DNA from: Cytophaga hutchinsonii ATCC 33406
GTDB lineage: Bacteria; Bacteroidota; Bacteroidia; Cytophagales; Cytophagaceae
NCBI RefSeq assembly: GCF_000014145.1
Contig: NC_008255.1
Span: 2,496,001 to 2,560,000, forward strand
DNA: 64,000 nucleotides
Direction: 5' to 3'
How positions within the stretch are numbered: position 1 is the stretch's first letter; the number at the start of each line of letters is the position of its first letter. Below the pieces are notes generated by a model that saw only the letters and a list, made by a program, of their open reading frames with translations, was not told where the DNA came from and did no database searches. The position numbers were made by a program, and so were the translations under genes. This document shows, piece after piece, positions 1-64,000 of this stretch.

Positions 1-1
1 A

Positions 2-82
2 TGGATGATTCAGTTATGGGAATACAAAGCTACTAAAAAGAAACCAGGTATGATTGAATACAAACAGATCCGGCACCTGTAG
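2..82 (+). CDS. 3' end of an unidentified gene (partial)
   Basis: An open frame runs in from the left edge and ends at a TAG at 80-82, giving a 26-residue, Lys/Tyr-rich tail (it ends KQIRHL). It converges on the minus-strand gene that stops at 142. Nothing in this short tail identifies a family, and it could be a chance frame; only the sequence left of the window can settle it. Confidence 0.35.
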   Translation, partial: WMIQLWEYKATKKKPGMIEYKQIRHL

Positions 83-141
83 CGTTCAAAAGAAAGGTGC
101 ACGTATGGTACACCCTTCTTTTACAATTAACTAACATGTAT

Positions 142-1245
142 TTACTGTTTAATAACTTTTTTGCTTTCAGCAATACCGTTCTGTTCAATGCGGATTACAT
201 AAATACCGGCAGGAAGACCTTCACCGATATGCGTTGCAGCATTATATGTATTAACCGACAACAGTTGGCCTGCCGCATTATACAAGGAAACGGTAAAACT
301 GCCTGCATGTGCCGAAACGGTAAAGTCCTGAGAACTTGGATTTGGATACACAGCAAATTTCTCCGCAGCACTGTTTTTTATATCCGTCGTTATTCCATCC
401 TGAGCGACATCTGCCCAGGTTGCGGCAATTTTAATATCGTCAAACCAGGTATAACAATCTACAGAAGGAGCCCATACAGAAGTACTGCCGCCATGAAAGG
501 TTGAAAAATACAGGTTGTCTACTTTGTCACCGTTGCTTACAAACTGAATACCCGTGCGCAGCAATGCCTGCTGCCCGTTGATCCAGAGCTGCACTTCCCC
601 ATCGTGACTGGTAGCTGTATTCACTTTTACCCGTTGAATAATATTATACCATTGTCCTTTCTGAAAATAAAAATCCGTACCGGTTGTCAGCTGTAACGCA
701 TCATTATCGCCACAAGGTCCGTTGGCTTTATCTGCTTCCATGTGATACAGATACAGTACGGCTTTACCACCCGGCCGCCACATTAATCGCGCTGTAAAAC
801 CGTTTGAACCGGTACAGACCGTACAACCGCTGCAACGTCCGCCGCCGCCCAAACCCGGTAATTTCCCACCTTCGGAAGTACCGCCCCAATCGAAGTTATC
901 ACTGAAACGCACCCAGTACGACATATATAATTCATTGGCAGGTGTTACCATAAGCGGTGCCTGTGCACCACCATCCGTAGGACCAAAGGTATTGGCAGGA
1001 TATGTTATGCGCAATGATTTGGTGCCGGACCGGGCAAAGGCATCATCCACAAATGCCCTGCTTTGATTAAAACCATTTACCCAGGGAACAGTAAAACCAT
1101 CGGCACGCCAGGAAGTTATCGTATATTCCGTTTCATCCGCATAGGTTTCGAAGCCTGTCTGATCCAGGACCTGCGCATACGTAACCGGATAATTTATACC
1201 ACTGATAAGCATAAGAACTAGAACTAGAAGGAACTGTTTTTTCAT
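142..1245 (-). CDS. T9SS-exported PL14-like polysaccharide lyase
   Basis: This is a 367-residue secreted protein. Residues 1-24 form a signal peptide ending at YAQ. The body (about 28-280) has the beta-jelly-roll look of family PL14 lyases: YWVRFSDNFDW, then GGKLPGL followed by a Gly/Cys-rich stretch, a LYHME strand and WYNIIQRVKVN. The GGKLPGL plus Cys pattern is what I remember from PL14-type alginate or glucuronan lyases. The last ~75 residues (FAVYPNPSSQDF ... GIYVIRIEQNG) are a type A T9SS sorting domain, so the protein should cross the outer membrane and be anchored or released. It lies downstream of a GH5-like gene on the same strand, 204 bp away, with a hairpin between them, so it is probably a separate transcript. 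Substrate is not deducible. Confidence 0.72.
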   Translation of the reverse strand: MKKQFLLVLVLMLISGINYPVTYAQVLDQTGFETYADETEYTITSWRADGFTVPWVNGFNQSRAFVDDAFARSGTKSLRITYPANTFGPTDGGAQAPLMVTPANELYMSYWVRFSDNFDWGGTSEGGKLPGLGGGGRCSGCTVCTGSNGFTARLMWRPGGKAVLYLYHMEADKANGPCGDNDALQLTTGTDFYFQKGQWYNIIQRVKVNTATSHDGEVQLWINGQQALLRTGIQFVSNGDKVDNLYFSTFHGGSTSVWAPSVDCYTWFDDIKIAATWADVAQDGITTDIKNSAAEKFAVYPNPSSQDFTVSAHAGSFTVSLYNAAGQLLSVNTYNAATHIGEGLPAGIYVIRIEQNGIAESKKVIKQ

Positions 1246-1392
1246 AACGGATTGCTCTTTTTAACATACGGATCTTAATAGTAATACGACAGGTAATACA
1301 GATTGTTTGAAAATGCATCTGCAAAAAATATGTATTCAGTCATTTAAATTACACATATGGAATCAGACCTGAATAGATTGAATGCTGTAAAC

Positions 1393-1431
1393 ATAAAGCG
1401 CGTGTATGAAAATTTCATACACGCGCTTTAT
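1393..1431. terminator. Strong hairpin between the GH5-like and PL14-like genes
   Basis: A perfect 19-bp stem (1393-1411 with 1413-1431) carries the arm AAAGCGCGTGTATGAAA. It lies 19 bases past the GH5-like stop codon. On the minus strand the T-run lies before the stem rather than after it, so it is an imperfect fit to an intrinsic terminator; it may act as a 3'-end stabilising hairpin. Confidence 0.55.
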
Positions 1432-1449
1432 AAAAAAAACAAGGAGCGA

Positions 1450-4400
1450 TTATTTTTTTATTATTTTCCGGGTCTCTGTAAGACCGTTTTTTTCAATACG
1501 GATTAAATATATGCCCGGCGCTAATCCGGCACCGATAAGCGCCTGTGATTCATAGGTACCTCTAAGAACTTCCAGTCCGGAATTGTTGTATACCACAATC
1601 ATAAATTCTCCGGTACCAGCTTCTATGTACAGTTCAGTTTCATATGGATTCGGATACAGATGCAGATCAGCCGACAGACTATTTTCAATAGCTGTTACCG
1701 GACCGCATTGAGAAATATCCGTAATCGGATTAATACCTGTTGTACCTCCGGAACAAACATTACAAACATCACGTGCTGCTTTTCCGTTAATTACACCGGC
1801 ACAATCGGTACATGTTCCTTCTGCTATACCGCAGCCACAGTCTCCGGCAATCAGTTTATCCGGGTCAGACGGACAGGCATCGCCTGCTACCGATACATAG
1901 CCTGCAGGCTGCGTGCATGCTGTCTGTGTAACAGCCGCATTCCCTTTTCCATCACCATCGAGATCCTGATACCAGGTTGTTGCAGCTGTAACCGTTACAA
2001 CCTTTGCTGCCGAAGTTTCTGAACAGTTATTTGACGTAACCGTTACCGTGTAGCTGCCTGCTATTGCTGCCGGATAGGTGGATGCTGTCGCACCGGTAAT
2101 GGTGGTATTATCTTTCTTCCATACATACGTTAAACCTGCACCTGTATTCGCGGCTAAGTTCACACTTCCGCCCGCACAGAATGTGGTTGGCGTTGTTGTG
2201 GTGATCGTTGCTGCCGGCAAGGCATTTACCGTTACAACCTTTGCTGCGGAAATTTCTGAACAGTTATTTGACGTAACCGTTACTGTATAGCTTCCTGCTG
2301 TTGCTGCCGGATAGGTGGATGCTGTTGCACCGGTGATCGTAGTATTATCTTTCTTCCATACATACGTTAAGCCTGCACCTGTATTCGCGGCTAAGCTCAC
2401 ACTTCCACCGGCACAGAATGTGGTTGCCGTTGTTGTGGTGATCGTTGCTGCCGGCAAGGCATTTACCGTTACAACCTTTGCTGCCGAAGTTTCTGAACAG
2501 TTATTTGACGTAACCGTTACCGTGTAGCTGCCTGCTGTTGCTGCCGGATAGGTGGATGCTGTTGCACCGGTGATCGTAGTATTATCTTTCTTCCAGACAT
2601 ACGTTAAGCCTGTGCCTGTATTCGCGGCTAAGCTCACACTTCCACCGGCACAGAATGTGGTTGCCGTTGTTGTGGTGATCGTTGCTGCCGGCAAGGCATT
2701 TACCGTTACAACCTTTGCTGCGGAAATTTCTGAACAGTTATTTGACGTAACCGTTACTGTATAGCTTCCTGCTGTTGCTGCCGGATAGGTGGATGCTGTT
2801 GCACCGGTGATCGTAGTATTATCTTTCTTCCATACATACGTTAAGCCTGCACCTGCATTCGCGGCTAAGCTCACACTTCCACCGGCACAGAATGTGGTTG
2901 CCGTTGTTGTGGTGATCGTTGCTGCCGGCAAGGCATTTACCGTTACAACCTTTGCTGCCGAAGTTTCTGAACAGTTATTTGACGTAACCGTTACCGTGTA
3001 GCTGCCTGCTGTTGCTGCCGGATAGGTTGATGCTGTCGCACCGGTGATCGTAGTATTATCTTTCTTCCAGACATACGTTAAGCCTGTGCCTGTATTCGCG
3101 GCTAAGCTCACACTTCCACCGGCACAGAATGTGGTTGCCGTTGTTGTGGTGATCGTTGCTGCCGGCAAGGCATTTACCGTTACAACCTTTGCTGCCGAAG
3201 TTTCTGAACAGTTATTTGACGTAACCGTTACCGTGTAGCTGCCTGCTGTTGCTGCCGGATAGGTTGATGCTGTCGCACCGGTGATCGTAGTATTATCTTT
3301 CTTCCAGACATACGTTAAGCCTGTGCCTGTATTCGCGGCTAAGCTCACACTTCCACCGGCACAGAATGTGGTTGCCGTTGTTGTGGTGATCGTTGCTGCC
3401 GGTAGTTCTTTTACTGTTACTTGTACTGCTGCTCTTGTTCCTTCACAACCATTTAGCGTCTGTGAAACATAATAACTTGTTGTACCAGCTACTGTTGTTG
3501 AAGGTATCGGTGTTGTGGAAAATGCCGTTGTGGTTGTATTATCTGTATACCATTTCAGGGCTGTGCCTGTTGCTGTTAACGCAACAGCTGACGCATTTTT
3601 ACAATAAACGACAGGTGTTGTTACCGTTGGAGCCGGTGTTGTACAAGCTACTGCACAGGTTGGTTTTACAAGTGCGCTATATGTTGTTGAAAATGTTTTT
3701 GCATCTGTACCGAATTTTTCAATCCCTCCGTTACTGTCTACGCTATTTGATGTCCATGGAAAATGCCCCTGATAGCCATTATTTTTTAACGCTTCATAAG
3801 ATGCCAATGGCGTAAGGTTTGGCGTGCCGGGATTGCCCGCTGGTGTTTCACCAATAAGAACAGCCTTTTCATCCATACCGAAATCACTCGGTGTACGCAC
3901 ATACGGGTTAGAATAATATCCATCGATCCAGGCATAATAATGCGGGGAATAAAAATCCAGCACCGCGTTAGCCTGGTTGTATTGTGCCTTTAAAGCAGCA
4001 TCGCTCCACTTATTTCCATCTGAATTATTCTGTGACCAGGCACCATTTTGACCGATACGCATTTTAGTAGCATTCCATTTAGTAGCTGCCGAACCCATCG
4101 TAACCAATACCGATGTACCATCTGTTCTTGGATTATTATGAATGGCTGAAGCACACATGGCAACAAAGCGCTGCAGTACGGCATACGAACATTTCATATT
4201 GTTTGCATCTTCTGCAACCCATTCAATTTCATTTGAAATATCAATAGACATCAGATACGGATTCGTTTTGTAGCGATTCACAAAAGGTACAAGGTAGTTA
4301 TCGCAATAGGATTGAACTTTTGCCTGATCGTTCAGCATGTTTCTCCAGCTCTGATATTTTGTATACGTGTTTTTTGTATGGTCAAACGACATCATAGTTG

Positions 4401-4776
4401 CCATTACATAGATTCCGTTATTTTTTGCAGATTGAAAAAAGTCATCGACGTTGGCCCAGAATTGTGTGCTGACGCCGGTTACTGTTCCATCGGTATTGAT
4501 ATTGGGCTGCACATCTCCGTTACAGCTGATCCATACGCGGGTAGCATTGATCCCGTTTGCTTTTAGGGTTGCGAAATGTGCAGACCAGAATGCTGCATCG
4601 TAATTTCCACCGAAGTCGTTCCAGTTGTCCCAGGGTGTATTAGCTCCGTTGAAGTAAATCGGACAGGAAGCATTGCCGTTCACGACAAATTTTTTGTTAA
4701 TAATGGTTACCTGCTGCCCAACAGAGGCAATCACAGATGTAAAAATAAGCGCAAAGAGCAGTAAACTTTTTTTCAT
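1450..4776 (-). CDS. T9SS-exported GH5-like glycosidase with six Ig-like repeats
   Basis: Translation from the Met at 4776 gives 1108 residues with a clean signal peptide (MKKSLLLFALIF..., cleavage near VGQQ); the longer frame to 4839 would put 21 unrelated residues in front. Residues ~20-375 are a clan GH-A barrel of the GH5 mannanase/glucanase type: NGANTPWDNW, GINATRVW, acid/base Glu in DISNEIEW (about 181) and nucleophile Glu in LIGETP (about 309). A divergent Ig-like domain follows, then six ~79-residue Ig/PKD-like repeats starting LPAATITTTTATTFCAGGS, then a Cys- and Asp-rich linker (DLDGDGKGN, DCGCG) like a thrombospondin type 3 segment, and a T9SS sorting domain (LYPNPYETELY ... GIYLIRIEKNG). 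It is likely a surface mannan or glucan hydrolase; the exact substrate is an inference. Confidence 0.8.
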   Translation of the reverse strand: MKKSLLLFALIFTSVIASVGQQVTIINKKFVVNGNASCPIYFNGANTPWDNWNDFGGNYDAAFWSAHFATLKANGINATRVWISCNGDVQPNINTDGTVTGVSTQFWANVDDFFQSAKNNGIYVMATMMSFDHTKNTYTKYQSWRNMLNDQAKVQSYCDNYLVPFVNRYKTNPYLMSIDISNEIEWVAEDANNMKCSYAVLQRFVAMCASAIHNNPRTDGTSVLVTMGSAATKWNATKMRIGQNGAWSQNNSDGNKWSDAALKAQYNQANAVLDFYSPHYYAWIDGYYSNPYVRTPSDFGMDEKAVLIGETPAGNPGTPNLTPLASYEALKNNGYQGHFPWTSNSVDSNGGIEKFGTDAKTFSTTYSALVKPTCAVACTTPAPTVTTPVVYCKNASAVALTATGTALKWYTDNTTTTAFSTTPIPSTTVAGTTSYYVSQTLNGCEGTRAAVQVTVKELPAATITTTTATTFCAGGSVSLAANTGTGLTYVWKKDNTTITGATASTYPAATAGSYTVTVTSNNCSETSAAKVVTVNALPAATITTTTATTFCAGGSVSLAANTGTGLTYVWKKDNTTITGATASTYPAATAGSYTVTVTSNNCSETSAAKVVTVNALPAATITTTTATTFCAGGSVSLAANAGAGLTYVWKKDNTTITGATASTYPAATAGSYTVTVTSNNCSEISAAKVVTVNALPAATITTTTATTFCAGGSVSLAANTGTGLTYVWKKDNTTITGATASTYPAATAGSYTVTVTSNNCSETSAAKVVTVNALPAATITTTTATTFCAGGSVSLAANTGAGLTYVWKKDNTTITGATASTYPAATAGSYTVTVTSNNCSEISAAKVVTVNALPAATITTTTPTTFCAGGSVNLAANTGAGLTYVWKKDNTTITGATASTYPAAIAGSYTVTVTSNNCSETSAAKVVTVTAATTWYQDLDGDGKGNAAVTQTACTQPAGYVSVAGDACPSDPDKLIAGDCGCGIAEGTCTDCAGVINGKAARDVCNVCSGGTTGINPITDISQCGPVTAIENSLSADLHLYPNPYETELYIEAGTGEFMIVVYNNSGLEVLRGTYESQALIGAGLAPGIYLIRIEKNGLTETRKIIKK
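1992..3413 (-). repeat. Six tandem 237-bp repeats inside the GH5-like gene
   Basis: Six in-frame units of 237 bp (79 codons) encode the Ig-like domains. They are almost identical even at silent positions. Two silent variants, gccgaagtttc and gcggaaatttc, alternate along part of the array: from low to high coordinate the order is B, A, B, A, B, B. The outermost unit near 2000-2230 has drifted most. Confidence 0.9.
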
Positions 4777-5076
4777 AGAAATCAGATAGATTAGAATTTC
4801 TCCTTTGTTGAAGAAAACGCAGTTCCATATAGTACACATTCAGTGTTTGAAAGTAACGCCCTTTCACTGATTTATTTTAAAATAAATAAAGATAGTACTA
4901 TTTAGAAGAAACAGGCAAAAACAACAAATATCTAAAAATCAAAAAGTTACTACATACAAATACGAACAGGCACCCCCGCGGCGGATAACTGAATGCTCTT
5001 CTGCCGTGGATGTCTCCTGCCTGACAACTGATGGGCTAATGAACAGAAAATAATGCGGGGCAACAACAAGGGCACA
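4777..5076. other. 300-bp gap with no recognised gene
   Basis: The left half is AT-rich and should hold the GH5-like promoter; I see no clear TAnnTTTG box. The right half (4970-5060) is GC-richer and has no open frame of note, no strong hairpin and no repeat. Confidence 0.5.
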
Positions 5077-5460
5077 TTACAGCACCAATTGCGCAAACAG
5101 CTTCTCCAGCGTTTTGGCTGCATCCTGTGTATAACCGGGATGTACCTTGGACGATTGTATCACCGTACTGCGTGTTGCCGTTAACCAGCGGAAACGGGAT
5201 GCTATATCCAGTTCACCGATTGCTCCGCCTGCTTTGCTTCCCAGACAGATCTCTTCAATTGCTTTAAGGTTCTTGCTTACTGCATCAATGTCCAGATCGG
5301 GAGAAAACGCCTGCAATCGTTTATCATCTAACAGATATTTTACCTGCAGGAATTTTTCAGCTTTGCAAAATACAATAACACCTACATTTATAAATTCTTC
5401 GCGCTCTACCTTAGGCATCACGCGAATGACGGCATAATCAAATAAGTTTTTCGCGTGCAT
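5077..5460 (-). CDS. DUF3037 protein
   Basis: A 127-residue soluble protein that I recognise as DUF3037 from the opening FDYAVIRVMPKVEREEFINVGVIVFC and the later LGSKAGGAIGELDIASRFRWLTATRSTVIQ. The family is widespread, of unknown biochemical function, and usually sits next to a HipA-like kinase. Here its start overlaps the end of such a kinase gene by 23 bp, so the two are almost surely translated together. By analogy with HipBA it might be an antitoxin-like or regulatory partner, but it has no HTH motif and that role is speculation. Confidence 0.8.
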   Translation of the reverse strand: MHAKNLFDYAVIRVMPKVEREEFINVGVIVFCKAEKFLQVKYLLDDKRLQAFSPDLDIDAVSKNLKAIEEICLGSKAGGAIGELDIASRFRWLTATRSTVIQSSKVHPGYTQDAAKTLEKLFAQLVL

Positions 5461-6235
5461 CGTTAGCTTCTTTTATAAATATATCTGAATGCTGCATTCG
5501 TGTAAGCAGAAAGGTTGTATAGGCATTGCGCTGGGCTTCCTTGCTTTCAAAGAGCGGCTCATCTTTCAGCCAGTCCGTCGGGATCAGCGCAACAATCGAT
5601 TCAATACGTTCAGTCGTTAACAGCTGTTTACAAAAAACATCTGCCTCGTTAAGTTTAGATGCCTGTTTCAGCAAAACATGATTTTTCACCAATGCAAATG
5701 GGGTCAGAATATGTTCCTTCCAGTTGCTCCAGTTGTGATGAAAATACAGGGAAGCACCCGGATCAATCAGCCAGAGTTCTTTGTTCCAGATCAGCATATT
5801 GGTATTCCGGCAGGTACGGTCAATGTTAGTAAGCAGACAATCCAGCCAAAGAATCTTAGATGCCAGCAGCGGATCAAGCTGCGTAACGGTTGAGTCAAAG
5901 GTGATTGCCCCGGACAAATAATGTAAACCCAGATTGAGTCCGACACTGAATTTCAGCAGGTCCTGAATTTCTTCGTCTGCTTCACTCCGGCCAAAACCTT
6001 CATCCAGATGAATAAAAACCAATTCCGGTACTTTTAATCCCAGCGCCCGTGCAAGCTCCCCGCCCACCAGATCCGCAATCAATGCATTGGTACCCTGTCC
6101 GGCACCGCGGAATTTAATGACGTATAAGAATCCGTCATCTGCTTCTACAATGGCAGGCATTGAACCACCTTCCCGCAGCGGTGTCACATAACGTATTACG
6201 TTTACTGTTCTGAGTTCGGTTAACGTTTGATCCAT
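5438..6235 (-). CDS. HipA-like kinase domain protein
   Basis: A 265-residue protein with a compact HipA/PI3K-like kinase core. The visible motifs are FLYVIKFRG with ATP-binding Lys41, TNIDRTCRNTNML with likely catalytic Asp139 and metal ligand Asn144 or Asn146, and LWLIDPGASL with Asp158 in the place of the DxG metal-binding Asp. It matches the short HipA_2-type family found with DUF3037, not full HipA (about 440 residues), and lacks the N-terminal HipA domain. It probably phosphorylates a protein; the target is unknown. The downstream DUF3037 gene overlaps by 23 bp. No HipB-like HTH antitoxin lies upstream; the gene diverges from the chromate operon. Confidence 0.75.
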   Translation of the reverse strand: MDQTLTELRTVNVIRYVTPLREGGSMPAIVEADDGFLYVIKFRGAGQGTNALIADLVGGELARALGLKVPELVFIHLDEGFGRSEADEEIQDLLKFSVGLNLGLHYLSGAITFDSTVTQLDPLLASKILWLDCLLTNIDRTCRNTNMLIWNKELWLIDPGASLYFHHNWSNWKEHILTPFALVKNHVLLKQASKLNEADVFCKQLLTTERIESIVALIPTDWLKDEPLFESKEAQRNAYTTFLLTRMQHSDIFIKEANDAREKLI

Positions 6236-6443
6236 GAATCGTATCCGGTTTATCTGTAAAGACTGCGCAAAGAACGCAAAAGAAAAGAAATAGAAATAAT
6301 ATTTGACAGCTAAAATTAAACACTGTCTTTATCATCGTGTGTACACGATAGGTAAAACGCAAAAATTATTGCCGTATAGTATAGATTATCGGACATTTAT
6401 ATAAGCAGAAAAACAAATTCACTTTTTATTCATTATTGTATGA

Positions 6444-6451
6444 TACATTTG
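6444..6451 (+). promoter_or_regulatory. Possible Bacteroidota -7 box of the chromate operon
   Basis: The octamer TACATTTG fits the Bacteroidota -7 consensus TAnnTTTG and lies 19 bp before the ATG at 6471. The -33 region is only weakly matched, so this is tentative. Confidence 0.35.
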
Positions 6452-6470
6452 AGCATCTGATTTTATCTGA

Positions 6471-7148
6471 ATGAAAGTATTGCTGGTTGATATATCTGGA
6501 GATGTTCCGGAACTGCGTAAAAATCTTACGGAAGACGCTGCCTTTTCTGTGCATACCGTCCGGGAGATCCGGACGGCTTCCGAACTGATTCAGCTGTATG
6601 AATATGATTGCATTCTTTTCAAGTATCAGGAATTAACGGATAACCTCCGGCCTTTATTAACAGATCTGTACCGGAAGAGTGCTGAAACAGGCATTATTAT
6701 TTTATCTGAAACACTGAGCATTGCAGATAAAGTTCAATTCCTGAATGCCGGTGCTGATGACTGTTTATCGGCGCCTTACAATACGGAAGAACTTAAAGCA
6801 CGTATCCTGGCTGTTATCCGGAGAAAAAAATTCAATACCGGAAGTTCTGTTCATATTGCCAATGTGGTGGTTGATCTTGCCGCACAGTCCATTTGTGTGT
6901 GGGATAAGACTGTGCTGTTAACACGTACGGAGTATGATCTGTTTCTGTTTCTGATCATGAACCGTTCATCAACCGTATCACAGACAAAAATTGCAGATTA
7001 TTTATGGGGAGATACTGCAGAAGATAAAGAAGCTTCCAATCTGCTGATAGCACATATTAAGAATCTCCGTAAAAAATTAAAACAAGCTAAAGCAGAATTA
7101 GAAATTAAAAACGTGTATGGCATTGGTTATACACTGATAGAACTTTAA
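6471..7148 (+). CDS. OmpR-type regulator with degenerate receiver
   Basis: A 225-residue two-domain protein: receiver-like domain (about 1-118) and C-terminal winged helix (about 128-225; LTRTEYDLFLFLIMNRSS, LWGD, LIAHIKNLRKKL, VYGIGYTL). The winged helix is normal, so it should bind DNA. The receiver is not: the phospho-acceptor position after strand 3 is Lys51 (YDCILFKYQEL), the acidic pocket is reduced to VDISGD, and the conserved Lys before Pro is Ala101 (LSAPY). It therefore cannot use standard Asp phosphorylation and has no kinase neighbour. It leads a four-gene set with 8-10 bp gaps ending in chrA, so it most likely controls chromate resistance, perhaps by sensing a ligand or redox state. 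Confidence 0.82.
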   Translation: MKVLLVDISGDVPELRKNLTEDAAFSVHTVREIRTASELIQLYEYDCILFKYQELTDNLRPLLTDLYRKSAETGIIILSETLSIADKVQFLNAGADDCLSAPYNTEELKARILAVIRRKKFNTGSSVHIANVVVDLAAQSICVWDKTVLLTRTEYDLFLFLIMNRSSTVSQTKIADYLWGDTAEDKEASNLLIAHIKNLRKKLKQAKAELEIKNVYGIGYTLIEL

Positions 7149-7158
7149 TACAACCGAT

Positions 7159-7611
7159 ATGAAATGGATCACACGCGAACGCCCTAAGATTGACAGGATC
7201 GCATGCCCCTGGCTGATTCTCCGGTTCATTGACCCGGAAGCAGAGATCATATATGTACCCACCAATCAGGTACTGGATCAGGCGCTTGAACTTAATGCCA
7301 TTCCGTTTGATATTGCAGGAGTAGAGTATACACACGAAGGTCCTTTTTGTACATTCGATTATATTTTAAAAAAACACCTGCTCACCGACGAGGCTCTGCA
7401 TCGCCTAGCCCTGATCGTTCGTGCGGCTGACACAGACGATTATACGATAGCACCACAGGCATCCGGTCTGTTTGCGATCTCTGCCGGCTTGTCTTACAAT
7501 ATCAAAGACGACCATGAAATGCTGCGCCAGGGCCTTATTATCTACGATGCCCTGTACAGCTGGTGCAAATATGTAAGTACTGAAACACACGGCTGGGAAT
7601 TTAAACAATAA
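7159..7611 (+). CDS. ChrB C-terminal domain chromate resistance protein
   Basis: A 150-residue protein corresponding to the C-terminal half of ChrB (Chrome_Resist family). It opens with WITRERPKIDRIACPWLILRF and continues with FDIAGVEYTHEGPFCTFDYILKKH and RLALIVRAADTDD, the segments I associate with that family. Full ChrB proteins (about 300 residues) have an additional N-terminal domain, absent here. The gene is 10 bp after the regulator and 8 bp before an exported protein, in one operon with chrA. Cys, His and Asp residues suggest a metal or redox role; the reaction is not established. Confidence 0.85.
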   Translation: MKWITRERPKIDRIACPWLILRFIDPEAEIIYVPTNQVLDQALELNAIPFDIAGVEYTHEGPFCTFDYILKKHLLTDEALHRLALIVRAADTDDYTIAPQASGLFAISAGLSYNIKDDHEMLRQGLIIYDALYSWCKYVSTETHGWEFKQ

Positions 7612-7619
7612 CACTTTTT

Positions 7620-8168
7620 ATGAACCGATTACAACTAATTTCCGCAATCTGCTTCTTGTTATTTCATGCAGCTGCATACAGCCAGTCGATATCGGCGGAC
7701 TCCTTAAGACATGCAAACAGTATTCCGGACAAACATGTTTATCCGGAAGTGAAGGGCTACATTGCACTTGTAGTACCTGTCTATACATTCAGCAGTGAAG
7801 GCAATGCATTTAACGGGGAACATAGCTTTGTTATCGGTAATCCCTGGGGCATCAATATCTGGAAAAGCAAACGGTTTGGATTTTCCTTTGAATTCACGCC
7901 TTTTTTAAAAATAGACAATAAAGAAAACAAGGTATCCAATGTTCTGTTCCACCCGGGTATCCTTTACAGACTCGGGCATGAGTATACGTTTATTGCACGT
8001 GCGGCTTACGAAACCTCCGGAAGATACGGCTTTACACCGATTATCAATAAAGTGCTGATCCGCACGCCGCACAACACCTTCTATGTGGCTGCATTATTAC
8101 CTGTGCGCTTCGGCAACAACCACGAACCATCTGTTACACCAGGCATTCAATTTGGCATTGGCTTCTGA
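7620..8168 (+). CDS. Exported protein of the chromate operon
   Basis: A 182-residue protein with a signal peptide (about 1-21, ending AAAYSQ). The rest is rich in aromatic, alternating strands (FGFSFEFTPFL, PGILYRLGHEYTFIARAAYE, FYVAALLPVRFGN) and ends in GIQFGIGF with a C-terminal Phe. That pattern suggests a small outer-membrane beta-barrel. I do not recognise a named family. Gaps of 8 and 9 bp to chrB-like and chrA tie it to chromate resistance, possibly as an outer-membrane partner of the exporter; that is an inference from position only. Confidence 0.7.
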   Translation: MNRLQLISAICFLLFHAAAYSQSISADSLRHANSIPDKHVYPEVKGYIALVVPVYTFSSEGNAFNGEHSFVIGNPWGINIWKSKRFGFSFEFTPFLKIDNKENKVSNVLFHPGILYRLGHEYTFIARAAYETSGRYGFTPIINKVLIRTPHNTFYVAALLPVRFGNNHEPSVTPGIQFGIGF

Positions 8169-8177
8169 TCTATTCTT

Positions 8178-9335
8178 ATGCACACCATACCAACGTATTC
8201 GCTCAAACAGTTAATCATTTATTTCCTGAAACTGGGCACCTGGGGCTTCGGCGGACCGGTAGCCTTAGTGGGTTATATGCACCGGGATCTGGTTGAAACA
8301 AAAAAATGGATCAGTGAAGAAGATTATAAGGAAGGCATGGCCCTCTCCCAGCTTGCTCCGGGGCCTCTTGCAGCACAGCTCTGTATTTACATCGGCTATG
8401 TACATTACAGAATAACGGGTGCAACAGTAGCCGGTATTGCCTTTGTATTACCTTCTTTTTTTATGGTATTGCTTATTGGATGGGCCTATGTCTCCTTTGG
8501 CGGATTGCCCTGGATGCAGGCCATATTCTATGGTGTAGGCGCGGCAGTAATCGGAATTATTGCCCTAAGCAGCTATAAGCTTACCACTAAAAGCATCGGT
8601 AAAGATTATTGGTTATGGGCCATATTTCTTGTACTTGCCTGCTTCACATTTATTACCGAAGAAGAAAACATCTGGCTGATCCTGGCAGCCGGAGTATTGA
8701 TCTGGTTTGTAAAAAGTCCGCCTTCGCGGAACAAAAAATCAGTGCATCTGTTTTCCATGCCTGTACTGCTTCAAATTCCTGCAACGGTAAGCTCCAGCGG
8801 GAAACTCTGGCAAATCGCCTGGTTCTTTACAAAGGCCGGAGCATTTGTATTCGGAAGCGGCATTGCAATTGTTCCGTTCTTATACGGAGGTGTGGTGAAA
8901 GAATATCAGTGGCTGAATGAACAGCAATTTGTTGATGCCGTGGCTGTAGCTATGATCACGCCAGGTCCGGTAGTAATTACAGTTGGGTTTATCGGGTATC
9001 TTGTGGGCGGTATATGGGGGGCTTGCATTGCAGCACTTGCTACATTTATTCCGTGTTATGTGTTCACCGTTTTACCGGCACCTTATTTCAAAAAATACGG
9101 CAAGCATCCTGCGATAAAAGCGTTTGTGGATGGCGTTACAGCAGCAGCCATTGGAGCCATTGCAGGTGCTGTATTGGTATTGGCCAAACGAAATCTCGTA
9201 GATGTGCCAACAGCATTGATTGCGATTACTACAATCGGTATCCTGTACACATTTAAAAAAATACCAGAACCGTTAATCATTCTGGCTGCTTCCCTTACAG
9301 GCATCGCATTAAAATTGCTGGTATTACCTTCTTAA
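8178..9335 (+). CDS. chrA: Chromate transporter ChrA
   Basis: A 385-residue inner-membrane protein of the CHR family with two homologous halves. The first carries LGTWGFGGPVALVGYMHRDL and ALSQLAPGPLAAQLCIYIGY; the second carries FTKAGAFVFGSGIAIVPFL and AMITPGPVVITVGFIGYL, the paired GFGGP/GSGxAxxP and PGP motifs typical of the family. About ten hydrophobic segments are visible, and the length is normal for bidomain ChrA (about 380-400). It exports chromate from the cytoplasm. It is the last gene of a four-gene operon with a degenerate regulator and the ChrB C-terminal protein, and is followed by a likely terminator. Confidence 0.93.
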   Translation: MHTIPTYSLKQLIIYFLKLGTWGFGGPVALVGYMHRDLVETKKWISEEDYKEGMALSQLAPGPLAAQLCIYIGYVHYRITGATVAGIAFVLPSFFMVLLIGWAYVSFGGLPWMQAIFYGVGAAVIGIIALSSYKLTTKSIGKDYWLWAIFLVLACFTFITEEENIWLILAAGVLIWFVKSPPSRNKKSVHLFSMPVLLQIPATVSSSGKLWQIAWFFTKAGAFVFGSGIAIVPFLYGGVVKEYQWLNEQQFVDAVAVAMITPGPVVITVGFIGYLVGGIWGACIAALATFIPCYVFTVLPAPYFKKYGKHPAIKAFVDGVTAAAIGAIAGAVLVLAKRNLVDVPTALIAITTIGILYTFKKIPEPLIILAASLTGIALKLLVLPS

Positions 9336-9345
9336 AAGTCTTCTT

Positions 9346-9379
9346 AAAACCAGCCGCAAAAAACTGGTCCGGCTGTTTT
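9346..9379 (+). terminator. Terminator after chrA
   Basis: The arms CAGCCG (9351-9356) and CGGCTG (9370-9375) enclose a 13-base loop and are followed by TTTT, 15 bases past the chrA stop. The stem is short. Confidence 0.6.
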
Positions 9380-9391
9380 CCCATACAGCAC

Positions 9392-9619
9392 TTATTTTCC
9401 GTCGAACGCGCGTTGCAGCGCAGCAATATTAAGCTTTTTCATCTGAAGCAGCGCGACTATCGTATTTTTCCGCAGCTTCATTTTGAATACAGAAGCATAA
9501 TAATGCTGTTGCTGAAGCCTGTTTATCAAATCTAAAAATTGCGTACTGATTTTTGCATCATAAACAGCTGTTGGTGCGATATAAAACACGGGAAGAAATA
9601 TTTTTTGTCTGAATTTCAT
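9392..9619 (-). CDS. Small hypothetical protein
   Basis: A 75-residue basic reading frame (opening MKFRQKIFLPVFY, ending LQRAFDGK) in the otherwise empty 358 bp between chrA and the exported protein at 9694. It has no signal peptide, no clear domain and no family that I recognise. It may be a real small gene or a chance frame; its codons look like those of its neighbours, which is weak support. Confidence 0.35.
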   Translation of the reverse strand: MKFRQKIFLPVFYIAPTAVYDAKISTQFLDLINRLQQQHYYASVFKMKLRKNTIVALLQMKKLNIAALQRAFDGK

Positions 9620-9693
9620 TATAAAAGAATAAAGGCAACAGATTCCTCCATTACCTTTACTCCAACATAAACGAACGAAATTTTAAATGCTTT

Positions 9694-10134
9694 TTACTTT
9701 TTTGGCATACACATTTCCCGCTGTACATAAGCCATTGTACTGGCCTGCTCTTTATAATTTTTAGGAACGGTTAATACCTTCTTGCCTGTTTTATCATACA
9801 CTTCACAATGTGCACCATCTTTAGTAGGCTTAACTGTATATTCCACCTGCCCGTCTGCCTTTGTAAACTCGCCGTTTTTTCCGGCTTTACCCAGAATCTT
9901 ACCAGTGTTGTCTAGCAGGTTTCCGTTGCGATCAATCAATGCGATTTTTTCTCCCTGACTGTTTTTAATAATACTATCTTTTGAAATGGTTGCAAACGTA
10001 GTACCGGATGCATCTTTGATTGCACCTGTTGTATCCATTTGAGGAAACTGTGCTTTGTAATTCTGTGCATGTGCTCCTATGCCTGCGAAGATCACGGCCA
10101 GGGCGGTGAATAAAAGTAATCGGATCGTTTTCAT
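9694..10134 (-). CDS. Exported hypothetical protein
   Basis: A 146-residue protein with a signal peptide (MKTIRLLLFTALAVIF..., cleavage after AHA). The mature part is a series of short beta-like motifs about 12-14 residues apart with Asp/Asn-Gly-x turns (KDASGTTFATI, KNSQGEKIALI, DRNGNLLDNTG, GKAGKNGEF), like a small repetitive beta sheet or pedestal, then a C-terminal segment with single Cys residues (HCEVYD, EMCMPKK). It probably sits in the periplasm or on the outer membrane. I do not recognise the family. It stands alone between two longer gaps. Confidence 0.7.
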   Translation of the reverse strand: MKTIRLLLFTALAVIFAGIGAHAQNYKAQFPQMDTTGAIKDASGTTFATISKDSIIKNSQGEKIALIDRNGNLLDNTGKILGKAGKNGEFTKADGQVEYTVKPTKDGAHCEVYDKTGKKVLTVPKNYKEQASTMAYVQREMCMPKK

Positions 10135-10400
10135 TTGTGTAGCTGTTTTAGTTGAAATGGGTTTGTTTGGATTTTCACATACATGATCAGGTGAAGAACT
10201 CCATTGTTACAAATTTCTAAATCAACACTAAAAAAATATTACATCTTTTTCAAAATGTATTGTATCATTTACAGATGAAAATCAAACTGGAAAAAGAAAT
10301 GCCCTGCGTATTGTGCTATATAAAAACGTACTGCCAGCAATTCCGCCATGTATACATCACGGAAACGCTGACAGCACAGATTTTCAGATGGATTACTCTA

Positions 10401-11444
10401 TTATAAGGTTGACATGTCAATAACAAAACGATAACGCACATCCCCTTTTAACATGCGTTCATACGAAGCATGAATATTTTTAATATCAATCCGTTCAATA
10501 TCTGACGTAATATTATGCTGCGCGCAGAAATCAAGCATTTCCTGTGTTTCCGGCAAACCACCGATATTGGAACCCGCCAGGCTCTTTCTGCCGCCGATGA
10601 TGCTGAACGCATGTACTTCATACGGTGTGGGCGGAACACCAACACAGATGTGTACGCCGTTTGTTTTCAATAAAGACATGTACATATTTACATCATGCGG
10701 TGCAGATACAGTATCCAGAATAAAATCAAAATATCCTTTCACACTATTTACCTGTGCGGCATCAGACGTAACCACAAATTTATGCGCACCTAATTTTTTG
10801 GCATCGGCTTCTTTGTTCGGTGATGTGCTCAACACCGTAACTTCCGCACCAAAGGCAACACCAAATTTCACGGCCATGTGGCCAAGACCGCCTAAACCTA
10901 ATACTGCCAGTTTATGCCCCTTGCCTACTTTCCAGTGACGCAGCGGAGAATAGGTGGTAATGCCTGCACACAGCAACGGTGCTGCTGCTGCAAGATCCAG
11001 CTTATCACTGATGTGCAATACGAAATCTTCGTGTACAACAATGGTATTGGAATAGCCGCCATAAGTAGGTGTCTTTTTATCCTGTTCCAGGCTGTTATAC
11101 GTACCGCTGTTTCCGTTTACACAATACTGTTCCAGGCCGTCTTTGCAGTTATCACAGGTTCTGCAGGAATCAACCAGACAGCCTGTACCTGCAAGGTCGC
11201 CGATTTTAAATTTCGTTACATGTGCCCCGACCTTTACGATCTTTCCAACAATTTCATGCCCGGGCACCATCGGGAAAATTCCCTTGAACCAATCGTTGCG
11301 GATCTGATGCAGATCAGAATGACATACACCACAGTAGTGAATATCAAACTGTACATCGTGCGGTCCAACGTCTCTGCGTTCAAAATTCCAGGGAGCAAGA
11401 TCCGTTTTTTCATTTTGCGCGGCGTATCCTTTTGCTTGTATCAT
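10401..11444 (-). CDS. Zinc-dependent NAD(P) alcohol dehydrogenase (YahK/CAD type)
   Basis: A 347-residue medium-chain dehydrogenase. Met at 11444 (MIQAKGYAAQ) is chosen because it gives the family length; a frame to 11504 adds 20 Asn/Lys-rich residues. Catalytic zinc ligands appear in CGVCHSDLHQ and PGHEIVG, and the four structural-zinc Cys in CLVDSCRTCDNCKDGLEQYC. The Rossmann loop is GLGGLGHMAVKFG. The closest type is cinnamyl-alcohol/aldehyde reductases such as YahK, which use NADPH to reduce aldehydes broadly. It appears monocistronic; a role in aldehyde detoxification is inferred from the family. Confidence 0.88.
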   Translation of the reverse strand: MIQAKGYAAQNEKTDLAPWNFERRDVGPHDVQFDIHYCGVCHSDLHQIRNDWFKGIFPMVPGHEIVGKIVKVGAHVTKFKIGDLAGTGCLVDSCRTCDNCKDGLEQYCVNGNSGTYNSLEQDKKTPTYGGYSNTIVVHEDFVLHISDKLDLAAAAPLLCAGITTYSPLRHWKVGKGHKLAVLGLGGLGHMAVKFGVAFGAEVTVLSTSPNKEADAKKLGAHKFVVTSDAAQVNSVKGYFDFILDTVSAPHDVNMYMSLLKTNGVHICVGVPPTPYEVHAFSIIGGRKSLAGSNIGGLPETQEMLDFCAQHNITSDIERIDIKNIHASYERMLKGDVRYRFVIDMSTL

Positions 11445-11924
11445 GTTTTTATGTTTTAGGTAGTAGGTTTTATCTTTTGTAGAAGTGCTGTTGTTGTTGT
11501 TCAAGTTACAATTTTTCGGGTTATGGGGGTGTAAAGAATTACATATAACTGACGATTATATTGCTACAACCATACTGCAGTATACATATATAGTTTAGCC
11601 TTCTTACAAAACTGTTAGAAGATGATATTTATAACATTCTTCCTGTAACACAAGTTATTATATAAATAATACACAACCGTATGTGGATTATTTCCGTAAT
11701 AGGCAGCTTTAATTTCTTACCATGTTGTAACAAAAACATTACTACACGTTATACCCATTTTTTGCCTCGTTCATAACAACACTGAAATAATAATCAAGAC
11801 TTTCGTCACGCGCAAGCAAACACCTGCACACACATTTATCTCACTTCTTATTCCAGGTAATTCCATGGATCTTTTTATCCAGTGGTAAATGCCTGCGGAT
11901 CTCGTATAATACCAAACGATTAGA
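11445..11924. other. 480-bp gap with no intact gene
   Basis: Most of this stretch is AT-rich and holds no clear gene. Next to the MFS stop (11841-11924), the minus strand continues in the MFS frame for 27 codons after the TGA and ends at another TGA. That peptide (LYEIRRHLPLDKK, then HGITWNKK) looks protein-like. It could be a remnant of an older gene or of a longer MFS tail. Confidence 0.4.
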
Positions 11925-13157
11925 TCAATGCACCACTACACCCTTACTTGCATCTGCGGCAACAATTTTGCCGGCCATCTTCTTCTCTCCCCACATCAGT
12001 AATGCCAGTGCAATACACGCAGTCGCAGACATAGACAGCACCATAGGCAGCACACTTGCGGCATCAAACATGCCGACAGCAATAGACGCTACTGCCGCAA
12101 TCCCGATCTGCGAACAGCCCATCATAGCAGCCGCACTGCCTATATTCTTTGTGAACGGTGCAAGCGCCAGTGCGGAAGCATTGGGGTTGATCAGCCCCAC
12201 GCAGCTCAGGAATACAAACAACATCAGGATGGTTGTATACAGATCCATCCATCCGTTCCAGGCAACGATTGAAAACACCATACCCGCTGCTACCTGCAGC
12301 CGCATAGCAAAACGGAAAATAGAAGCGCTGGAAAATTTTTGTACCAGTAAAATATTCAGCTGGCTGGCACCAATAAAACCAATAGAAAGGAATGCGAAAA
12401 TTGCTCCGTACATCTGCTTACTTACATGAAACAGATCAATAAATACAATTGGAGATCCGGCTACATAAATAAACAGGGATGCAAAGGCAAAAGCACCTGA
12501 AATGGTATACGTGAAGAACTGTGTATCTGAAAGAATAGAGAGATACGTTTTCGCCATAGGTTTCAACTGTAAGGTAACAGTCTTATCGGGCTCCTGCCCT
12601 TCCGGCAAAAAAAGAAACACAATCGTTATAGCAAATAAGGCAATCAACGCTAAAAGCACAAATACAAATTTCCAGTTAAAAGCAGTCGCAACAAAACCGC
12701 CAATGCTTGGCGCAAGCAATGGCGATAAACCAATGGTTAATATAAGCATGGCAAAGATTCGGTGGTTCTGTTCAGGCGGAAAGAAATCTTTTACCATGGC
12801 CATTGCAGCCACACCTGCCACACTGCCTCCCAATGCCTGTATAAAGCGGAGTGTAATGAGCATTTCTACACCCGTTGAAAAACAACAGCCGATGCTGGCA
12901 ATAATGAAAATGATGAGACCGGCATAAAGCGGTGGCTTTCTTCCAAAGCGATCCAGCAGCGGTCCATACAGCAGCTGACCAAGCGCCATCCCAATGAAAT
13001 AACTGGAAACGGAAAGGGAGATACGGGCTGTAGTTGTACCCAGTTCGTTTGCTATCTGTGAAAATGCAGGCAGATAAAAATCAATGGCAAAGGGAGAAAC
13101 GGTTGCCAGCATGCCCAGGATAAGTGTAATCAGGTGTCGGTTTTGTGTATGTCGCAT
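11925..13157 (-). CDS. Bcr/CflA-type MFS drug exporter
   Basis: A 410-residue, 12-TM major facilitator. The family hallmarks are visible: PFAIDFYLPAF in TM1, LGQLLYGPLLDRFGRKPPLY (loop 2-3 motif) and GSVAGVAAMAMVKDFF (TM4 end). These place it in the Bcr/CflA (DHA1) drug:H+ antiporters, which export bicyclomycin, chloramphenicol, sulfonamides or small peptides; the substrate here is unknown. It is single and 203 bp from a second, unrelated MFS gene on the same strand. Confidence 0.88.
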   Translation of the reverse strand: MRHTQNRHLITLILGMLATVSPFAIDFYLPAFSQIANELGTTTARISLSVSSYFIGMALGQLLYGPLLDRFGRKPPLYAGLIIFIIASIGCCFSTGVEMLITLRFIQALGGSVAGVAAMAMVKDFFPPEQNHRIFAMLILTIGLSPLLAPSIGGFVATAFNWKFVFVLLALIALFAITIVFLFLPEGQEPDKTVTLQLKPMAKTYLSILSDTQFFTYTISGAFAFASLFIYVAGSPIVFIDLFHVSKQMYGAIFAFLSIGFIGASQLNILLVQKFSSASIFRFAMRLQVAAGMVFSIVAWNGWMDLYTTILMLFVFLSCVGLINPNASALALAPFTKNIGSAAAMMGCSQIGIAAVASIAVGMFDAASVLPMVLSMSATACIALALLMWGEKKMAGKIVAADASKGVVVH

Positions 13158-13360
13158 GAGTAACGTATTGATTAAAGAGAAACAGTAAGCGGCTTTATTA
13201 AGTTTAGTATTCTGTTTCTTTTTTTATGCACAAAGATACTGATAATAAGTCAACCCGGTAGGATTCAAAATTACTTAAGCAGATAATTTATGCTTATATG
13301 AGGTAGCGCTGGTGCACCTACTGATTCCGTGCAGCCGACCACAAAATAGATATAGCCACC

Positions 13361-14629
13361 CTACTCCTGTTTTTTATCGAGGCTCATCATCCGCAGCAGC
13401 GGTGCTTTGATGGTAGCGATTGCAACAACGGCCAATGTGATTCCGCCTCCGATCACAACAGACGGAATTGTTCCGAAAAATTTTGCAGACACACCGGATT
13501 CAAACGCACCGATCTCATTGGATGAACCGATGAACATAGAATTCACGGACGATACACGTCCCTTCATCTCATCCGGTGTAAATGTCTGCATAATAATGGA
13601 ACGGATTACCACACTCACATTATCAAACATGCCACTCAGCATCAATAAAAAAAGCGACAGATAAAAGTTTCGGGATAATGCAAAGAAAATCATACAGACA
13701 CCAAAGCCTGCTACGCACCAAAGTAGTTTACGGCCGGTATGTTGCAGCGGCGGTTTATAGATCAGCAGCACTGCCATAATAAATGCACCGGCAGACGGCG
13801 CAGCACGCAGTAAGCCCAGTCCTTGCGGGCCTGCATCCAGAATATCTGCAGCAAAGATCGGAAGCAAGGCAACCGCACCGCCAAACAAGACAGCAAACAG
13901 GTCAAGTGACAATACACTTAACAGAATCTGATGCCGGAAAACAAAACGGATTCCCGATAACAGATTATCCAGCAAGGCGTGCCCTTCAACCAGTACAGGT
14001 TTGGGTTTGGGAGAAATACAGGCAATCATAATCAAGGCTGCCAACAGCAGGAAAATATTAATCAGGTAGCTAATGGAAAATCCCGCGGCTGCAAAGATGA
14101 GTCCGCCTGCGGCAGCACCGATTACAACAGAAATCTGATTGAGTGACGTGTTCCAGGCAGAAGAGTTGGGATACAGTTCCCTTGGTACGCATTGGCTGAG
14201 CAATCCGAATAATGAAGGTGCAAGAAACCCGCGTGCAAGGCCGGTTAAAAAGATCACCGCATACATGGCGCGTACGGTAAAAGATAAAGGCATTTGTATG
14301 ATCTCTGCTGAAAGTAGCAGTAAACCCAGCGTACACAGAATGAGCATGGAGTAAACTGCCGTAACGATATACTTACGGTTAATTTTATCGGCGAGATAAC
14401 CTGCATAAAGCGCCACACCGATAGCAGGGATTGCTTCGGCCAAACCGATCATGCCTAATGCCAGCGGATCTCTGGTGAGCGAATAGATCTGCCAGCCGAC
14501 AATCACGCCCTGCATTTTAATAGCCATGGCACCGAATACACGTGCGGAAATAAAGAAACGAAAATCACGGATCCGCAATACGGCATACGGATCACGCTTT
14601 GTATGTATAGATAACTCTGGATTATTCAT
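13361..14629 (-). CDS. MFS transporter (MFS_3 / EntS-like)
   Basis: Translation from Met at 14629 (MNNPELSIHTK) gives 422 residues; an alternative Met at 14656 adds nine. The protein starts with the short cytoplasmic RDPYAVLRIRDFRFF segment before TM1, then QIYSLTRDPLALGMIGLAEAIPAIGVALYAGYLADKxNRK, the pattern of the MFS_3 group (enterobactin exporter EntS, macrolide exporters). About 12 TM helices are seen. It is likely a proton-driven exporter; no siderophore genes lie nearby, so a drug or metabolite role is as likely. Confidence 0.83.
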   Translation of the reverse strand: MNNPELSIHTKRDPYAVLRIRDFRFFISARVFGAMAIKMQGVIVGWQIYSLTRDPLALGMIGLAEAIPAIGVALYAGYLADKINRKYIVTAVYSMLILCTLGLLLLSAEIIQMPLSFTVRAMYAVIFLTGLARGFLAPSLFGLLSQCVPRELYPNSSAWNTSLNQISVVIGAAAGGLIFAAAGFSISYLINIFLLLAALIMIACISPKPKPVLVEGHALLDNLLSGIRFVFRHQILLSVLSLDLFAVLFGGAVALLPIFAADILDAGPQGLGLLRAAPSAGAFIMAVLLIYKPPLQHTGRKLLWCVAGFGVCMIFFALSRNFYLSLFLLMLSGMFDNVSVVIRSIIMQTFTPDEMKGRVSSVNSMFIGSSNEIGAFESGVSAKFFGTIPSVVIGGGITLAVVAIATIKAPLLRMMSLDKKQE

Positions 14630-14851
14630 AGCTGTTGCCGGCATACACCACTTCACCTGTACAACGGTTGCCGGTTATTGATTTTACTTCTGTATAAATA
14701 AGATAGTAAAATTATGATGGATGTGCAAGGGTTGAAATCGTGTTTATGACCCAGGATCATGGGAGATTGCTGGTGACCCGCATACGCAGTTTCCCCTTTC
14801 ACTCCTTGTCAGTTCCCTCCCGGCCGGCATTTGCATGTTGTTTCCACGCTT

Positions 14852-15241
14852 TCAGCTTCGGATGAGGTAATATACCAGAAACACACTGATCAGAAGAATT
14901 GCTGCTGTAAGCAGACTGATATACAAAGAAGAATGTGTATAGTTGCCTGTTTCCAATTGCTTATTGGTAGAACGGTAACGGATATACGAAAACAGAATAG
15001 CAACTACACCAAGGCCTACCAGTATAATTCCTACCAAAGCAGAAGAATGTCCATGATCTGCCGGTAACTCAGGCGCATCTTCTCCATTCAGAATAAAAGA
15101 AATCTGTTTTACAAACAATGAAAACTTAACAACCACAAAACCAAAAGCCATGATCCCCATACCCGTACGTACCCAGGCTAAGAAGGTACGTTCGTTTGCT
15201 AAATAATCAGCGGCACTGGCTTTATTTTTATTTTCTTCCAT
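14852..15241 (-). CDS. DUF202 (YidH family) membrane protein
   Basis: A short protein of about 129 residues from Met at 15241 (MEENKNKASA); Met at 15247 is also possible. It has the signature LANERTFLAWVRTGMGIMAFGFVVVKF of DUF202/YidH, then two more TM helices (ALVGIILVGLGVVAILF and ISLLTAAILLISVFLVYYL). Members are inner-membrane proteins of unknown function. A 20-residue soluble loop with Asp, Glu and His lies between TM1 and TM2. It is a single gene. Confidence 0.83.
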   Translation of the reverse strand: MEENKNKASAADYLANERTFLAWVRTGMGIMAFGFVVVKFSLFVKQISFILNGEDAPELPADHGHSSALVGIILVGLGVVAILFSYIRYRSTNKQLETGNYTHSSLYISLLTAAILLISVFLVYYLIRS

Positions 15242-15592
15242 ACACATTTTTATATGTAAGTAAATTAATAAAAAAGTAACGGAATACATCAGAGAATACT
15301 GTTTAAGCCATCTTTTTCTTCAGAAAAAAAATGCCCTTGTTCCTGCGTTATGCTGCACCGGCAAACACAGCTATATAACCGTATAAAAAACGATACGCAT
15401 ACCTAATAGTCTAACATCCGCTTCTTTCTACACGGAAGTTTATATGCCGGGCTTTTATGTACAGGCTCCATACCAGATGAAAAACAAACGGATACCCGTG
15501 CTGTAATAAGTTAATTTACGCTAAATAACAGGGGCGGATGGTATGCTGGTACGGGTAATTTCAGTAGATTAGCCAGGTAAACCGATGTATTT
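15242..15592. other. 351-bp gap between divergent genes
   Basis: This is the shared upstream region of the DUF202 gene (minus) and the MscS-type gene (plus). I see no gene, no exact TAnnTTTG box and no strong hairpin in it. Confidence 0.5.
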
Positions 15593-17977
15593 ATGATCCG
15601 TACGTTGCACCATGCCGCCTTGCTTTTTCTTTTAATTACTGTATGCTTATTTAAAAGTTGTTATACTGCTTACGCGCAGGATTCCGTTTCTAAAGGAAAG
15701 GATTTTAAACGTGAACGGAACCGTTCATTTGCGCTTTTCAGTGATTCTGCCAGTGCTACACAAGCAGAGTATATGCTGCATCTTGAAACGGTTTTTCAAA
15801 AAATGGATTCCATTCAGAACGAAAGTATTTTAAGTCCGGAGATACTGTTATACGGGCAACAACTGAATGAAAGTGATTCCATTATACAGTTTGTAAACCA
15901 AAGTCTCCTGAAATACAATCAAACACTGAACATACGTAACATCGAAATGTTAAAGATTCTGCTGGAAGATGTACAGACAGATCTTCAGAAATTCAATAAA
16001 AGTTTTAAAACAACATACAATACTTTATCGGCACTTAAAAATGAAATCCGGGATATGAGACAGGATACACTTCTGCGTCAGATGTTCCGGGACAGTACAA
16101 CACGTAAAAAATTCCTGCCGCAGCTTCAGGACCTGCGAACAAGCAGAAGATACACCGATAGTATGCTTACTGCCAGACTTTCTATTATTAACGGATTTAA
16201 AAGCAGAACATCAGCAGCATCTATTTTAAGTTCGAAACTTATTAATAAACTAAACAAACAATTAAGTTCTGCCAGTCAAAAAGTTTTTGCACAGGAATTA
16301 CATTACCTGTGGGAAAAACCTGAACGCGGCGAAGAAAAAGAAGAAAGCGTATCATCGGTATTTACTGAAGAACAGAAAGCCTTGAATTTTTATTACAGCA
16401 ATTCAACAGAAAACCGGTTTATAAACTGGACCATCGGATTATTATTTCTGTTCTGGATTATCCGGAATGTACGTATACTCAAACGTCTCAACAAACTTGA
16501 CACCTTAAACCAGTATAACGTCACCGACATTACACGCCAGCCCATTGCTTCCGCATTCGCTGTTATCTTCAGCATCGCGCCGCTCTTTGACTTGCATGCT
16601 CCGGCGGCATATGTGCAATTGGTACAGTTCCTGTCTGTTATTGCGTTAACATTTCTTTACCGCAGACAGTGGGCCGCTCCTATTTTTTATTCCTGGTTAG
16701 CAATCATTCTCTTATTCTTTTTATTTGGGTTCACCAGCCATATTTTAGTACCGGTATTCTGGCAGCGGTGTGTTATGCTGCTGCTGAATCTATCTGCTAT
16801 TGCTGTTGCCTTATATCTGCGAAAAAAATTACCCGGATCTATTCAGCTCCGGCGCTTTATCCGCGCTGTACTGATCATAGAAATCTGCCTGCATGTGCTT
16901 GCGATCTTATGTAACATTACCGGACGTATTAGTCTGTCGCAATTATTAGGTTCTACAGGAATTCTGGCTGTCATGCAGGTGCTTTCGTTATCCATGTTAG
17001 TCAAAATTTTACTGGAAGCAGTTGTAATGCAAATTCATACCAGCCGGATTCGTCAGGGAATCGAACATCCGTTTCAGGCAGACCGGGTAGTTACATCGTT
17101 ACGAAAACCACTTTTATGGCTCGTTGTAATGATCTGGTTTATTGTGTTTACAACAAACCTCAATATTTATGATTCAATCTTTAATGGCACAGCTGATTTT
17201 TTAAGCGCACCAAGAAGTCTGGGCAGTATCTCCTTTACGTTCGGTAATATTACACTGTTCTTTTTTATTATCTGGCTGGCACATTTTTTACAACGGTATA
17301 TCAGCTATTTACTGGGAGATACCGGCGACGATGAAGGCGAGGAAGGACTGGCACAACGTTCCAAACTTGTCATGACACGGTTAATTTTACTTGCACTGGG
17401 TTATTTAATTGCCATAGCTGCATCCGGAATACCTGTCGATAAGATTACCATTGTTTTAGGCGCCCTGGGTGTTGGTATTGGATTAGGCTTGCAGAACATC
17501 GTGAATAATTTTGTATCGGGTGTTATACTTATTTTTGACCGTCCGCTTAAAGTTGGCGACAGCGTTGAAATCGGAGACCATAGCGGCAGGGTAAAAGAAA
17601 TTGGTTTACGGTCAAGCACCTTAATTACTTCTGATGGTGCAGATGTGATCATTCCCAACGGCGACATGCTGTCGCAGCACATCACCAACTGGACGCACAG
17701 CAATTCATATAAACGGATCGAATTGAAACTGGATATTGAAACAATGGAACCCAAGGATAAAATTACTTCCATACTTAAAGAGGTAATTAAATCTGCAGAT
17801 CATGTATTGAAAAAAAGAGAACCGGTAGTATTACTTGAGAATACAAAAGAAAACGCATACAGCATGGACGTTTATTTCTGGTGTGAAGATTATTACAAAG
17901 CAGATCAGACAAAAAGTGAAGTACGCTATCTGATCTATCAGGAATTAAAACTAAACGGGATTCGTGTAAACGGATAA
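15593..17977 (+). CDS. MscS-family mechanosensitive channel, long form
   Basis: A 794-residue inner-membrane protein. A signal peptide (to AYAQ, residue 29) is followed by a ~240-residue periplasmic part rich in heptads (SLLKYNQTLNIRNIEMLKILLEDVQTDLQKF), probably coiled coil. About eight TM helices occupy ~275-615. The channel core is at about 622-790: LGALGVGIGLGLQNIVNNFVSG is the Gly/Ala-rich pore helix TM3, followed by DRPLKVGDSVEIGDHSGRVKEIGLRSS and VIIPNGDMLSQHITNW of the beta domain. Its length and periplasmic region resemble MscK/YbiO-like channels rather than MscS itself. It releases solutes on hypo-osmotic shock. It appears to be transcribed alone. Confidence 0.9.
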   Translation: MIRTLHHAALLFLLITVCLFKSCYTAYAQDSVSKGKDFKRERNRSFALFSDSASATQAEYMLHLETVFQKMDSIQNESILSPEILLYGQQLNESDSIIQFVNQSLLKYNQTLNIRNIEMLKILLEDVQTDLQKFNKSFKTTYNTLSALKNEIRDMRQDTLLRQMFRDSTTRKKFLPQLQDLRTSRRYTDSMLTARLSIINGFKSRTSAASILSSKLINKLNKQLSSASQKVFAQELHYLWEKPERGEEKEESVSSVFTEEQKALNFYYSNSTENRFINWTIGLLFLFWIIRNVRILKRLNKLDTLNQYNVTDITRQPIASAFAVIFSIAPLFDLHAPAAYVQLVQFLSVIALTFLYRRQWAAPIFYSWLAIILLFFLFGFTSHILVPVFWQRCVMLLLNLSAIAVALYLRKKLPGSIQLRRFIRAVLIIEICLHVLAILCNITGRISLSQLLGSTGILAVMQVLSLSMLVKILLEAVVMQIHTSRIRQGIEHPFQADRVVTSLRKPLLWLVVMIWFIVFTTNLNIYDSIFNGTADFLSAPRSLGSISFTFGNITLFFFIIWLAHFLQRYISYLLGDTGDDEGEEGLAQRSKLVMTRLILLALGYLIAIAASGIPVDKITIVLGALGVGIGLGLQNIVNNFVSGVILIFDRPLKVGDSVEIGDHSGRVKEIGLRSSTLITSDGADVIIPNGDMLSQHITNWTHSNSYKRIELKLDIETMEPKDKITSILKEVIKSADHVLKKREPVVLLENTKENAYSMDVYFWCEDYYKADQTKSEVRYLIYQELKLNGIRVNG

Positions 17978-18005
17978 GTTCTACGCATACACTATTTCTT
18001 ATAAT

Positions 18006-18043
18006 AGAAAGCGCCTGTACATTCAGTTGTACAAGCGCTTTTC
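18006..18043. terminator. Bidirectional terminator between the MscS and helicase genes
   Basis: The hairpin AAAGCGC ... GCGCTTT (18008-18014 with 18035-18041) is extended by an inner TGTAC/GTACA. It sits 29 bp after the MscS-type stop and 23 bp after the converging helicase stop. Confidence 0.7.
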
Positions 18044-18065
18044 TGTTATAACGATGTGGTGTAGA

Positions 18066-21000
18066 CTACACGTTTACATATCCTTTGTTCTGCTTCTCAC
18101 GGATCATTTTTTCTTTTTCCTTTTCGGCAAGTTCTGCCGATGCAAATGTTTTCACCTGTGTCTGTCCTTTTGTTCCTGCACGTCCAAAACAAATAACCAG
18201 TTTATTGGAAGTATGTTCAAAAGCTACTTTCCAGAATTTGTGGCTGGTTTCATCTTTGTAAATCAATTCTGTAAATAGTAAATCACCATATACAGACGGG
18301 AGTTCAGCTTTTTTAACCGGCTCCTCTGACTGAACGCTGGCAGGTACAGCAGCATCCTTTGGTTTTTCGGCAGTTTGTACAGCATCGGGTTCAATCTCTG
18401 TAACGGTTGGTACAGGTACTTCTTTAATACGTTTGATTAGTTGCTGCAGCACTCTATCGGGATGCTGAAACCAGTCTTTAGCAAACAGTGTAATGGTTCT
18501 CCAGCCGAAACTCTGCAGAACAGCCGGACGTTGAAAATACTGCTCCATCAGGTTTTCATTGCTGTAATGCAGATCATCATCAAGCAAAATACCTAACGTA
18601 TATTCAGTGTCTTCTTTTTTTGCTTTTACAGCAAGTGAACATTTAAAGCTGGATTGGCCTACATACGCGGCTACTTCGTAGCCTTCTTTTTCAAGGGCCT
18701 GCTTTATTTGTTCAAGTACACTATTTTTCCCCGGTGCAAAAGTCTTCTGTTTATTATCCCGTACAAGCCCATCCAGTATGGTTCTTGCCGTTGCAGTATT
18801 TCCTTCGCTGATGAGCTCTGCATAATGCAGGAATTTCTTAAAGTAATTGGCACCGGCATTGTATTCGTTTTTGATGTTGAAATGTTTGATGCTGCTTACA
18901 ATGGCCATGTGCTTTTTAGCGCGGCTGAAAATTACATTCAACCGCTTCTCTCCTCCTTTTTTATTGATCGGACCAAAGTTCATGATCATTTTCTTTTTAC
19001 GGTCAAATCCGTAACACACACTCATAATGATAATATCTCTTTCATCACCCTGCACATTTTCCAGATTCTTTACAAACAACCCGATAAACTGATCTTCTTC
19101 CGTGCGTGTATACGCTGCTTCTAAACGGCTTTCAAAATTCTTATCGGTTGATGCGAGCCGTGTTAAGGCATCTTCAATGGCATGCTGCTGCTCCTGGCTG
19201 AAAGCAACAATACCAATACTTTCCGGTACATTGCGGTTCAGGATCTCACGTACCATATGAGCAATGTAATCGGCCTCATCCAGATTGGCACGTTTCTCAT
19301 ACAAACCGTCCTGCAGGAAATGGTAACTGATGCTTCGGTCGAAAAGAGCGCTTGCATGCTGTGTACCTTCTTCTGCTTTCTGAACAACGATTGCCTGCTT
19401 TTCCTGATGATGTATTGTCTTATCCGGAATGGTCAGTAAGCCGGCATTATAAAAGGCATGGTTACTGAAACTGATCAGTGTTTCATAGCGGCTTCTGTAG
19501 TGCCATCCCAGCATAACACTATCCAGCTTACGGGCGCCTTGTGCAAGTAAGCTGTCGGCATCGTTGCTAAGCAATTCATCGTTTTCTTCCGCTGTGTATT
19601 CATCCAGATCATCGGGGTCTTCTGCTTTTGCGGTAAAGAAATTAGAAGGAGGCATTTGTTTATCATCACCAACAATAATAATCTGTGGTGCACGGTATAA
19701 CGATGGAATTCCTTCTTCTAAGGTAATCTGACTCGCTTCATCAAAAATAATCGCATCGAAGCAGGCAACCTGCAACGGTAAGCTATCGCTCACACTTAAC
19801 GGGCTCATCAGCCACACCGGTTTTAAATCCCTCAATACCTCTCCGCTTTCTTTTTCTGAAAGTTCCCGGATACTTTTATAGCGCATGCTTTTGGCAAACT
19901 CATTCTCCAGAATTTTTCTTCCTTCACTGTACTGTTTCTTAAATGTTTTCTGTTCACTGGTAAGCTGACTCAACGCCATATTGCTTAAATCCAGGTGATC
20001 CAGAAAATTCTTCCGGATTGAAGCGCGGATCAAATCTGCATTCTGCTTCAACAATTGTTTATATAAAACCTGAATAGCATGAACGGCTTTTTCTACTGCC
20101 GCATAATCTGTTACAGCAAATGTTTTATTTTCCAGAGAAATATGGTTGAAGGTTTTATTGGCCATGCTGGCCTGTGCTTCCCTGGGCGTTACCGGCAATG
20201 TTTTAAGCATGCGCTTGACCTGCGGATCAATTGCTGTAAATGCCTTCAAAGATGGTAACAATTCCGAAAGGACTTCTGTATTTATCTGTATGCTTTCCAG
20301 TTCATCCTGTAATTTACCAATGGTTGTATGCGCATAACTGCTCAACGCTTGCTGCAAAACAGGTTCAAGTTGTGAAAATACTCCAGCCAGTTTAGACAGA
20401 TCTTTCACCAGCGCAGTTGAATTGGCTGCATGTAATAAATATTGAATCTCGGCAGTGTCTTTCTTCGTCCGGATCAGTTCAATAAACGCATACATCGTTT
20501 GCAAATCCGTTAGATGGTATTGCTGTTCGATCTCTTTTGCAATATCCGAAACGGCTTCTACAGCACTGTATTCTGCCAGTAATTGCTCCAGCACATATTT
20601 GTACCGGGGCTTAACCTGATGCTTTGAAAAATCATAGCTGTTATCAACCTGAGCTTTTAACGCTTTCCATGCACCACTAAAGAAACGGAAGAAAGACGAT
20701 TCTTTTGCAGCAGCTATTTCTATTCCCTGAATAACATCTTCTTTGCTGAATTTCGTTTTCCAGAAGAGTGTATGGTTACGCGCCGCTTCCTGCTTCTCAA
20801 TACGTTTTTTATACCCCGTTACCTTGCGCTCAAATGCAATTGTATCGGGATGACTCACATCCAGCAGATAAAAATTACCATATTCATTCAGTGGCTGCAG
20901 CTTTACAGAAGCCTCAGCCATGATCTTCATTACATGAAAGCTTGTGTACCGTTCCTCAATATTGTGCTGTTGAATACCGGCAGCCAGCAGTTTCAGATAC

Positions 21001-23537
21001 TCCTGTGCTTCTGTAAGCAGCCGGTCAAGCAGGCTGTAGGGCTGATCAGAAACAAATACAGCTTCATTTATTTTGCTGAAAGGATGTTCCTGAAAAACTG
21101 CTTCTGCGCCCGACTCTTCCAAAGCCTCTCCCAACTCAGTAACAATTGTTCCGAAAGCATCCCAGTATTTATAATGCGGAATAAGTTCTTCATCTTTTGA
21201 AGGAAAAGAACGCAAAAAATCTTTCAGGTCTATCAGCTGATGGATTAACTGTCTGATTTCATTTCCAGCAAGTTCATGTGTATCCAGATGGGCCTGATGA
21301 AATTTTTCGATCATTCCGAGCTGTGCAAGCATAGTATCCAGCAGCTGCGTGCGTTTTGCAGCAATAGCTGCAAGATCCATTTTATTTTTTACAAAGTCTT
21401 CGTACGTCGCTTTCAAATTCTGAATAAACTCCCGCTTATCACTCTGGCTATCGTGAATGTAACAGCAGAGTTCATCCAGCCCCTGTTGTTTTAAGCGGTA
21501 ATATACCACATCCAGCGCGGCACGTTTCTCACAAACAAAAAGTACCTTTTTACCTTGTGCTACAAAATCAGCAATAAGGTTGGTGATCGTCTGACTTTTT
21601 CCGGTACCAGGAGGTCCCTGTATGATATAGCTTTCACCGGTACGGCTCTGCAGAATTGCTTTTGTCTGTGTAGGATCGGCTGTGATGACATGGTTCCAGT
21701 CTGAAAGATTTTTCAGATTAAATGTATGTGCAGACTGTTTCCTGGGTTCCGAACTGAATAATTCTTCAAACACGTTATGATTGATGCCGGATTCAATTAC
21801 TTCATTGTAATCCCGCACAAGGCTCATTTTTTTATAATTAAAATTACCGAGTACAATATTACACACATCAAAGTCCCAGCTGTATGGATTGTTTTCACTT
21901 TCCACCATTTCAAAAAGTTCTCTCTTTTTAGTGCCGGTTAATTGATTTGATGCGAGGTTAATATCATCATTGATCAGAAACTCCAGAAACGTGCTGCGTG
22001 GCTCTATGCGCTGCCTGAAGATCTCCAGACCAAGCGGCTTGTAACTTTCTGTCTGATAGCTATACGATAAATTTTTATACGTATCAAACGTACCGGTACC
22101 ACGGCGCAGGCGTTTTTTATAATTGTTTATGGTTTGCCTTGCAACGCTTTGTATCAGTTTTATGCGTGGTTTATCAATGTAGTTTAATGAAATCCCCTGG
22201 TTAGCACCTTCGATCTGTTCTTTTAATAAGGCATAAAACTGTTCGGGGCTCATTTCATCCAGATCAATAAAATCAGGCAATTTAATGCCATACAGATCAC
22301 GCAAATGATTTGCAAGTACAGGATTTACTTCTGCTTCGTTTGCCAGTACATTCAATACATAGTGATCTTCTTTTAATTTTTTATTCTTCTTTAATTCAAC
22401 CGGAATGAGCAGCAACGGACTTTGTATGCGTTCACCTGTGTCTTCTTTCAGATTGTGCCAGTTTAAAAATGCAATCACGAGTTTCAGCTGACTGAAACCA
22501 TACTCCTGCACATCACGCTGAGACTCTACCCGGATCTTATCCAGTACTGAAGGCAGATACGGATGATCTTCAAACCGCAGGTATTTATTCAGCACAATTT
22601 CATTCATGCCTTTTATTTTACCTGAAATCTCTTTGTTCCAGGTAAACAGCAGTTCAGGGCGAATGCTCTGATAATGCAATACAACAGGCACACTGCTGGC
22701 TGTCATATTTACAAAACGCATGTTCGGTTTATAATACAGCAAACGGTTCCGGCGGCTGGTATCAAAAAGCCTGTTGCGCAGTTTATTCAGAATGAACTGA
22801 CTTTTGCCCTTTAATTCTTTATGCATCCAGCCGGCAACGGTTGAAAGATCTGTTTGTTTTTCCGGATCGTAATCACGGTAATTGATCAGGCGGTGAATAA
22901 CATCATACAGATCCGGTGTACGCTTGCGTCTGTCCAGTTCGGTCATCTCTGTGATCAAAGCTGAAATAGTAGGATGCAGACGTCCGTTGTATTGTACCGG
23001 GTTTGTTCTGTATTGTGCAAAAAGTTTTACATCTTCCTCATCATACAGATCCAGTGCAAGAGAAATACTTCCCAGGATAAGTCCCAGGCAGAATACATCC
23101 GTTTGCGCATCGTGATGGCCCAACAGCTGTTCAAAACATTTGTATCCTTTTATGTAAGCAGGATTTAACAGCGGCTCCTGTATATTGAGGTGAACGTTTA
23201 AATTATTAAGTGTCAGACGTCCGCTATCAACATCTGTATCCATTTTTACTTTACCAACAATATCAAAGAACGTACTTTTTGTTTCCACCAGTTCAGATAC
23301 GCGGCTCAATTGAAAAAACGGTTCATGCGCCAGCTTCTCATCTATATCCAGACAATGATCGGTAATAAAAAGCGCCTCTTCTTTTTCAAAAGGGGCCACC
23401 AGATCCATTTCGTGAAATGATACTACTTCTTTAAACAAGGGCAATACAAAACTAATGATATCGTCCGTTGCGTAACGTTCCATTTCTGATCCGGATTCTA
23501 AAAAATCTTTAAATAACTGAATGTTCTTTTCCATCAA
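18066..23537 (-). CDS. DUF4011 SF1 helicase with kinase-like, nuclease-like and WGR domains
   Basis: A 1823-residue multidomain protein. Residues ~100-220 look like the C-lobe of a protein kinase: GRLTLNNLNV (DFG region, degenerate), AQTDVFCLGLILG (subdomain IX) and MTELDRRKRTPDLYDVIHRL (subdomain XI). DUF4011 follows at about 245 (LNKLRNRLFDTSRRNRLLYY). The SF1 helicase has Walker A IQGPPGTGKSQT (~640), Walker B AIIFDEASQ (~1264), GDDKQMPPS, and C-terminal motifs GWHYRSRYE, VQGDERDIIIMS and NVIFSRAKKHM. About 1600-1700 resembles the Vsr/MTES_1575 endonuclease fold (LGILLDDDLHY, RPAVLQSFGWRTITLFAKDW). The last 75 residues are a WGR domain. It follows an M48-type peptidase gene by 20 bp. A role in defence or nucleic-acid stress is inferred. 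Confidence 0.88.
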   Translation of the reverse strand: MMEKNIQLFKDFLESGSEMERYATDDIISFVLPLFKEVVSFHEMDLVAPFEKEEALFITDHCLDIDEKLAHEPFFQLSRVSELVETKSTFFDIVGKVKMDTDVDSGRLTLNNLNVHLNIQEPLLNPAYIKGYKCFEQLLGHHDAQTDVFCLGLILGSISLALDLYDEEDVKLFAQYRTNPVQYNGRLHPTISALITEMTELDRRKRTPDLYDVIHRLINYRDYDPEKQTDLSTVAGWMHKELKGKSQFILNKLRNRLFDTSRRNRLLYYKPNMRFVNMTASSVPVVLHYQSIRPELLFTWNKEISGKIKGMNEIVLNKYLRFEDHPYLPSVLDKIRVESQRDVQEYGFSQLKLVIAFLNWHNLKEDTGERIQSPLLLIPVELKKNKKLKEDHYVLNVLANEAEVNPVLANHLRDLYGIKLPDFIDLDEMSPEQFYALLKEQIEGANQGISLNYIDKPRIKLIQSVARQTINNYKKRLRRGTGTFDTYKNLSYSYQTESYKPLGLEIFRQRIEPRSTFLEFLINDDINLASNQLTGTKKRELFEMVESENNPYSWDFDVCNIVLGNFNYKKMSLVRDYNEVIESGINHNVFEELFSSEPRKQSAHTFNLKNLSDWNHVITADPTQTKAILQSRTGESYIIQGPPGTGKSQTITNLIADFVAQGKKVLFVCEKRAALDVVYYRLKQQGLDELCCYIHDSQSDKREFIQNLKATYEDFVKNKMDLAAIAAKRTQLLDTMLAQLGMIEKFHQAHLDTHELAGNEIRQLIHQLIDLKDFLRSFPSKDEELIPHYKYWDAFGTIVTELGEALEESGAEAVFQEHPFSKINEAVFVSDQPYSLLDRLLTEAQEYLKLLAAGIQQHNIEERYTSFHVMKIMAEASVKLQPLNEYGNFYLLDVSHPDTIAFERKVTGYKKRIEKQEAARNHTLFWKTKFSKEDVIQGIEIAAAKESSFFRFFSGAWKALKAQVDNSYDFSKHQVKPRYKYVLEQLLAEYSAVEAVSDIAKEIEQQYHLTDLQTMYAFIELIRTKKDTAEIQYLLHAANSTALVKDLSKLAGVFSQLEPVLQQALSSYAHTTIGKLQDELESIQINTEVLSELLPSLKAFTAIDPQVKRMLKTLPVTPREAQASMANKTFNHISLENKTFAVTDYAAVEKAVHAIQVLYKQLLKQNADLIRASIRKNFLDHLDLSNMALSQLTSEQKTFKKQYSEGRKILENEFAKSMRYKSIRELSEKESGEVLRDLKPVWLMSPLSVSDSLPLQVACFDAIIFDEASQITLEEGIPSLYRAPQIIIVGDDKQMPPSNFFTAKAEDPDDLDEYTAEENDELLSNDADSLLAQGARKLDSVMLGWHYRSRYETLISFSNHAFYNAGLLTIPDKTIHHQEKQAIVVQKAEEGTQHASALFDRSISYHFLQDGLYEKRANLDEADYIAHMVREILNRNVPESIGIVAFSQEQQHAIEDALTRLASTDKNFESRLEAAYTRTEEDQFIGLFVKNLENVQGDERDIIIMSVCYGFDRKKKMIMNFGPINKKGGEKRLNVIFSRAKKHMAIVSSIKHFNIKNEYNAGANYFKKFLHYAELISEGNTATARTILDGLVRDNKQKTFAPGKNSVLEQIKQALEKEGYEVAAYVGQSSFKCSLAVKAKKEDTEYTLGILLDDDLHYSNENLMEQYFQRPAVLQSFGWRTITLFAKDWFQHPDRVLQQLIKRIKEVPVPTVTEIEPDAVQTAEKPKDAAVPASVQSEEPVKKAELPSVYGDLLFTELIYKDETSHKFWKVAFEHTSNKLVICFGRAGTKGQTQVKTFASAELAEKEKEKMIREKQNKGYVNV

Positions 23538-23557
23538 TCTATATCAATTCGTTCTGC

Positions 23558-24769
23558 TTATCCTTCGTAAATCTGTTCGCCATCACCTTCTTTCACATTA
23601 TAAAAGGCAGATAATGTTTTTTGTTTATGCTGCTGAAGTTTTTTATCACTCAGGTTTAATTCCTTCTTAACAACGGCATCAAATGTTTCCTTTATATCTA
23701 TATCTTCTGCAAACTGGAAGGCCCAGCCAAAAGGTATTTCTTCCAGCGTACTGTCAAGCAATGCAAAATCAAGCAGCACATACGAAAAATAATTCTTTAC
23801 ACTTTCGTGTGCTTTTTCCATACGGGTAATAAATGTTTCCTCCAGAATTATTTTGTCATCCCAGGAAAAATCTACAAAATACTGTTTTGCCTGGCTTACA
23901 ACCAGTGTACTTCTAAACCAATTGGGCTTAAGGTACAACTGCAGAAACTGACGTGTACATGCTGCCAGTTCTTTTTGCTTAAAAATGTCGAGCGCATCAA
24001 TATCCGTTACACCTTCGATCATACGAATGATCTCCTCTTCTGCTGCTTCTTTTTTTTCATGCCATAAGTGAATAGCCCTGGCACGTATAAAATTTTCAGG
24101 ATGTGAAATGCTTGCGGCTTTTAGCTGCTGATCGGCAGAAAAAATTTCTTCCGCCTGTTTGATGTAACTCTCTGCATTTACCTGTTTCAGGCCTGTTGCT
24201 GTTTTAACCAAAGAGGTAATTACCGGTCCGGTACTTCCCTGCACTTCATACGCACCACGATCACAAAAAATTTCCGTATATAATCTGAAAAGCCGTGCCG
24301 TTTCCATGTACGAAGATTCACTATCGTAATTATTTGAAATTGCTGTAATAATACGCGCAGCTACTTCCGGATCTCCTCCCTGCATGGTATACAGTTTGAT
24401 GTGACTCAGTTCATGTGCAATCACCGTTAGCAATTCATCATCATCCAGCAGCTGAATAATTTGTCCGCTGAAAACTATGTGTGCTTCATTATTCACAAAA
24501 CCTACGCTCGCATTCAGTTCATCCGAATACTGCGCCTGATATACATACACATTGATATCAAGTCCCAGGACCTGTTTCGACTTAGCTACCTTTTCATAGA
24601 TGGAAGTATCTTTCTCCGGATCGAACTTGTATGTATTTTTTAACAGCTCCGTTTTATATTGATTAAGCTGTTCATCTTTGTTTTGACTGGCTGTAAAAAA
24701 ATCCCAGGTTTTTGTCTGATGCTTAAAATGATCAAGCACTTTTTGATGATAGGAAAGCAATGTAAGCAT
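23558..24769 (-). CDS. M48-type zinc metallopeptidase (soluble)
   Basis: A 403-residue protein with an M48-like core at ~60-200: VYQAQYSDELNASVGFVNNEAHIVFSGQIIQLLDDDELLTVIAHELSHIK, where HELSH (about 119-123) gives the two zinc His and the catalytic Glu. The likely third ligand is the Glu in TEIFCDRGAYEV, matching the ExxxD helix of the family. There is no TM helix or signal peptide, unlike HtpX or Ste24, so it should act in the cytoplasm. The C-terminal ~190 residues are helical with no known motif. It lies 20 bp upstream of the DUF4011 helicase, so the two form one transcription unit; the peptidase may process its partner or a target. Confidence 0.85.
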   Translation of the reverse strand: MLTLLSYHQKVLDHFKHQTKTWDFFTASQNKDEQLNQYKTELLKNTYKFDPEKDTSIYEKVAKSKQVLGLDINVYVYQAQYSDELNASVGFVNNEAHIVFSGQIIQLLDDDELLTVIAHELSHIKLYTMQGGDPEVAARIITAISNNYDSESSYMETARLFRLYTEIFCDRGAYEVQGSTGPVITSLVKTATGLKQVNAESYIKQAEEIFSADQQLKAASISHPENFIRARAIHLWHEKKEAAEEEIIRMIEGVTDIDALDIFKQKELAACTRQFLQLYLKPNWFRSTLVVSQAKQYFVDFSWDDKIILEETFITRMEKAHESVKNYFSYVLLDFALLDSTLEEIPFGWAFQFAEDIDIKETFDAVVKKELNLSDKKLQQHKQKTLSAFYNVKEGDGEQIYEG

Positions 24770-25055
24770 AAATAAATTTCAGCAATAAAATAAATAAGAC
24801 ATCCAATACGAAATGTACAACCGGTTTTATGATCCGTTAAACCTGTTTCGTTGAATGGTTAAATATACAAAAACGCATACGGACTTACTAAAAAGCTTAC
24901 CGTACACTACATCCATGCAAAACACCATATTATTGTAAGCGTTACCCGGATGCGATGCCGCTGGTGCGTGTAGAGAATGGAAAACCTGCCGGGATCAGCA
25001 GGTCAGATCGGGCATCAGGCGCAGGATATGCTTTGGCTGATCAATAAACAGGTGC

Positions 25056-26486
25056 TTAACTTAACCCAAAAAACAACACGCTTACAAAGATGGCTGCCAG
25101 CACGCAGATAAAATCTACCCAAAGCATAGTCGTTAATGTGTAACGTACGTTTTTAATGTTTATGCTTCCAAAATAAACAGCGATCACATAGAATGTTGTT
25201 TCGGCAGCACACTGGAAGATACAGGACAAACGGCCGGTTAAGGAATCGGGGCCATACGTATTCATGGCATCAATCATAAAACCTCTCGAACCACCTGAGC
25301 TGAAAGGCCGCAGCAAGGCCACGGGAAGTGCATCTACAATGGATTTATTGAGATCAAACAGCAGGAAGAAACTGGCCAGTTTTGTTGTAATAATTTCAAA
25401 CAAACCACTGTTGCGGAACAACGAAATGGCTACAAGCATTCCCAGTACATAGGGAAACACCGTAAAGCCTGTCCGGGCACCGGATGTAGCTCCTTCTACA
25501 AAGGATGAAAATACATTTTTCCCTTGCGCATCAAATACTTTTTCTTTTGCAAGAGCATATACCAGAATAAACAGGATGATGCCAAACATGAGTACATTAG
25601 ACAGGTTGGCTGTAAAATGATTTTTTGAAATCAGGTCCAGGGTATTAATAAATAACAGCAGCGAAATTATAACGCCGGATAATAAACCGATGGAAAGAAT
25701 GAGCGAAGCACTTTTGAAATTTATTTTCTGACGGATACCAACAATCAGCAACGCTGCAATGGTACCGATAAACGATGTAATGATACACGGCAGCATTACA
25801 TCGGCGGGATTGGTGGCGTTTTGCGCCGCTCTGTAACCGATAATGGATGTTGGTATTAAGGTAAGTCCGGCTGCATGCAGGCACATAAACATGATCTGGG
25901 AATTACTTGCTACCTCTTTGTTTTTGTTCAGCTCCTGTAAGCTTTCCATAGCCTTTAATCCAAAGGGTGTGGCTGCAGAATCCAGACCAAGAAAGTTAGC
26001 CGCAAAATTCAGGGTCATGTAGGATATAGACGGATGATTTTTAGGGATCTCAGGAAAGATCTTTACAAAAACCGGACTGATCAGCACCGCTAGTTTTTCA
26101 GAAGCACCCGAATCGATAAGTAATTGCAGCAGCCCGCAGAAGAAGGCCAGGTAAGCGATCAGCGGAATGATGATATCTGTAATGGTATTTTTACAGGTGG
26201 TTAAAAGCCCGTCTGCCTGCTGTTTGCCGTGATAGATTTTCACAACCGATTTTTCGTACACAAAACTGGTATCGTTGATCACAACGCTGTGCGCCGGGCT
26301 TGCTTTCAGGCTGTCCTGAAGCGCAACCGGAAGTTCGGAAAGGTACTTTTCAGAAATAATTTTCAGGTCATCCTTCTTACCCGTTAAGCTATATTCCAGA
26401 CTATAAAAAGAACCGGTGAATAAGGATACAAGTACAAATAATAACGAAGAAATAAATATCGCGAGCCAGAACCTGCTTAAAACCAT
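25056..26486 (-). CDS. SpmA-SpmB-type membrane protein (nucleoside recognition/Gate domains)
   Basis: A 476-residue inner-membrane protein in which two Gate domains are fused, as in Bacteroidota homologues of spore maturation proteins SpmA and SpmB. The first half has NFAANFLGLDSAATPFGLKAMESLQELN and MFMCLHAAGLTLIPTSIIGYRAA; the second has FVEGATSGARTGFTVFPYVLGMLVAISLFR, LPVALLRPFSSGGSRGFMIDAM and CAAETTFYVIAVYFG. An N-terminal anchor and a ~90-residue periplasmic loop precede them. These bacteria do not sporulate, and the transported substrate is unknown. A 14-bp palindrome lies 20 bp upstream of the start. Confidence 0.85.
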   Translation of the reverse strand: MVLSRFWLAIFISSLLFVLVSLFTGSFYSLEYSLTGKKDDLKIISEKYLSELPVALQDSLKASPAHSVVINDTSFVYEKSVVKIYHGKQQADGLLTTCKNTITDIIIPLIAYLAFFCGLLQLLIDSGASEKLAVLISPVFVKIFPEIPKNHPSISYMTLNFAANFLGLDSAATPFGLKAMESLQELNKNKEVASNSQIMFMCLHAAGLTLIPTSIIGYRAAQNATNPADVMLPCIITSFIGTIAALLIVGIRQKINFKSASLILSIGLLSGVIISLLLFINTLDLISKNHFTANLSNVLMFGIILFILVYALAKEKVFDAQGKNVFSSFVEGATSGARTGFTVFPYVLGMLVAISLFRNSGLFEIITTKLASFFLLFDLNKSIVDALPVALLRPFSSGGSRGFMIDAMNTYGPDSLTGRLSCIFQCAAETTFYVIAVYFGSINIKNVRYTLTTMLWVDFICVLAAIFVSVLFFGLS

Positions 26487-26951
26487 TTTACTACTTTTTA
26501 AATGCTTACGTTAACGTAAAGTAACATACTATGATGAACCGATCGAAAAAACAGATCTGTTCCATTTTCATTTTCTTATCTTCCCTAAATATACTAGAAT
26601 TCAAAGTAACATCTGCATGGTACGTTCATAGAAAATTCAGTATCTCCGTTTCTCTGCTACTATACATGCTGCATGTATTGCCCTGTATCTGATGCATGTG
26701 TTGTCTTATTTTGCACATGTGATTACCGTATTTTTTCTTTCAGACGAATTAAATAATCACACACTTAAAATACTGATTATTAAAAACTTACTATCAAATC
26801 CAGCTGCGTATCAGGATATAAAATAAGTTTTAAAATTATTGCAATTATTGCATTTACAGCATAATTTGCTTCTGTGCACGCGCACCAGCTGCCGGATATA
26901 TTAAATTTTAGACAGCTGCTGTTTTATAGTATGTATAAATTTCTTATCTGT
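26487..26951. other. 465-bp AT-rich divergent intergenic region
   Basis: It separates the SpmAB-type gene from the VOC gene. It holds the palindrome TTACGTTAACGTAA (26506-26519), a second small palindrome with arms ATACATG/CATGTAT near 26662-26678, and no believable gene. Confidence 0.5.
26506..26519. promoter_or_regulatory. 14-bp palindrome, possible operator
   Basis: The perfect palindrome TTACGTTAACGTAA is 20 bp upstream of the ATG of the SpmAB-type gene, where a repressor site could sit. No regulator is known for it. Confidence 0.3.
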
Positions 26952-27326
26952 ATGAAAAAAGTAACCGGTATTGGAGGGGTTTTCTTCAAATGCGATGATC
27001 CGAAAAAGATGAAAGAATGGTATGCCAAAAACCTGGGAATAGAAAGCGGTGAATACGGCGCTGCATTCAACTGGGTACAGGACGATAAAGTTGACCCAAC
27101 GGGTTGTACAGCCTGGAATATAGTTGACCGCAATACGAAATACTTCGAGCCTTCCAAAAAAGATTTCATGATCAATTACCGGGTTGAAAATCTGGTTGCG
27201 TTGGTAGAACAATTGAAAACAGATGGTGTAACGATCATTGATGAGATAGCATCATACGATTACGGTAAATTCGTGCACATACTCGATCCGGAAGGCAATA
27301 CTATTGAACTCTGGGAACCTGCCTGA
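26952..27326 (+). CDS. VOC (glyoxalase-like) protein
   Basis: Translation from Met at 26952 (MKKVTGIGGVFF) gives 124 residues; longer frames start at 26874 or 26931. It is a single vicinal-oxygen-chelate domain: GGVFFKCDDPKKMKEWYAKNLGI at the start, MINYRVENLVALVEQLKTDGV in the middle, and FVHILDPEGNTIELWEP at the end, where the Glu of IELWEP is the usual metal ligand. Members are glyoxalases, dioxygenases or antibiotic-binding proteins; the substrate is not deducible. It is a single gene, followed by a palindromic repeat. Confidence 0.83.
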   Translation: MKKVTGIGGVFFKCDDPKKMKEWYAKNLGIESGEYGAAFNWVQDDKVDPTGCTAWNIVDRNTKYFEPSKKDFMINYRVENLVALVEQLKTDGVTIIDEIASYDYGKFVHILDPEGNTIELWEPA

Positions 27327-27388
27327 GCTTCCACTTTTTCAGGCTTAAGTGTTTATGTAAAACCAGCACAAATGCACCATGTGTTGCT

Positions 27389-27452
27389 CTCACCGTGGTA
27401 TGTGGCACACAGAACATTTGGTAGTGTTCTGTGTGCCACATACCACGGTGAG
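27389..27452. repeat. Dispersed palindromic repeat, hairpin copy 1
   Basis: The 27-bp arms (27389-27415 and 27426-27452) are perfect inverted repeats with a 10-base loop. They carry CTCACCGTGGTATGTGGCA and related sequence found again near 30350 and 53952. It follows the VOC gene and could also end its transcript. Confidence 0.85.
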
Positions 27453-28864
27453 CATTAAATAAAATTAACATATGTAATTGAAAATTGAATTCAAAATACT
27501 CCGGTTTTGAGATAACTATTCTCTACATTAGAGAAGAGTTAGTATAAAAAATTACAAGCTGTTATGATAAATGAAATTGTTTTTTACCCGCTGCATCAAC
27601 TAAGTGCATTGATCAAAAACAAAACTATTTCTTCTAAAGAATTGATAACGATTTTTCACGATCATATTTCTACGTATGAAAAAAAAAATCAACTGCATTA
27701 CAGACCTGAAATCTGTAGAAGAATTATTGGCTGAAGCAGACGTACTGGATAATAAAATAAATGAAGGTATTTACCTTGGCCCCTTGCATGGCATACCTAT
27801 GACTATTAAAGATACATTTGATGTGAAAGGAATGAAGAGCTGCAACGGAGATCCTCTTTTGCGGAATAATATTGCTGAAAAAGACGCGTATTTAATTTCA
27901 CAACTTAAAGATGCGGGTGCCATAATAATTGGAAAAACGAATTTGCCCTTATTAGCGATTGATTGGATAAGCGATAACTTTTGGTTTGGAAGAACAAACA
28001 ACCCATATGATCTCACACGTGTACCCCGGCGGAAGCTCAGGCGGCTCTGCAGCTGCTTTAGCTGCAGGGTTTACACCACTGGAACTAGGTAGTGATGCAG
28101 GAGGTTCCGTGCGCGTACTTGCCCATTTTTGCGGCGTTTGCGGCTTACGGCCAACCGATGGATTATTTTCAAACGACGGACAATTTAAATTCCCGGGAAA
28201 AGCGAAAGGTCTGCGTTATATAACTGTTCCCGGACCAATGGCCAGAAATATAACCGATCTTAAAATTCTTTTTGATGTTTTCTATGCGAACAGGTTATCC
28301 AAAAATCATGCTCCGTTAAATATTGAAAAATTTCCTTACGATAAAAACAGACCCTTGAAAATTGCCTATTCAAATACCATCCATAATGTTGAGGTAGATT
28401 CAGCATATAAACAGGTATTTACTGCATTCATAGAAAAATTAAAACAGGATGGGCACACGGTTACAGAAGAACAGCCTGACTTTAATTACAAGGAAAGCTA
28501 CCTGAACTGGGCAACGATTATGGGTTTTGATTTTGGTATCAACATGCCGGGAATTCCATTGGAAAAGTATGTAATGTGGTTATTTATGTTTTTCAAATAT
28601 CGCGATTACGACTGGGCTACAGGTATGAAAAGAGGTATTGGCGGGAACATCAAGTCGTATGCAAATGCATTGGAATTCAGAGACGAATTAAGTAACATCT
28701 TTGAAAACTTTCTAACAAAATACGACATCTGGTTAACACCTGTTTCGTCTGATTGTGCCTTCCATCATCAGCGCACCGGCAAACCCTTCCTCATGAATCG
28801 TCCTGAAATAGGTTGACAGATTTTAATACTAATCCCAGTTATCAAAAGTAACTGGGATTTTTGT

Positions 28865-29619
28865 TTAATGCACCATTTCTGGCGTTTTCATTTTTAATGA
28901 TAAATGAGGTCTTACGTTATTATATAATTGTATTGCTTGCTCAGTAAGCTCTTTTGCTACTTGTCTGGTTATTATTTTTTGACCTAATCCAAATTCTTCT
29001 TTGAGCGTTCTATTCATCCTTTCAGCTAACGCATTTTCATAAGGGTCAGATTGTTCGGTCATACTTATGCTTACTCCATTGCTATTTGACAATGCTACAT
29101 ATTCTTTACTGCAATACTGAAGCCCTCTGTCAGAATGATGAATCAATTTTGAATCAGGATACTTTCTATTTTTCAATCCCATTTCAAACGCTTTTATCAT
29201 GGATTCTGTATCCATAGAGTCTGCTATAGAGTAGCCCATTATTTTCTGCTGTAGGCATCAGTGACCATATTTAAATAGCAGTTTCCTTCATCTGTTTTTA
29301 TGTATGTGATGTCACTAACCCATACCTGCTCAGGTCTATGTATGATGAGCCCTTTCACTATATTGGGATATTTCCTGAGCCAATGCTTAGACATCGTTGT
29401 TTGAATATATCTGCGCCTGGGCTTAATAAGCATATCATAAAACCTTAATATTGAGAAGAGTTTATCCCGGCCAACTTTGAGTTCTGCCTGATCAATAAAC
29501 GGCTTTATAATATGGTAAGTCTTTTTTCCTCCTAATCTAGGAAGCTGCTTTCTTTGTGTATCTACCAGTTGTTTGATAGCCTTTCTTCTGTCAATGAGTA
29601 TCAACTCCTGCTTGAGCAT
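28865..29619 (-). pseudogene. IS3-family transposase OrfB (frameshifted)
   Basis: The integrase-like DDE protein of the IS. The first part has LGGKKTYHIIKPFI, then EQVWVSDITYIKTDEG (first Asp) and MVTDAYSRK. The frame then stops at TAA (29239-29241), and the rest (MGYSIADSMD, LIHHSDRGLQYCS with the second Asp, ENALAERMNRTLKEEF with the Glu) is in another frame. Adding one A to the AAAA before TAATG would restore SRKIMGYSIAD. Like other IS3 OrfB products it is normally made by a -1 frameshift from OrfA; the OrfB frame can be followed upstream into the end of OrfA (about 29690). This copy should make no full transposase. Confidence 0.88.
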
Positions 29620-29666
29620 TTTGTATAAATACTGACGACTATAACCTAACGTTGAAGCTATACCTT

Positions 29667-30068
29667 TTACTGTGATAAATCTTCTTTGTTCCCCTTCTCT
29701 TTGAAAGCGGCTTCTGAGAGGGGCAAATACTTTTTTCTGATTTCTGTATCAAACAGCTCATCTGCTATGTCAATAGCGGCATTGAGAATTTCTTTCTCGG
29801 CTTCCAGGCGTTTTAGTTTACGCTCCAGTTCTTTGATTTGCTTATTGGGGGCCTTCTTTTTCATCTGGTCAGATTCTTTCCAATCCAATCTACCATGTTT
29901 TCGTAACCAAGTCAATACGGTACTTCTTCCCTGGATACCATATTTCAATTGTGCCTGCTTGTAGGTTAAGTCCCCTTTTTCTACTTCATCTACTAATTGT
30001 AGTTTAAAGGCTAAACTGTAATCTTTTTGAGTCCGCTTTACATAAACTCTTTTTCCTGTCTTTTCCAT
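29667..30068 (-). CDS. IS3-family transposase OrfA
   Basis: A 133-residue DNA-binding protein. The N-terminal HTH (YSLAFKLQLVDEVEKGDLTYKQAQLKYGIQGRSTVLTWLRKHG) recognises the terminal repeats, and a leucine-zipper-like coiled coil (NKQIKELERKLKRLEAEKEILNAAID) follows, both standard for IS3 OrfA. The frame is intact. It begins 41 bp inside the right end of the element, and its end overlaps the OrfB frame, the usual set-up for programmed frameshifting. Confidence 0.9.
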   Translation of the reverse strand: MEKTGKRVYVKRTQKDYSLAFKLQLVDEVEKGDLTYKQAQLKYGIQGRSTVLTWLRKHGRLDWKESDQMKKKAPNKQIKELERKLKRLEAEKEILNAAIDIADELFDTEIRKKYLPLSEAAFKEKGNKEDLSQ

Positions 30069-30346
30069 AAGTTTGACTATTTTGTGTCAACTTATTTCAG
30101 GACGATACATCATTAATAATAAAAAAGTATCCTACACAGATGCACTGGCAAGCTTTAATTTTACCACTGCACTTCCTGGTCACCCGATATGTGTGATTCC
30201 TATAGGTTCAATTAAAAATAATATGCCGGTGGGTATTCAGATTCATTGTAAAAAATGGCATGATATAAAATTACTGGAAATTGCGGCGCATCTTGAAAAA
30301 TTAACGGAGGGCTTTAAAAAACCGCTACTCGAGTATGTATAATATT

Positions 30347-30425
30347 CTCACCGTGGTCTGTGGCACACGTCTCACCGTGGTCTGTGGCACACAGACCACC
30401 TCCCAATGGGTGGCACACAGACCAC
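30347..30425. repeat. Dispersed palindromic repeat, compound copy 2
   Basis: Two units of CTCACCGTGGTCTGTGGCAC start at 30347 and 30371. The second is followed by its inverse arm CACAGACCAC, and a further GGTGGCACACAGACCAC follows at 30409. It begins 4 bp after the stop codon of the amidase remnant. Confidence 0.85.
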
Positions 30426-30473
30426 AGTAAACATAAGCTATAACGGCATTTACAGGTAGCCTCCGCCCTATAT

Positions 30474-30487
30474 TTCGCCGCGGCGAA
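30474..30487. repeat. Palindrome TTCGCCGCGGCGAA, copy 1
   Basis: A perfect 14-bp GC-rich palindrome in an AT-rich gap. An identical copy is at 30710-30723; the pair flanks tRNA-Ser. Confidence 0.7.
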
Positions 30488-30492
30488 CCGCC

Positions 30493-30536
30493 TATGTTCC
30501 GTGTATATTCCGGGTATGTTCCGCCTATATTCCGCC
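30493..30536. repeat. Four 11-bp tandem repeats (TATRTTCCGNN)
   Basis: The units TATGTTCCGTG, TATATTCCGGG, TATGTTCCGCC and TATATTCCGCC are head to tail, one helical turn each, in the gap between the amidase remnant and tRNA-Ser. Confidence 0.8.
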
Positions 30537-30564
30537 TCTGTGATGTGTAAAAATCTGCTGAAAA

Positions 30565-30602
30565 AGTAAAATCCCCTGAAGTTTATAAAACTCAGGGGAT
30601 TT
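30565..30602 (-). terminator. Terminator downstream of tRNA-Ser
   Basis: On the minus strand the arms AATCCCCTGA and TCAGGGGATT are followed by TTACTTTTT. It begins just after the 3' end of the tRNA. Confidence 0.75.
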
Positions 30603-30603
30603 G

Positions 30604-30690
30604 TAGAGAGGAAGAGATTCGAACTCTCGGTACAGTCACCCGCACACACGCTTTCCAAGCGTGCTCCTTAAGCCACTCGGACACCTCTCT
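30604..30690 (-). tRNA. tRNA-Ser (GGA)
   Basis: The minus strand folds as a class II tRNA. The acceptor AGAGAGG pairs with CCTCTCT; the D arm includes GAGTGGCTTAAGGAG; the anticodon stem CACGC/GCGTG encloses the loop TTGGAAA (anticodon GGA, for UCC/UCU). A long variable arm follows, then the T arm with GTTCGAATC. The 87 bases include the discriminator A; no CCA is encoded, as is common in Bacteroidota. Confidence 0.95.
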
Positions 30691-30709
30691 CTGTAGCTTG
30701 GTAATTCCA

Positions 30710-30723
30710 TTCGCCGCGGCGAA
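30710..30723. repeat. Palindrome TTCGCCGCGGCGAA, copy 2
   Basis: Identical to the copy at 30474-30487, located 20 bp upstream of the tRNA-Ser gene, in its promoter region. Confidence 0.7.
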
Positions 30724-30918
30724 AACAAAAAACAAATTTCAAACGAATGAAAATCTGTCATTTTTTTAATTGGGATACAAATAAACGCTTTTATTCGGGT
30801 AAAAACAAACACAACAGAATTAATGGATTATCAGAGAGCAGGATTTTGTCTTTAAGACAGATAGAAACTTGATTATTATTAATTTAGCAATTTTATGAGC
30901 ATGTTCAATATCCGTTTG

Positions 30919-31704
30919 TTATTTGGAATTTCTGAAGCTATTTCCAAATAAAAGCCTGCTGTTAGCCGTCGTCTGTTCCACTACTGCTTCTTTCGGCATA
31001 TGAAGCACATCTCCTATCTTTTGCGCAATTATATCAATGTACGCCGGTTCATTGCGTTTGCCCCGGTATGGCACGGGTGCCAGATACGGACCATCGGTTT
31101 CAAGTACTACCTGCCCGATGCCGATCTCTTCAATCAGTGTATCCAATCCCGCTTTTTTATAGGTTATCACGCCGCCGATGCCAATCATCCAGCCATAGGT
31201 CTTTAGCAGGGTAACTTCAGCAAGGGAACCGGAAAAACAATGAAATACGCCACGTAAACCCCGTTGCATATAGGGTTTCAATACTTCCAGCGATTCGGCA
31301 TTTGCTTCCCTGCTGTGAATCACAATCGGCAGATTGTATTTCAACGCCCACTCCGCCTGTATATTCAATGCGTCCTGCTGCTGTGCAAGAAAACTTTTAT
31401 CCCAATGCAGATCAATCCCAACTTCACCCAGCGCAACAAACGTGCGGCTTGCCAGCTGCCGCTCAATAACCGCCAGCTGCTCTTTATAATCTTCTTTTAC
31501 ATAACAGGGATGCAGACCCATCATGGCAAAACAATGTTGCGGAAAATCTTTTTCTACCGCAAACATCGGTTCAATTGAATGTACATCCACATTCGGCATA
31601 TAAAAGGCTTCTACGCCTGCATCAATCGCCTGTTGAATAAGCGCATTGCGGTCTGCTTTATATTCATCTGAATACAAATGAATGTGTGTTTCTATAATTC
31701 CCAT
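30919..31704 (-). CDS. tatD: TatD family metal-dependent DNase
   Basis: A 261-residue TIM-barrel hydrolase. Metal ligands of the TatD family are visible: THIHL near the N-terminus, the Glu of VALGEVGIDLHW, the His of LPIVIHSREA, the His of GVFHCFSGS, and the Asp of LETDGPYLAP. The length is typical. The family are Mg2+-dependent 3'-5' exonucleases acting in DNA repair and turnover. It lies in the minus-strand series downstream of the envelope GT2 gene by 144 bp and is probably separate from it. Confidence 0.92.
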   Translation of the reverse strand: MGIIETHIHLYSDEYKADRNALIQQAIDAGVEAFYMPNVDVHSIEPMFAVEKDFPQHCFAMMGLHPCYVKEDYKEQLAVIERQLASRTFVALGEVGIDLHWDKSFLAQQQDALNIQAEWALKYNLPIVIHSREANAESLEVLKPYMQRGLRGVFHCFSGSLAEVTLLKTYGWMIGIGGVITYKKAGLDTLIEEIGIGQVVLETDGPYLAPVPYRGKRNEPAYIDIIAQKIGDVLHMPKEAVVEQTTANSRLLFGNSFRNSK

Positions 31705-31848
31705 CTCTAATTATGAATTATAAATTATGAATGAATCTTTTCTTTAATAAAACCATTTCAGATACCTGTTTTTTGCCAAAACATAAAATTGCTAACCAAA
31801 GCCACCTTATCTGGAAAATGTAAATTATACAATGCCTTCATTCATAAT

Positions 31849-32979
31849 TTATTTCGGTTGTATGTCTTTTCCTTTATATGTCCGTCCTTTCCATTGTACC
31901 CCCAATGGTAGCAGGCGGTACATGAATAAGAGCAACGGAAAGAAGTATCGGTTAAGTTCAAATAAGATACTATTTCTGCGCAAACTATTGATGCCCATCT
32001 TGCATGCAACCTGATCAATAAAAGACATGTGCAGATTAAATATGATTAACCAGATCACTACTATCCAGATCCAATGAATAAAAATGAATGCCAGTACCAG
32101 CATCGGAAAAAACATGGCCTGCAGCACCAGAAAAATAACCAGTATTTTGGGTAATCTGAAAGCGCCGCTTATCCAGCGTTTGCGCTGCTGTAAAGCTTCC
32201 TTAAGTGTTTTAAGCGGAGCGGTAGTTGCTGTTGAACCGGCATCTAAGAGATTGCGGAATCCCCAGCCTTTTTTAAGTGATGCCAGAAAGAGTTCAAGAT
32301 CCTCGGTTACTGAAAACGAAAGGTTTTCGTATCCGCCGGTATCGTCGTAACACAGCCGTTGTATGGCCATGTTATTTCCTACTGCCGTAACCGGAATATG
32401 CATGTCTGAAACCACATGGATCATCCCGCTTGCATACGCCCAGTCGATCCGCTGTGTACGGGCAAACAGACTGTCACCTGCAACAATCGTAGAGCCGGAT
32501 ACAATACCGGTGTTCTCTTCAAACCCGGCGAATAAGGCTTCGATCCAATGCGTCGGTACTTGTATATCCGCATCGGTTATAAACAGGAACGCTCCCCGTG
32601 CCTGCTTTGCGAGTTGTGCCAGCACGTTAGCTTTTCCCTTTACATGTCCGGCCGAAGGCTGTATGGAAACAAGATGATAATTCGGTTTATTGTGTATAAA
32701 AGCTGCAACGATGGTATGTGTTGCATCCGTCGATTGATCATCCCCGATCCACACCTCTATGTTTTCAGCCGGATAACTTAATTTTTCTACCGCCTGTAAA
32801 CAAGTTAAAATATTTTTTTCTTCGTTGCGCGCAGCGATGAGAATAGATATAACGGGACGTTGAGCTCGTGCAAAAAAAGAAGGTGGTTTATGATGAAACC
32901 GGATGCGGTACAGTAAAACACATTGGTAACTTATATAAACAATCGCGTAGGCTAAAAAAAGATACGGTATGAAACTCAT
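31849..32979 (-). CDS. Family 2 glycosyltransferase (membrane)
   Basis: A 376-residue GT2 enzyme. An N-terminal TM anchor (YLFLAYAIVYISYQCVLLYRI) precedes the GT-A domain: PVISILIAARNEEKNI, the UDP-binding Asp in IEVWIGDDQSTDATH, the DAD metal motif in FLFITDADIQVP, the ED pair in VTEDLELFLA and the QQRKRW motif of processive-type enzymes. Two or three TM helices close the protein. It overlaps the NodB-type deacetylase gene by 4 bp, so both probably build or modify one surface polysaccharide. Confidence 0.87.
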   Translation of the reverse strand: MSFIPYLFLAYAIVYISYQCVLLYRIRFHHKPPSFFARAQRPVISILIAARNEEKNILTCLQAVEKLSYPAENIEVWIGDDQSTDATHTIVAAFIHNKPNYHLVSIQPSAGHVKGKANVLAQLAKQARGAFLFITDADIQVPTHWIEALFAGFEENTGIVSGSTIVAGDSLFARTQRIDWAYASGMIHVVSDMHIPVTAVGNNMAIQRLCYDDTGGYENLSFSVTEDLELFLASLKKGWGFRNLLDAGSTATTAPLKTLKEALQQRKRWISGAFRLPKILVIFLVLQAMFFPMLVLAFIFIHWIWIVVIWLIIFNLHMSFIDQVACKMGINSLRRNSILFELNRYFFPLLLFMYRLLPLGVQWKGRTYKGKDIQPK

Positions 32980-33641
32980 AACGTTTTAAACTGGTACCCG
33001 TTGCGTAAGGATGATTCAATGTATTTAGGCAAGGCATAATCGAGATTCTCCAGAGCTTTCATGCTGTCGTGAAAAATTACAATAGAACCGTCTCTGGAAT
33101 CTTTGATTGCGGTCTGCAGGCATTTTTCAGCGCCGCGGAGTTTATCAAAATCACCCGTAATCACATCCCACATGATGATCCGGTAAATGGTCTGTAAATA
33201 ATCACATTGAGCGGTTTTCATTTTCCCGTATGGTGGTCTGAAAAGACGCTCTGTTTTCCAGGTCTGCGGCAGATCCATATCTTCTTCCAGCTTTTCCATC
33301 ATAGCTTCGCATGCCATAATGTTTGCAAAATAATAATCGTCTGCATGCTTCCATCCTTTTAAATGATTATAGGTGTGGTTTGCCGTACGATGTCCTTCCT
33401 GTAAAATGCGTTTATATAATTCGGGATACTTTTTAATATTATCACCCACACAAAAAAACGTCGCTTTGATATCATATTTTTTAAGCAGCTCCAGTACAAA
33501 AGGTGTAGCCGTGGGTACCGGCCCATCATCAAACGTAAGGTAAATCGTTTTAGCTTCATCCTTACCGCTTTTCAAACGCCATTCAGCTCCCTTAAAAAAC
33601 TGTGAAAATAGCCAACCCGAATGATTAAAATACAAACTCAT
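32976..33641 (-). CDS. NodB-type polysaccharide deacetylase
   Basis: A 221-residue single-domain CE4 enzyme. The motifs are TIYLTFDDGPVP (catalytic Asp and metal-binding Asp), HRTANHTYNH (metal-binding His pair), FRPPYGKMK and IVIFHDSM. It removes N- or O-acetyl groups from glycans. There is no signal peptide or TM helix, so it may act in the cytoplasm or leave by another route. Its stop overlaps the GT2 start (4 bp), and a Wzx-like flippase lies 124 bp upstream; the set looks like an exopolysaccharide or lipid-linked-sugar module. Confidence 0.88.
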   Translation of the reverse strand: MSLYFNHSGWLFSQFFKGAEWRLKSGKDEAKTIYLTFDDGPVPTATPFVLELLKKYDIKATFFCVGDNIKKYPELYKRILQEGHRTANHTYNHLKGWKHADDYYFANIMACEAMMEKLEEDMDLPQTWKTERLFRPPYGKMKTAQCDYLQTIYRIIMWDVITGDFDKLRGAEKCLQTAIKDSRDGSIVIFHDSMKALENLDYALPKYIESSLRNGYQFKTL

Positions 33642-33765
33642 TTAAATTGATTACGACTGAATTATTCTATGCCTTGTTGTATTACTGATGCAAATGTATA
33701 AAAATAGCAGTTGTTTTTTTATTCTATGTGATAAATAAGCAAAAAGGGAGGGATAAAACAAATTT

Positions 33766-35136
33766 TTAAAACGTATGTATCGATTTATGCAGGTTAAGTG
33801 CCAGGCTGAAAAAGAGCACCAGAATGCCTGTCGTTGTTGAGGCGAGCCACCATACAAGTTCAAAATGATGCGCCGTGTAAAAACTTACCAATGTAATTGC
33901 TGCCAGCAAAAGCAGTTTCACGGTTATGGAATAATCCAGTGCGGCATGTTTGTGTCGCAGGATAAAATAGACATAACTGCCGGAAATAAAAATATTACTG
34001 ATTACAGTAGCTACAGCTGCCCCGGAAATGCCTAACCAGGGAAGCAGAATCACATTCAATACCACATTGATCACAATACTTCCAATAAGCATTTTATTTA
34101 TAAAATATTCTCCGCCTGTTGCCGATAATAATGTTCCGAATGCTGCAAAAAAAGCATGAATAAAGACCGCGCCAAAAAGAATCTTTAAACAGCTTGTCAT
34201 TTCTGCAATCTCTGCCGGGGTACTGTTGCCTAATAAAAAGAATAGCTGTTCCCCATAGAACCACACAAAACAGGAAATAAAGATCATTGGTATACCGCTC
34301 ACGATTTGAGACATGCTGATGATCTTTGACAGATCAGCCGGATTATTTTTGAAGAACGCAAAACGGGCAAAAAACATGGGTAAAATAATCCATAAGAACA
34401 TCATAAACGCATCCATCCAGCGGTAGGCGCCTGCATATAAGCCTGATGCGTGCTCGCCGAGCATACGTTCAATCATTACCTGATCAATTTTATCGTGCAA
34501 TGAAAACAGCACCGTAATCAATGCAAACGGATATGTCTGCTTAACAATATCTTTCCAGGCACGCAAGTTCCATTGAAACGAAAATGATTCAGGGGTATAT
34601 AATTTAATGGCCGGGATCACAAACACCAATAAACTCAGCAACATAACCACTACACGCAGCTCAATATAATTGCTTAGTGTTATTCCCCAGGTAAACAGAA
34701 TTAGCGTTCCGATTATTAAAAAAGTTTTATCTGAAACGGACGCAAGAGAGTCAATCGTAAACCGTTGCGACGCCTGAAACTTGGCGCGTATGTACATAAG
34801 CAGCTGGTAGAAACTATACGACAGGCTGATTAAAAACAACAGGATTATTTCATCTGTATGATACCCAATCAGATACCCTACAGCAACCATAAAAAACGGA
34901 TAGATTGCGGCTAATACAAATTTAAAAGAGAAATAGGTGGAAAATGCATCGGGTGCATAACCGGTCTCTGCGGCGAACTTTTTAGTAAGAAATTGATTGA
35001 CCCCCAGATCCAGTAAAACGATAAAAAGAAATGCCAGCGCATTTAACGCTGCGAATAAACCATACTGCTCATGACCGATACTATTCTGGACACTATTCTC
35101 TAACAATAAGTTTATAGGCTTGATCGTTAGATTCAA
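33766..35136 (-). CDS. Wzx-like polysaccharide flippase
   Basis: A membrane protein of about 456 residues in the MATE/MOP oligosaccharide flippase group with about 12-14 TM helices: GHEQYGLFAALNALAFLFIVLLDLGVNQFLTKKFA near the N-terminus matches the GxxxYG and DlGl...l.r pattern of Wzx. It should flip undecaprenyl-linked oligosaccharides to the periplasm. The start is uncertain: the first usual start codon is TTG at 35136, but the frame is open back to a TAA near 35190, and the extra residues (LRKIGKLYKNIALAILL) look like the normal beginning of TM1. A rare start such as ATT is possible. It diverges from the O-antigen ligase gene. Confidence 0.83.
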   Translation of the reverse strand: MNLTIKPINLLLENSVQNSIGHEQYGLFAALNALAFLFIVLLDLGVNQFLTKKFAAETGYAPDAFSTYFSFKFVLAAIYPFFMVAVGYLIGYHTDEIILLFLISLSYSFYQLLMYIRAKFQASQRFTIDSLASVSDKTFLIIGTLILFTWGITLSNYIELRVVVMLLSLLVFVIPAIKLYTPESFSFQWNLRAWKDIVKQTYPFALITVLFSLHDKIDQVMIERMLGEHASGLYAGAYRWMDAFMMFLWIILPMFFARFAFFKNNPADLSKIISMSQIVSGIPMIFISCFVWFYGEQLFFLLGNSTPAEIAEMTSCLKILFGAVFIHAFFAAFGTLLSATGGEYFINKMLIGSIVINVVLNVILLPWLGISGAAVATVISNIFISGSYVYFILRHKHAALDYSITVKLLLLAAITLVSFYTAHHFELVWWLASTTTGILVLFFSLALNLHKSIHTF

Positions 35137-35214
35137 AAGTATAGCTAGCGCAATATTTTTATATAATTTTCCTATCTTTCGTAGATTTTAGTTACAATAA
35201 TACACAATATAATT

Positions 35215-36702
35215 TTGAGCGTAAAAAAATATATTAAAAACTACCAGATCGTTGGGGAGCAATACCGGGTAATCCTTCTTTTTACTTTTTGCAGTCTGAT
35301 CGGACTTTCGCAGGATAGTATAGGAATTGCACTGCTGCCGGTTGCATTATTAATAAGCGCTTTTATATTCAGTTACCCTGCAGCAGGTTTATATATCACA
35401 GCAGCGCTACTACCCTTTTCCAGAAATATCGGGTTTGATTTTATTGGCGTAACGGTTAATACACCTTTAGAACCATTGTTATTAGTTGTTGCAGGTACTA
35501 CGCTGTTCAACTTCATGTTTAATGGTATAGATAAGGCAATGCTTTTCCATCCGTTAACTAAACTTGTTATAGTGTTTATCAGCTTGATTTTTGTGAGCTG
35601 CTGTTTTTCAACCGAACCGTTAATTTCATTCCGGATTGCGGCACAAACAATTATATACATTATTGCGTCTTATTTTGGGATTCTGTACTTCAGCCAATCA
35701 GACCCAAAACTTCCCTATCACTTTTTACTGACTAGTTTATTTTCATTTTCTGTATTGGCGTTAATTAATTTTATCAGACACAGTACCTTCGGTTTTTCAC
35801 GTACCGTAGCATGGAACATTCCTAATCCGTATTATACCGATCATACAATTTATTCTACTATGGCAGCCTTTATGATTCCGCTTGCCTTTACCGCCATGCT
35901 GTGGTATTATAAAAAATCGTTGTGGAAATTCAATGTATTTACCTGCTTGTTTTTATTAAGCTCTTCTGCATTGATCTTATCTTACAGCCGTGCTGCCATG
36001 ATGGGCGTAGCAGGCGCGTTGTGTTTATTTATCGTTTGGCGGTATAAGATCAGATGGAGCTATATCGGCATTGCCGCACTTATAGTAGCAGTATACATAT
36101 TCTCTGCACGGGATCAGTTTTACATGCAGATGAAAAGAAACAATGCAGATTCAAAAACTAAAAAAACAAGTGTTGAGGACCAGTTCAAATCAATCACCAA
36201 CATGAATACGGATGTTTCTAATATGGAACGCCTCAATCGCTGGAGTTCGGCCATCCGTATGATTAAAGACAAACCTTTTCTGGGTTTTGGTTACGGCATG
36301 TACCAACATAAGTATTTTCCCTATCAAAAAGCTAATGAAATGACGTATATTAGTATCCACAATTCACAACCTAAATATAAAAGCGGAACCGGTGGAACAA
36401 CCCACTCTGAGTATTTATTAATATCCTCAGAAAATGGTATCATTACAGGTGTGGTTTATATAGCGTTATTAGTAATGAGCCTGTATACCGTTTCAAAATT
36501 GGTGAATACCCTGACACCTGCTGATGTTAATTATTATATCGTGATAGGATTAGGCATGAGTATTACAACCTATCTGGTGCATAGTTTCTTTAATAATTTT
36601 CTTGATACATCTAAGATATGTACTATCTTCTTCGGAATGCTGGCCTGCTTGGTAACAATTGATCTTTCAAATAAAACAACTTATACTACCGTACAACAAT
36701 GA
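35215..36702 (+). CDS. O-antigen ligase / polymerase (Wzy_C/WaaL family)
   Basis: A 495-residue polytopic membrane protein with about 12 TM helices and one large periplasmic loop (about 300-400) carrying the family pattern RLNRWSSAIRMIKDKPFLGFGYGMY ... THSEYLLISSENGIITGVVYI, which is the Wzy_C signature. It either polymerises or ligates O-antigen-type sugar units in the periplasm. The only start in reach is TTG at 35215, with no in-frame ATG nearby. The next gene overlaps its stop by 4 bp (ATGA) and encodes a chain-length regulator, so the two work together. Confidence 0.85.
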   Translation: MSVKKYIKNYQIVGEQYRVILLFTFCSLIGLSQDSIGIALLPVALLISAFIFSYPAAGLYITAALLPFSRNIGFDFIGVTVNTPLEPLLLVVAGTTLFNFMFNGIDKAMLFHPLTKLVIVFISLIFVSCCFSTEPLISFRIAAQTIIYIIASYFGILYFSQSDPKLPYHFLLTSLFSFSVLALINFIRHSTFGFSRTVAWNIPNPYYTDHTIYSTMAAFMIPLAFTAMLWYYKKSLWKFNVFTCLFLLSSSALILSYSRAAMMGVAGALCLFIVWRYKIRWSYIGIAALIVAVYIFSARDQFYMQMKRNNADSKTKKTSVEDQFKSITNMNTDVSNMERLNRWSSAIRMIKDKPFLGFGYGMYQHKYFPYQKANEMTYISIHNSQPKYKSGTGGTTHSEYLLISSENGIITGVVYIALLVMSLYTVSKLVNTLTPADVNYYIVIGLGMSITTYLVHSFFNNFLDTSKICTIFFGMLACLVTIDLSNKTTYTTVQQ

Positions 36703-37544
36703 CTAATAAAATATCCGGGATTGCAATTTTAAATCTTATTATAAAAAACGGAAAACTTTTAACCGTAGTTGGAATTACCTCCTTAATTCTAAGCCTCGCG
36801 GTATCATTTATGATGCCTGTTTATTATAAATCTACGTCAATTGTGTATGCTTACAATCCTGAAGCATATGACCCAAGAAATATCTGGGACTCTAAAAACC
36901 CATACGGTTCCTCTGCGGATGCAGACCGCATCATGGCTATTGCTCAGTCGCGCGAAGTGCAGAATTATATTACGGAGAAATATGATCTAATGAAACATTA
37001 TGACATAGACCCTACCCATTGGCGGGCTAAGGTAGATCTGACAAACAAATTTCAGGGAAATCTGAATATTGTTGAAAATGATTTAAGCGCTATTGAAATA
37101 AGTTTTCTGGATGAAAATGCAGATACAGCAGCGATGATTGTAAATGACATTGTTGCAAAAACGGATGAGATTAATAAAAAACCATTACTTGAATTCAGCA
37201 AGAAACTTTTTGAGTCTTCTGAAAAAATATTGAATGAAAGGTATTCCGGTATCGATAGTATACAGAAAATTATTAATGTATTGCACTTCGATAAAAACTT
37301 CTCACGTTCTGAAGTTATTACATCTGAATTATTACAAACAATCACTGAATTAAATTCTGCCCGTAAAAATCTTGACTTAATTAAACAGGATTTCTCAACA
37401 ATGAATATCATTGAACGTGCAGAGCCGATAGCGAAAAAAGCTAAACCTCAAAAGCTTGTTATCATCATCACATCTGTTATAATCGCTGAAGTTACTGCCA
37501 TACTGATCTTATTATTGTCAGCACTGAAAAAAAATGAAATATAA
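36699..37544 (+). CDS. Wzz-like chain-length determinant
   Basis: A 281-residue polysaccharide co-polymerase. TM1 (VVGITSLILSLAVSFMMPVYY) is followed by YKSTSIVYAYNPE, a helical periplasmic domain (about 60-245; includes LEFSKKLFESSEKILNERYSGIDSIQKI) and TM2 (LVIIITSVIIAEVTAILILLLSAL), the two-TM layout of Wzz. The usual proline-rich TM2 motif is only weakly present (PIAKKAKPQK before TM2). There is no kinase domain. It should set the chain length of the polymer made by the overlapping upstream Wzy-type protein. Confidence 0.82.
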   Translation: MTNKISGIAILNLIIKNGKLLTVVGITSLILSLAVSFMMPVYYKSTSIVYAYNPEAYDPRNIWDSKNPYGSSADADRIMAIAQSREVQNYITEKYDLMKHYDIDPTHWRAKVDLTNKFQGNLNIVENDLSAIEISFLDENADTAAMIVNDIVAKTDEINKKPLLEFSKKLFESSEKILNERYSGIDSIQKIINVLHFDKNFSRSEVITSELLQTITELNSARKNLDLIKQDFSTMNIIERAEPIAKKAKPQKLVIIITSVIIAEVTAILILLLSALKKNEI

Positions 37545-37574
37545 TACTGTTCTTCTGAACAGATATATCATATA

Positions 37575-37613
37575 TAAAAAAACACCTCATAAAATTCATG
37601 AGGTGTTTTTTTA
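37575..37613. terminator. Bidirectional terminator
   Basis: The stem AAAAACACCTCATGA-like arm (to 37590) pairs with CATGAGGTGTTTTTTT (37597-37612), with A/T runs on both sides. It lies between the converging Wzz-like and PP2C genes. Confidence 0.85.
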
Positions 37614-37630
37614 TATCTCTTAATGTATTT

Positions 37631-38845
37631 TTACGCCTGAATACGGCAGCTCAGGACTGTTATATCATCGTTGTAGGCTTTTGTACCTTTAAAATCTACC
37701 GTTGCTTTTACAATGGATTCAATCATCTCGGTCTGATTTTTTGAGGCTTCAATCTGAATCATAGGCAGAATACGCTCTAAACCAAATTCATCATCTTTTT
37801 CATTCATACATTCAGATAAACCATCCGTATACAAAAACAAATGATTTTCATCCTGTAGTTTTAATATCGTTTCTTCAATCAAAGGTAAGCGGTCAAACAT
37901 ACCAAGAATTGTACAGCCCTTATCCAGCAAGATTACCTGATCTTTCTGAATCAACGGAATCGAGTTATGACCGGCATTGATATACGCTATTTCTTTTTTA
38001 GTAAAATCAAGAATACAAATAAACATGGTTACAAACCGATTGCCTTTTGTATGCAGCAGAATTAATTCATTCAATTGAAAAACAATCTTTTTAAGATCAC
38101 TTGTATAACGCAACATCGTGCGCAACGCCGCCTGTACATTGGACATGAGAATAGCGGCAGGAACGCCTTTACCACTTACATCTGCAATACATACCAGCGA
38201 GCGGTCTTCATCTATATCGATGTAATCGTAATAATCACCGCCAATGGTCTGATGCGGTAAATAAAATGCTTTTAAGGAAATTTTACTTGTTTCAGGTAAA
38301 TCTTTCGGGAACAGATGACTTTGTACTTCGCGCGCAATCTGCATCTCTTTTTTAAATGCTTCCTGCTGTAATTCCCTTCGTGCAAACTTTTTATTCTCAA
38401 TTGCTACAAGAATAATGTTTGTAAACGTTTGAATAAAGGCCTGATCGATCTCTCCCTTATCTGCTTTTTTCTTTAAAAACACATATGCGAGCACATTGTT
38501 TTTATGAATAACCGGAATTACCAGATCAAAATCAGAAAACGGTTCAGATACAGCAAGGTCAAGTACTGTAATGGCTGTAATGTGTTGAAGTTCTTCAGAT
38601 AAAGGAACGTTCGTGTAATCAAGCGCGGTACCAACATTTGCTTTACAAACCCAGGCATCATCTTTAACATATAACGCCAGTTTGCCGACACTTAAATTTG
38701 CTAATAAGGTAAACTGAAAAATTTTATATAAAGACGATTCAGGCAAATTCGCATTGATTGCCTGCGTAATCTCAAGCAAAGACGATAACTTTAAATCTTT
38801 TACAAGTAATTCGTGTGTCTGCGTAGTTGTTGACTTCTCTACCAT
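37631..38845 (-). CDS. GAF-PP2C (SpoIIE-type) serine phosphatase
   Basis: A 404-residue cytoplasmic protein. Residues ~20-150 look like a GAF sensor domain, a short coiled coil follows (AIENKKFARRELQQEAFKKEMQIAREVQ), and the phosphatase fills ~170-404: GGDYYDYIDI, CIADVSGKGVPAAILMSN, INAGHNSIPLI, LFLYTDGLSE and YNDDITVLSCRI, with all metal-binding Asp present. Such enzymes (RsbU type) dephosphorylate anti-sigma antagonists or output proteins. No RsbW/RsbV partner is in the window. The gene overlaps the upstream OppC-like permease by 7 bp, an odd pairing that implies co-expression. Confidence 0.88.
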   Translation of the reverse strand: MVEKSTTTQTHELLVKDLKLSSLLEITQAINANLPESSLYKIFQFTLLANLSVGKLALYVKDDAWVCKANVGTALDYTNVPLSEELQHITAITVLDLAVSEPFSDFDLVIPVIHKNNVLAYVFLKKKADKGEIDQAFIQTFTNIILVAIENKKFARRELQQEAFKKEMQIAREVQSHLFPKDLPETSKISLKAFYLPHQTIGGDYYDYIDIDEDRSLVCIADVSGKGVPAAILMSNVQAALRTMLRYTSDLKKIVFQLNELILLHTKGNRFVTMFICILDFTKKEIAYINAGHNSIPLIQKDQVILLDKGCTILGMFDRLPLIEETILKLQDENHLFLYTDGLSECMNEKDDEFGLERILPMIQIEASKNQTEMIESIVKATVDFKGTKAYNDDITVLSCRIQA

Positions 38846-40077
38846 TTTGTTGCTGTTTGGGGATCATACGCATCCCTTAAACCATTACCGAATAAATTAA
38901 AGGCTAATACCAGCATACTGATACAAATACTTGGGAAGAACACCAGATACCAGCCACCATCACTCCAGTTCGATTGATAGCCTTCGCTAACCATCATACC
39001 CCAGGAAGGCATTGGCGGCTGTACACCTAAACCAAGGAAACTTAAACCAGACTCAATCAGGATTGCGGAAGCAAAATTGGATGTAGCAATAACAATCATC
39101 GGCCCCACAATGTTGGGAAGAATATGATAGAAAATAATTCTCCAGCTTCCGATCCCTAAGGCTCTGGCTGCTTCAACAAATTGTTTTTCTTTGATAGCCA
39201 GGATCTGACCACGTACAACACGCGCCACCTCAACCCACATGGTTAAACCAACTGCCACAAAGGCTACCCAGATACCTTTGCTTTGTAGGGCAAGGCTGAT
39301 TGCGATTACCAGCATGATACCCGGAATGGACCACGTAACCGTTAAAAACCACATCAGCGTACGATCAACCAGGCCGCCGAAAAAACCGCCGATAGCACCA
39401 AATGTGATCCCTACAACCAATGAAATGATTACAGATATAAAACCAATAGATAAGGATATCCGTGTACCGAACAGTAACCGGCTAAGCATATCTCTGCCGC
39501 GTTTATCTGTGCCTAACATGTAGGTACGCGACTCAACATTCTTTTTTAGAAATGTTTCATTGAGACTTTTTTTAGAGAAGCCATGAACAACTTCATTGGC
39601 ATCAACATAAAAAGAAGAATCCGCTGTTAATCTATGATTGGCAGATGAATCTTTAAATAATTTATACGTTGGGCCTGCATACCATACATCGATATAACTT
39701 AATGTAAGTTCTCTTTCCCAGACACGCTCGTTAAATTCTCTGTAGTAAATGGAATCTCCTTTGAAATAAAAAGAATCAACAGGTTCAATCGTATAGGGAT
39801 TTTCCCGCCCCTCAATCATCATGGTAAAAAAGTTGACGTCCTCTACCACTCTGTTTTTATGCTTCTTTATAAATTTAGCTGAAAAACCCGGAGCCTGTTT
39901 CTTGATAAGATTTGCACCATCATCTGCATTAGGTGTATTATCGGGCATGATAGAATAACCCAGTATGGCTATAATATGTGCTACGATAATAAAAAACAAC
40001 CCAAACATTGCTGGTTTATTATTATACAGCCGTTTTTTTATATAGTATGAGGGAGAATGTACGTCTTTGCTTTCCAC
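38839..40077 (-). CDS. OppC/DppC-type ABC permease with long periplasmic insert
   Basis: A 412-residue ABC permease. TM1 (AMFGLFFIIVAHIIAILGYSI) is followed by ~145 extra periplasmic residues (about 45-190), then the core with EAARALGIGSWRIIFYHILPNIVGP (the EAA loop that docks the ATPase) and SGLSFLGLGVQPPMPSWGMM, typical of OppC. Normal OppC is about 300 residues; the longer TM1-TM2 segment is common in Bacteroidota versions as I recall. It should pair with an OppB permease, OppD/F ATPases and a peptide-binding protein, none of which is nearby. It overlaps the PP2C gene (7 bp) and follows the 84-residue protein by 15 bp. Confidence 0.85.
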   Translation of the reverse strand: MESKDVHSPSYYIKKRLYNNKPAMFGLFFIIVAHIIAILGYSIMPDNTPNADDGANLIKKQAPGFSAKFIKKHKNRVVEDVNFFTMMIEGRENPYTIEPVDSFYFKGDSIYYREFNERVWERELTLSYIDVWYAGPTYKLFKDSSANHRLTADSSFYVDANEVVHGFSKKSLNETFLKKNVESRTYMLGTDKRGRDMLSRLLFGTRISLSIGFISVIISLVVGITFGAIGGFFGGLVDRTLMWFLTVTWSIPGIMLVIAISLALQSKGIWVAFVAVGLTMWVEVARVVRGQILAIKEKQFVEAARALGIGSWRIIFYHILPNIVGPMIVIATSNFASAILIESGLSFLGLGVQPPMPSWGMMVSEGYQSNWSDGGWYLVFFPSICISMLVLAFNLFGNGLRDAYDPQTATKW

Positions 40078-40092
40078 GTTCGAATTAAGAAA

Positions 40093-40347
40093 TTATAAAG
40101 AGTTATGCGCAAACAATCCTTTTTTAGTTGCTAAATAATGATAGCCGGAACAGTTGGCTGACCAGATCTCCGGTGATAAAATTTCCTCATCACTTTCTTT
40201 ATCCAGCACTTTTACCCATTCCTTTTGTACCATTCCGATCAGTAATGCTTTCAAATCATGTTCATTCAGTTCCAATTCGTTACAAAGAAACCCGAATGTC
40301 TGTACAAAATATAAGCTGTCAATCAGTTCAAATTCTATATCTGTCAT
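40093..40347 (-). CDS. Small acidic hypothetical protein
   Basis: An 84-residue acidic protein (TDIEFELIDSLYFVQTFGFLCNEL at the start, YHYLATKKGLFAHNS at the end). The spacing of helices (ELNEHDLKALLIGMVQKEWVKVL, then a turn and a beta-like YHYLATKKG) resembles a small winged-helix fold, but I do not recognise a family and this is only an impression. It overlaps the upstream GT2 gene by 4 bp and precedes the permease by 15 bp, so it is firmly in the operon and likely real. Confidence 0.68.
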   Translation of the reverse strand: MTDIEFELIDSLYFVQTFGFLCNELELNEHDLKALLIGMVQKEWVKVLDKESDEEILSPEIWSANCSGYHYLATKKGLFAHNSL

Positions 40348-41483
40348 GAATGCTTTTCAATACGTTCTTTCCATGTATATGTTCCAAAACGGGCCATCAA
40401 TCCAAAATAAATTACATAGGCCGGATAGATCAGAACTGCATACATAAATGTACTCTTTTTAAAATCTATTGACAAAAATCTGGCAACAGACTTTAAATAG
40501 AAATAGTCAAAAATGATTTTAGTTGCCCACATTGCAACGGCCCAATACCAGGCTGTTACAAAAATGAGCGCTAACGCACTGCATACCAATAATGTAAAAT
40601 GAAATACAAAAATCCATATAGCTACTGCCTGCACGTACCAGAGCGCATAATGCTCCCATTTGCTGGCCCAGCGTTTTCTCTGGTTCCTGAATTCCTGCCA
40701 CGATGTTGCGGAACCGGTCGATACAACAGCATGCTGTTGCTTGCAAAAAACAACAGATCCGGCACCTCTGGCAGCAACAAGTTTATGCATTAAAAATTCA
40801 TCGTCTCCACTCGCTACTGCTGTATTTCCTTCAAAACCACCAACAGCATTATAGGCTTCCCGTGTATACAGTATATTTGCACCGTTGCACATAAGCGGCA
40901 CCTGTAATCCGATTGCACTGGCTCCGCTTCCAACCAGACTTGCAAATTCAATCCATTGAAATTTATTCCAAAAAGTATATTCACCCTGCATGCGAACAGG
41001 TCCGGAAACAAAAGATGCCTGTGTTTTTAGCTGCGTATAAACCATTGTTTTTATCCATGCCGGCAAATGCCTGCAATCAGCATCTGTTGTGAGGATCAAT
41101 GCCGAAGCAGATTGTGCAAGAGCAGAGGCGATCTGTTTCTTTTTACCTTTCCAGCCGGCATACGCCGGCTGTATGCAAACCATTCTAAAACGATCCGGAT
41201 AACGCATCGCCCAGTTCTGCAGTACTTGCGTTGTACCATCTGTTGATGCGTCATCAACCAGATAGACGGTAAACAATTCCTGGGGATATTCCTGTATCAG
41301 CAGATCATGTAATACAGATTCAATTTTGTCAATCTCATTCCGTACAGGCAGAATCACTGCTACAGAAGTATCCGGCATATAAGAAGGATCTATGTCATAT
41401 TCTTGTATGCGTTGCCAGCCGATCAGCAGACACACGCCGAAAAGTATATAAAGCAAACAACAGATGCCGATGTATATAGCCAT
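40344..41483 (-). CDS. Family 2 glycosyltransferase (membrane)
   Basis: A 379-residue GT2 enzyme. TM1 (YIGICCLLYILFGVCLLIGW) precedes the catalytic domain: TSVAVILPVRNEIDKIESVL, FTVYLVDDASTDGTT, LILTTDADCRHLP (DAD motif), SGDDEFLMHKL (general-base region) and QRKRWASKWEHY. Three TM helices close it. It resembles the other GT2 at 31849 but is not a close copy. One base separates it from the LPG-synthase-type gene upstream, and the 84-residue protein overlaps its end by 4 bp; a role in glycolipid or surface glycan synthesis is inferred. Confidence 0.87.
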   Translation of the reverse strand: MAIYIGICCLLYILFGVCLLIGWQRIQEYDIDPSYMPDTSVAVILPVRNEIDKIESVLHDLLIQEYPQELFTVYLVDDASTDGTTQVLQNWAMRYPDRFRMVCIQPAYAGWKGKKKQIASALAQSASALILTTDADCRHLPAWIKTMVYTQLKTQASFVSGPVRMQGEYTFWNKFQWIEFASLVGSGASAIGLQVPLMCNGANILYTREAYNAVGGFEGNTAVASGDDEFLMHKLVAARGAGSVVFCKQQHAVVSTGSATSWQEFRNQRKRWASKWEHYALWYVQAVAIWIFVFHFTLLVCSALALIFVTAWYWAVAMWATKIIFDYFYLKSVARFLSIDFKKSTFMYAVLIYPAYVIYFGLMARFGTYTWKERIEKHS

Positions 41484-41484
41484 A

Positions 41485-42459
41485 CTACGTCCGTTTTCTA
41501 TATTCTATTTTAAACATACAGAACAAACCTATAACCGCAGGAATCAGCAGATTAAAAAACCACAGACTTAAACTTGCCAGCAATACTTTTTCATCTGCAA
41601 TATGATAGGCAGAAAAGAAAAAAACGGCAGCAAGCTCCCGCACCCCAATATCCAGAAAAGATGGGATCACAGACTTGACAAAAAATGTAAATACCGATCC
41701 TGTTATAAGAATTTCAATGGGCAGATCAACACCAAAATACATCAGCAGGCAAACAAACTGAGATAGGAAAATAAGATACCGAAACGCTGACAAGCCCAGT
41801 GTTTCTGCAAACAGCAGATTATTATACATGCGCAGCTGTTCAAACCATTTTTCGATATTTTTTAATAACGGAACATGCTTCATTTTATCGAGCAGCCAGG
41901 CACGATAGTTCCATGCCACACAAATCAATACCAAGGTGACACATGCAACAGCCAATGCAAGTAACATATGTGCATCTTCTTCTATAAAAAAATAAAAATA
42001 GATCACTGCCGCAACGCCGGTAATACAGGTAATGCACAGTTGTGCCACCCGGCTGAATAATACAGACCCGATACTTTCAAACCGTTTTTCAGAATGTATA
42101 AATAATACTCTTCCAACATAATCCCCAATGCCATGCGGTGTGATTATACCCGCTACAATACCGCTATACACCGCCATTAAAGACGTTGAAAAAGGTATTA
42201 CAGTAATGGATTTTACCAGCCGTTTCCACTTAATTGCTTCTACCGAAATATTAGCAAACATGGCTGCAAGCATGGCTGCAAAAACATATAGTCCGTTTTC
42301 TTTAAAAAATGTTTGTGCAAACAGTTCAAGCCAATGCTTTTTCTCCAGCAACACAGTATAAATAACACCTATTGAAAAAAGGAAAACGGCAATTTTTATA
42401 CCTGCAGAAAAGATTCCGGAAGGATTGATTTTTTTCACAAAAGGTTCGTTAACTTGCAT
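41485..42459 (-). CDS. LPG-synthase TM / UPF0104 flippase-like membrane protein
   Basis: Translation from Met at 42459 ([10 protein letters not shown]) gives 324 residues with about 8 TM helices. The family pattern is visible: [33 protein letters not shown], then [21 protein letters not shown] and a C-terminal [20 protein letters not shown]. This is the transmembrane flippase-like domain of lysylphosphatidylglycerol synthases without the catalytic GNAT-like part. It may move a lipid or glycolipid between leaflets. It is first in a run with GT2, a small protein, a permease and a PP2C phosphatase. Its start is just 7 bp from the divergent ruvC start. Confidence 0.82.
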
Positions 42460-42466
42460 CTCTCGT

Positions 42467-43069
42467 ATGGTCAACAAAAATTCTCCCAAAACAATTGATC
42501 GGATCATTCTCGGTGTAGACCCCGGAACGAATGTGATGGGTTATGGACTTATTGCTATTAAAGGAACTCAATTGACATTGATTCAATTTGGTGTTATTCA
42601 TTTGAGCAAATACACGGACCATGCAATAAAGTTAAGTAAAATCTTTGAGAGGATAAGCCTTCTGATCGAAGAGTATCATCCCGATGAAATGGCCATTGAA
42701 GCTCCTTTCTTCGGCTCAAATGTGCAATCCATGTTAAAGCTTGGGCGTGCACAGGGTGTAGCAATTGCCGCAGCTATTTCAAAGCAGGTTCCTATTTTTG
42801 AATATGCACCAAAAAAAATAAAACAATCGGTAACCGGCAGCGGAAATGCTTCAAAAGAGCAGGTAGCAGCCATGCTTTCTAAAATTTTATTTTTTCAGGA
42901 GATCCCTAAATTGCTTGATGCAACGGATGCCCTCGGCGTTGCCGTATGCCATTACTTCCAAAAGGGTGATGTTAAAAAAAGTAAAGGCGGATGGAATAAT
43001 TTCATTAAAGAGAATCCCGACAAAGTAAAAACTGTACCTGCCAAAATAAGTAAAAAAAAAACTGACTAA
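42467..43069 (+). CDS. ruvC: Crossover junction endonuclease RuvC
   Basis: Translation from Met at 42467 ([10 protein letters not shown]) gives 200 residues; the frame is open further upstream but that part lies over the divergent gene. The RuvC motifs are [17 protein letters not shown] (first catalytic Asp), [29 protein letters not shown] (Glu), [21 protein letters not shown] (DNA-binding segment) and [15 protein letters not shown] (the two C-terminal Asp). A basic tail of ~35 residues, ending KISKKKTD, extends beyond the usual end. It resolves Holliday junctions with RuvAB. It is alone on the plus strand. Confidence 0.95.
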
Positions 43070-43295
43070 TATAGCTTACTATTCAAAAGCTGCTGTAATT
43101 TTTCAACCTGCTTTTTTTGTATACACGCATATAAATTCTTGCATTCAGCCAAAACCACTTGTATCTGTTAACCGTTTAACACGATACACATAAGGAATAA
43201 ATCACATGCGGGTTTGTGAACACCTGCTATTTTTTATAACTTAACTGCTGGTTAATCAACTATTAACAACTTTCATTTACAAATCTACATTACCT

Positions 43296-45452
43296 ATGAT
43301 TTCGTTTTCATCTATTGCAGGGAGATTATTCGTTGGTCTATCATTGCTTCTTTTTATTTCCACATCATTGTATGCTCAAAGCCCTTCACTATTTTTCTTT
43401 GATGATTTTGAGACAACCTCTAAAGGATGGTATGAAGGAGAAACAGAAAAATATTCTTTCAAAATTACGAATGGCGGATATCTCTGCACGAATAAATCGG
43501 TATCCGGAGAAACATTCTGGTCAACCAATTCAACGTACCTGAATCCCGATAAAGAATTTACCTACCAGTTTAAAATAAAAGAGCTGGGTGGTTATGCCAG
43601 CGATGGTGCAGGTATTTATTTAAGCGCAGGAAACAATAAATACTTTTATTTTGTCATCAATCCGGAACGGTTTGAATACGCGATTGCATCCAGTGAAAAT
43701 GGTAAAAATACATTTCTGTATGAGTATTACGGATCAAACACCAACAAACGTACAGCTGCCATTAAACCCAGAAATGTAACGAATACGCTGGAAATTGCGC
43801 ATAAAGGGAGTAACATACTTTTCAGATTGAACGATACGGAATTATTATCGATTCCGTATGCAGGCTCAGGTTTTGAATCACTCACAGGCGTATTCGGAAT
43901 TTTTATGCGTACAAATATGACTGTAGTTGTTGAAGAGGCAAGCTTATACCACGATGTGCAGATCAAAACGGTACCAAACTTAACGAACGGAATAAAACGC
44001 GAAAACCTGGGTGCAAACATCAACACAATCTATGCTGAAAAATTACCGTACATTGCTGCAGATGGTAAAACGCTTTATTATTCCATACAGGGAAACCCTG
44101 CTAATACAGGTGGTACAATGGATGGTGATGAAATCTATGTAGCAACAGCTGCCGCTGAGGGTAACTGGAACAAATCAACAGCCATTGGCAAACCGTTAAA
44201 TAATGCCGGCCCAAATGCTGTTATTTCTGTAACTCCCGATAACAACAGTATGCTGATTATGAATCAATATAATGCAGATGGTACACAAAAAGGATCCGGT
44301 GTTTCATTTTCATACCGCACGGAATCGGGCTGGTCGGTGCCGGCAGATGTTGTGATCAATAATTTTTATAACCGTGCAAATACAAATGAATACTCCCTGT
44401 CTGCAGATCGCAAAGTTTTATTCATGACGTTACAGCGCGATGACAGCAAAGGTGATAAAGATGTTTATGTGAGTTTTTTACAAAAAGACGGCAGCTTCAG
44501 CACACCTTTAAATCTTGGGAGCCAGGTAAACACAAGCAAAGGAGAACTGACTCCTTTTATTGCTGCAGACGGTGTAACACTTTACTTTGCAACATACGGC
44601 CACCCTACCTACGGCAGCGCCGATATTTATATGACACGCCGTTTGGATTCAACGTATACAAATTGGTCTGAGCCTTTGAACCTCGGACCAGAGATCAACT
44701 CAACAGCCTGGGATGCCTATTATTCAGTAGAGGCTTCGGGTAAATATGCCTACATGGTTACAGCAGAAAACTCCATTGGCGATATTGATATTGTGCGCAT
44801 TGCCTTGCCGCAATCTGCAAAACCGAAACCTGTTGTGCTGGTGTATGGCAAAGTATTACATGCTACTACAAAACTACCGTTGAAAGCAAACATTCAATAT
44901 GTAGATCTGGCAACAGGGAAAGAAATTGGTATAGCAACCAGCGATCCTAAAACAGGTGAATACAAAATTGTTTTGCCAACAGGTGCAAACTATGGTTTCC
45001 TGGCACAGAAAGAAAACTTTTTCTCCGTATCAGACAACATGGATCTGAATGACCTGAAAGAATATAAGGAACTGGAACGTAATTTATATTTAGCGCCCCT
45101 TATAACAGGACAAACCATCCGTTTGAATAATTTGTTTTTTGATACCGGAAAAAGTGATCTGCGCAAAGAGTCTTATGCCGAATTAAACCGTACGGTAGAA
45201 TTAATGAAATTATACCTGACCATGACGATAGAAATTTCCGGCCATACCGACAACGTTGGCGGCGATGCAGAAAATCAAACGCTCTCTGAAAACAGAGCAA
45301 AAGCAGTTGTAAATTATCTGGTTTCTCACGGCATCGATGCATCCCGTGTGCAATCTAAAGGATATGGAAAAACTAAACCTGTCTCTACAAACGATACAGA
45401 CCACGGCCGTCAGCTGAACAGACGCGTTGATTTTACGATTATAAAAATGTAA
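43296..45452 (+). CDS. OmpA-family outer-membrane protein with PD40 propeller
   Basis: A 718-residue protein. A signal peptide (to LYAQ, ~28) precedes a lectin-like jelly roll at ~30-225 (FFFDDFETTSKGWYEGE, GAGIYLSAGNNKYFYFVI). A WD40-like PD40 repeat region follows (about 235-500; YIAADGKTLYYS, SLSADRKVLFMT, FIAADGVTLYFA), then a carboxypeptidase-regulatory-like beta domain (VYGKVLHATTKLPLKANI), and an OmpA C-terminal peptidoglycan-binding domain (LNNLFFDTGKSDLRKES ... ISGHTDNVGGDAENQTLSENRAKAV). The domain order is the same as in many Bacteroidota PorE/T9SS-associated OmpA proteins, so a link to cell-surface or T9SS structure is plausible but not shown. Confidence 0.87.
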   Translation: MISFSSIAGRLFVGLSLLLFISTSLYAQSPSLFFFDDFETTSKGWYEGETEKYSFKITNGGYLCTNKSVSGETFWSTNSTYLNPDKEFTYQFKIKELGGYASDGAGIYLSAGNNKYFYFVINPERFEYAIASSENGKNTFLYEYYGSNTNKRTAAIKPRNVTNTLEIAHKGSNILFRLNDTELLSIPYAGSGFESLTGVFGIFMRTNMTVVVEEASLYHDVQIKTVPNLTNGIKRENLGANINTIYAEKLPYIAADGKTLYYSIQGNPANTGGTMDGDEIYVATAAAEGNWNKSTAIGKPLNNAGPNAVISVTPDNNSMLIMNQYNADGTQKGSGVSFSYRTESGWSVPADVVINNFYNRANTNEYSLSADRKVLFMTLQRDDSKGDKDVYVSFLQKDGSFSTPLNLGSQVNTSKGELTPFIAADGVTLYFATYGHPTYGSADIYMTRRLDSTYTNWSEPLNLGPEINSTAWDAYYSVEASGKYAYMVTAENSIGDIDIVRIALPQSAKPKPVVLVYGKVLHATTKLPLKANIQYVDLATGKEIGIATSDPKTGEYKIVLPTGANYGFLAQKENFFSVSDNMDLNDLKEYKELERNLYLAPLITGQTIRLNNLFFDTGKSDLRKESYAELNRTVELMKLYLTMTIEISGHTDNVGGDAENQTLSENRAKAVVNYLVSHGIDASRVQSKGYGKTKPVSTNDTDHGRQLNRRVDFTIIKM

Positions 45453-45454
45453 AT

Positions 45455-45506
45455 AAAAAAGATTCAGTTAAGCGTATGAGCAGCTGCGCTTAACTGAATC
45501 TTTTTT
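45455..45506. terminator. Bidirectional terminator, 20-bp perfect stem
   Basis: The arms at 45455-45474 and 45487-45506 (including GATTCAGTTAAGCG) are perfectly complementary with a 12-base loop and A/T tails. They end both the OmpA-type gene and, overlapping its last codons, the converging acyltransferase gene. Confidence 0.9.
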
Positions 45507-46578
45507 TCAATGTTAAAAAAGGTTTTTCAATCACATAATAGCTGCACATACCCGCTGCAATTGTTCCCCCCAGACATACCCCAACAAATACAAGTACAAC
45601 AAGCGGACTTTCAAGCGGTATATGTTTTTTATCAAAAATTTTAACAAAGAGATTAATGACAATGGTATGTGTTAAATAAAACCCATAGCTATATATTCCG
45701 AGCCTGCTCAGTATATTTTTTTGCGGAATGGTGAATAGTTTCTTTTCAAACACAACTGCTGCTATAATCAGTAAATGAGCAAATCCTAATATGGTTGGCT
45801 CAATCAGCAGCTTGAACGGAAGAGCGAGATTAGGCAGCGTTAGCACAATCAATGCACTTATGATTATAATTGAAATTTTCACGCCCGATGCAAGGGTTTC
45901 CGTAAACAACTCCATCCGTTCTTTATATAGTATCAGTAAAATTGCAGGAACAGCGCCATAAGCAAAATAATCAATATTGGTACAGACATCGAGAAAACTC
46001 CAGCCCTGCATATAAAATACCCCCCGCGCTATGTTGGCAAAAATAATCGAACCCACAACAAGCCAATGTATGTTCCGGATGGATACAACATACAAAACCA
46101 GTCCCCATATCAGGTAAAAATGCTCTTCTACACATAAGGACCACATCACTCCCAAAGGAGATACATTGGGAAAACCATCGGTAGCAATCATTTTATAGTT
46201 TTCAAGAAAAAAAGCAGACATCAGCCAATTAGGTGTATAACCATCACCGGAAGCTGTTATGGAAATAAGTGATAAAATGAATGGGGTTATAAACGCAAAC
46301 ACCAGCATAACATAATACAAGGGCCAGATCCGTAATATCCGTCTGACATAAAATGCCTTAAGATCCAATGTACCGGTACGTTTTTTCTCTTCTAAAATAA
46401 TATAGGTAATTAAAAATCCGCTTAATGAAAAAAAGAATGAAACAGCCGCCCCCCCGCCTTCTTTTATAAAATCAAAAACCGGAAATCCCCAAATAGGAAT
46501 ATGGAACAGAAAAACTTTAACGAATGCAAAAAAACGTAAGGCATCAAATGTTTGAAAATAGGTCCGGTTGTTTTTCAT
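45490..46578 (-). CDS. Acyltransferase 3 family membrane protein
   Basis: Translation from Met at 46578 (MKNNRTYFQTFDALRFFAF) gives 362 residues; a longer frame adds seven. It has the OafA/NodX pattern: FDALRFFAFVKVFLFHI (with the catalytic His), GGAAVSFFFSLSGFLITYIIL, KAFYVRRILRIWPLYYVML and VSPLGVMWSLCVEEHFYLIWG. There are about 10 TM helices and no C-terminal SGNH domain. It transfers acetyl or other acyl groups onto surface glycans. The last codons lie within the bidirectional terminator stem. It is a single gene. Confidence 0.88.
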   Translation of the reverse strand: MKNNRTYFQTFDALRFFAFVKVFLFHIPIWGFPVFDFIKEGGGAAVSFFFSLSGFLITYIILEEKKRTGTLDLKAFYVRRILRIWPLYYVMLVFAFITPFILSLISITASGDGYTPNWLMSAFFLENYKMIATDGFPNVSPLGVMWSLCVEEHFYLIWGLVLYVVSIRNIHWLVVGSIIFANIARGVFYMQGWSFLDVCTNIDYFAYGAVPAILLILYKERMELFTETLASGVKISIIIISALIVLTLPNLALPFKLLIEPTILGFAHLLIIAAVVFEKKLFTIPQKNILSRLGIYSYGFYLTHTIVINLFVKIFDKKHIPLESPLVVLVFVGVCLGGTIAAGMCSYYVIEKPFLTLKKRFS

Positions 46579-46654
46579 TAAAATAATATTCAGGATCAAC
46601 GGATAAACTTAGCGTAAATTATTAACAACAAAAACTCTATGAATTGTATATACA

Positions 46655-46688
46655 ATAAAAAAGTCTCACCCTGACAGGGGCGAGACTT
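46655..46688 (-). terminator. Terminator of the exported protein gene
   Basis: On the minus strand the stem AAGTCTCGCCCCTG / CAGGGTGAGACTT has one bulge and is followed by TTTTATT. It starts 29 bp past the stop at 46717. Confidence 0.8.
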
Positions 46689-46716
46689 CCGTTACTGTTT
46701 AGCAGCACGTTTATAT

Positions 46717-47223
46717 TTATTTTATCACAAAATGTTCTTCACCTATTTTTAGCCCATCCACATATAACTCAATAATGTGTAACCCATGTCTGAAATGTTT
46801 GGGGTGATTGTATAAGAAATCAATCTTTAATGGCTGACCATCTAATTTTGTACTTACTTTAAATGTATAGGGAGTTTCTTTGCCATTTAAATTAAACAAG
46901 CCGCCGCCCGCTGCCGGATCATAAATATCTACGCCATGCGGATCGATTAAACGCATCATAACAGATTTGTATCCGGTAACCGATGGATCTGAACTTACCA
47001 GCATAAAATTAACATGCAAAATTTTATAGCTCGACTTGTGCGGATCATGTGCATGTGTATGATGTGTTGTATCTGAAATATGCTGAATATCTTTTACAAG
47101 AATAACCTCCAGGTTTTCAGCTCTCAATGAACTGTGTGTTTTTACCTGAGCAATGCTGTTGGTAGCTGAAAATAAACAAACAGCAATACCTAACCCAAAT
47201 ACAATTTTACCTAATCGATTCAT
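46717..47223 (-). CDS. Exported hypothetical protein
   Basis: Translation from Met at 47223 (MNRLGKIVFGLGIAVCLF) gives 168 residues with a signal peptide ending near SIAQ; a longer frame to 47286 runs into the upstream gene. The mature protein has a His-rich stretch (TTHHTHAHDPHKSS) and a single beta-sandwich-like body (ILHVNFMLVSSDPSVTGYKSVMMRLIDP, YTFKVSTKLDGQPLKIDFLY, HIIELYVDGLKIGEEHFVI). I do not know the family. The His cluster suggests metal binding. It is 7 bp after a WG-repeat gene and probably co-transcribed with it. Confidence 0.75.
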   Translation of the reverse strand: MNRLGKIVFGLGIAVCLFSATNSIAQVKTHSSLRAENLEVILVKDIQHISDTTHHTHAHDPHKSSYKILHVNFMLVSSDPSVTGYKSVMMRLIDPHGVDIYDPAAGGGLFNLNGKETPYTFKVSTKLDGQPLKIDFLYNHPKHFRHGLHIIELYVDGLKIGEEHFVIK

Positions 47224-47230
47224 AATTATT

Positions 47231-48412
47231 CTATTCACAGAATTTAATACAAGTACCTCTTTTATCAATAAAACGTGTTTTTTCATTTAAAACAACTTCT
47301 GCAGAGCCGTTAATGAAGTCATACGCATATTCATAATTAAAAGATATGATTAATTTACCTTTGTTATCCAGATAACCATATTTACCTGACTTCGATACCA
47401 CTGCATAGCCTTCTGAATAAGGGCGCATAACTTTATACGTAAATGGCGTTACCTGTTCATTTTTACTATTGATGCAACCCCAATAGCCTGATTTAACAGC
47501 CATTAACTCTCCATCCGCATCCATGTCTTCCAGCCATTGATACATGAGAGGTACAAATACCGTACCTGTTTTATCAATGTATCCATACAGATTGTTTTTT
47601 TTGACTTTAGCAAAACCATTTGAAAAATCCCCGGCCCAATCATAAATAGCCGGTACCAGCATAACTCCTGAGGTATTGGCAAAACCCCAGGTATCATTTT
47701 TTTGTACCCGCAGCAGCCCGTCTTTAAACACTGAAACCCAATCCTGTTCAATGGGCAAAACTGTTTTGCCGGCTTTATCAATAATACCGTATTTTCCACC
47801 TTTGGAAACAACCGCAACGCCGCTGCTGTAATTACCTGCTTTTTCAAATGTTGGCTGAATAACAAAGGCGCCTTTCGGATTGATGTACCCAAACAGGTTA
47901 TTCTTCTTTACTGCTGCCAGGCCATCTGAAAATTCGATCGCAAATTCAAATTGAGCAGGAATAACTTCTTTTCCCAGCTTATCAATGTACCCATACTTGC
48001 CTCCTTTTTTGATAACAGCCATGCCTTCTGAAAACGGATACGCTTCCTCAAACTTAGCCGGGATTTTCAATCCCCCCATTTTATCAATAAAGCCCCAGGA
48101 TCCTGCTACTTTAACCGCTGCAAACGCTTCTGTAAAAGACATTGCTGAATCATATTTGACCACAATCTTTATCGTACCTGTCTGATCAATAAAATACCCT
48201 TTGCCCATCCGGTAAACCAAAGCACGGTTTTCTGAAAACGGAGCAACGCGGTCGTAAATCGGCAGGATCATCACTTTACCCGTACGTGCATCAATATATC
48301 CGTATTTTTCGCCTGATTTAAAAGGTGTAGGAACAACTCCCGGTGTTTGGGCAAAACTGCTCAGGCTTATATATATAAGAGCAAAAAGAAGAATGTGTTT
48401 GAGAACAGTCAT
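47231..48412 (-). CDS. Exported WG-repeat protein
   Basis: A 393-residue protein with a signal peptide (to SSFAQ) and about eight tandem WG repeats of ~45 residues with the pattern GKYGYIDxxGKxVIPxxFExAxxFSxGLAxVKK. WG repeats form extracellular beta structures of unknown role and are common in Bacteroidota. It ends RFIDKRGTCIKFCE. The gene is followed after 7 bp by the His-rich exported protein and preceded after 23 bp by another small exported protein, so three secreted proteins are made together. Confidence 0.9.
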   Translation of the reverse strand: MTVLKHILLFALIYISLSSFAQTPGVVPTPFKSGEKYGYIDARTGKVMILPIYDRVAPFSENRALVYRMGKGYFIDQTGTIKIVVKYDSAMSFTEAFAAVKVAGSWGFIDKMGGLKIPAKFEEAYPFSEGMAVIKKGGKYGYIDKLGKEVIPAQFEFAIEFSDGLAAVKKNNLFGYINPKGAFVIQPTFEKAGNYSSGVAVVSKGGKYGIIDKAGKTVLPIEQDWVSVFKDGLLRVQKNDTWGFANTSGVMLVPAIYDWAGDFSNGFAKVKKNNLYGYIDKTGTVFVPLMYQWLEDMDADGELMAVKSGYWGCINSKNEQVTPFTYKVMRPYSEGYAVVSKSGKYGYLDNKGKLIISFNYEYAYDFINGSAEVVLNEKTRFIDKRGTCIKFCE

Positions 48413-48435
48413 AATTAATCGGTAGCGTTTAAAAA

Positions 48436-48768
48436 CTATCTTAGTAAACAGGGATTATCAATAATAATCTGAACAATAATTTCTGTCATTACCCAAAGCA
48501 CTTCTCCGGTAGTGATAAATACTTCTTTTACCAGAACATTCCGGCGGGCGAGCCGGCTTTTTCTTTCCGGATGTTTATCCAGTTGAATTTCTGTACTTCC
48601 GGGCACAACTGTTACAGGAATGGTTACAGAAGCAACCTGTTCATAAGGTGCTGCAGCAACTGTTTGATATTGCAGTGTAACAACAACAGGTGCTGCGATA
48701 GAGTGTATTTGTATACAACAACATAACACCGTACTTAAAAGGATTGATTTAAGTATTCTCATATACAT
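48436..48768 (-). CDS. Small exported hypothetical protein
   Basis: A 110-residue protein with a signal peptide (MYMRILKSILLSTVLCCCIQIHS, cleavage near SIAA; an inner Met at 48762 is equally good). The mature part is short: VVTLQYQTVAAAPYEQVASVTIPVTVVPG, a basic segment (KHPERKSRLARRN) and a C-terminal hydrophobic stretch (LWVMTEIIVQIIIDNP). I do not recognise it. It sits 23 bp before the WG-repeat gene and 9 bp after the DUF6728-like gene, within one operon. Confidence 0.62.
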   Translation of the reverse strand: MYMRILKSILLSTVLCCCIQIHSIAAPVVVTLQYQTVAAAPYEQVASVTIPVTVVPGSTEIQLDKHPERKSRLARRNVLVKEVFITTGEVLWVMTEIIVQIIIDNPCLLR

Positions 48769-48777
48769 ATAATAAGA

Positions 48778-48957
48778 TCAGCCGTTTTGGCGAATAAACA
48801 GTCTGTATAAAATAACAAACAGGCAAATCAGAAAAAGAACGATAGCGATTTTATTCGCTGCATACATCAGCTTCATATATATAGAAGGGTTTGTATTGGG
48901 ATCTTTTTTCCGGAAGAAATAGGTGAAGACTTCCCCTATTTTAAAATATTCTTTCAT
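48778..48957 (-). CDS. DUF6728-like small membrane protein
   Basis: A 59-residue frame read directly from the sequence (ATG at 48955-48957, stop TGA at 48778-48780). It begins MKEYFKIGEVFTYFFRKKDP, has an amphipathic middle (YMKLMYAANKI) and one TM helix (IAIVLFLICLFVILYRLF). That pattern matches the small Bacteroidota DUF6728 proteins as I remember them; the function is unknown. It starts the run of small exported proteins and the WG-repeat gene. Confidence 0.75.
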   Translation of the reverse strand: MKEYFKIGEVFTYFFRKKDPNTNPSIYMKLMYAANKIAIVLFLICLFVILYRLFIRQNG

Positions 48958-48984
48958 TTGTGTAATTATTAAATTTAAGGAGAA

Positions 48985-49278
48985 TCATTTATTTGTATTC
49001 CTTGACTTTGCTCTGCAATAATTTGCCTGATCAAATAAACCCATTTTTTCAGAACAATTTATTAAGCTATCCCAAAAGTCTTCCGAATAACAATATGATG
49101 TTTCATTTGCTGATTCTATCAAACGATCTATTGCAAGTTCCTATGCTCTATTATTTAAAAACTCACTGTAATCTGTAAACTGTTTGTGGTTCTTATAAAA
49201 TTCAGGAATATGATCAGCCAAATCTTTTATCGCTTGCTGCATGTTTGGTTGAGATTGCTTGAAGTTAAATAGCTTCAT
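48985..49278 (-). pseudogene. Small soluble protein gene with an in-frame TAG
   Basis: From ATG at 49278 a frame encodes MKLFNFKQSQPNMQQAIKDL ... EFLNNRA, then TAG at 49141-49143, and continues in the same frame as ELAIDRLIESANETSYCYSEDFWDSL ... to TGA at 48985-48987 (97 sense or stop codons before the end). The two halves look like one helical protein of about 96 residues. It is either a nonsense mutant, a sequencing error, or a recoded stop. It lies just downstream of ispG (16 bp). The size and Trp/Tyr-rich C-terminal part recall small immunity proteins, but this is a guess. Confidence 0.6.
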
Positions 49279-49294
49279 ATTTTGATATATAGCT

Positions 49295-51292
49295 TTATAT
49301 AACTTCCGAAACCACTGGTTCCAGCCATTTGCCATCTTCTTTAATAATATTGATTAGCTCATCTACGGCCTTATCCGAATGTACCGCCTTGTTCACAACC
49401 GTTTGTCCGCGGTATAACGCAATCTTATCTTTCCCAACACCCACATATCCGTAATCGGCATCGGCCATTTCACCCGGACCATTCACAATGCAGCCCATGA
49501 TCCCGATCTTCACGCCTTTTAAATGATCAGTGCGCTTACGGATCATCGCGGTCGTTTCCTGCAAGTCAAACAAAGTTCTTCCGCAGGATGGACAGGAAAT
49601 GTATTCCGTTTTGGTCATACGCGTACGTGCTGCCTGCAAAATTCCGAAACCCAGATTATTCACCGATTTTAAATATGCCAACAACGCTTCTTTCTCCGCA
49701 AGAATCATTTTTTCTGAAGACAGGAAAATACCATCTCCCAGCCCATCTACCAGTAAACCACCTGCATCGGTTGAAGCTGCCAAAAACAACGTTTCTTCAT
49801 TCTTATGTGTATACGCACGTTTTATAATAACGGGTGTAGCGATCTCTCTGTTCATTAACGTGATAAAACTCCTTCTCAACTCGGCCATGGCATGTTCATT
49901 GAACGATTCCAGGATCAGCACAGCGGTTGTATCAGAAGCCAAACGCAGCAACAAGGCGTCGTCAACATCTTCAATATCAGCGACAACAAAGTTCAGCTGC
50001 GGGTGTTTTACCACATCCGTTTTATACCAGCGGGCCATAAATAACGGAAATACATGTGTCTGGTCCGTTAACACCTTCCACGTATCTGCATCTACAATTT
50101 CCTTCAGGCCATTCGGCAGCATAAAAGGTGCTTTGTTTTTACCCGTATAGATAAAGTCTGCACCCAGATCATTCATGCTCCATTTATCCAATGCAGGCAA
50201 ATAAAAATGTCCTATAGATTTCAGGTCCTGAACCTCGAGTGATTCAACATCACTGAAATCGGCGATCACTCTTGGCACATTTAAGCCACCGATTGTATGT
50301 ACATCTGTAGTCGTTCTCCTTTTATAAGAATACGGGTTGATCGGATTTTTTTCTACGAAGGGAATAGCAGCGTGTTTTTTCCGGTCGATATACCGGTCAA
50401 CCAATTTTTGAGCAACGGGAATTTCAAATTCCGGAGCCTCGGTTAAGGACACCCGAACGGTATCTCCTAACCCGTCTTCCAATAATGTTCCGATCCCAAC
50501 GGCAGATTTTATCCTTCCATCTTCAGCTTCTCCGGCTTCCGTTACACCCAGATGCAAGGGGTAAGGACGCAGCCCTTCTTCCTCCAGTTTCTGAACCAGC
50601 AGGCGGTATGCCTGCACCATAACCTGGGTATTACTTGCTTTCATGGAAATTACAATATTGTAATATTCCAAGTCTTCACAGATGCGCAAAAACTCCAGTG
50701 CAGACTCCACCATACCCAAAGGAGTGTCTCCGTAGCGGGACAAAATCCGGTCTGAAAGAGAGCCGTGGTTGGTTCCGATCCGCATCGCCGTACCGTATTC
50801 TTTACAGATTTTTACCAGCGGAATAAACTTTTCACGTATACGTTCGAGCTCTTCCTGATAGGAAGCGTCTGTATATTCGATTACTTCAAACTTCTTTTTG
50901 TCGGCATAATTGCCCGGGTTAATCCGGACTTTTTCAACAATTTTTGCAGCAAGTTCGGCTGCATTCGGAGTAAAATGTATATCGGCAACCAGGGGAACAT
51001 CGTACCCGCGTTTTAATAATTCGTTCTTAATGTTTTCTAAATTCTGAGCCTCCTTTACACTTGGAGCTGTCACTCTGACATACTCACATCCGGCCTCTAC
51101 CATTCGGATTATTTGCTCCACGCTGCCCATCGTGTCCATCGTATCAACCGTAGTCATCGATTGTAACCGGATAGGATAGTCGCCGCCCATCGGAACTTTT
51201 CCTATGGTAACAACACTTGATTTCCTACGCACATACTGGGTAAGACTGGAACAGTATTTTGTGTTTATTGAAGAAAGTTCGCCTGATGACAT
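49295..51292 (-). CDS. ispG: 4-hydroxy-3-methylbut-2-enyl diphosphate synthase IspG, long form
   Basis: A 665-residue enzyme of the MEP isoprenoid pathway, which makes HMBPP from MEcPP using a 4Fe-4S cluster. The N-terminal TIM barrel has TIGKVPMGGDYPIRLQSMT and VADIHFTPNAAELAAKIVEKVRINPGNY; the C-terminal cluster domain has SCPSCGRT (two Cys, about 568 and 571), GIMGCIVNGPGEMADADYGYVG (third Cys and the Glu ligand). About 280 residues between the barrel and the cluster domain are the insertion (A* domain) found in plants, Bacteroidota, Chlamydiae and others; typical E. coli-type IspG is ~370. The whole sequence is intact. Confidence 0.95.
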   Translation of the reverse strand: MSSGELSSINTKYCSSLTQYVRRKSSVVTIGKVPMGGDYPIRLQSMTTVDTMDTMGSVEQIIRMVEAGCEYVRVTAPSVKEAQNLENIKNELLKRGYDVPLVADIHFTPNAAELAAKIVEKVRINPGNYADKKKFEVIEYTDASYQEELERIREKFIPLVKICKEYGTAMRIGTNHGSLSDRILSRYGDTPLGMVESALEFLRICEDLEYYNIVISMKASNTQVMVQAYRLLVQKLEEEGLRPYPLHLGVTEAGEAEDGRIKSAVGIGTLLEDGLGDTVRVSLTEAPEFEIPVAQKLVDRYIDRKKHAAIPFVEKNPINPYSYKRRTTTDVHTIGGLNVPRVIADFSDVESLEVQDLKSIGHFYLPALDKWSMNDLGADFIYTGKNKAPFMLPNGLKEIVDADTWKVLTDQTHVFPLFMARWYKTDVVKHPQLNFVVADIEDVDDALLLRLASDTTAVLILESFNEHAMAELRRSFITLMNREIATPVIIKRAYTHKNEETLFLAASTDAGGLLVDGLGDGIFLSSEKMILAEKEALLAYLKSVNNLGFGILQAARTRMTKTEYISCPSCGRTLFDLQETTAMIRKRTDHLKGVKIGIMGCIVNGPGEMADADYGYVGVGKDKIALYRGQTVVNKAVHSDKAVDELINIIKEDGKWLEPVVSEVI

Positions 51293-51512
51293 CTCTTGAT
51301 TTCGTTATATATCAGGAAAGATAACTTTTTTGTTGAATTCCCCTCCATGATATGCTATTTAATTCGTTTTTTGAAGCATTTTATTTTTTTAGACTAATCT
51401 AAAATTTAACATTTAGTTATTTAAAAATCAGAACAATTAATTAATTTAACATAAAGTATCAGATGAATTAAAAAAGTTGCTGTTGTTTTTGTAAAATGAT
51501 TAAAAAAAGCAC

Positions 51513-51542
51513 TAAAAAAGCTCATTCGGACTGAATGAGCTT
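51513..51542 (-). terminator. Terminator of the SDR gene
   Basis: On the minus strand AAGCTCATTC / GAATGAGCTT (a 10-bp perfect stem) is followed by TTTT. It lies 38 bp past the SDR stop. The rest of the gap to ispG (51293-51512) is AT-rich with nothing recognised. Confidence 0.88.
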
Positions 51543-51579
51543 GGTATATGGATATGTAAATTTTACCAGAACACATTAC

Positions 51580-52287
51580 TTAAATGTCTCCCAGCTGAGG
51601 ACGTAAAAGCAGTTCTTCCACTACGGTATGATCGGATAGTTTATAGATACCAAAGATTGAATCAGCCACATCTTCTGGCTTAATGAATCGTTCTTCCGGC
51701 AGGTCTACCCCATCCCAGGAAGCAGTCAGCGTTGCTCCGGGCAGTACCGCCGTCACCCGGATATTGTATGGCTTCATCTCTTCTCTCAGAACTTTTGTCA
51801 TGCCCAGCATGGCAAACTTGGAGACACTATATGACCCTCCGTTTGCATACGGCATGATACTCGCAATGGAACAGATATTAAAAATGCTCCCCCTCTTGTT
51901 TTCGATCATCCGGCCAATCACTCCACGGGTAATATCATAGGTACTATATAAGTTGGTTTGGATCTGCGTTTCCAGAACACCTTCGGGTTCGTTATGGATT
52001 TGCCCCTGAACAAAAACACCTGCATTGTTAATCAGAACATCTGCCGCCCGGTTCAGTTGGGTAAACGCCCGTACCACTTCTTCTCTTCCTTTTTTGTTGG
52101 AAACATCTGCCACTTGGGTAAAAACCTGTATACCGGCATAGTTAGACAAAATAGTATTTTTTAAAGAGTCCAGATCTTCTCTATTTCGGGCACAGGTAAA
52201 AACATCAAACCCTTCGGAAGCAAATTTATAGACCAATGCTCTGCCGATTCCTTTCGTACCACCTGTTATAATGACTAGTTTATTCAT
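51580..52287 (-). CDS. Short-chain dehydrogenase/reductase
   Basis: A 235-residue classical SDR: TGGTKGIGRALVYKF (NADP-type Gly motif), DVLINNAGVFVQG, catalytic Ser in NICSIAS, and YSVSKFAM for the Tyr-x3-Lys pair. The C-terminal half (KPYNIRVTAVLPGATLTASW) is standard. The substrate is unknown; relatives often reduce 3-ketoacyl compounds or sugars. It diverges from the mlaE-type gene, with 88 bp between starts. Confidence 0.9.
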   Translation of the reverse strand: MNKLVIITGGTKGIGRALVYKFASEGFDVFTCARNREDLDSLKNTILSNYAGIQVFTQVADVSNKKGREEVVRAFTQLNRAADVLINNAGVFVQGQIHNEPEGVLETQIQTNLYSTYDITRGVIGRMIENKRGSIFNICSIASIMPYANGGSYSVSKFAMLGMTKVLREEMKPYNIRVTAVLPGATLTASWDGVDLPEERFIKPEDVADSIFGIYKLSDHTVVEELLLRPQLGDI

Positions 52288-52375
52288 GTTAATTTTAAAT
52301 TGTTTGCCACTTAAATATACCTTATTTTAGTAAGGATTTTAAGCAGATTATTCGGTTACTTGATAGTAAAATACG

Positions 52376-53107
52376 ATGAAGAGTTTTGGGAAGTACATGA
52401 TTTTGATGGGAAGTCTTTTTGTTAGAAGAGAAAAATTTAGTGTTTATTGGAAGTTAACAATCGATGAATGTATCCTGATCGGTACAAATTCCATCTTTAT
52501 TGTTGCCATTGTTTCTTCTTTTATTGGTGCAGTAACCTGTATTCAGACAGCTGCCAACCTGGTTAGTCCCCTGGTTCCGATCTATGTGGTTGCCTCCGTT
52601 GTACGGGAAATGTCCATTTTGGAGCTTGCCCCTACCTTTACCTGCGTGGTTTTGGCGGGTAAAGTCGGTTCGAGCATTGCAGGCCAATTGGGTACCATGC
52701 GCATAACCGAACAGGTAGACGCTCTGGAAGTTATGGGTATAAATTCCGCATCATATCTGATTTTGCCCAAAATCCTTGCCAGCCTTATTACGATCCCGAT
52801 GCTGGTAACATTTGCGGGATTATTATCCATTTTAGGCGGTTACATAGCCGGTATTCTGGGAAACATTATTACCACACAGGATTTTGTGTACGGTGTACAG
52901 ATCGATTTTAATGAATTCAATGTTACATTTGCCCTGATAAAAGCATTCGTTTTTGCCTTTTTGATCTCTTCTATTTCTGCTTATCAGGGATATTTTACTA
53001 AAGGAGGAGCATTGGAAGTTGGACAATCTTCTACCACAGCGGTTGTAAATAGTTGTATCGGTGTATTGGTTGCCGATCTGCTGCTTGCTCAATTACTATT
53101 AAACTAA
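52376..53107 (+). CDS. mlaE: MlaE-family ABC lipid permease
   Basis: A 243-residue inner-membrane protein of the MlaE/YrbE family: ECILIGTNSIFIVAIVSSFIGAVTCIQTA, REMSILELAPTFTCVVLAGKVGSSIAGQLGTMRITEQVDALEVMGINS (the conserved cytoplasmic coupling segment), and GALEVGQSSTTAVVNSCIGVLVADLLLAQLL near the end. Four or five hydrophobic segments are seen. With the ATPase that follows after 28 bp it forms an Mla-type transporter moving phospholipid between the membranes. The MCE substrate-binding protein (MlaD) is not in this window on the right side; an unrelated OMP gene follows. Confidence 0.9.
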   Translation: MKSFGKYMILMGSLFVRREKFSVYWKLTIDECILIGTNSIFIVAIVSSFIGAVTCIQTAANLVSPLVPIYVVASVVREMSILELAPTFTCVVLAGKVGSSIAGQLGTMRITEQVDALEVMGINSASYLILPKILASLITIPMLVTFAGLLSILGGYIAGILGNIITTQDFVYGVQIDFNEFNVTFALIKAFVFAFLISSISAYQGYFTKGGALEVGQSSTTAVVNSCIGVLVADLLLAQLLLN

Positions 53108-53135
53108 TCCTCCCATTATTGCCAAATAAGTCGTT

Positions 53136-53882
53136 ATGATTGAGTGCAAAAACATTAATAAGTCCTTTAACGGTAAACAGATTTTAAAAAATGTATCGGC
53201 CCAATTTGAAAAAGGAAAAACAAACCTGATCATTGGAGCCAGCGGTACAGGAAAAAGTGTGTTATTAAAAACACTGGTGGGGCTGGTTCACCCCGATTCA
53301 GGTGCTGTTTTATATGATGAACGCGATTTTACGCAGGCGAATAAAGATGAAAAACAAGTGATCCGCAGAGAAATCGGCATGCTTTTTCAGGGCGGCGCCC
53401 TGTTTGATTCTAAAACAGTAGAGCAAAACGTGATGTTCCCCTTAGACATGCTCAGTAATATGTCTAAATCTGAAAAAACAGATCGGGTCAATTTCTGTCT
53501 GCAACGTGTAGGCTTAGATCAGGCAGCAAAATTAATGCCTTCGGAAATAAGCGGCGGTATGGCAAAACGGGTGGGTATTGCCCGTGCAATTGTACTGAAT
53601 TCAAAATACCTGTATTGCGATGAACCCAATTCAGGCTTAGATCCTCAAACCTCAATCCGGATCGATAATCTGATTCAGGAAATTACACATGAATATGATA
53701 TCACTACCGTGGTAGTAACGCACGATATGAACTCTATGCTTGAGATCGGTGAAAACATCATTTTTATGTTTAAAGGCGAAAAGATCTGGGAAGGAACAAA
53801 AGACAATATCCTTGAAACGGATGTAAAAGATCTGCAGGATTTTATCTTTGCCAGTAAGCTGATCCGGGATATGAAGAATTAA
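53136..53882 (+). CDS. mlaF: MlaF-family ABC ATPase
   Basis: A 248-residue ABC ATPase. Walker A GASGTGKSVLLKTL, Q-loop MLFQGGALFDSKTVEQNV (an MlaF-type variant), signature ISGGMAKRVGIARAI, Walker B YLYCDEPNSGLDP and H-loop VVVTHDMNS are all complete. MAKR after the SGG and the GALFDS segment are diagnostic of MlaF over other ABC ATPases. It powers lipid transport with MlaE, and the two are in one transcript (28-bp gap). A 14-bp tandem repeat and a palindromic repeat lie directly after its stop. Confidence 0.92.
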   Translation: MIECKNINKSFNGKQILKNVSAQFEKGKTNLIIGASGTGKSVLLKTLVGLVHPDSGAVLYDERDFTQANKDEKQVIRREIGMLFQGGALFDSKTVEQNVMFPLDMLSNMSKSEKTDRVNFCLQRVGLDQAAKLMPSEISGGMAKRVGIARAIVLNSKYLYCDEPNSGLDPQTSIRIDNLIQEITHEYDITTVVVTHDMNSMLEIGENIIFMFKGEKIWEGTKDNILETDVKDLQDFIFASKLIRDMKN

Positions 53883-53938
53883 GCTGAAAGCTAAAGGCTG
53901 AAAGCTAAAGGCTGAAAGCTAAAGGCTGAAAGCTAAAG
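53883..53938. repeat. Four perfect 14-bp tandem repeats
   Basis: The unit GCTGAAAGCTAAAG is repeated four times without change, starting 1 bp after the mlaF stop. It is a simple-repeat tract and may vary in copy number between strains. Confidence 0.9.
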
Positions 53939-53951
53939 GCCCACCAATTCC

Positions 53952-53974
53952 GTGGTCTGTGGCACACAGACCAC
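53952..53974. repeat. Dispersed palindromic repeat, copy 3
   Basis: The arms GTGGTCTGTG and CACAGACCAC surround GCA. It is the minimal form of the repeats near 27389 and 30371. Confidence 0.85.
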
Positions 53975-54062
53975 CCACCACCAATAAAGGTTCATTGTAT
54001 CGTTAGCTGTAAACAAAAAGCTTAGTCTTTCAGCGTTAGGCGTTAAGCCTTCCGCATGTATC

Positions 54063-57000
54063 CTAAAACAACGCGCTCAACTGCATCCTGCCTGTATGAA
54101 TAGTTTTAACCGATTCCGATTTTCTGCCTTCATACGAAAACGATATCTGTAACCCATTGGTCAAACGCTCCTGCCAGACAACATTCCATGTCATGTTATT
54201 TCCGCTCAGCAAAGCTTCCTGCATTTCGTAGGCAATGGGGCTATTCTCCTGCGTACCGTTCAACCTGGAATTGATGCGAATATATTTAATGGTTGTGGTA
54301 AACGTGCGTTTGGAAAGTTTATTCAGTTTCAGCTCCGTACCTATATTATATAAGATCGCATTTTCACCGTTCCCGATCGCAAGCGTATTTATTTTGTAGG
54401 CCACTCCGCTTAAAATTGAAAAACGCAGATTTGTTCGCGGCTGATAGGAAATCTCATTATCTGCTTTTTTGTACTCTATATAATAGTTTCTAACCGTATT
54501 GAAATCGGAGTTCACGCTGTTGAATCCCGTGGTCAGTTTTATCTTCCAGGCATACATGCGTTTAAATGTAGAACGCAGCCCATACACAAGATCGTTGATG
54601 GATTGGTTTTCAAACCCCTGTGTTAAAAACTGCCTTGAGTCATTTGCGGTGTAGGCAAGATCCATCCCGAAAAGTGAGCTTGACCGGTTGTAAAATACAA
54701 TTGCCCGGATAACGCGCTGAAAAGCCAGCAAGGAAGTATCGCTTGTACTCGGGGAAGCAGGATTAAACCGCTCCCACAAATTATCATCGGTTGTTTTTTT
54801 ATTTAATGTAATGGAGGATGTATTCGAAAGTTTCGATAAGGTTTTTAACATAAAGGAATTAGAAGATTTCCATTTCCTTGGCATGCTCATATCCAGCCGG
54901 TAGTTGATCAGGTTGGTATACGCTTTATAATAATCGTTGGAAGGCAGGTAAATCTTAATAAATTCAGCCGTATCATTATAAATTTTAGTAACAAATTCAT
55001 TGATCTGCTGAATGCGGTCATTATTATAATCCCGCCAAACATAGGTTCCCAGTCCGGTTGCTACCGGCTGAAAAACAAACTGCTGCCTGGCTTGCCGCCC
55101 CACGCCTGTTGTAACCGTAAGTTCTGAACGTATGTGCCGTTTCAATGCACTGATACTCCAGTCTACCCGCGACATGATCGTTTCATCGCCTGGTGTTGCT
55201 ACCGGACCAACATAATTCAGATACCTGTAGGTAGTAACAAAATTTAACTGATGGTCTAAACTGAACTTAATACCGCTTGTAAAACTTACAGTTTGTGCCT
55301 TTGTATAAGGAAGCAATTCGTTGCCAAATAACTGCCTGTCGTTCCGGCTGCTGTAATCAATTTTATATCTGAACTTAGCAGTATCGTTAGAGGTAACATA
55401 ATATTTAAATTCTTCAAAATACATTAAGGATTGTAATAAATTCCCGGAAGAATCGACCACGCGGTTCTTTTCTGTATTGTATTGAAAACCTGGGGTGATG
55501 GTAGTTGTTTTATAATATACATGTGCGTTATAGCGCTCCCAGTTTGCCTTACCTCTGTAGTTATTGCTGTTATTTAAAAACAGATCACCTTTAAAAAACA
55601 AATTTCCGATCTTCTGATACAATTGTGCCTGATGCTGTACGCCATTCAGATCGGATTCCTTATTCCGGTAATTCAGGGAATAACTCATCAGCTCACTTGC
55701 ATTTTTAGCATAGGTAATATTCCCTGTTACCATGTTATTGTTACCAAGCCTGGTAACATCTTCATTCCAGTAGCGTTCAAAATCTGCTGCACGGAAGCGG
55801 TCAATCGCACTGAAATTTTTCTCATTGAGTTCATATGCAAGCGTTGATGTTAACAGGTATTTATTTAACAGGCCAATGTCTCGTTTATTACTTTTCACAC
55901 CGGCACGTACAGACATACCTGCATCATCCCCTTTGTCCAACGTAGAATATAAATTGATATCATTCTGACTGAATGCAATGTCACTGAAAACCTGTTCGTG
56001 TTTATTGATGTATTGCGAAAAAGAACCCTGGATCATTTGCTTTTTCTTCGGAGTAGGAATGTACTGAACTGGTAAATAATTGCCATTCGGCAAACCTACA
56101 TATTTGTACACCCGTGCATTAGTCGTTGCATTATCCAGGGAGTAACTGCCCTGCCCTTGTGCTACCTGAGAAAATTTTACCTGATACACAGCTGTAGCCG
56201 GGTCCGTAGAATACTCGTACACATCCACACCTGCTACTGTTGTTTTGCTATATAAGGTAGCACCCTGGGTATATCCAACAGAATCGGCGCCGTCAATATA
56301 AGCTTTTGTGAGATCATCCCCGATCGTTGAAAGATAGATCTGATCAGCGTTTGAAAGATCGAGCAACAAGGGGTTACGCGGATTATCTTTTTCTGTATAG
56401 TACTGAAAAGAAAATACACCGTTTTTGTTTTTAATGCTTTGCGAAATGGCGGTGTTTGTACGCGCATAATTTTTATCGGTATACTCAAAATCAACGCGCA
56501 TGCGGTTATATCGCGTAACCAATATATAAGGAGTTAGCGTAATTTCTGCTGTATTATAATCGATCACATAATCGTAATCAAACCCTCGCGTCAGCAGCCT
56601 GCCGTCAAAATATACCCGTTCTGAATTTGCAATAATCGTAATATAGGCTTCATTGTTGGCCCCCCTTAACCGGTAAGGCCCTTGCACTCCCTCCAGCAAT
56701 ACGTCTGCAGTACCCGGTGAAAACTGCATGGAATTAAATTTACCTTTTGAAACACCGATCCCCCCCTGTGTAATACTTTCAAAAGTGGAATCTTTTTTTT
56801 CGGTATGCATAATATGCCCCCCTTGTACGTTACGGTAGTAGCGTAAAAAATAAGACTGCTGTTCCTTCAAAACAATATCTCCTACGGTTAATGCAGTCTT
56901 GGGTGTTTTTAACTGAATATACACCCGGTCAAATTGCTGCAGCTGCTGCGTATTTCCTTCTGGTTGAAAAGGAATATTCTGATCAGAAATTACTGCAGTC

Positions 57001-57515
57001 AAGGTTAAATTCTCTGTCAGCTTTCCATCCAGCTGCAGGTTCAGCACAGAGTTTACAAAAACACTCTGGTTATTTCCAACCGATAACCCACGCGATATCA
57101 CACCGGTTTTGTTGATGCCGGGCGTTGAAAATAATTCCTCCCGTTGCTGCGGCGTATTGCTGTAGCCGCGCAGCCGCATTACTTCTCTGTAACCGCCAAG
57201 CGAATCATAAATGGAAAGATCTCTTTTGTAAACACGTTTTGCTAAATCAAACGGGTAAACACGGTAGCAGACCAATATCGAATCGGGTAAAGGAGCTGGT
57301 GATAGAGTAAGAAGGTTGGATGCGATACTGTATGTACTTGTGTAACCGCCGGGGGATTTTATTTCAATACTTCCCGGAACGACAGAAAGAGAATCCAGTT
57401 TTATACCATCTTCAGAAGGTTTGATCCAGCGGCAACGCAGATTACTATATTGCGCATATCCGCTATGCACAATAACAAAAAAAAAGAAAAGTGTAATTAC
57501 ATAAACCCTTATCAT
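54063..57515 (-). CDS. Large outer-membrane beta-barrel-type protein
   Basis: A 1150-residue protein with a signal peptide (MIRVYVITLFFFFVIVHS, cleavage near YAQY). Around 130-210 it has the pattern GVISRGLSVGNNQSVFVNSVLNLQLDGKLTENLTLTAVISDQNIPFQPEGNTQQLQQFDRVYIQL, which I know from large conserved Bacteroidota outer-membrane proteins and which resembles segments of SprA-like porins. Many long amphipathic strands follow, ending RMQLSALF with a C-terminal Phe, as in outer-membrane barrels. The function is unknown; surface assembly or secretion is possible. Its start overlaps the end of the upstream histidine-kinase gene by 4 bp, so they are co-translated. Confidence 0.75.
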   Translation of the reverse strand: MIRVYVITLFFFFVIVHSGYAQYSNLRCRWIKPSEDGIKLDSLSVVPGSIEIKSPGGYTSTYSIASNLLTLSPAPLPDSILVCYRVYPFDLAKRVYKRDLSIYDSLGGYREVMRLRGYSNTPQQREELFSTPGINKTGVISRGLSVGNNQSVFVNSVLNLQLDGKLTENLTLTAVISDQNIPFQPEGNTQQLQQFDRVYIQLKTPKTALTVGDIVLKEQQSYFLRYYRNVQGGHIMHTEKKDSTFESITQGGIGVSKGKFNSMQFSPGTADVLLEGVQGPYRLRGANNEAYITIIANSERVYFDGRLLTRGFDYDYVIDYNTAEITLTPYILVTRYNRMRVDFEYTDKNYARTNTAISQSIKNKNGVFSFQYYTEKDNPRNPLLLDLSNADQIYLSTIGDDLTKAYIDGADSVGYTQGATLYSKTTVAGVDVYEYSTDPATAVYQVKFSQVAQGQGSYSLDNATTNARVYKYVGLPNGNYLPVQYIPTPKKKQMIQGSFSQYINKHEQVFSDIAFSQNDINLYSTLDKGDDAGMSVRAGVKSNKRDIGLLNKYLLTSTLAYELNEKNFSAIDRFRAADFERYWNEDVTRLGNNNMVTGNITYAKNASELMSYSLNYRNKESDLNGVQHQAQLYQKIGNLFFKGDLFLNNSNNYRGKANWERYNAHVYYKTTTITPGFQYNTEKNRVVDSSGNLLQSLMYFEEFKYYVTSNDTAKFRYKIDYSSRNDRQLFGNELLPYTKAQTVSFTSGIKFSLDHQLNFVTTYRYLNYVGPVATPGDETIMSRVDWSISALKRHIRSELTVTTGVGRQARQQFVFQPVATGLGTYVWRDYNNDRIQQINEFVTKIYNDTAEFIKIYLPSNDYYKAYTNLINYRLDMSMPRKWKSSNSFMLKTLSKLSNTSSITLNKKTTDDNLWERFNPASPSTSDTSLLAFQRVIRAIVFYNRSSSLFGMDLAYTANDSRQFLTQGFENQSINDLVYGLRSTFKRMYAWKIKLTTGFNSVNSDFNTVRNYYIEYKKADNEISYQPRTNLRFSILSGVAYKINTLAIGNGENAILYNIGTELKLNKLSKRTFTTTIKYIRINSRLNGTQENSPIAYEMQEALLSGNNMTWNVVWQERLTNGLQISFSYEGRKSESVKTIHTGRMQLSALF

Positions 57516-60500
57516 TCGTTATAGTAAGGCATTTCTATATAAAATGAAGTGCCTTTATCTGCTGTAGTTTCAAACCATATGGTGCCTTTCATATCCTCAA
57601 CCAATCGTTTTGCAAGTGCCAAACCTATGCCTGAACCTGAATATTTTGTACTGAAATACGGCACGAAAATTTTGCTTTGAAGTTCTGTTGGTATACCCGT
57701 TCCATTATCCCGGATTTCTATCAGCACACGATCTACTTTTTGACTCACATACACATCAATATTACGCGTACGCATATCCGGTATGCTTTGTATTGCATTC
57801 AACAATAAATTGTTTAAAATATTTACAATCATTGTTTTGTCTGCCACTATAAATGTTGGTGTTGCCGGTATGTGCGCCTGTATGCCCGATTGATCCTGTT
57901 GCTGATGCAGCACGACCAGTTCTTTTACTAATAAATTCAATTCAACTTTTTCAAGCTGCAATTCAGGCAATTTGTAAAAAGATGAAAAAGAACTTGCTAT
58001 CTCACTTAACGAATCAACCTGGGTTAAGATTGTCTGAAAAGATTGTTTTAATTCTTCATCCGTAGGCTTTGATCCGCCATTATTAAAGCGCTGCAATAGA
58101 TACTGCAGTTTTAACTTCATGGGTGTTAACGGATTTTTGATCTCGTGCGCTACCTGTCTGGCCATTTCCCTCCAGGCACTCTCCTTCTCTGAGTTTGCCA
58201 GTATTAACTTACTTTCATCCAGCTTTATAAGCATGGAATTATACTCCTGAACCAGACGTCCTATTTCGTCGGAAGACTGCCATTGAATCGGTTCATTATC
58301 ATACAAGCCTGTTTTTTTAATCCCTATGGTAATAAGCTTTAAAGGATATGTTAAATAAAAGGCAACCAGGTACGAAAGCAATAATAAAATGATAAAACCG
58401 ATTGAAAAGATGTTCAGAATAATTTTCAGATACGACGATATCTGCCGCACAATATCTTCCTTTGATTCAAAGAATGGCAAATGTATAATACCCGCAATGG
58501 CTCCGGTTCCCGGAACACGTATCAACCGGTAAATGGATTTGTAGGATAATGAACCCGTTTGTTCTGTAGTTACAATATATTGGTTTTTACTTTCGAGAAG
58601 TGCCGCGTATGCACTGGGCTGTATATAGCTTGAAAGAATTCCTTTCCGGAACACTTCAGGTTGATTTGTTGCCAGTAAATATCCGTTCGTTCCGTAGATA
58701 TTAATATCCAGCTGTTCCACCCGTGTCAGATCAGACTCCAGCAATAACTCACCTACCGAAGCTTTACTGATCCGATCCTGAATAATCGTACGTGATGATA
58801 TCAAGGCAGACAATTTATCTGAATCATTGATAAACCGATTCATCAGCGATTGTTCATAGTTTTTATTTACATAACCCAGGGTTATAACACTGACCAATAA
58901 AAGCGGAATGAAAAAGGCAAGATTTAAATAGATCTGTACCTTGGTTGCATAACTGACCTGGCGTTTCTGCAGATTTATGCGGTACACGTGCACAAGTACA
59001 ATAAACAGAATACCTACAATATGGAATAAAAAATACAGGGATGCATTTGAAATCAATATATCCATAATACCATACGGCTTACTTACTACGATCCAGGCAT
59101 TATCCGTTCCTTTTAACCAGATGTGATAATACCCTTCATACGTACATTCCTGTATATTATTATTGCGTTTATTGCGGATAAAATTTATGAACTGCTGATC
59201 GTAATTAAAATAGCCATAACTGGTTTCCAATTTCCCATTATTCAGAATACAATAATCGAAATCTTTATAATTTTCCTGAACTTGTTTCTGATCCAGTACC
59301 AATTCAGGGAATACGCTGTTTTTACTATACTTACCTGATTCCAGTTCAATAATGATGTAAGCAATTACGATATTCGAAGAAGTAATCTTATTCACAGAAA
59401 TATAGCGCCGTGTATTTGTTATGTGATCGTTGTAGCTATACAGATCAAGTTTATTGAGATAGGTAGATTTCACTAAAACGGTATTATAGTATTCGTTGTA
59501 GGTTACCTGTCCGGTCTGTGTATTGAAAGGCTCTCCCGTAGCATCCAGCAATTCTACGCGAACGGAATAATCATTAAAATAATTGGACAGATACTTCTTC
59601 TGAATTTTATCTTTTACAATTGTCAGATCAGAAAAAGGCGATAAGATCTTTTCACGTATAAACCCATCGCGTTGAATGTTGATAGAAGCTTCCTGCAATA
59701 AAAATTCTGTTATTTCATCCCGATCATACAGCAAACGTTCGCCATAGCGGTTCATCTGCTGATTCACTTTATTTCTGCCGTTATAAAAAATAGCCGTACC
59801 AATCATTAAAGAAGAAACCAGGGAAAATAAAAAAATGTAAATAAAAGATTGGTATTTCATTTTCCCTAAAATAGCCGGATACCCCTGAAGTAAACTCAAT
59901 AAACTAAACACCGTTAAGCACATACTGACAACCGCCAGCTGCGGATCAATAAAGGCACTTATTGCAATAAAAATCAGATACAATGTAATAAGCTGCATGG
60001 GGGAATCAATTCTATAGCGTTTATACAACCTCCATAAAACCTGCAGTGTTAAATGCACTAAATAAAAGAACACAAATGAAATTGAAATGATTGATACCAC
60101 TAATAAAATACGCAGTACCGAAACATCTAAATCCTCAATCAGATTCAGAGATACCGTAGAATTGGATACGATACTGCGAATCATCAAATAATAAGTTACA
60201 GCAAAAACCCAGGAAAGCAGAATACTTAAACCGAGTTTGATCCGAACCATAAGTGTTTTTTTATTGATATAAATAAATCGGTAGATCTTGCGGTGCTGAA
60301 CAACTGAAATGATTTCAAACAATAAATAAACAGAGAAAAATATATTGAGTACCAGATCAAATATTGATTCGCTGAAAAAAGAAGAAGCATAATAACCTGA
60401 TGAAAAGATTTCATCCGAAGAAAAATATTCCGGCAGATTTAACAGTATCAAAAGCAGCCGGAAACTTATAAATAAAGCGATGCGAAACAGTACATGCATC

Positions 60501-61219
60501 ACCTTACGTTTGCGTTTCCATAATACTTCCGTGATAAAATACACCCATACCAGCAGCACGAGTAACACATAAATAACGGTAGCAAATGTGCCGTATATAA
60601 AATCCTGCTGCGATGAGCTGCATTCAAAACTGCATAAATACTGCCCGTGCCGGCCTATCACCTGCCCTGTTTGTTTCCCTGATATATAAATACGTACCGG
60701 AATATGCTTAAACAGCAAGGGGTTTGTGTGATTGTTTATAAAGGTGTTTTCAACGGAATAAATGCGTTCAAGTTCCAGCAACGAGAATACTTCTATTGTT
60801 TTCCCATCCATGGAAGCCGTATCGCGGCAAGACAGGTATTTACCGGTGCTGTTACTGATATAACTCCATTTATTTACGCCTTTTAAAAATTTATAATTGG
60901 GTATATTTTCAGATTCAGACCAATAAATTAAGCGGCCTTCTTCATACACAAAAAATGGATTGCTTTTTTTTATTTTATTAAATGCCGAAAAAGAAATTTC
61001 TTTCGCTCCTATTTTTTTTAAGATGTTTTTATTTTGAATTTCTGTTTCAGTCATTGAATGACTCACGCGGTTTGAAACAGTAGAATAATAAATATTCTGA
61101 TCCAGATGGATGCATGCAGTTCTAAAAATCAGTAATAACGTTAAGCTTACGCCTAATGAAAGTATGACCCAACGCAGGAAGGTTAAAAAAGATGAGAAAG
61201 ACTTAAACGGCAACATCAT
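57512..61219 (-). CDS. NtrY-like sensor histidine kinase with large membrane N-terminus
   Basis: A 1235-residue kinase. TM1 (~15-33) precedes a ~170-residue sensor region, then a block of roughly eight TM helices at ~210-470, a second extracytoplasmic region (~490-720), further TM helices, and a dCACHE-like third region (~790-920) with a TM at ~940. The cytoplasmic part has a HAMP-like segment, the H-box in REMARQVAHEIKNPLTPMKLKL (His near 1025), the N-box NILNNLLLNAIQSI, and DNGTGIP and SGSGIGLALAKRLVEDMKG for ATP. It has two sensor modules, unusual for NtrY relatives. No response regulator is adjacent; the OMP gene that follows overlaps by 4 bp. It may monitor envelope state. Confidence 0.88.
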   Translation of the reverse strand: MMLPFKSFSSFLTFLRWVILSLGVSLTLLLIFRTACIHLDQNIYYSTVSNRVSHSMTETEIQNKNILKKIGAKEISFSAFNKIKKSNPFFVYEEGRLIYWSESENIPNYKFLKGVNKWSYISNSTGKYLSCRDTASMDGKTIEVFSLLELERIYSVENTFINNHTNPLLFKHIPVRIYISGKQTGQVIGRHGQYLCSFECSSSQQDFIYGTFATVIYVLLVLLVWVYFITEVLWKRKRKVMHVLFRIALFISFRLLLILLNLPEYFSSDEIFSSGYYASSFFSESIFDLVLNIFFSVYLLFEIISVVQHRKIYRFIYINKKTLMVRIKLGLSILLSWVFAVTYYLMIRSIVSNSTVSLNLIEDLDVSVLRILLVVSIISISFVFFYLVHLTLQVLWRLYKRYRIDSPMQLITLYLIFIAISAFIDPQLAVVSMCLTVFSLLSLLQGYPAILGKMKYQSFIYIFLFSLVSSLMIGTAIFYNGRNKVNQQMNRYGERLLYDRDEITEFLLQEASINIQRDGFIREKILSPFSDLTIVKDKIQKKYLSNYFNDYSVRVELLDATGEPFNTQTGQVTYNEYYNTVLVKSTYLNKLDLYSYNDHITNTRRYISVNKITSSNIVIAYIIIELESGKYSKNSVFPELVLDQKQVQENYKDFDYCILNNGKLETSYGYFNYDQQFINFIRNKRNNNIQECTYEGYYHIWLKGTDNAWIVVSKPYGIMDILISNASLYFLFHIVGILFIVLVHVYRINLQKRQVSYATKVQIYLNLAFFIPLLLVSVITLGYVNKNYEQSLMNRFINDSDKLSALISSRTIIQDRISKASVGELLLESDLTRVEQLDINIYGTNGYLLATNQPEVFRKGILSSYIQPSAYAALLESKNQYIVTTEQTGSLSYKSIYRLIRVPGTGAIAGIIHLPFFESKEDIVRQISSYLKIILNIFSIGFIILLLLSYLVAFYLTYPLKLITIGIKKTGLYDNEPIQWQSSDEIGRLVQEYNSMLIKLDESKLILANSEKESAWREMARQVAHEIKNPLTPMKLKLQYLLQRFNNGGSKPTDEELKQSFQTILTQVDSLSEIASSFSSFYKLPELQLEKVELNLLVKELVVLHQQQDQSGIQAHIPATPTFIVADKTMIVNILNNLLLNAIQSIPDMRTRNIDVYVSQKVDRVLIEIRDNGTGIPTELQSKIFVPYFSTKYSGSGIGLALAKRLVEDMKGTIWFETTADKGTSFYIEMPYYNE

Positions 61220-61265
61220 ATACCCTAAAAATACGGAAATATGCCCGTAATAGTATGCTTTTTAC

Positions 61266-61520
61266 TTAAGCATTCGCTTGCTGCTTACTCTTCTGGGAAG
61301 AACGGTACCACAGAAATGCGATAAAAGCGATCAGAATATAGGGGAATAACATCAGGTATAATATTCCGGAGTTAATACCGGTATTTTTAGCATCTGCGCC
61401 TGCATTATCAGCAGTTTCCAATTGAGCACGGCACATAGCACATTGTGCTTCCGCATCCATATTCAATCCAATAAATAATATAAGAAGTAAAAGAGGCAGA
61501 ATGATATACGCTTTTTTCAT
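61266..61520 (-). CDS. Small membrane protein of the cytochrome oxidase set
   Basis: An 84-residue protein from Met at 61520 (MKKAYIILPLLLLILF); an upstream Met adds three residues. The signal peptide (to AEAQ) is followed by QCAMCRAQLETADN with a CxxC pair, and a TM helix (YLMLFPYILIAFIAFLWYR). The CxxC on the outer side suggests copper binding or thiol exchange. It lies 18 bp after a DUF420 gene in the oxidase set. I recognise it only as a small protein common in Bacteroidota next to SCO and DUF420 genes. Confidence 0.75.
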   Translation of the reverse strand: MKKAYIILPLLLLILFIGLNMDAEAQCAMCRAQLETADNAGADAKNTGINSGILYLMLFPYILIAFIAFLWYRSSQKSKQQANA

Positions 61521-61538
61521 AGGAAACATTGTTTAGTA

Positions 61539-62084
61539 TTATTTACCGTAATACGGACTAATCATTAAATACACCAGTACTCCCGTAACAGAAACATACA
61601 GCCAGATTGGGTATGCCCATTTAACTATTTTTTTGTGTCGTTCAAAATCGCTTGTAAAAGCAAAATAAAGTGCCTTCAATACAAAATAAACAACTACAGC
61701 AGCTAAGATAATATGTGTGATTAATAAGAAGTAATACACATAATTTAACGGAGAAGTTCCTCCGTAATGAGTAGATGTATGTGTTAAATGATATAAGATA
61801 TACGTAAGGAGAAAAAAGAGCCCCAAAGCTACGCAAATCAGCATGCAGGTACGGTGCAGGGCAATGTTTTTACGTCTGATCGCTGCAAAAGCGATAACAA
61901 GAAATAAGGTGGTAAGGCTGTTTACCAATGCGTTGATATGCGGCAATGTGTTTGTCCAGCTTCCCAAATCAAGTTTAAAAGGCAAACCCAATAACAGCGC
62001 TACAGCAACCGGAATTGCTATTGCCAGAATGTTGATTGTTTTATCGTTTAATACCTTAACAAGATTATTTTCGTTTTGCATCAC
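61539..62084 (-). CDS. DUF420 membrane protein (cytochrome oxidase assembly)
   Basis: A 181-residue inner-membrane protein with five TM helices. The DUF420 features are HINALVNSLTTLFLVIAFAAIRRKNIALHRTCMLICVALGLFFLLTYILYH and LITHIILAAVVVYFVLKALYFAFTSDFERHKKIVKWAYPIWLYVSVTGVLVYLMI, with three conserved His on the helices. Relatives such as YozB/CtaM help in haem-copper oxidase maturation. It starts within the SCO gene (20-bp overlap), so the two are translated together. Confidence 0.88.
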   Translation of the reverse strand: MMQNENNLVKVLNDKTINILAIAIPVAVALLLGLPFKLDLGSWTNTLPHINALVNSLTTLFLVIAFAAIRRKNIALHRTCMLICVALGLFFLLTYILYHLTHTSTHYGGTSPLNYVYYFLLITHIILAAVVVYFVLKALYFAFTSDFERHKKIVKWAYPIWLYVSVTGVLVYLMISPYYGK

Positions 62085-62736
62085 GCTCTATTTTTTGTAA
62101 TACTTTAAGTTCTGTAATCAGTCTGTCTACATCTTTCTCATTGGTGCCTGTATAGTAGCCTCTGATCCATCCGTTTTTATCTACCAATACAATACGTTCG
62201 CTATGCAGAAAGTCTGTCAGATCTTCTTCGTTTTGCTTTGCAGTCAAAAAGAACTGTCTCTGCCCCAAGGTATAGATCGTATCCTTTTCTCCGGTCAGGA
62301 AATACCATTTGCCGGGAATAGCATTATACTGTTTTGCATAGCGCTGAAGTACTTCAGAAGAATCATGTTCCGGGTCTACGGTTAATGAAATAAGTACCAC
62401 ATCTTTATCATGCTTAAATGCTTCCTGAACGCGGATCATCTGAGTGGTCATTTCCGGACAGATGCTGCCGCAACGTGTAAATACAAAGTCGTAAACCTTA
62501 AAACTGGAATCATATGCTGTGCTCTTAAAAGCATCACCATTCTGATCTGTTAATGTATAAGCTGGAATTCGGTGCGCGTCTGTAATAATGTAGCCGCGTT
62601 CTGTTTCTGTTGAATCATATGCAAAGTATACAGGCAATGTGTGTTGTGTACGTGCGAAAAAGGTAAATAGAAAAATTAAAAAGACCGGTACTAACAGCGC
62701 TAAGCATAAGTACACGGTCTTTTTAGTAGTGTTCAT
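62065..62736 (-). CDS. SCO1/SenC copper chaperone
   Basis: A 223-residue thioredoxin-fold protein anchored by an N-terminal TM helix (VYLCLALLVPVFLIFLFTFF). The copper site is FTRCGSICPEM (two Cys about residues 86-90) with the His of VDPEHDSSE (~123). It delivers copper to the CuA centre of cytochrome oxidase subunit II. It lies directly downstream of COX3/COX4 genes and overlaps DUF420 by 20 bp, consistent with this role. Confidence 0.92.
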   Translation of the reverse strand: MNTTKKTVYLCLALLVPVFLIFLFTFFARTQHTLPVYFAYDSTETERGYIITDAHRIPAYTLTDQNGDAFKSTAYDSSFKVYDFVFTRCGSICPEMTTQMIRVQEAFKHDKDVVLISLTVDPEHDSSEVLQRYAKQYNAIPGKWYFLTGEKDTIYTLGQRQFFLTAKQNEEDLTDFLHSERIVLVDKNGWIRGYYTGTNEKDVDRLITELKVLQKIERDAKRK

Positions 62737-62778
62737 AATTGAATGAGAAAGTATTCTTTCGAATACGGAGATTAATGA

Positions 62779-63126
62779 TTAACCGAAGATTTCTTTAATT
62801 GAATGAAATACATAAGTCGCTTCAATCAATTGAGATAAAATTAACCAGATGATGAATATTACAGGCAATACAATTGCCCATATCAATAACTTAACTTCAT
62901 ATTTTAAGTGCATGAATTCACCTACAATATAAAATGTTTTAACCAATGTCATTAATACGAAAATTGTTGTAAGAAGAATCCCTCTTTCCATTGTAAAAGC
63001 TAAAACGAATTCAATAGCCGTTAAAACACCTAAGATGGCTGTAACAACAAGTAAATGTTTGATTTTTGCCGGATCTCTTGGTTGTACTTCAGAAGAGTGT
63101 CCGTGAGAATGTGATGCGTGTCCCAT
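62779..63126 (-). CDS. Cytochrome c oxidase subunit IV (caa3 type)
   Basis: A 115-residue protein with a His-rich N-terminus (GHASHSHGHSSEVQ) and three TM helices: HLLVVTAILGVLTAIEFVLAF, LLTTIFVLMTLVKTFYIVGEFMHLKYE and VKLLIWAIVLPVIFIIWLIL. The VKTFYIVGEFMHLKYE segment is typical of bacterial COX4. It is a small accessory subunit of the haem-copper oxidase. It lies 28 bp after COX3. The His-rich start is a common Bacteroidota feature and may bind a metal. Confidence 0.88.
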   Translation of the reverse strand: MGHASHSHGHSSEVQPRDPAKIKHLLVVTAILGVLTAIEFVLAFTMERGILLTTIFVLMTLVKTFYIVGEFMHLKYEVKLLIWAIVLPVIFIIWLILSQLIEATYVFHSIKEIFG

Positions 63127-63154
63127 TGTATGTACTATTTTTAAGCTATTGAAA

Positions 63155-63910
63155 TTAAACTAAATAGAAGAAGGTAAATACGAATACCCAAACAAGATCG
63201 ACAAAGTGCCAGTAAAGACCTACTTTTTCAACCATCTCATACGTGCCGATTCGTTGGTATGTACCATAAGATACGTTATAGAACACCAGAATGTTAATGA
63301 TTACACCGGATAAAACGTGCGTGCCGTGGAAACCTGTAATGAAGAAGAATAAATCAGCAAATAATCTCGGGCCATATTCATTCTGAATCAGATTAGCACC
63401 AAAGATCTGACGCACTGAACCATCAGCATCTGTTACTGTTAATCCATCTGTTGTACCGCTGATGAAGATTGTCCATTCCCAAGCCTGGCAAGACAAGAAT
63501 GCTATACCTCCAAGAATTGTCCATAACATCCATTTCTGAACATCTTTCTTATCGTTACGGTGGCCGGCTTCAACAGCCAATACCATTGTTACAGAAGAAA
63601 GAATAAGGATGAAAGTCATTAACCCTACGAATACAAGCGGGGCATTAATATGAAAGAACGGAATGTGTGTAAATACTTTTTCCGGTATTGGCCAGTATGC
63701 TACTGAAGCTTTAAAATCATGTAACAGGCCATCATACGTAGCATGTGAAAAACGCGCAAAACCATAGGTAATTAATAAACCAGAAAAGCTTAAAGCATCT
63801 GATAATAAAAAGAACCACATCATTAATTTGCCATAACTAGCTTTTAGTGGTTCTGCATCTCCTCCCCAAAGGGCTTTGTTTTCTTTTTCGTCGATAACTG
63901 CCGTTGCCAT
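63155..63910 (-). CDS. ctaE: Cytochrome c oxidase subunit III
   Basis: A 251-residue polytopic protein of the haem-copper oxidase subunit III family. It has KLMMWFFLLSDALSFSGLLITYGFARF at the start, CQAWEWTIFISGTTDGLTV in the middle, and ADLFFFITGFHGTHVLSGVIINILVF and YWHFVDLVWVFVFTFFYLV at the end, the last two being signature segments of subunit III. It is part of a caa3/aa3-type oxidase operon on the minus strand, followed by COX4, SCO, DUF420 and a CxxC protein. Confidence 0.93.
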   Translation of the reverse strand: MATAVIDEKENKALWGGDAEPLKASYGKLMMWFFLLSDALSFSGLLITYGFARFSHATYDGLLHDFKASVAYWPIPEKVFTHIPFFHINAPLVFVGLMTFILILSSVTMVLAVEAGHRNDKKDVQKWMLWTILGGIAFLSCQAWEWTIFISGTTDGLTVTDADGSVRQIFGANLIQNEYGPRLFADLFFFITGFHGTHVLSGVIINILVFYNVSYGTYQRIGTYEMVEKVGLYWHFVDLVWVFVFTFFYLV

Positions 63911-63943
63911 ATAATATACTTAAATAATAAATTAGTTCTTATT

Positions 63944-64000
63944 CTAATTATTCACCTGTAAAAATACAAACAAATAAATCCAAAGCAAATCTAAAAAGTG
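63944..64000 (-). CDS. 3' end of a second cytochrome oxidase subunit III gene (partial)
   Basis: A frame enters from the right edge and ends at TAG (63944-63946). Its 18 residues, HFLDLLWIYLFVFLQVNN, match the C-terminal YWHFVDLVWVFVF segment of the downstream subunit III, so two subunit III-like genes are in tandem 33 bp apart. Only the C-terminus is in the window. Confidence 0.75.
   Translation of the reverse strand, partial: HFLDLLWIYLFVFLQVNN

What the first reader, a model, noticed from the sequence alone, without database searches (positions are those of the whole stretch)
18066..24769. M48-type peptidase plus kinase-like/DUF4011/SF1/nuclease/WGR helicase: candidate defence unit
A cytoplasmic HELSH metallopeptidase is 20 bp upstream of a 1823-residue protein joining a DUF4011-type SF1 helicase, a Vsr/MTES_1575-like nuclease region and a C-terminal WGR domain. 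Large helicase-nuclease fusions next to a protease are a recurring design of anti-phage or genome-stress systems. WGR is known mainly from PARPs as a nucleic-acid-binding domain. I do not recall this exact combination as a named system; that is my recollection, not a search.
Basis: partly seen in the sequence, partly recalled or inferred. Interest (0 to 1): 0.75.

Follow-up and report, generated by a model that had tools for sequence, protein, structure and literature searches.

The report
Protease paired with giant helicase
Two neighbouring genes, a cell-interior metal-dependent protease and a giant helicase whose attached kinase and nuclease parts look dead, travel together across three bacterial phyla and probably form an uncharacterised helicase-controlled protease used against genome damage or viruses.

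Summary
An M48-type peptidase (23558-24769, minus) lies 20 bp upstream of an 1822/1823-residue DUF4011/SF1/MTES_1575/WGR protein (18066-23537). The pair is real: 31 of 31 peptidase relatives have this helicase downstream, one gene away in 1 of them. Of 30 genomes with the helicase, 25 have the peptidase upstream, 4 lack it, 1 is cut by a contig end. The kinase-like part is a kinase C-lobe without N-lobe or catalytic Asp; the nuclease has lost canonical acidic residues. The SF1 motor and the peptidase keep every key residue checked, so the live enzymes are a motor and a protease.

It is not ProA/PDC-S37, Hhe or Mokosh: cut-offs or defining features were not met. Defence is not shown: defence-model matches among neighbours are no commoner than at control sites, no phage or plasmid copy was found, selection is strongly purifying. 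The pair is sporadic and probably moved horizontally. My reading: a helicase-gated protease for defence or genome stress; anti-phage or repair is open. New variant of a known kind.

The parts
23558..24769 (-). M48-like metallopeptidase, 403 aa, no predicted membrane segment; zinc site H119-E-x-x-H123 with E166 and D170, plus C-terminal all-helical region
   Evidence: Pfam M48 39.9 bits; H119, E120, H123, E166, D170, H223, R229 invariant in 29 of 29; AF2 pLDDT 89.9; VIA Z 9.5-10.0 to 3c37, BlaR1, ZMPSTE24, BepA, Ste24
24401..24415 (-). HELSH zinc-binding motif (residues 119-123)
   Evidence: sequence; H, E, H invariant in 29 of 29
18066..23537 (-). giant multidomain SF1 helicase (start TTG 23537 or ATG 23534)
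22869..23534 (-). N-terminal protein-kinase C-lobe without N-lobe, degenerate catalytic loop (inferred pseudokinase)
   Evidence: VIA Z 14.7, rmsd 3.1, 158 aligned, PknB residues 93-278; all 50 Foldseek rows listed are kinases, best E 8.6e-5; catalytic-loop Asp position is F or L in 26 of 26 and in 11 further rows; column assigned by eye
22302..22772 (-). DUF4011 region
   Evidence: Pfam PF13195 53.6 bits, residues 256-412
18891..21677 (-). SF1 (Upf1/DNA2-like, recalled) helicase core with a long insertion between the two halves
   Evidence: AAA_11 and AAA_12; K646, S647, D1265, E1266, D1290, R1347, D1497, R1499, R1538 invariant in 26 of 26 (numbering from ATG 23534)
18426..18713 (-). MTES_1575/Vsr-like nuclease fold, probably inactive (LDLAV...GIECDG of a true ProA reads CSLAV...GILLDD here)
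   Evidence: Pfam 54.9 bits; residue comparison
18075..18257 (-). WGR domain
   Evidence: Pfam 52.7 bits, residues 1761-1821; absent in 3 of 26 helicases (L070, L077, L078) and in 4 of 11 further ones

Best explanation
A two-gene module in which a nucleic-acid-binding SF1 motor controls a dedicated cytoplasmic metalloprotease. Shown here: the genes are linked across phyla, diverge in step, and the motor and protease keep their key residues, while the kinase lobe and nuclease fold are degenerate. Inferred: WGR, DUF4011 and the dead nuclease fold grip unusual DNA or RNA (ends, gaps, blocked or foreign nucleic acid). The kinase C-lobe serves as a docking or regulatory platform. ATP-driven movement on the target activates the bound protease or feeds proteins to it. 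The protease then cuts proteins on that nucleic acid, or cell or phage proteins, as a defence or genome-stress response. The logic resembles Hachiman (sensor helicase plus effector) but with a protease as effector. I put anti-phage or anti-mobile-element defence at about 0.4 and nucleoprotein or crosslink repair at about 0.3; the rest is other functions.
For: Peptidase-anchored: 31 of 31 relatives have the helicase downstream on the same strand; 28 of 29 named loci within 150 bp, median 32, with 4-bp overlaps in 4 of 4 planctomycete loci. Helicase-anchored: 25 of 29 decidable genomes have the peptidase. Pairwise distances of the two proteins correlate at r = 0.92 within Bacteroidota, 0 of 2000 permutations as high (expected of any two genes inherited together). 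Peptidase site invariant in 29 of 29, SF1 residues in 26 of 26; kinase and nuclease residues lost. Sporadic: strong matches in 3 of 395 genomes of the window's phylum, 16 of 244 in the family of G451, 7 of 294 in the phylum of G453, 4 of 240 in the phylum of G456. In the helicase tree the window groups with Cesiribacter inside a mostly Chitinophagaceae group, which fits horizontal transfer. Hachiman precedent: summary and passages of PMC12278908.
Against: Four helicase genomes have no peptidase beside it; in three of them (G561, G683, G471) none was found anywhere in the genome, nor in G858, where the contig ends at the helicase. The nuclease is degenerate in those three too. So the helicase can be kept without this protease, which argues against the protease being the only effector. 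No physical contact, protease activity or substrate is shown. Neighbours show no excess of defence-model matches over control sites; the peptidase was not found on phages, plasmids or viral contigs. Omega of about 0.03 for the helicase is the lowest of the genes compared at that locus in 3 of 3 species pairs (dS often high), unlike a fast-evolving arms-race gene.
Confidence: 0.42

Rival explanations
1. DNA-protein crosslink or blocked-nucleoprotein repair: the motor unfolds or pushes proteins stuck on DNA and the protease digests them, as SPRTN/Wss1 with helicases do in eukaryotes (recalled). A cellular maintenance role, not immunity.
For: Strong purifying selection on both genes; no excess of defence-model matches among neighbours; one helicase copy in each of 10 genomes; WGR recalled as a DNA-break-binding domain of PARP1; weak Foldseek similarity of the peptidase to the 6mdw/6mdx 'protease dependent DPC repair' entries (E 1.3 and 2.6, not significant); sub-threshold SprT-like Pfam score 22.9 against 25.6.
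Against: Very sporadic distribution for a maintenance function (strong matches in 3 of 395 genomes); zinc ligands are M48-type with a Glu, and the best structural matches are M48/M56 proteases.
Confidence: 0.27
2. Helicase-centred defence or stress enzyme with the peptidase only as a processing or regulatory factor that cleaves and so switches the helicase on or off.
For: Asymmetry: no close peptidase relative was found without the helicase (31 of 31), but 4 of 29 decidable helicase genomes lack the peptidase beside it; the long conserved pairing fits a dedicated substrate.
Against: With kinase and nuclease parts degenerate, the helicase alone has no obvious effector; the three peptidase-free Chitinophagaceae helicases show no restored nuclease residues.
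Confidence: 0.18
3. A diverged single-gene ProA/PDC-S37- or Hhe-type nuclease-helicase defence protein, with a bystander peptidase.
For: PADLOC PDC-S37 703.5 bits and NCBIfam ProA 661.7 bits, best stretches within residues 542-1740.
Against: Curated cut-offs 1500 and 2000 not met; a true member scores 1588.9 and 2057.5; another helicase scores 417-512 bits to PDC-S37 in 30 of 39 relatives; catalytic nuclease residues lost; no DUF3320, WGR instead; the peptidase is conserved, not a bystander.
Confidence: 0.08

Closest known systems
ProA (NCBIfam NF058533) / PADLOC PDC-S37
   Same: DUF4011, SF1 core and MTES_1575 nuclease fold in the same order; best stretch within residues 542-1740
   Different: Score below the cut-off; nuclease degenerate; kinase C-lobe at the front and WGR at the end instead of DUF3320; peptidase partner
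Hhe (NCBIfam NF042953)
   Same: Giant DUF4011-SF1 helicase
   Different: 473 bits against a cut-off of 2000; no Hhe member was examined for its architecture
Mokosh (MkoA/MkoB; definition recalled, one MkoA-like locus examined)
   Same: Kinase fold in front of an SF1 helicase, two genes
   Different: The MkoA-like protein examined (L151) has a recognisable kinase (Pfam 57.3 bits, HGD...N...DFG) and is followed by a 451-aa protein with a PLD-like stretch (recognised by eye, not scanned); the window protein has a C-lobe only and an M48 partner upstream
Hachiman (HamAB)
   Same: Sensor helicase paired with a separate effector (PMC12278908, summary and passages)
   Different: HamA is a nuclease; here the partner is a metalloprotease; functional analogy only
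M48 peptidase in the EPEC RRDM defence island (PMC12255303, passages only)
   Same: Predicted M48-family metallopeptidase in a tested anti-phage island
   Different: Partnered with type I R-M and DarTG; no such helicase in the passages; role of that M48 not established in the passages read
BepA, ZMPSTE24, Ste24, BlaR1, HtpX (M48/M56)
   Same: Peptidase fold (HtpX Z 7.5, the others 9.5-10)
   Different: The known ones listed are periplasmic or membrane proteins (recalled); this one has no predicted membrane segment

Membership tests
M48 peptidase family | HExxH plus downstream Glu zinc ligand, Pfam PF01435 above its cut-off | tested here: met
   39.9 bits against 20.3; H119, E120, H123, E166 in 29 of 29
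SprT/Spartan-type protease | Pfam SprT-like above its cut-off | tested here: not met
   22.9 bits against 25.6
ProA (NF058533) | Whole-protein score of at least 1500 bits | tested here: not met
   661.7; positive control L158 scores 1588.9
PADLOC PDC-S37 | Full-length match to the PDC-S37 model (no curated cut-off shown) | tested here: not met
   703.5 bits, best stretch on model positions 205-1368 of 1550, against 2057.5 over 5-1545 for L158; other helicases of 30 of 39 relatives score 417-512
Hhe (NF042953) | Whole-protein score of at least 2000 bits | tested here: not met
   473 bits
Mokosh type I (definition recalled) | Complete Ser/Thr kinase domain fused to the helicase | tested here: not met
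   C-lobe only, catalytic Asp position F or L in 26 of 26; L151 as positive comparison
Mokosh type I (definition recalled) | PLD-type partner next to the helicase | tested here: not met
   In the window the neighbours are the M48 peptidase and, on the other side, a mechanosensitive-channel gene
Active MTES_1575/Vsr-like nuclease | Conserved acidic residues of the (I/L)DLAV...IECDG motif | tested here: not met
   First Asp is S/T/A in 23 of 23 Bacteroidota rows and D in 3 of 3 others; the Glu is absent in all 26. Of 11 further rows none of 8 Bacteroidota and 2 of 3 planctomycete-sample rows keep the Asp. Canonical form seen in L158. Activity itself not tested
Anti-phage defence system | Frequent location among known defence genes | tested here: not met
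   PADLOC at 1e-10: 6 families with 10 family-protein matches among 137 neighbours, 11 families with 11 matches among 135 control proteins. One UvrD-like neighbour, taken to be the one matching many GajB models, was left out. Small sample; one locus may hold mad2/mad3 relatives
Anti-phage defence system | Reduces phage infection | not testable with these tools
   needs plating assays

The most novel reading that the evidence does not exclude
A previously undescribed immune or genome-surveillance system whose effector is an intracellular M48 metalloprotease switched on by a DNA/RNA-sensing helicase that has turned its kinase and nuclease domains into recognition parts.
Probability: 0.3. Interest if true: 0.8.

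Novelty: new variant of a known kind. Interest (0 to 1): 0.52.

Why it matters
Giant DUF4011/SF1 helicases with an MTES_1575 domain are read as nuclease-helicases. This branch appears to have lost nuclease and kinase chemistry yet keeps a dedicated protease partner across three phyla, which suggests a different output, proteolysis, for the same sensing machine. It is small, two genes, and present in named strains such as Pedobacter, Niastella and Cesiribacter, so it can be tested directly. It also warns that defence annotation by the PDC-S37 model without a cut-off can over-call ordinary helicases.

Tried and rejected
Rejected: (1) PADLOC/PDC-S37 hit as proof of defence: the same model rings in 34 of 39 relatives. 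(2) Active nuclease-helicase: residues lost. (3) Bystander peptidase: refuted. (4) Horizontal transfer by an empty site: the flanking mechanosensitive-channel gene was traced to G006 and G008, but no other flanking gene kept its place beside it there, so no empty site could be read. (5) Mobile carriage: no plasmid, phage or viral-contig match, peptidase query only.

Papers: PDC-S37 gave 0 papers; DUF4011 gave 3, and with 'anti-phage' 1; ProA, WGR/pseudokinase, M48/defence-island, Hhe/PADLOC, Mokosh and crosslink terms gave nothing on this pair in the listings; one search gave 0. Only free-licence PMC papers were searched, so the absence is weak. Papers seen as passages only: PMC10250203, PMC12255303, PMC12839542, PMC12278908.

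Limits: profile-profile comparison of the N-terminal domain with the MkoA kinase was weak (probability 8), so the kinase assignment rests on the predicted structure. The model of residues 1-620 is poor overall (mean pLDDT 69.6), good mainly for about residues 20-80 and 120-220; the fold of DUF4011 was not named. Foldseek gave no peptidase match under 1e-3. The genome searches score only some first-look candidates (4 per genome, 6), so absences are not certain. Besides the strong matches, one search has 16 weak genomes (E 1e-5 to 1e-3) and one search has 5, not counted as relatives. Gene starts are first start codons, so the gaps are approximate.

Rows dropped: alignment A1 (29 rows) omits L053, L032, L033; A2 (26 rows) omits L053, L069 (ORF split in two), L075 (two pieces), L076 (contig end), L032, L033. 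One search used 138 of the 150 neighbours listed: the 8 from L057 and 3 from L064 (same sites as L056 and L060) and one large L066 protein were left out; six loci (L052-L055, L058, L063) had been skipped before as same-site copies. One search leaves out L050:7451-9853 besides. The control took 16 stretches from 16 genomes and 137 of 227 ORFs at random; two large ones were dropped to stay under the length limit, so 135 were scanned. In one search multi-copy neighbours and genes under 100 aligned codons were skipped; omega of L056-L057 could not be computed. Ascertainment: of the 30 helicase genomes, 14 had already been met through a peptidase search (the window's own included); of the other 16, 11 have the peptidase, 4 lack it, 1 is undecidable.
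Full report
The observation. Pfam places DUF4011, AAA_11, AAA_12, MTES_1575 and WGR in the large protein and M48 in the small one, all above curated cut-offs. The window lies in a single-contig genome of 4,433,218 bp; I recall that size as Cytophaga hutchinsonii ATCC 33406 (Bacteroidota), no call names it.

The pairing. A scan of genome contigs with the peptidase gave 29 loci in named Bacteroidota, Planctomycetota and Verrucomicrobia records, and two more strong ones came from a 395-genome sample of the window's phylum (16 further genomes there have only weak matches, E 1e-5 to 1e-3). All 31 have the helicase downstream on the same strand. In 28 of the 29 named loci the gap is at most 150 bp, median 32 bp, and all four planctomycete loci overlap by 4 bp; in L067 another ORF lies between, carrying a secretion-sorting tail. 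In the reverse direction a profile of the helicase's N-terminal 250 residues was used. In the same 395-genome sample it finds the same three genomes strongly, plus five weakly, and all three have the peptidase. In 244 genomes of the family of G451 it finds 16: 13 with the peptidase (L097 is the L067 contig), 3 without, and those 3 have no peptidase anywhere. In 294 genomes of the phylum of G453 it finds 7 strongly (79 more weakly, discussed below), 6 with the peptidase and 1, G858, at a contig end; no peptidase was found elsewhere in G858. In 240 genomes of the phylum of G456 it finds 4, 3 with and 1 without within the 19 kb read. Total: 25 with, 4 without, 1 undecidable of 30. Sixteen of these genomes were not met through the peptidase first: 11 with, 4 without, 1 undecidable.

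Context. Among the 30 loci clustered (29 plus the window) only the two genes are shared by all; the next widest neighbour families occur in 8 of 30, six of them Niastella/Longitalea. PADLOC at E 1e-10 gives 6 families with 10 family-protein matches among 137 neighbours (DEDDh exonuclease 3, two PDC-S48 models 2 each, dGTPase 1, mad3 1, mad2 1). One UvrD-like neighbour, taken to be the one that matches many GajB models, was left out. Among 135 control proteins, from arbitrary places in 16 genomes that carry the helicase, 11 families have 11 matches. So no excess of defence models is seen, in a small sample. The 25 most frequent of 137 Pfam families among the neighbours are mainly regulators, transporters and enzymes, with 3 phage integrases. 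The absence from plasmid, phage and viral collections was tested with the peptidase only.

What each part can do. The peptidase model (pLDDT 89.9) matches M48/M56 proteases: 3c37 Z 10.0, BlaR1 10.0, ZMPSTE24 9.9, BepA 9.8; Foldseek alone gave no match under 1e-3. Its zinc-site residues are invariant in 29 of 29. The helicase's first 220 residues match the PknB kinase from residue 93 onwards (Z 14.7, rmsd 3.1, 158 aligned), so the ATP-binding N-lobe is missing, and the catalytic-loop Asp is F or L in 26 of 26 and in 11 further rows. Pfam does not see this domain in the window protein. The 79 weak matches in the planctomycete sample mostly fall on positions of about 100-240 of the profile and are probably kinases (inference, not scanned). 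The SF1 residues checked are invariant in 26 of 26. The nuclease fold reads CSLAV...GILLDD in the window, against LDLAV...GIECDG in a true ProA (L158). The first acid is lost in 23 of 23 Bacteroidota rows and kept in 3 of 3 others; the Glu is absent in all 26. In 11 further rows it is lost in 8 of 8 Bacteroidota and kept in 2 of 3 from the planctomycete sample. WGR is missing in 3 of 26 and in 4 of the 11. Live parts are therefore, on sequence, the motor and the protease.

Evolution. Protein distances of the two genes correlate (r = 0.92 within Bacteroidota, 0 of 2000 permutations as high; r = 0.97 overall), as expected of genes inherited together. In the helicase tree the window sequence groups with Cesiribacter (99/97) inside a mostly Chitinophagaceae group; several forks are open and the peptidase tree does not resolve this. 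Omega is 0.03-0.07 for the peptidase and about 0.03 for the helicase in the four Niastella/Longitalea pairs where it was computed, the helicase being the lowest of the genes compared at that locus in 3 of 3 pairs; dS is high, so values are rough. This argues for a stable function.

Known families. NCBIfam ProA 661.7 against 1500, Hhe 473 against 2000. PADLOC PDC-S37 gives 703.5, but 417-512 for another helicase in 30 of 39 relatives and 2057.5 for a real member. A Mokosh-like locus (L151) has a recognisable kinase and is followed by a protein with a PLD-like stretch. So the pair is a separate branch of the DUF4011/SF1 helicases, not a member of these named systems. No paper on it turned up in the searches made. 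A predicted M48 peptidase occurs in a tested anti-phage island of EPEC (PMC12255303, passages), and sensor-helicase/effector logic is reported for Hachiman (PMC12278908, summary and passages).

Mechanism. I favour a helicase-gated protease (0.42): linkage, matched divergence and conserved chemistry are shown; gating, docking on the kinase lobe, substrates and biological role are inferred. The strongest counter-evidence is the four helicases without a neighbouring peptidase and the lack of any sign of defence context. Repair of proteins stuck on DNA (0.27) and a helicase regulated by the peptidase (0.18) remain open.

Noticed in passing
L156:1470-5432 (G000:C1, about 333.0-336.9 kb): A 1,320-aa DUF4011/SF1 helicase without nuclease or WGR scores about 500 bits to PADLOC PDC-S37 and NCBIfam ProA; similar-scoring helicases are in 30 of 39 relatives, so PDC-S37 calls made without a cut-off may be false.
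   Followed up: partly
L158:1966-6882 (G047): A genuine ProA/PDC-S37 protein (1588.9 bits, above the cut-off) with canonical nuclease motif and DUF3320.
   Followed up: partly
L151:1492-6188 (G064): A Mokosh-like locus: kinase-helicase followed by a 451-aa protein with a PLD-like stretch (by eye).
   Followed up: partly
window 27676-28816: An amidase gene appears split over two overlapping ORFs in different frames (by eye).
   Followed up: no
window 28865-30068: Adjacent ORFs resembling an IS3-type transposase (by eye) near a tRNA-Ser at 30603-30690.
   Followed up: no
L069:11201-16603 (Niabella aurantiaca): The helicase is split into ORFs of 549 and 1234 aa just before the motor domain; real split or sequencing error unknown.
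   Followed up: no
L067:4954-6741: A 596-aa ORF with a Por secretion-sorting tail lies between peptidase and helicase.
   Followed up: partly
L135 and L136: Two peptidase-free helicases have similar-looking ABC transporter genes (589 and 591 aa) close upstream.
   Followed up: no
neighbours of the pair in alignment A7 (locus not identified): Single neighbours match the mad2 and mad3 models of the MADS defence system; whether they sit in one locus was not looked up.
   Followed up: no
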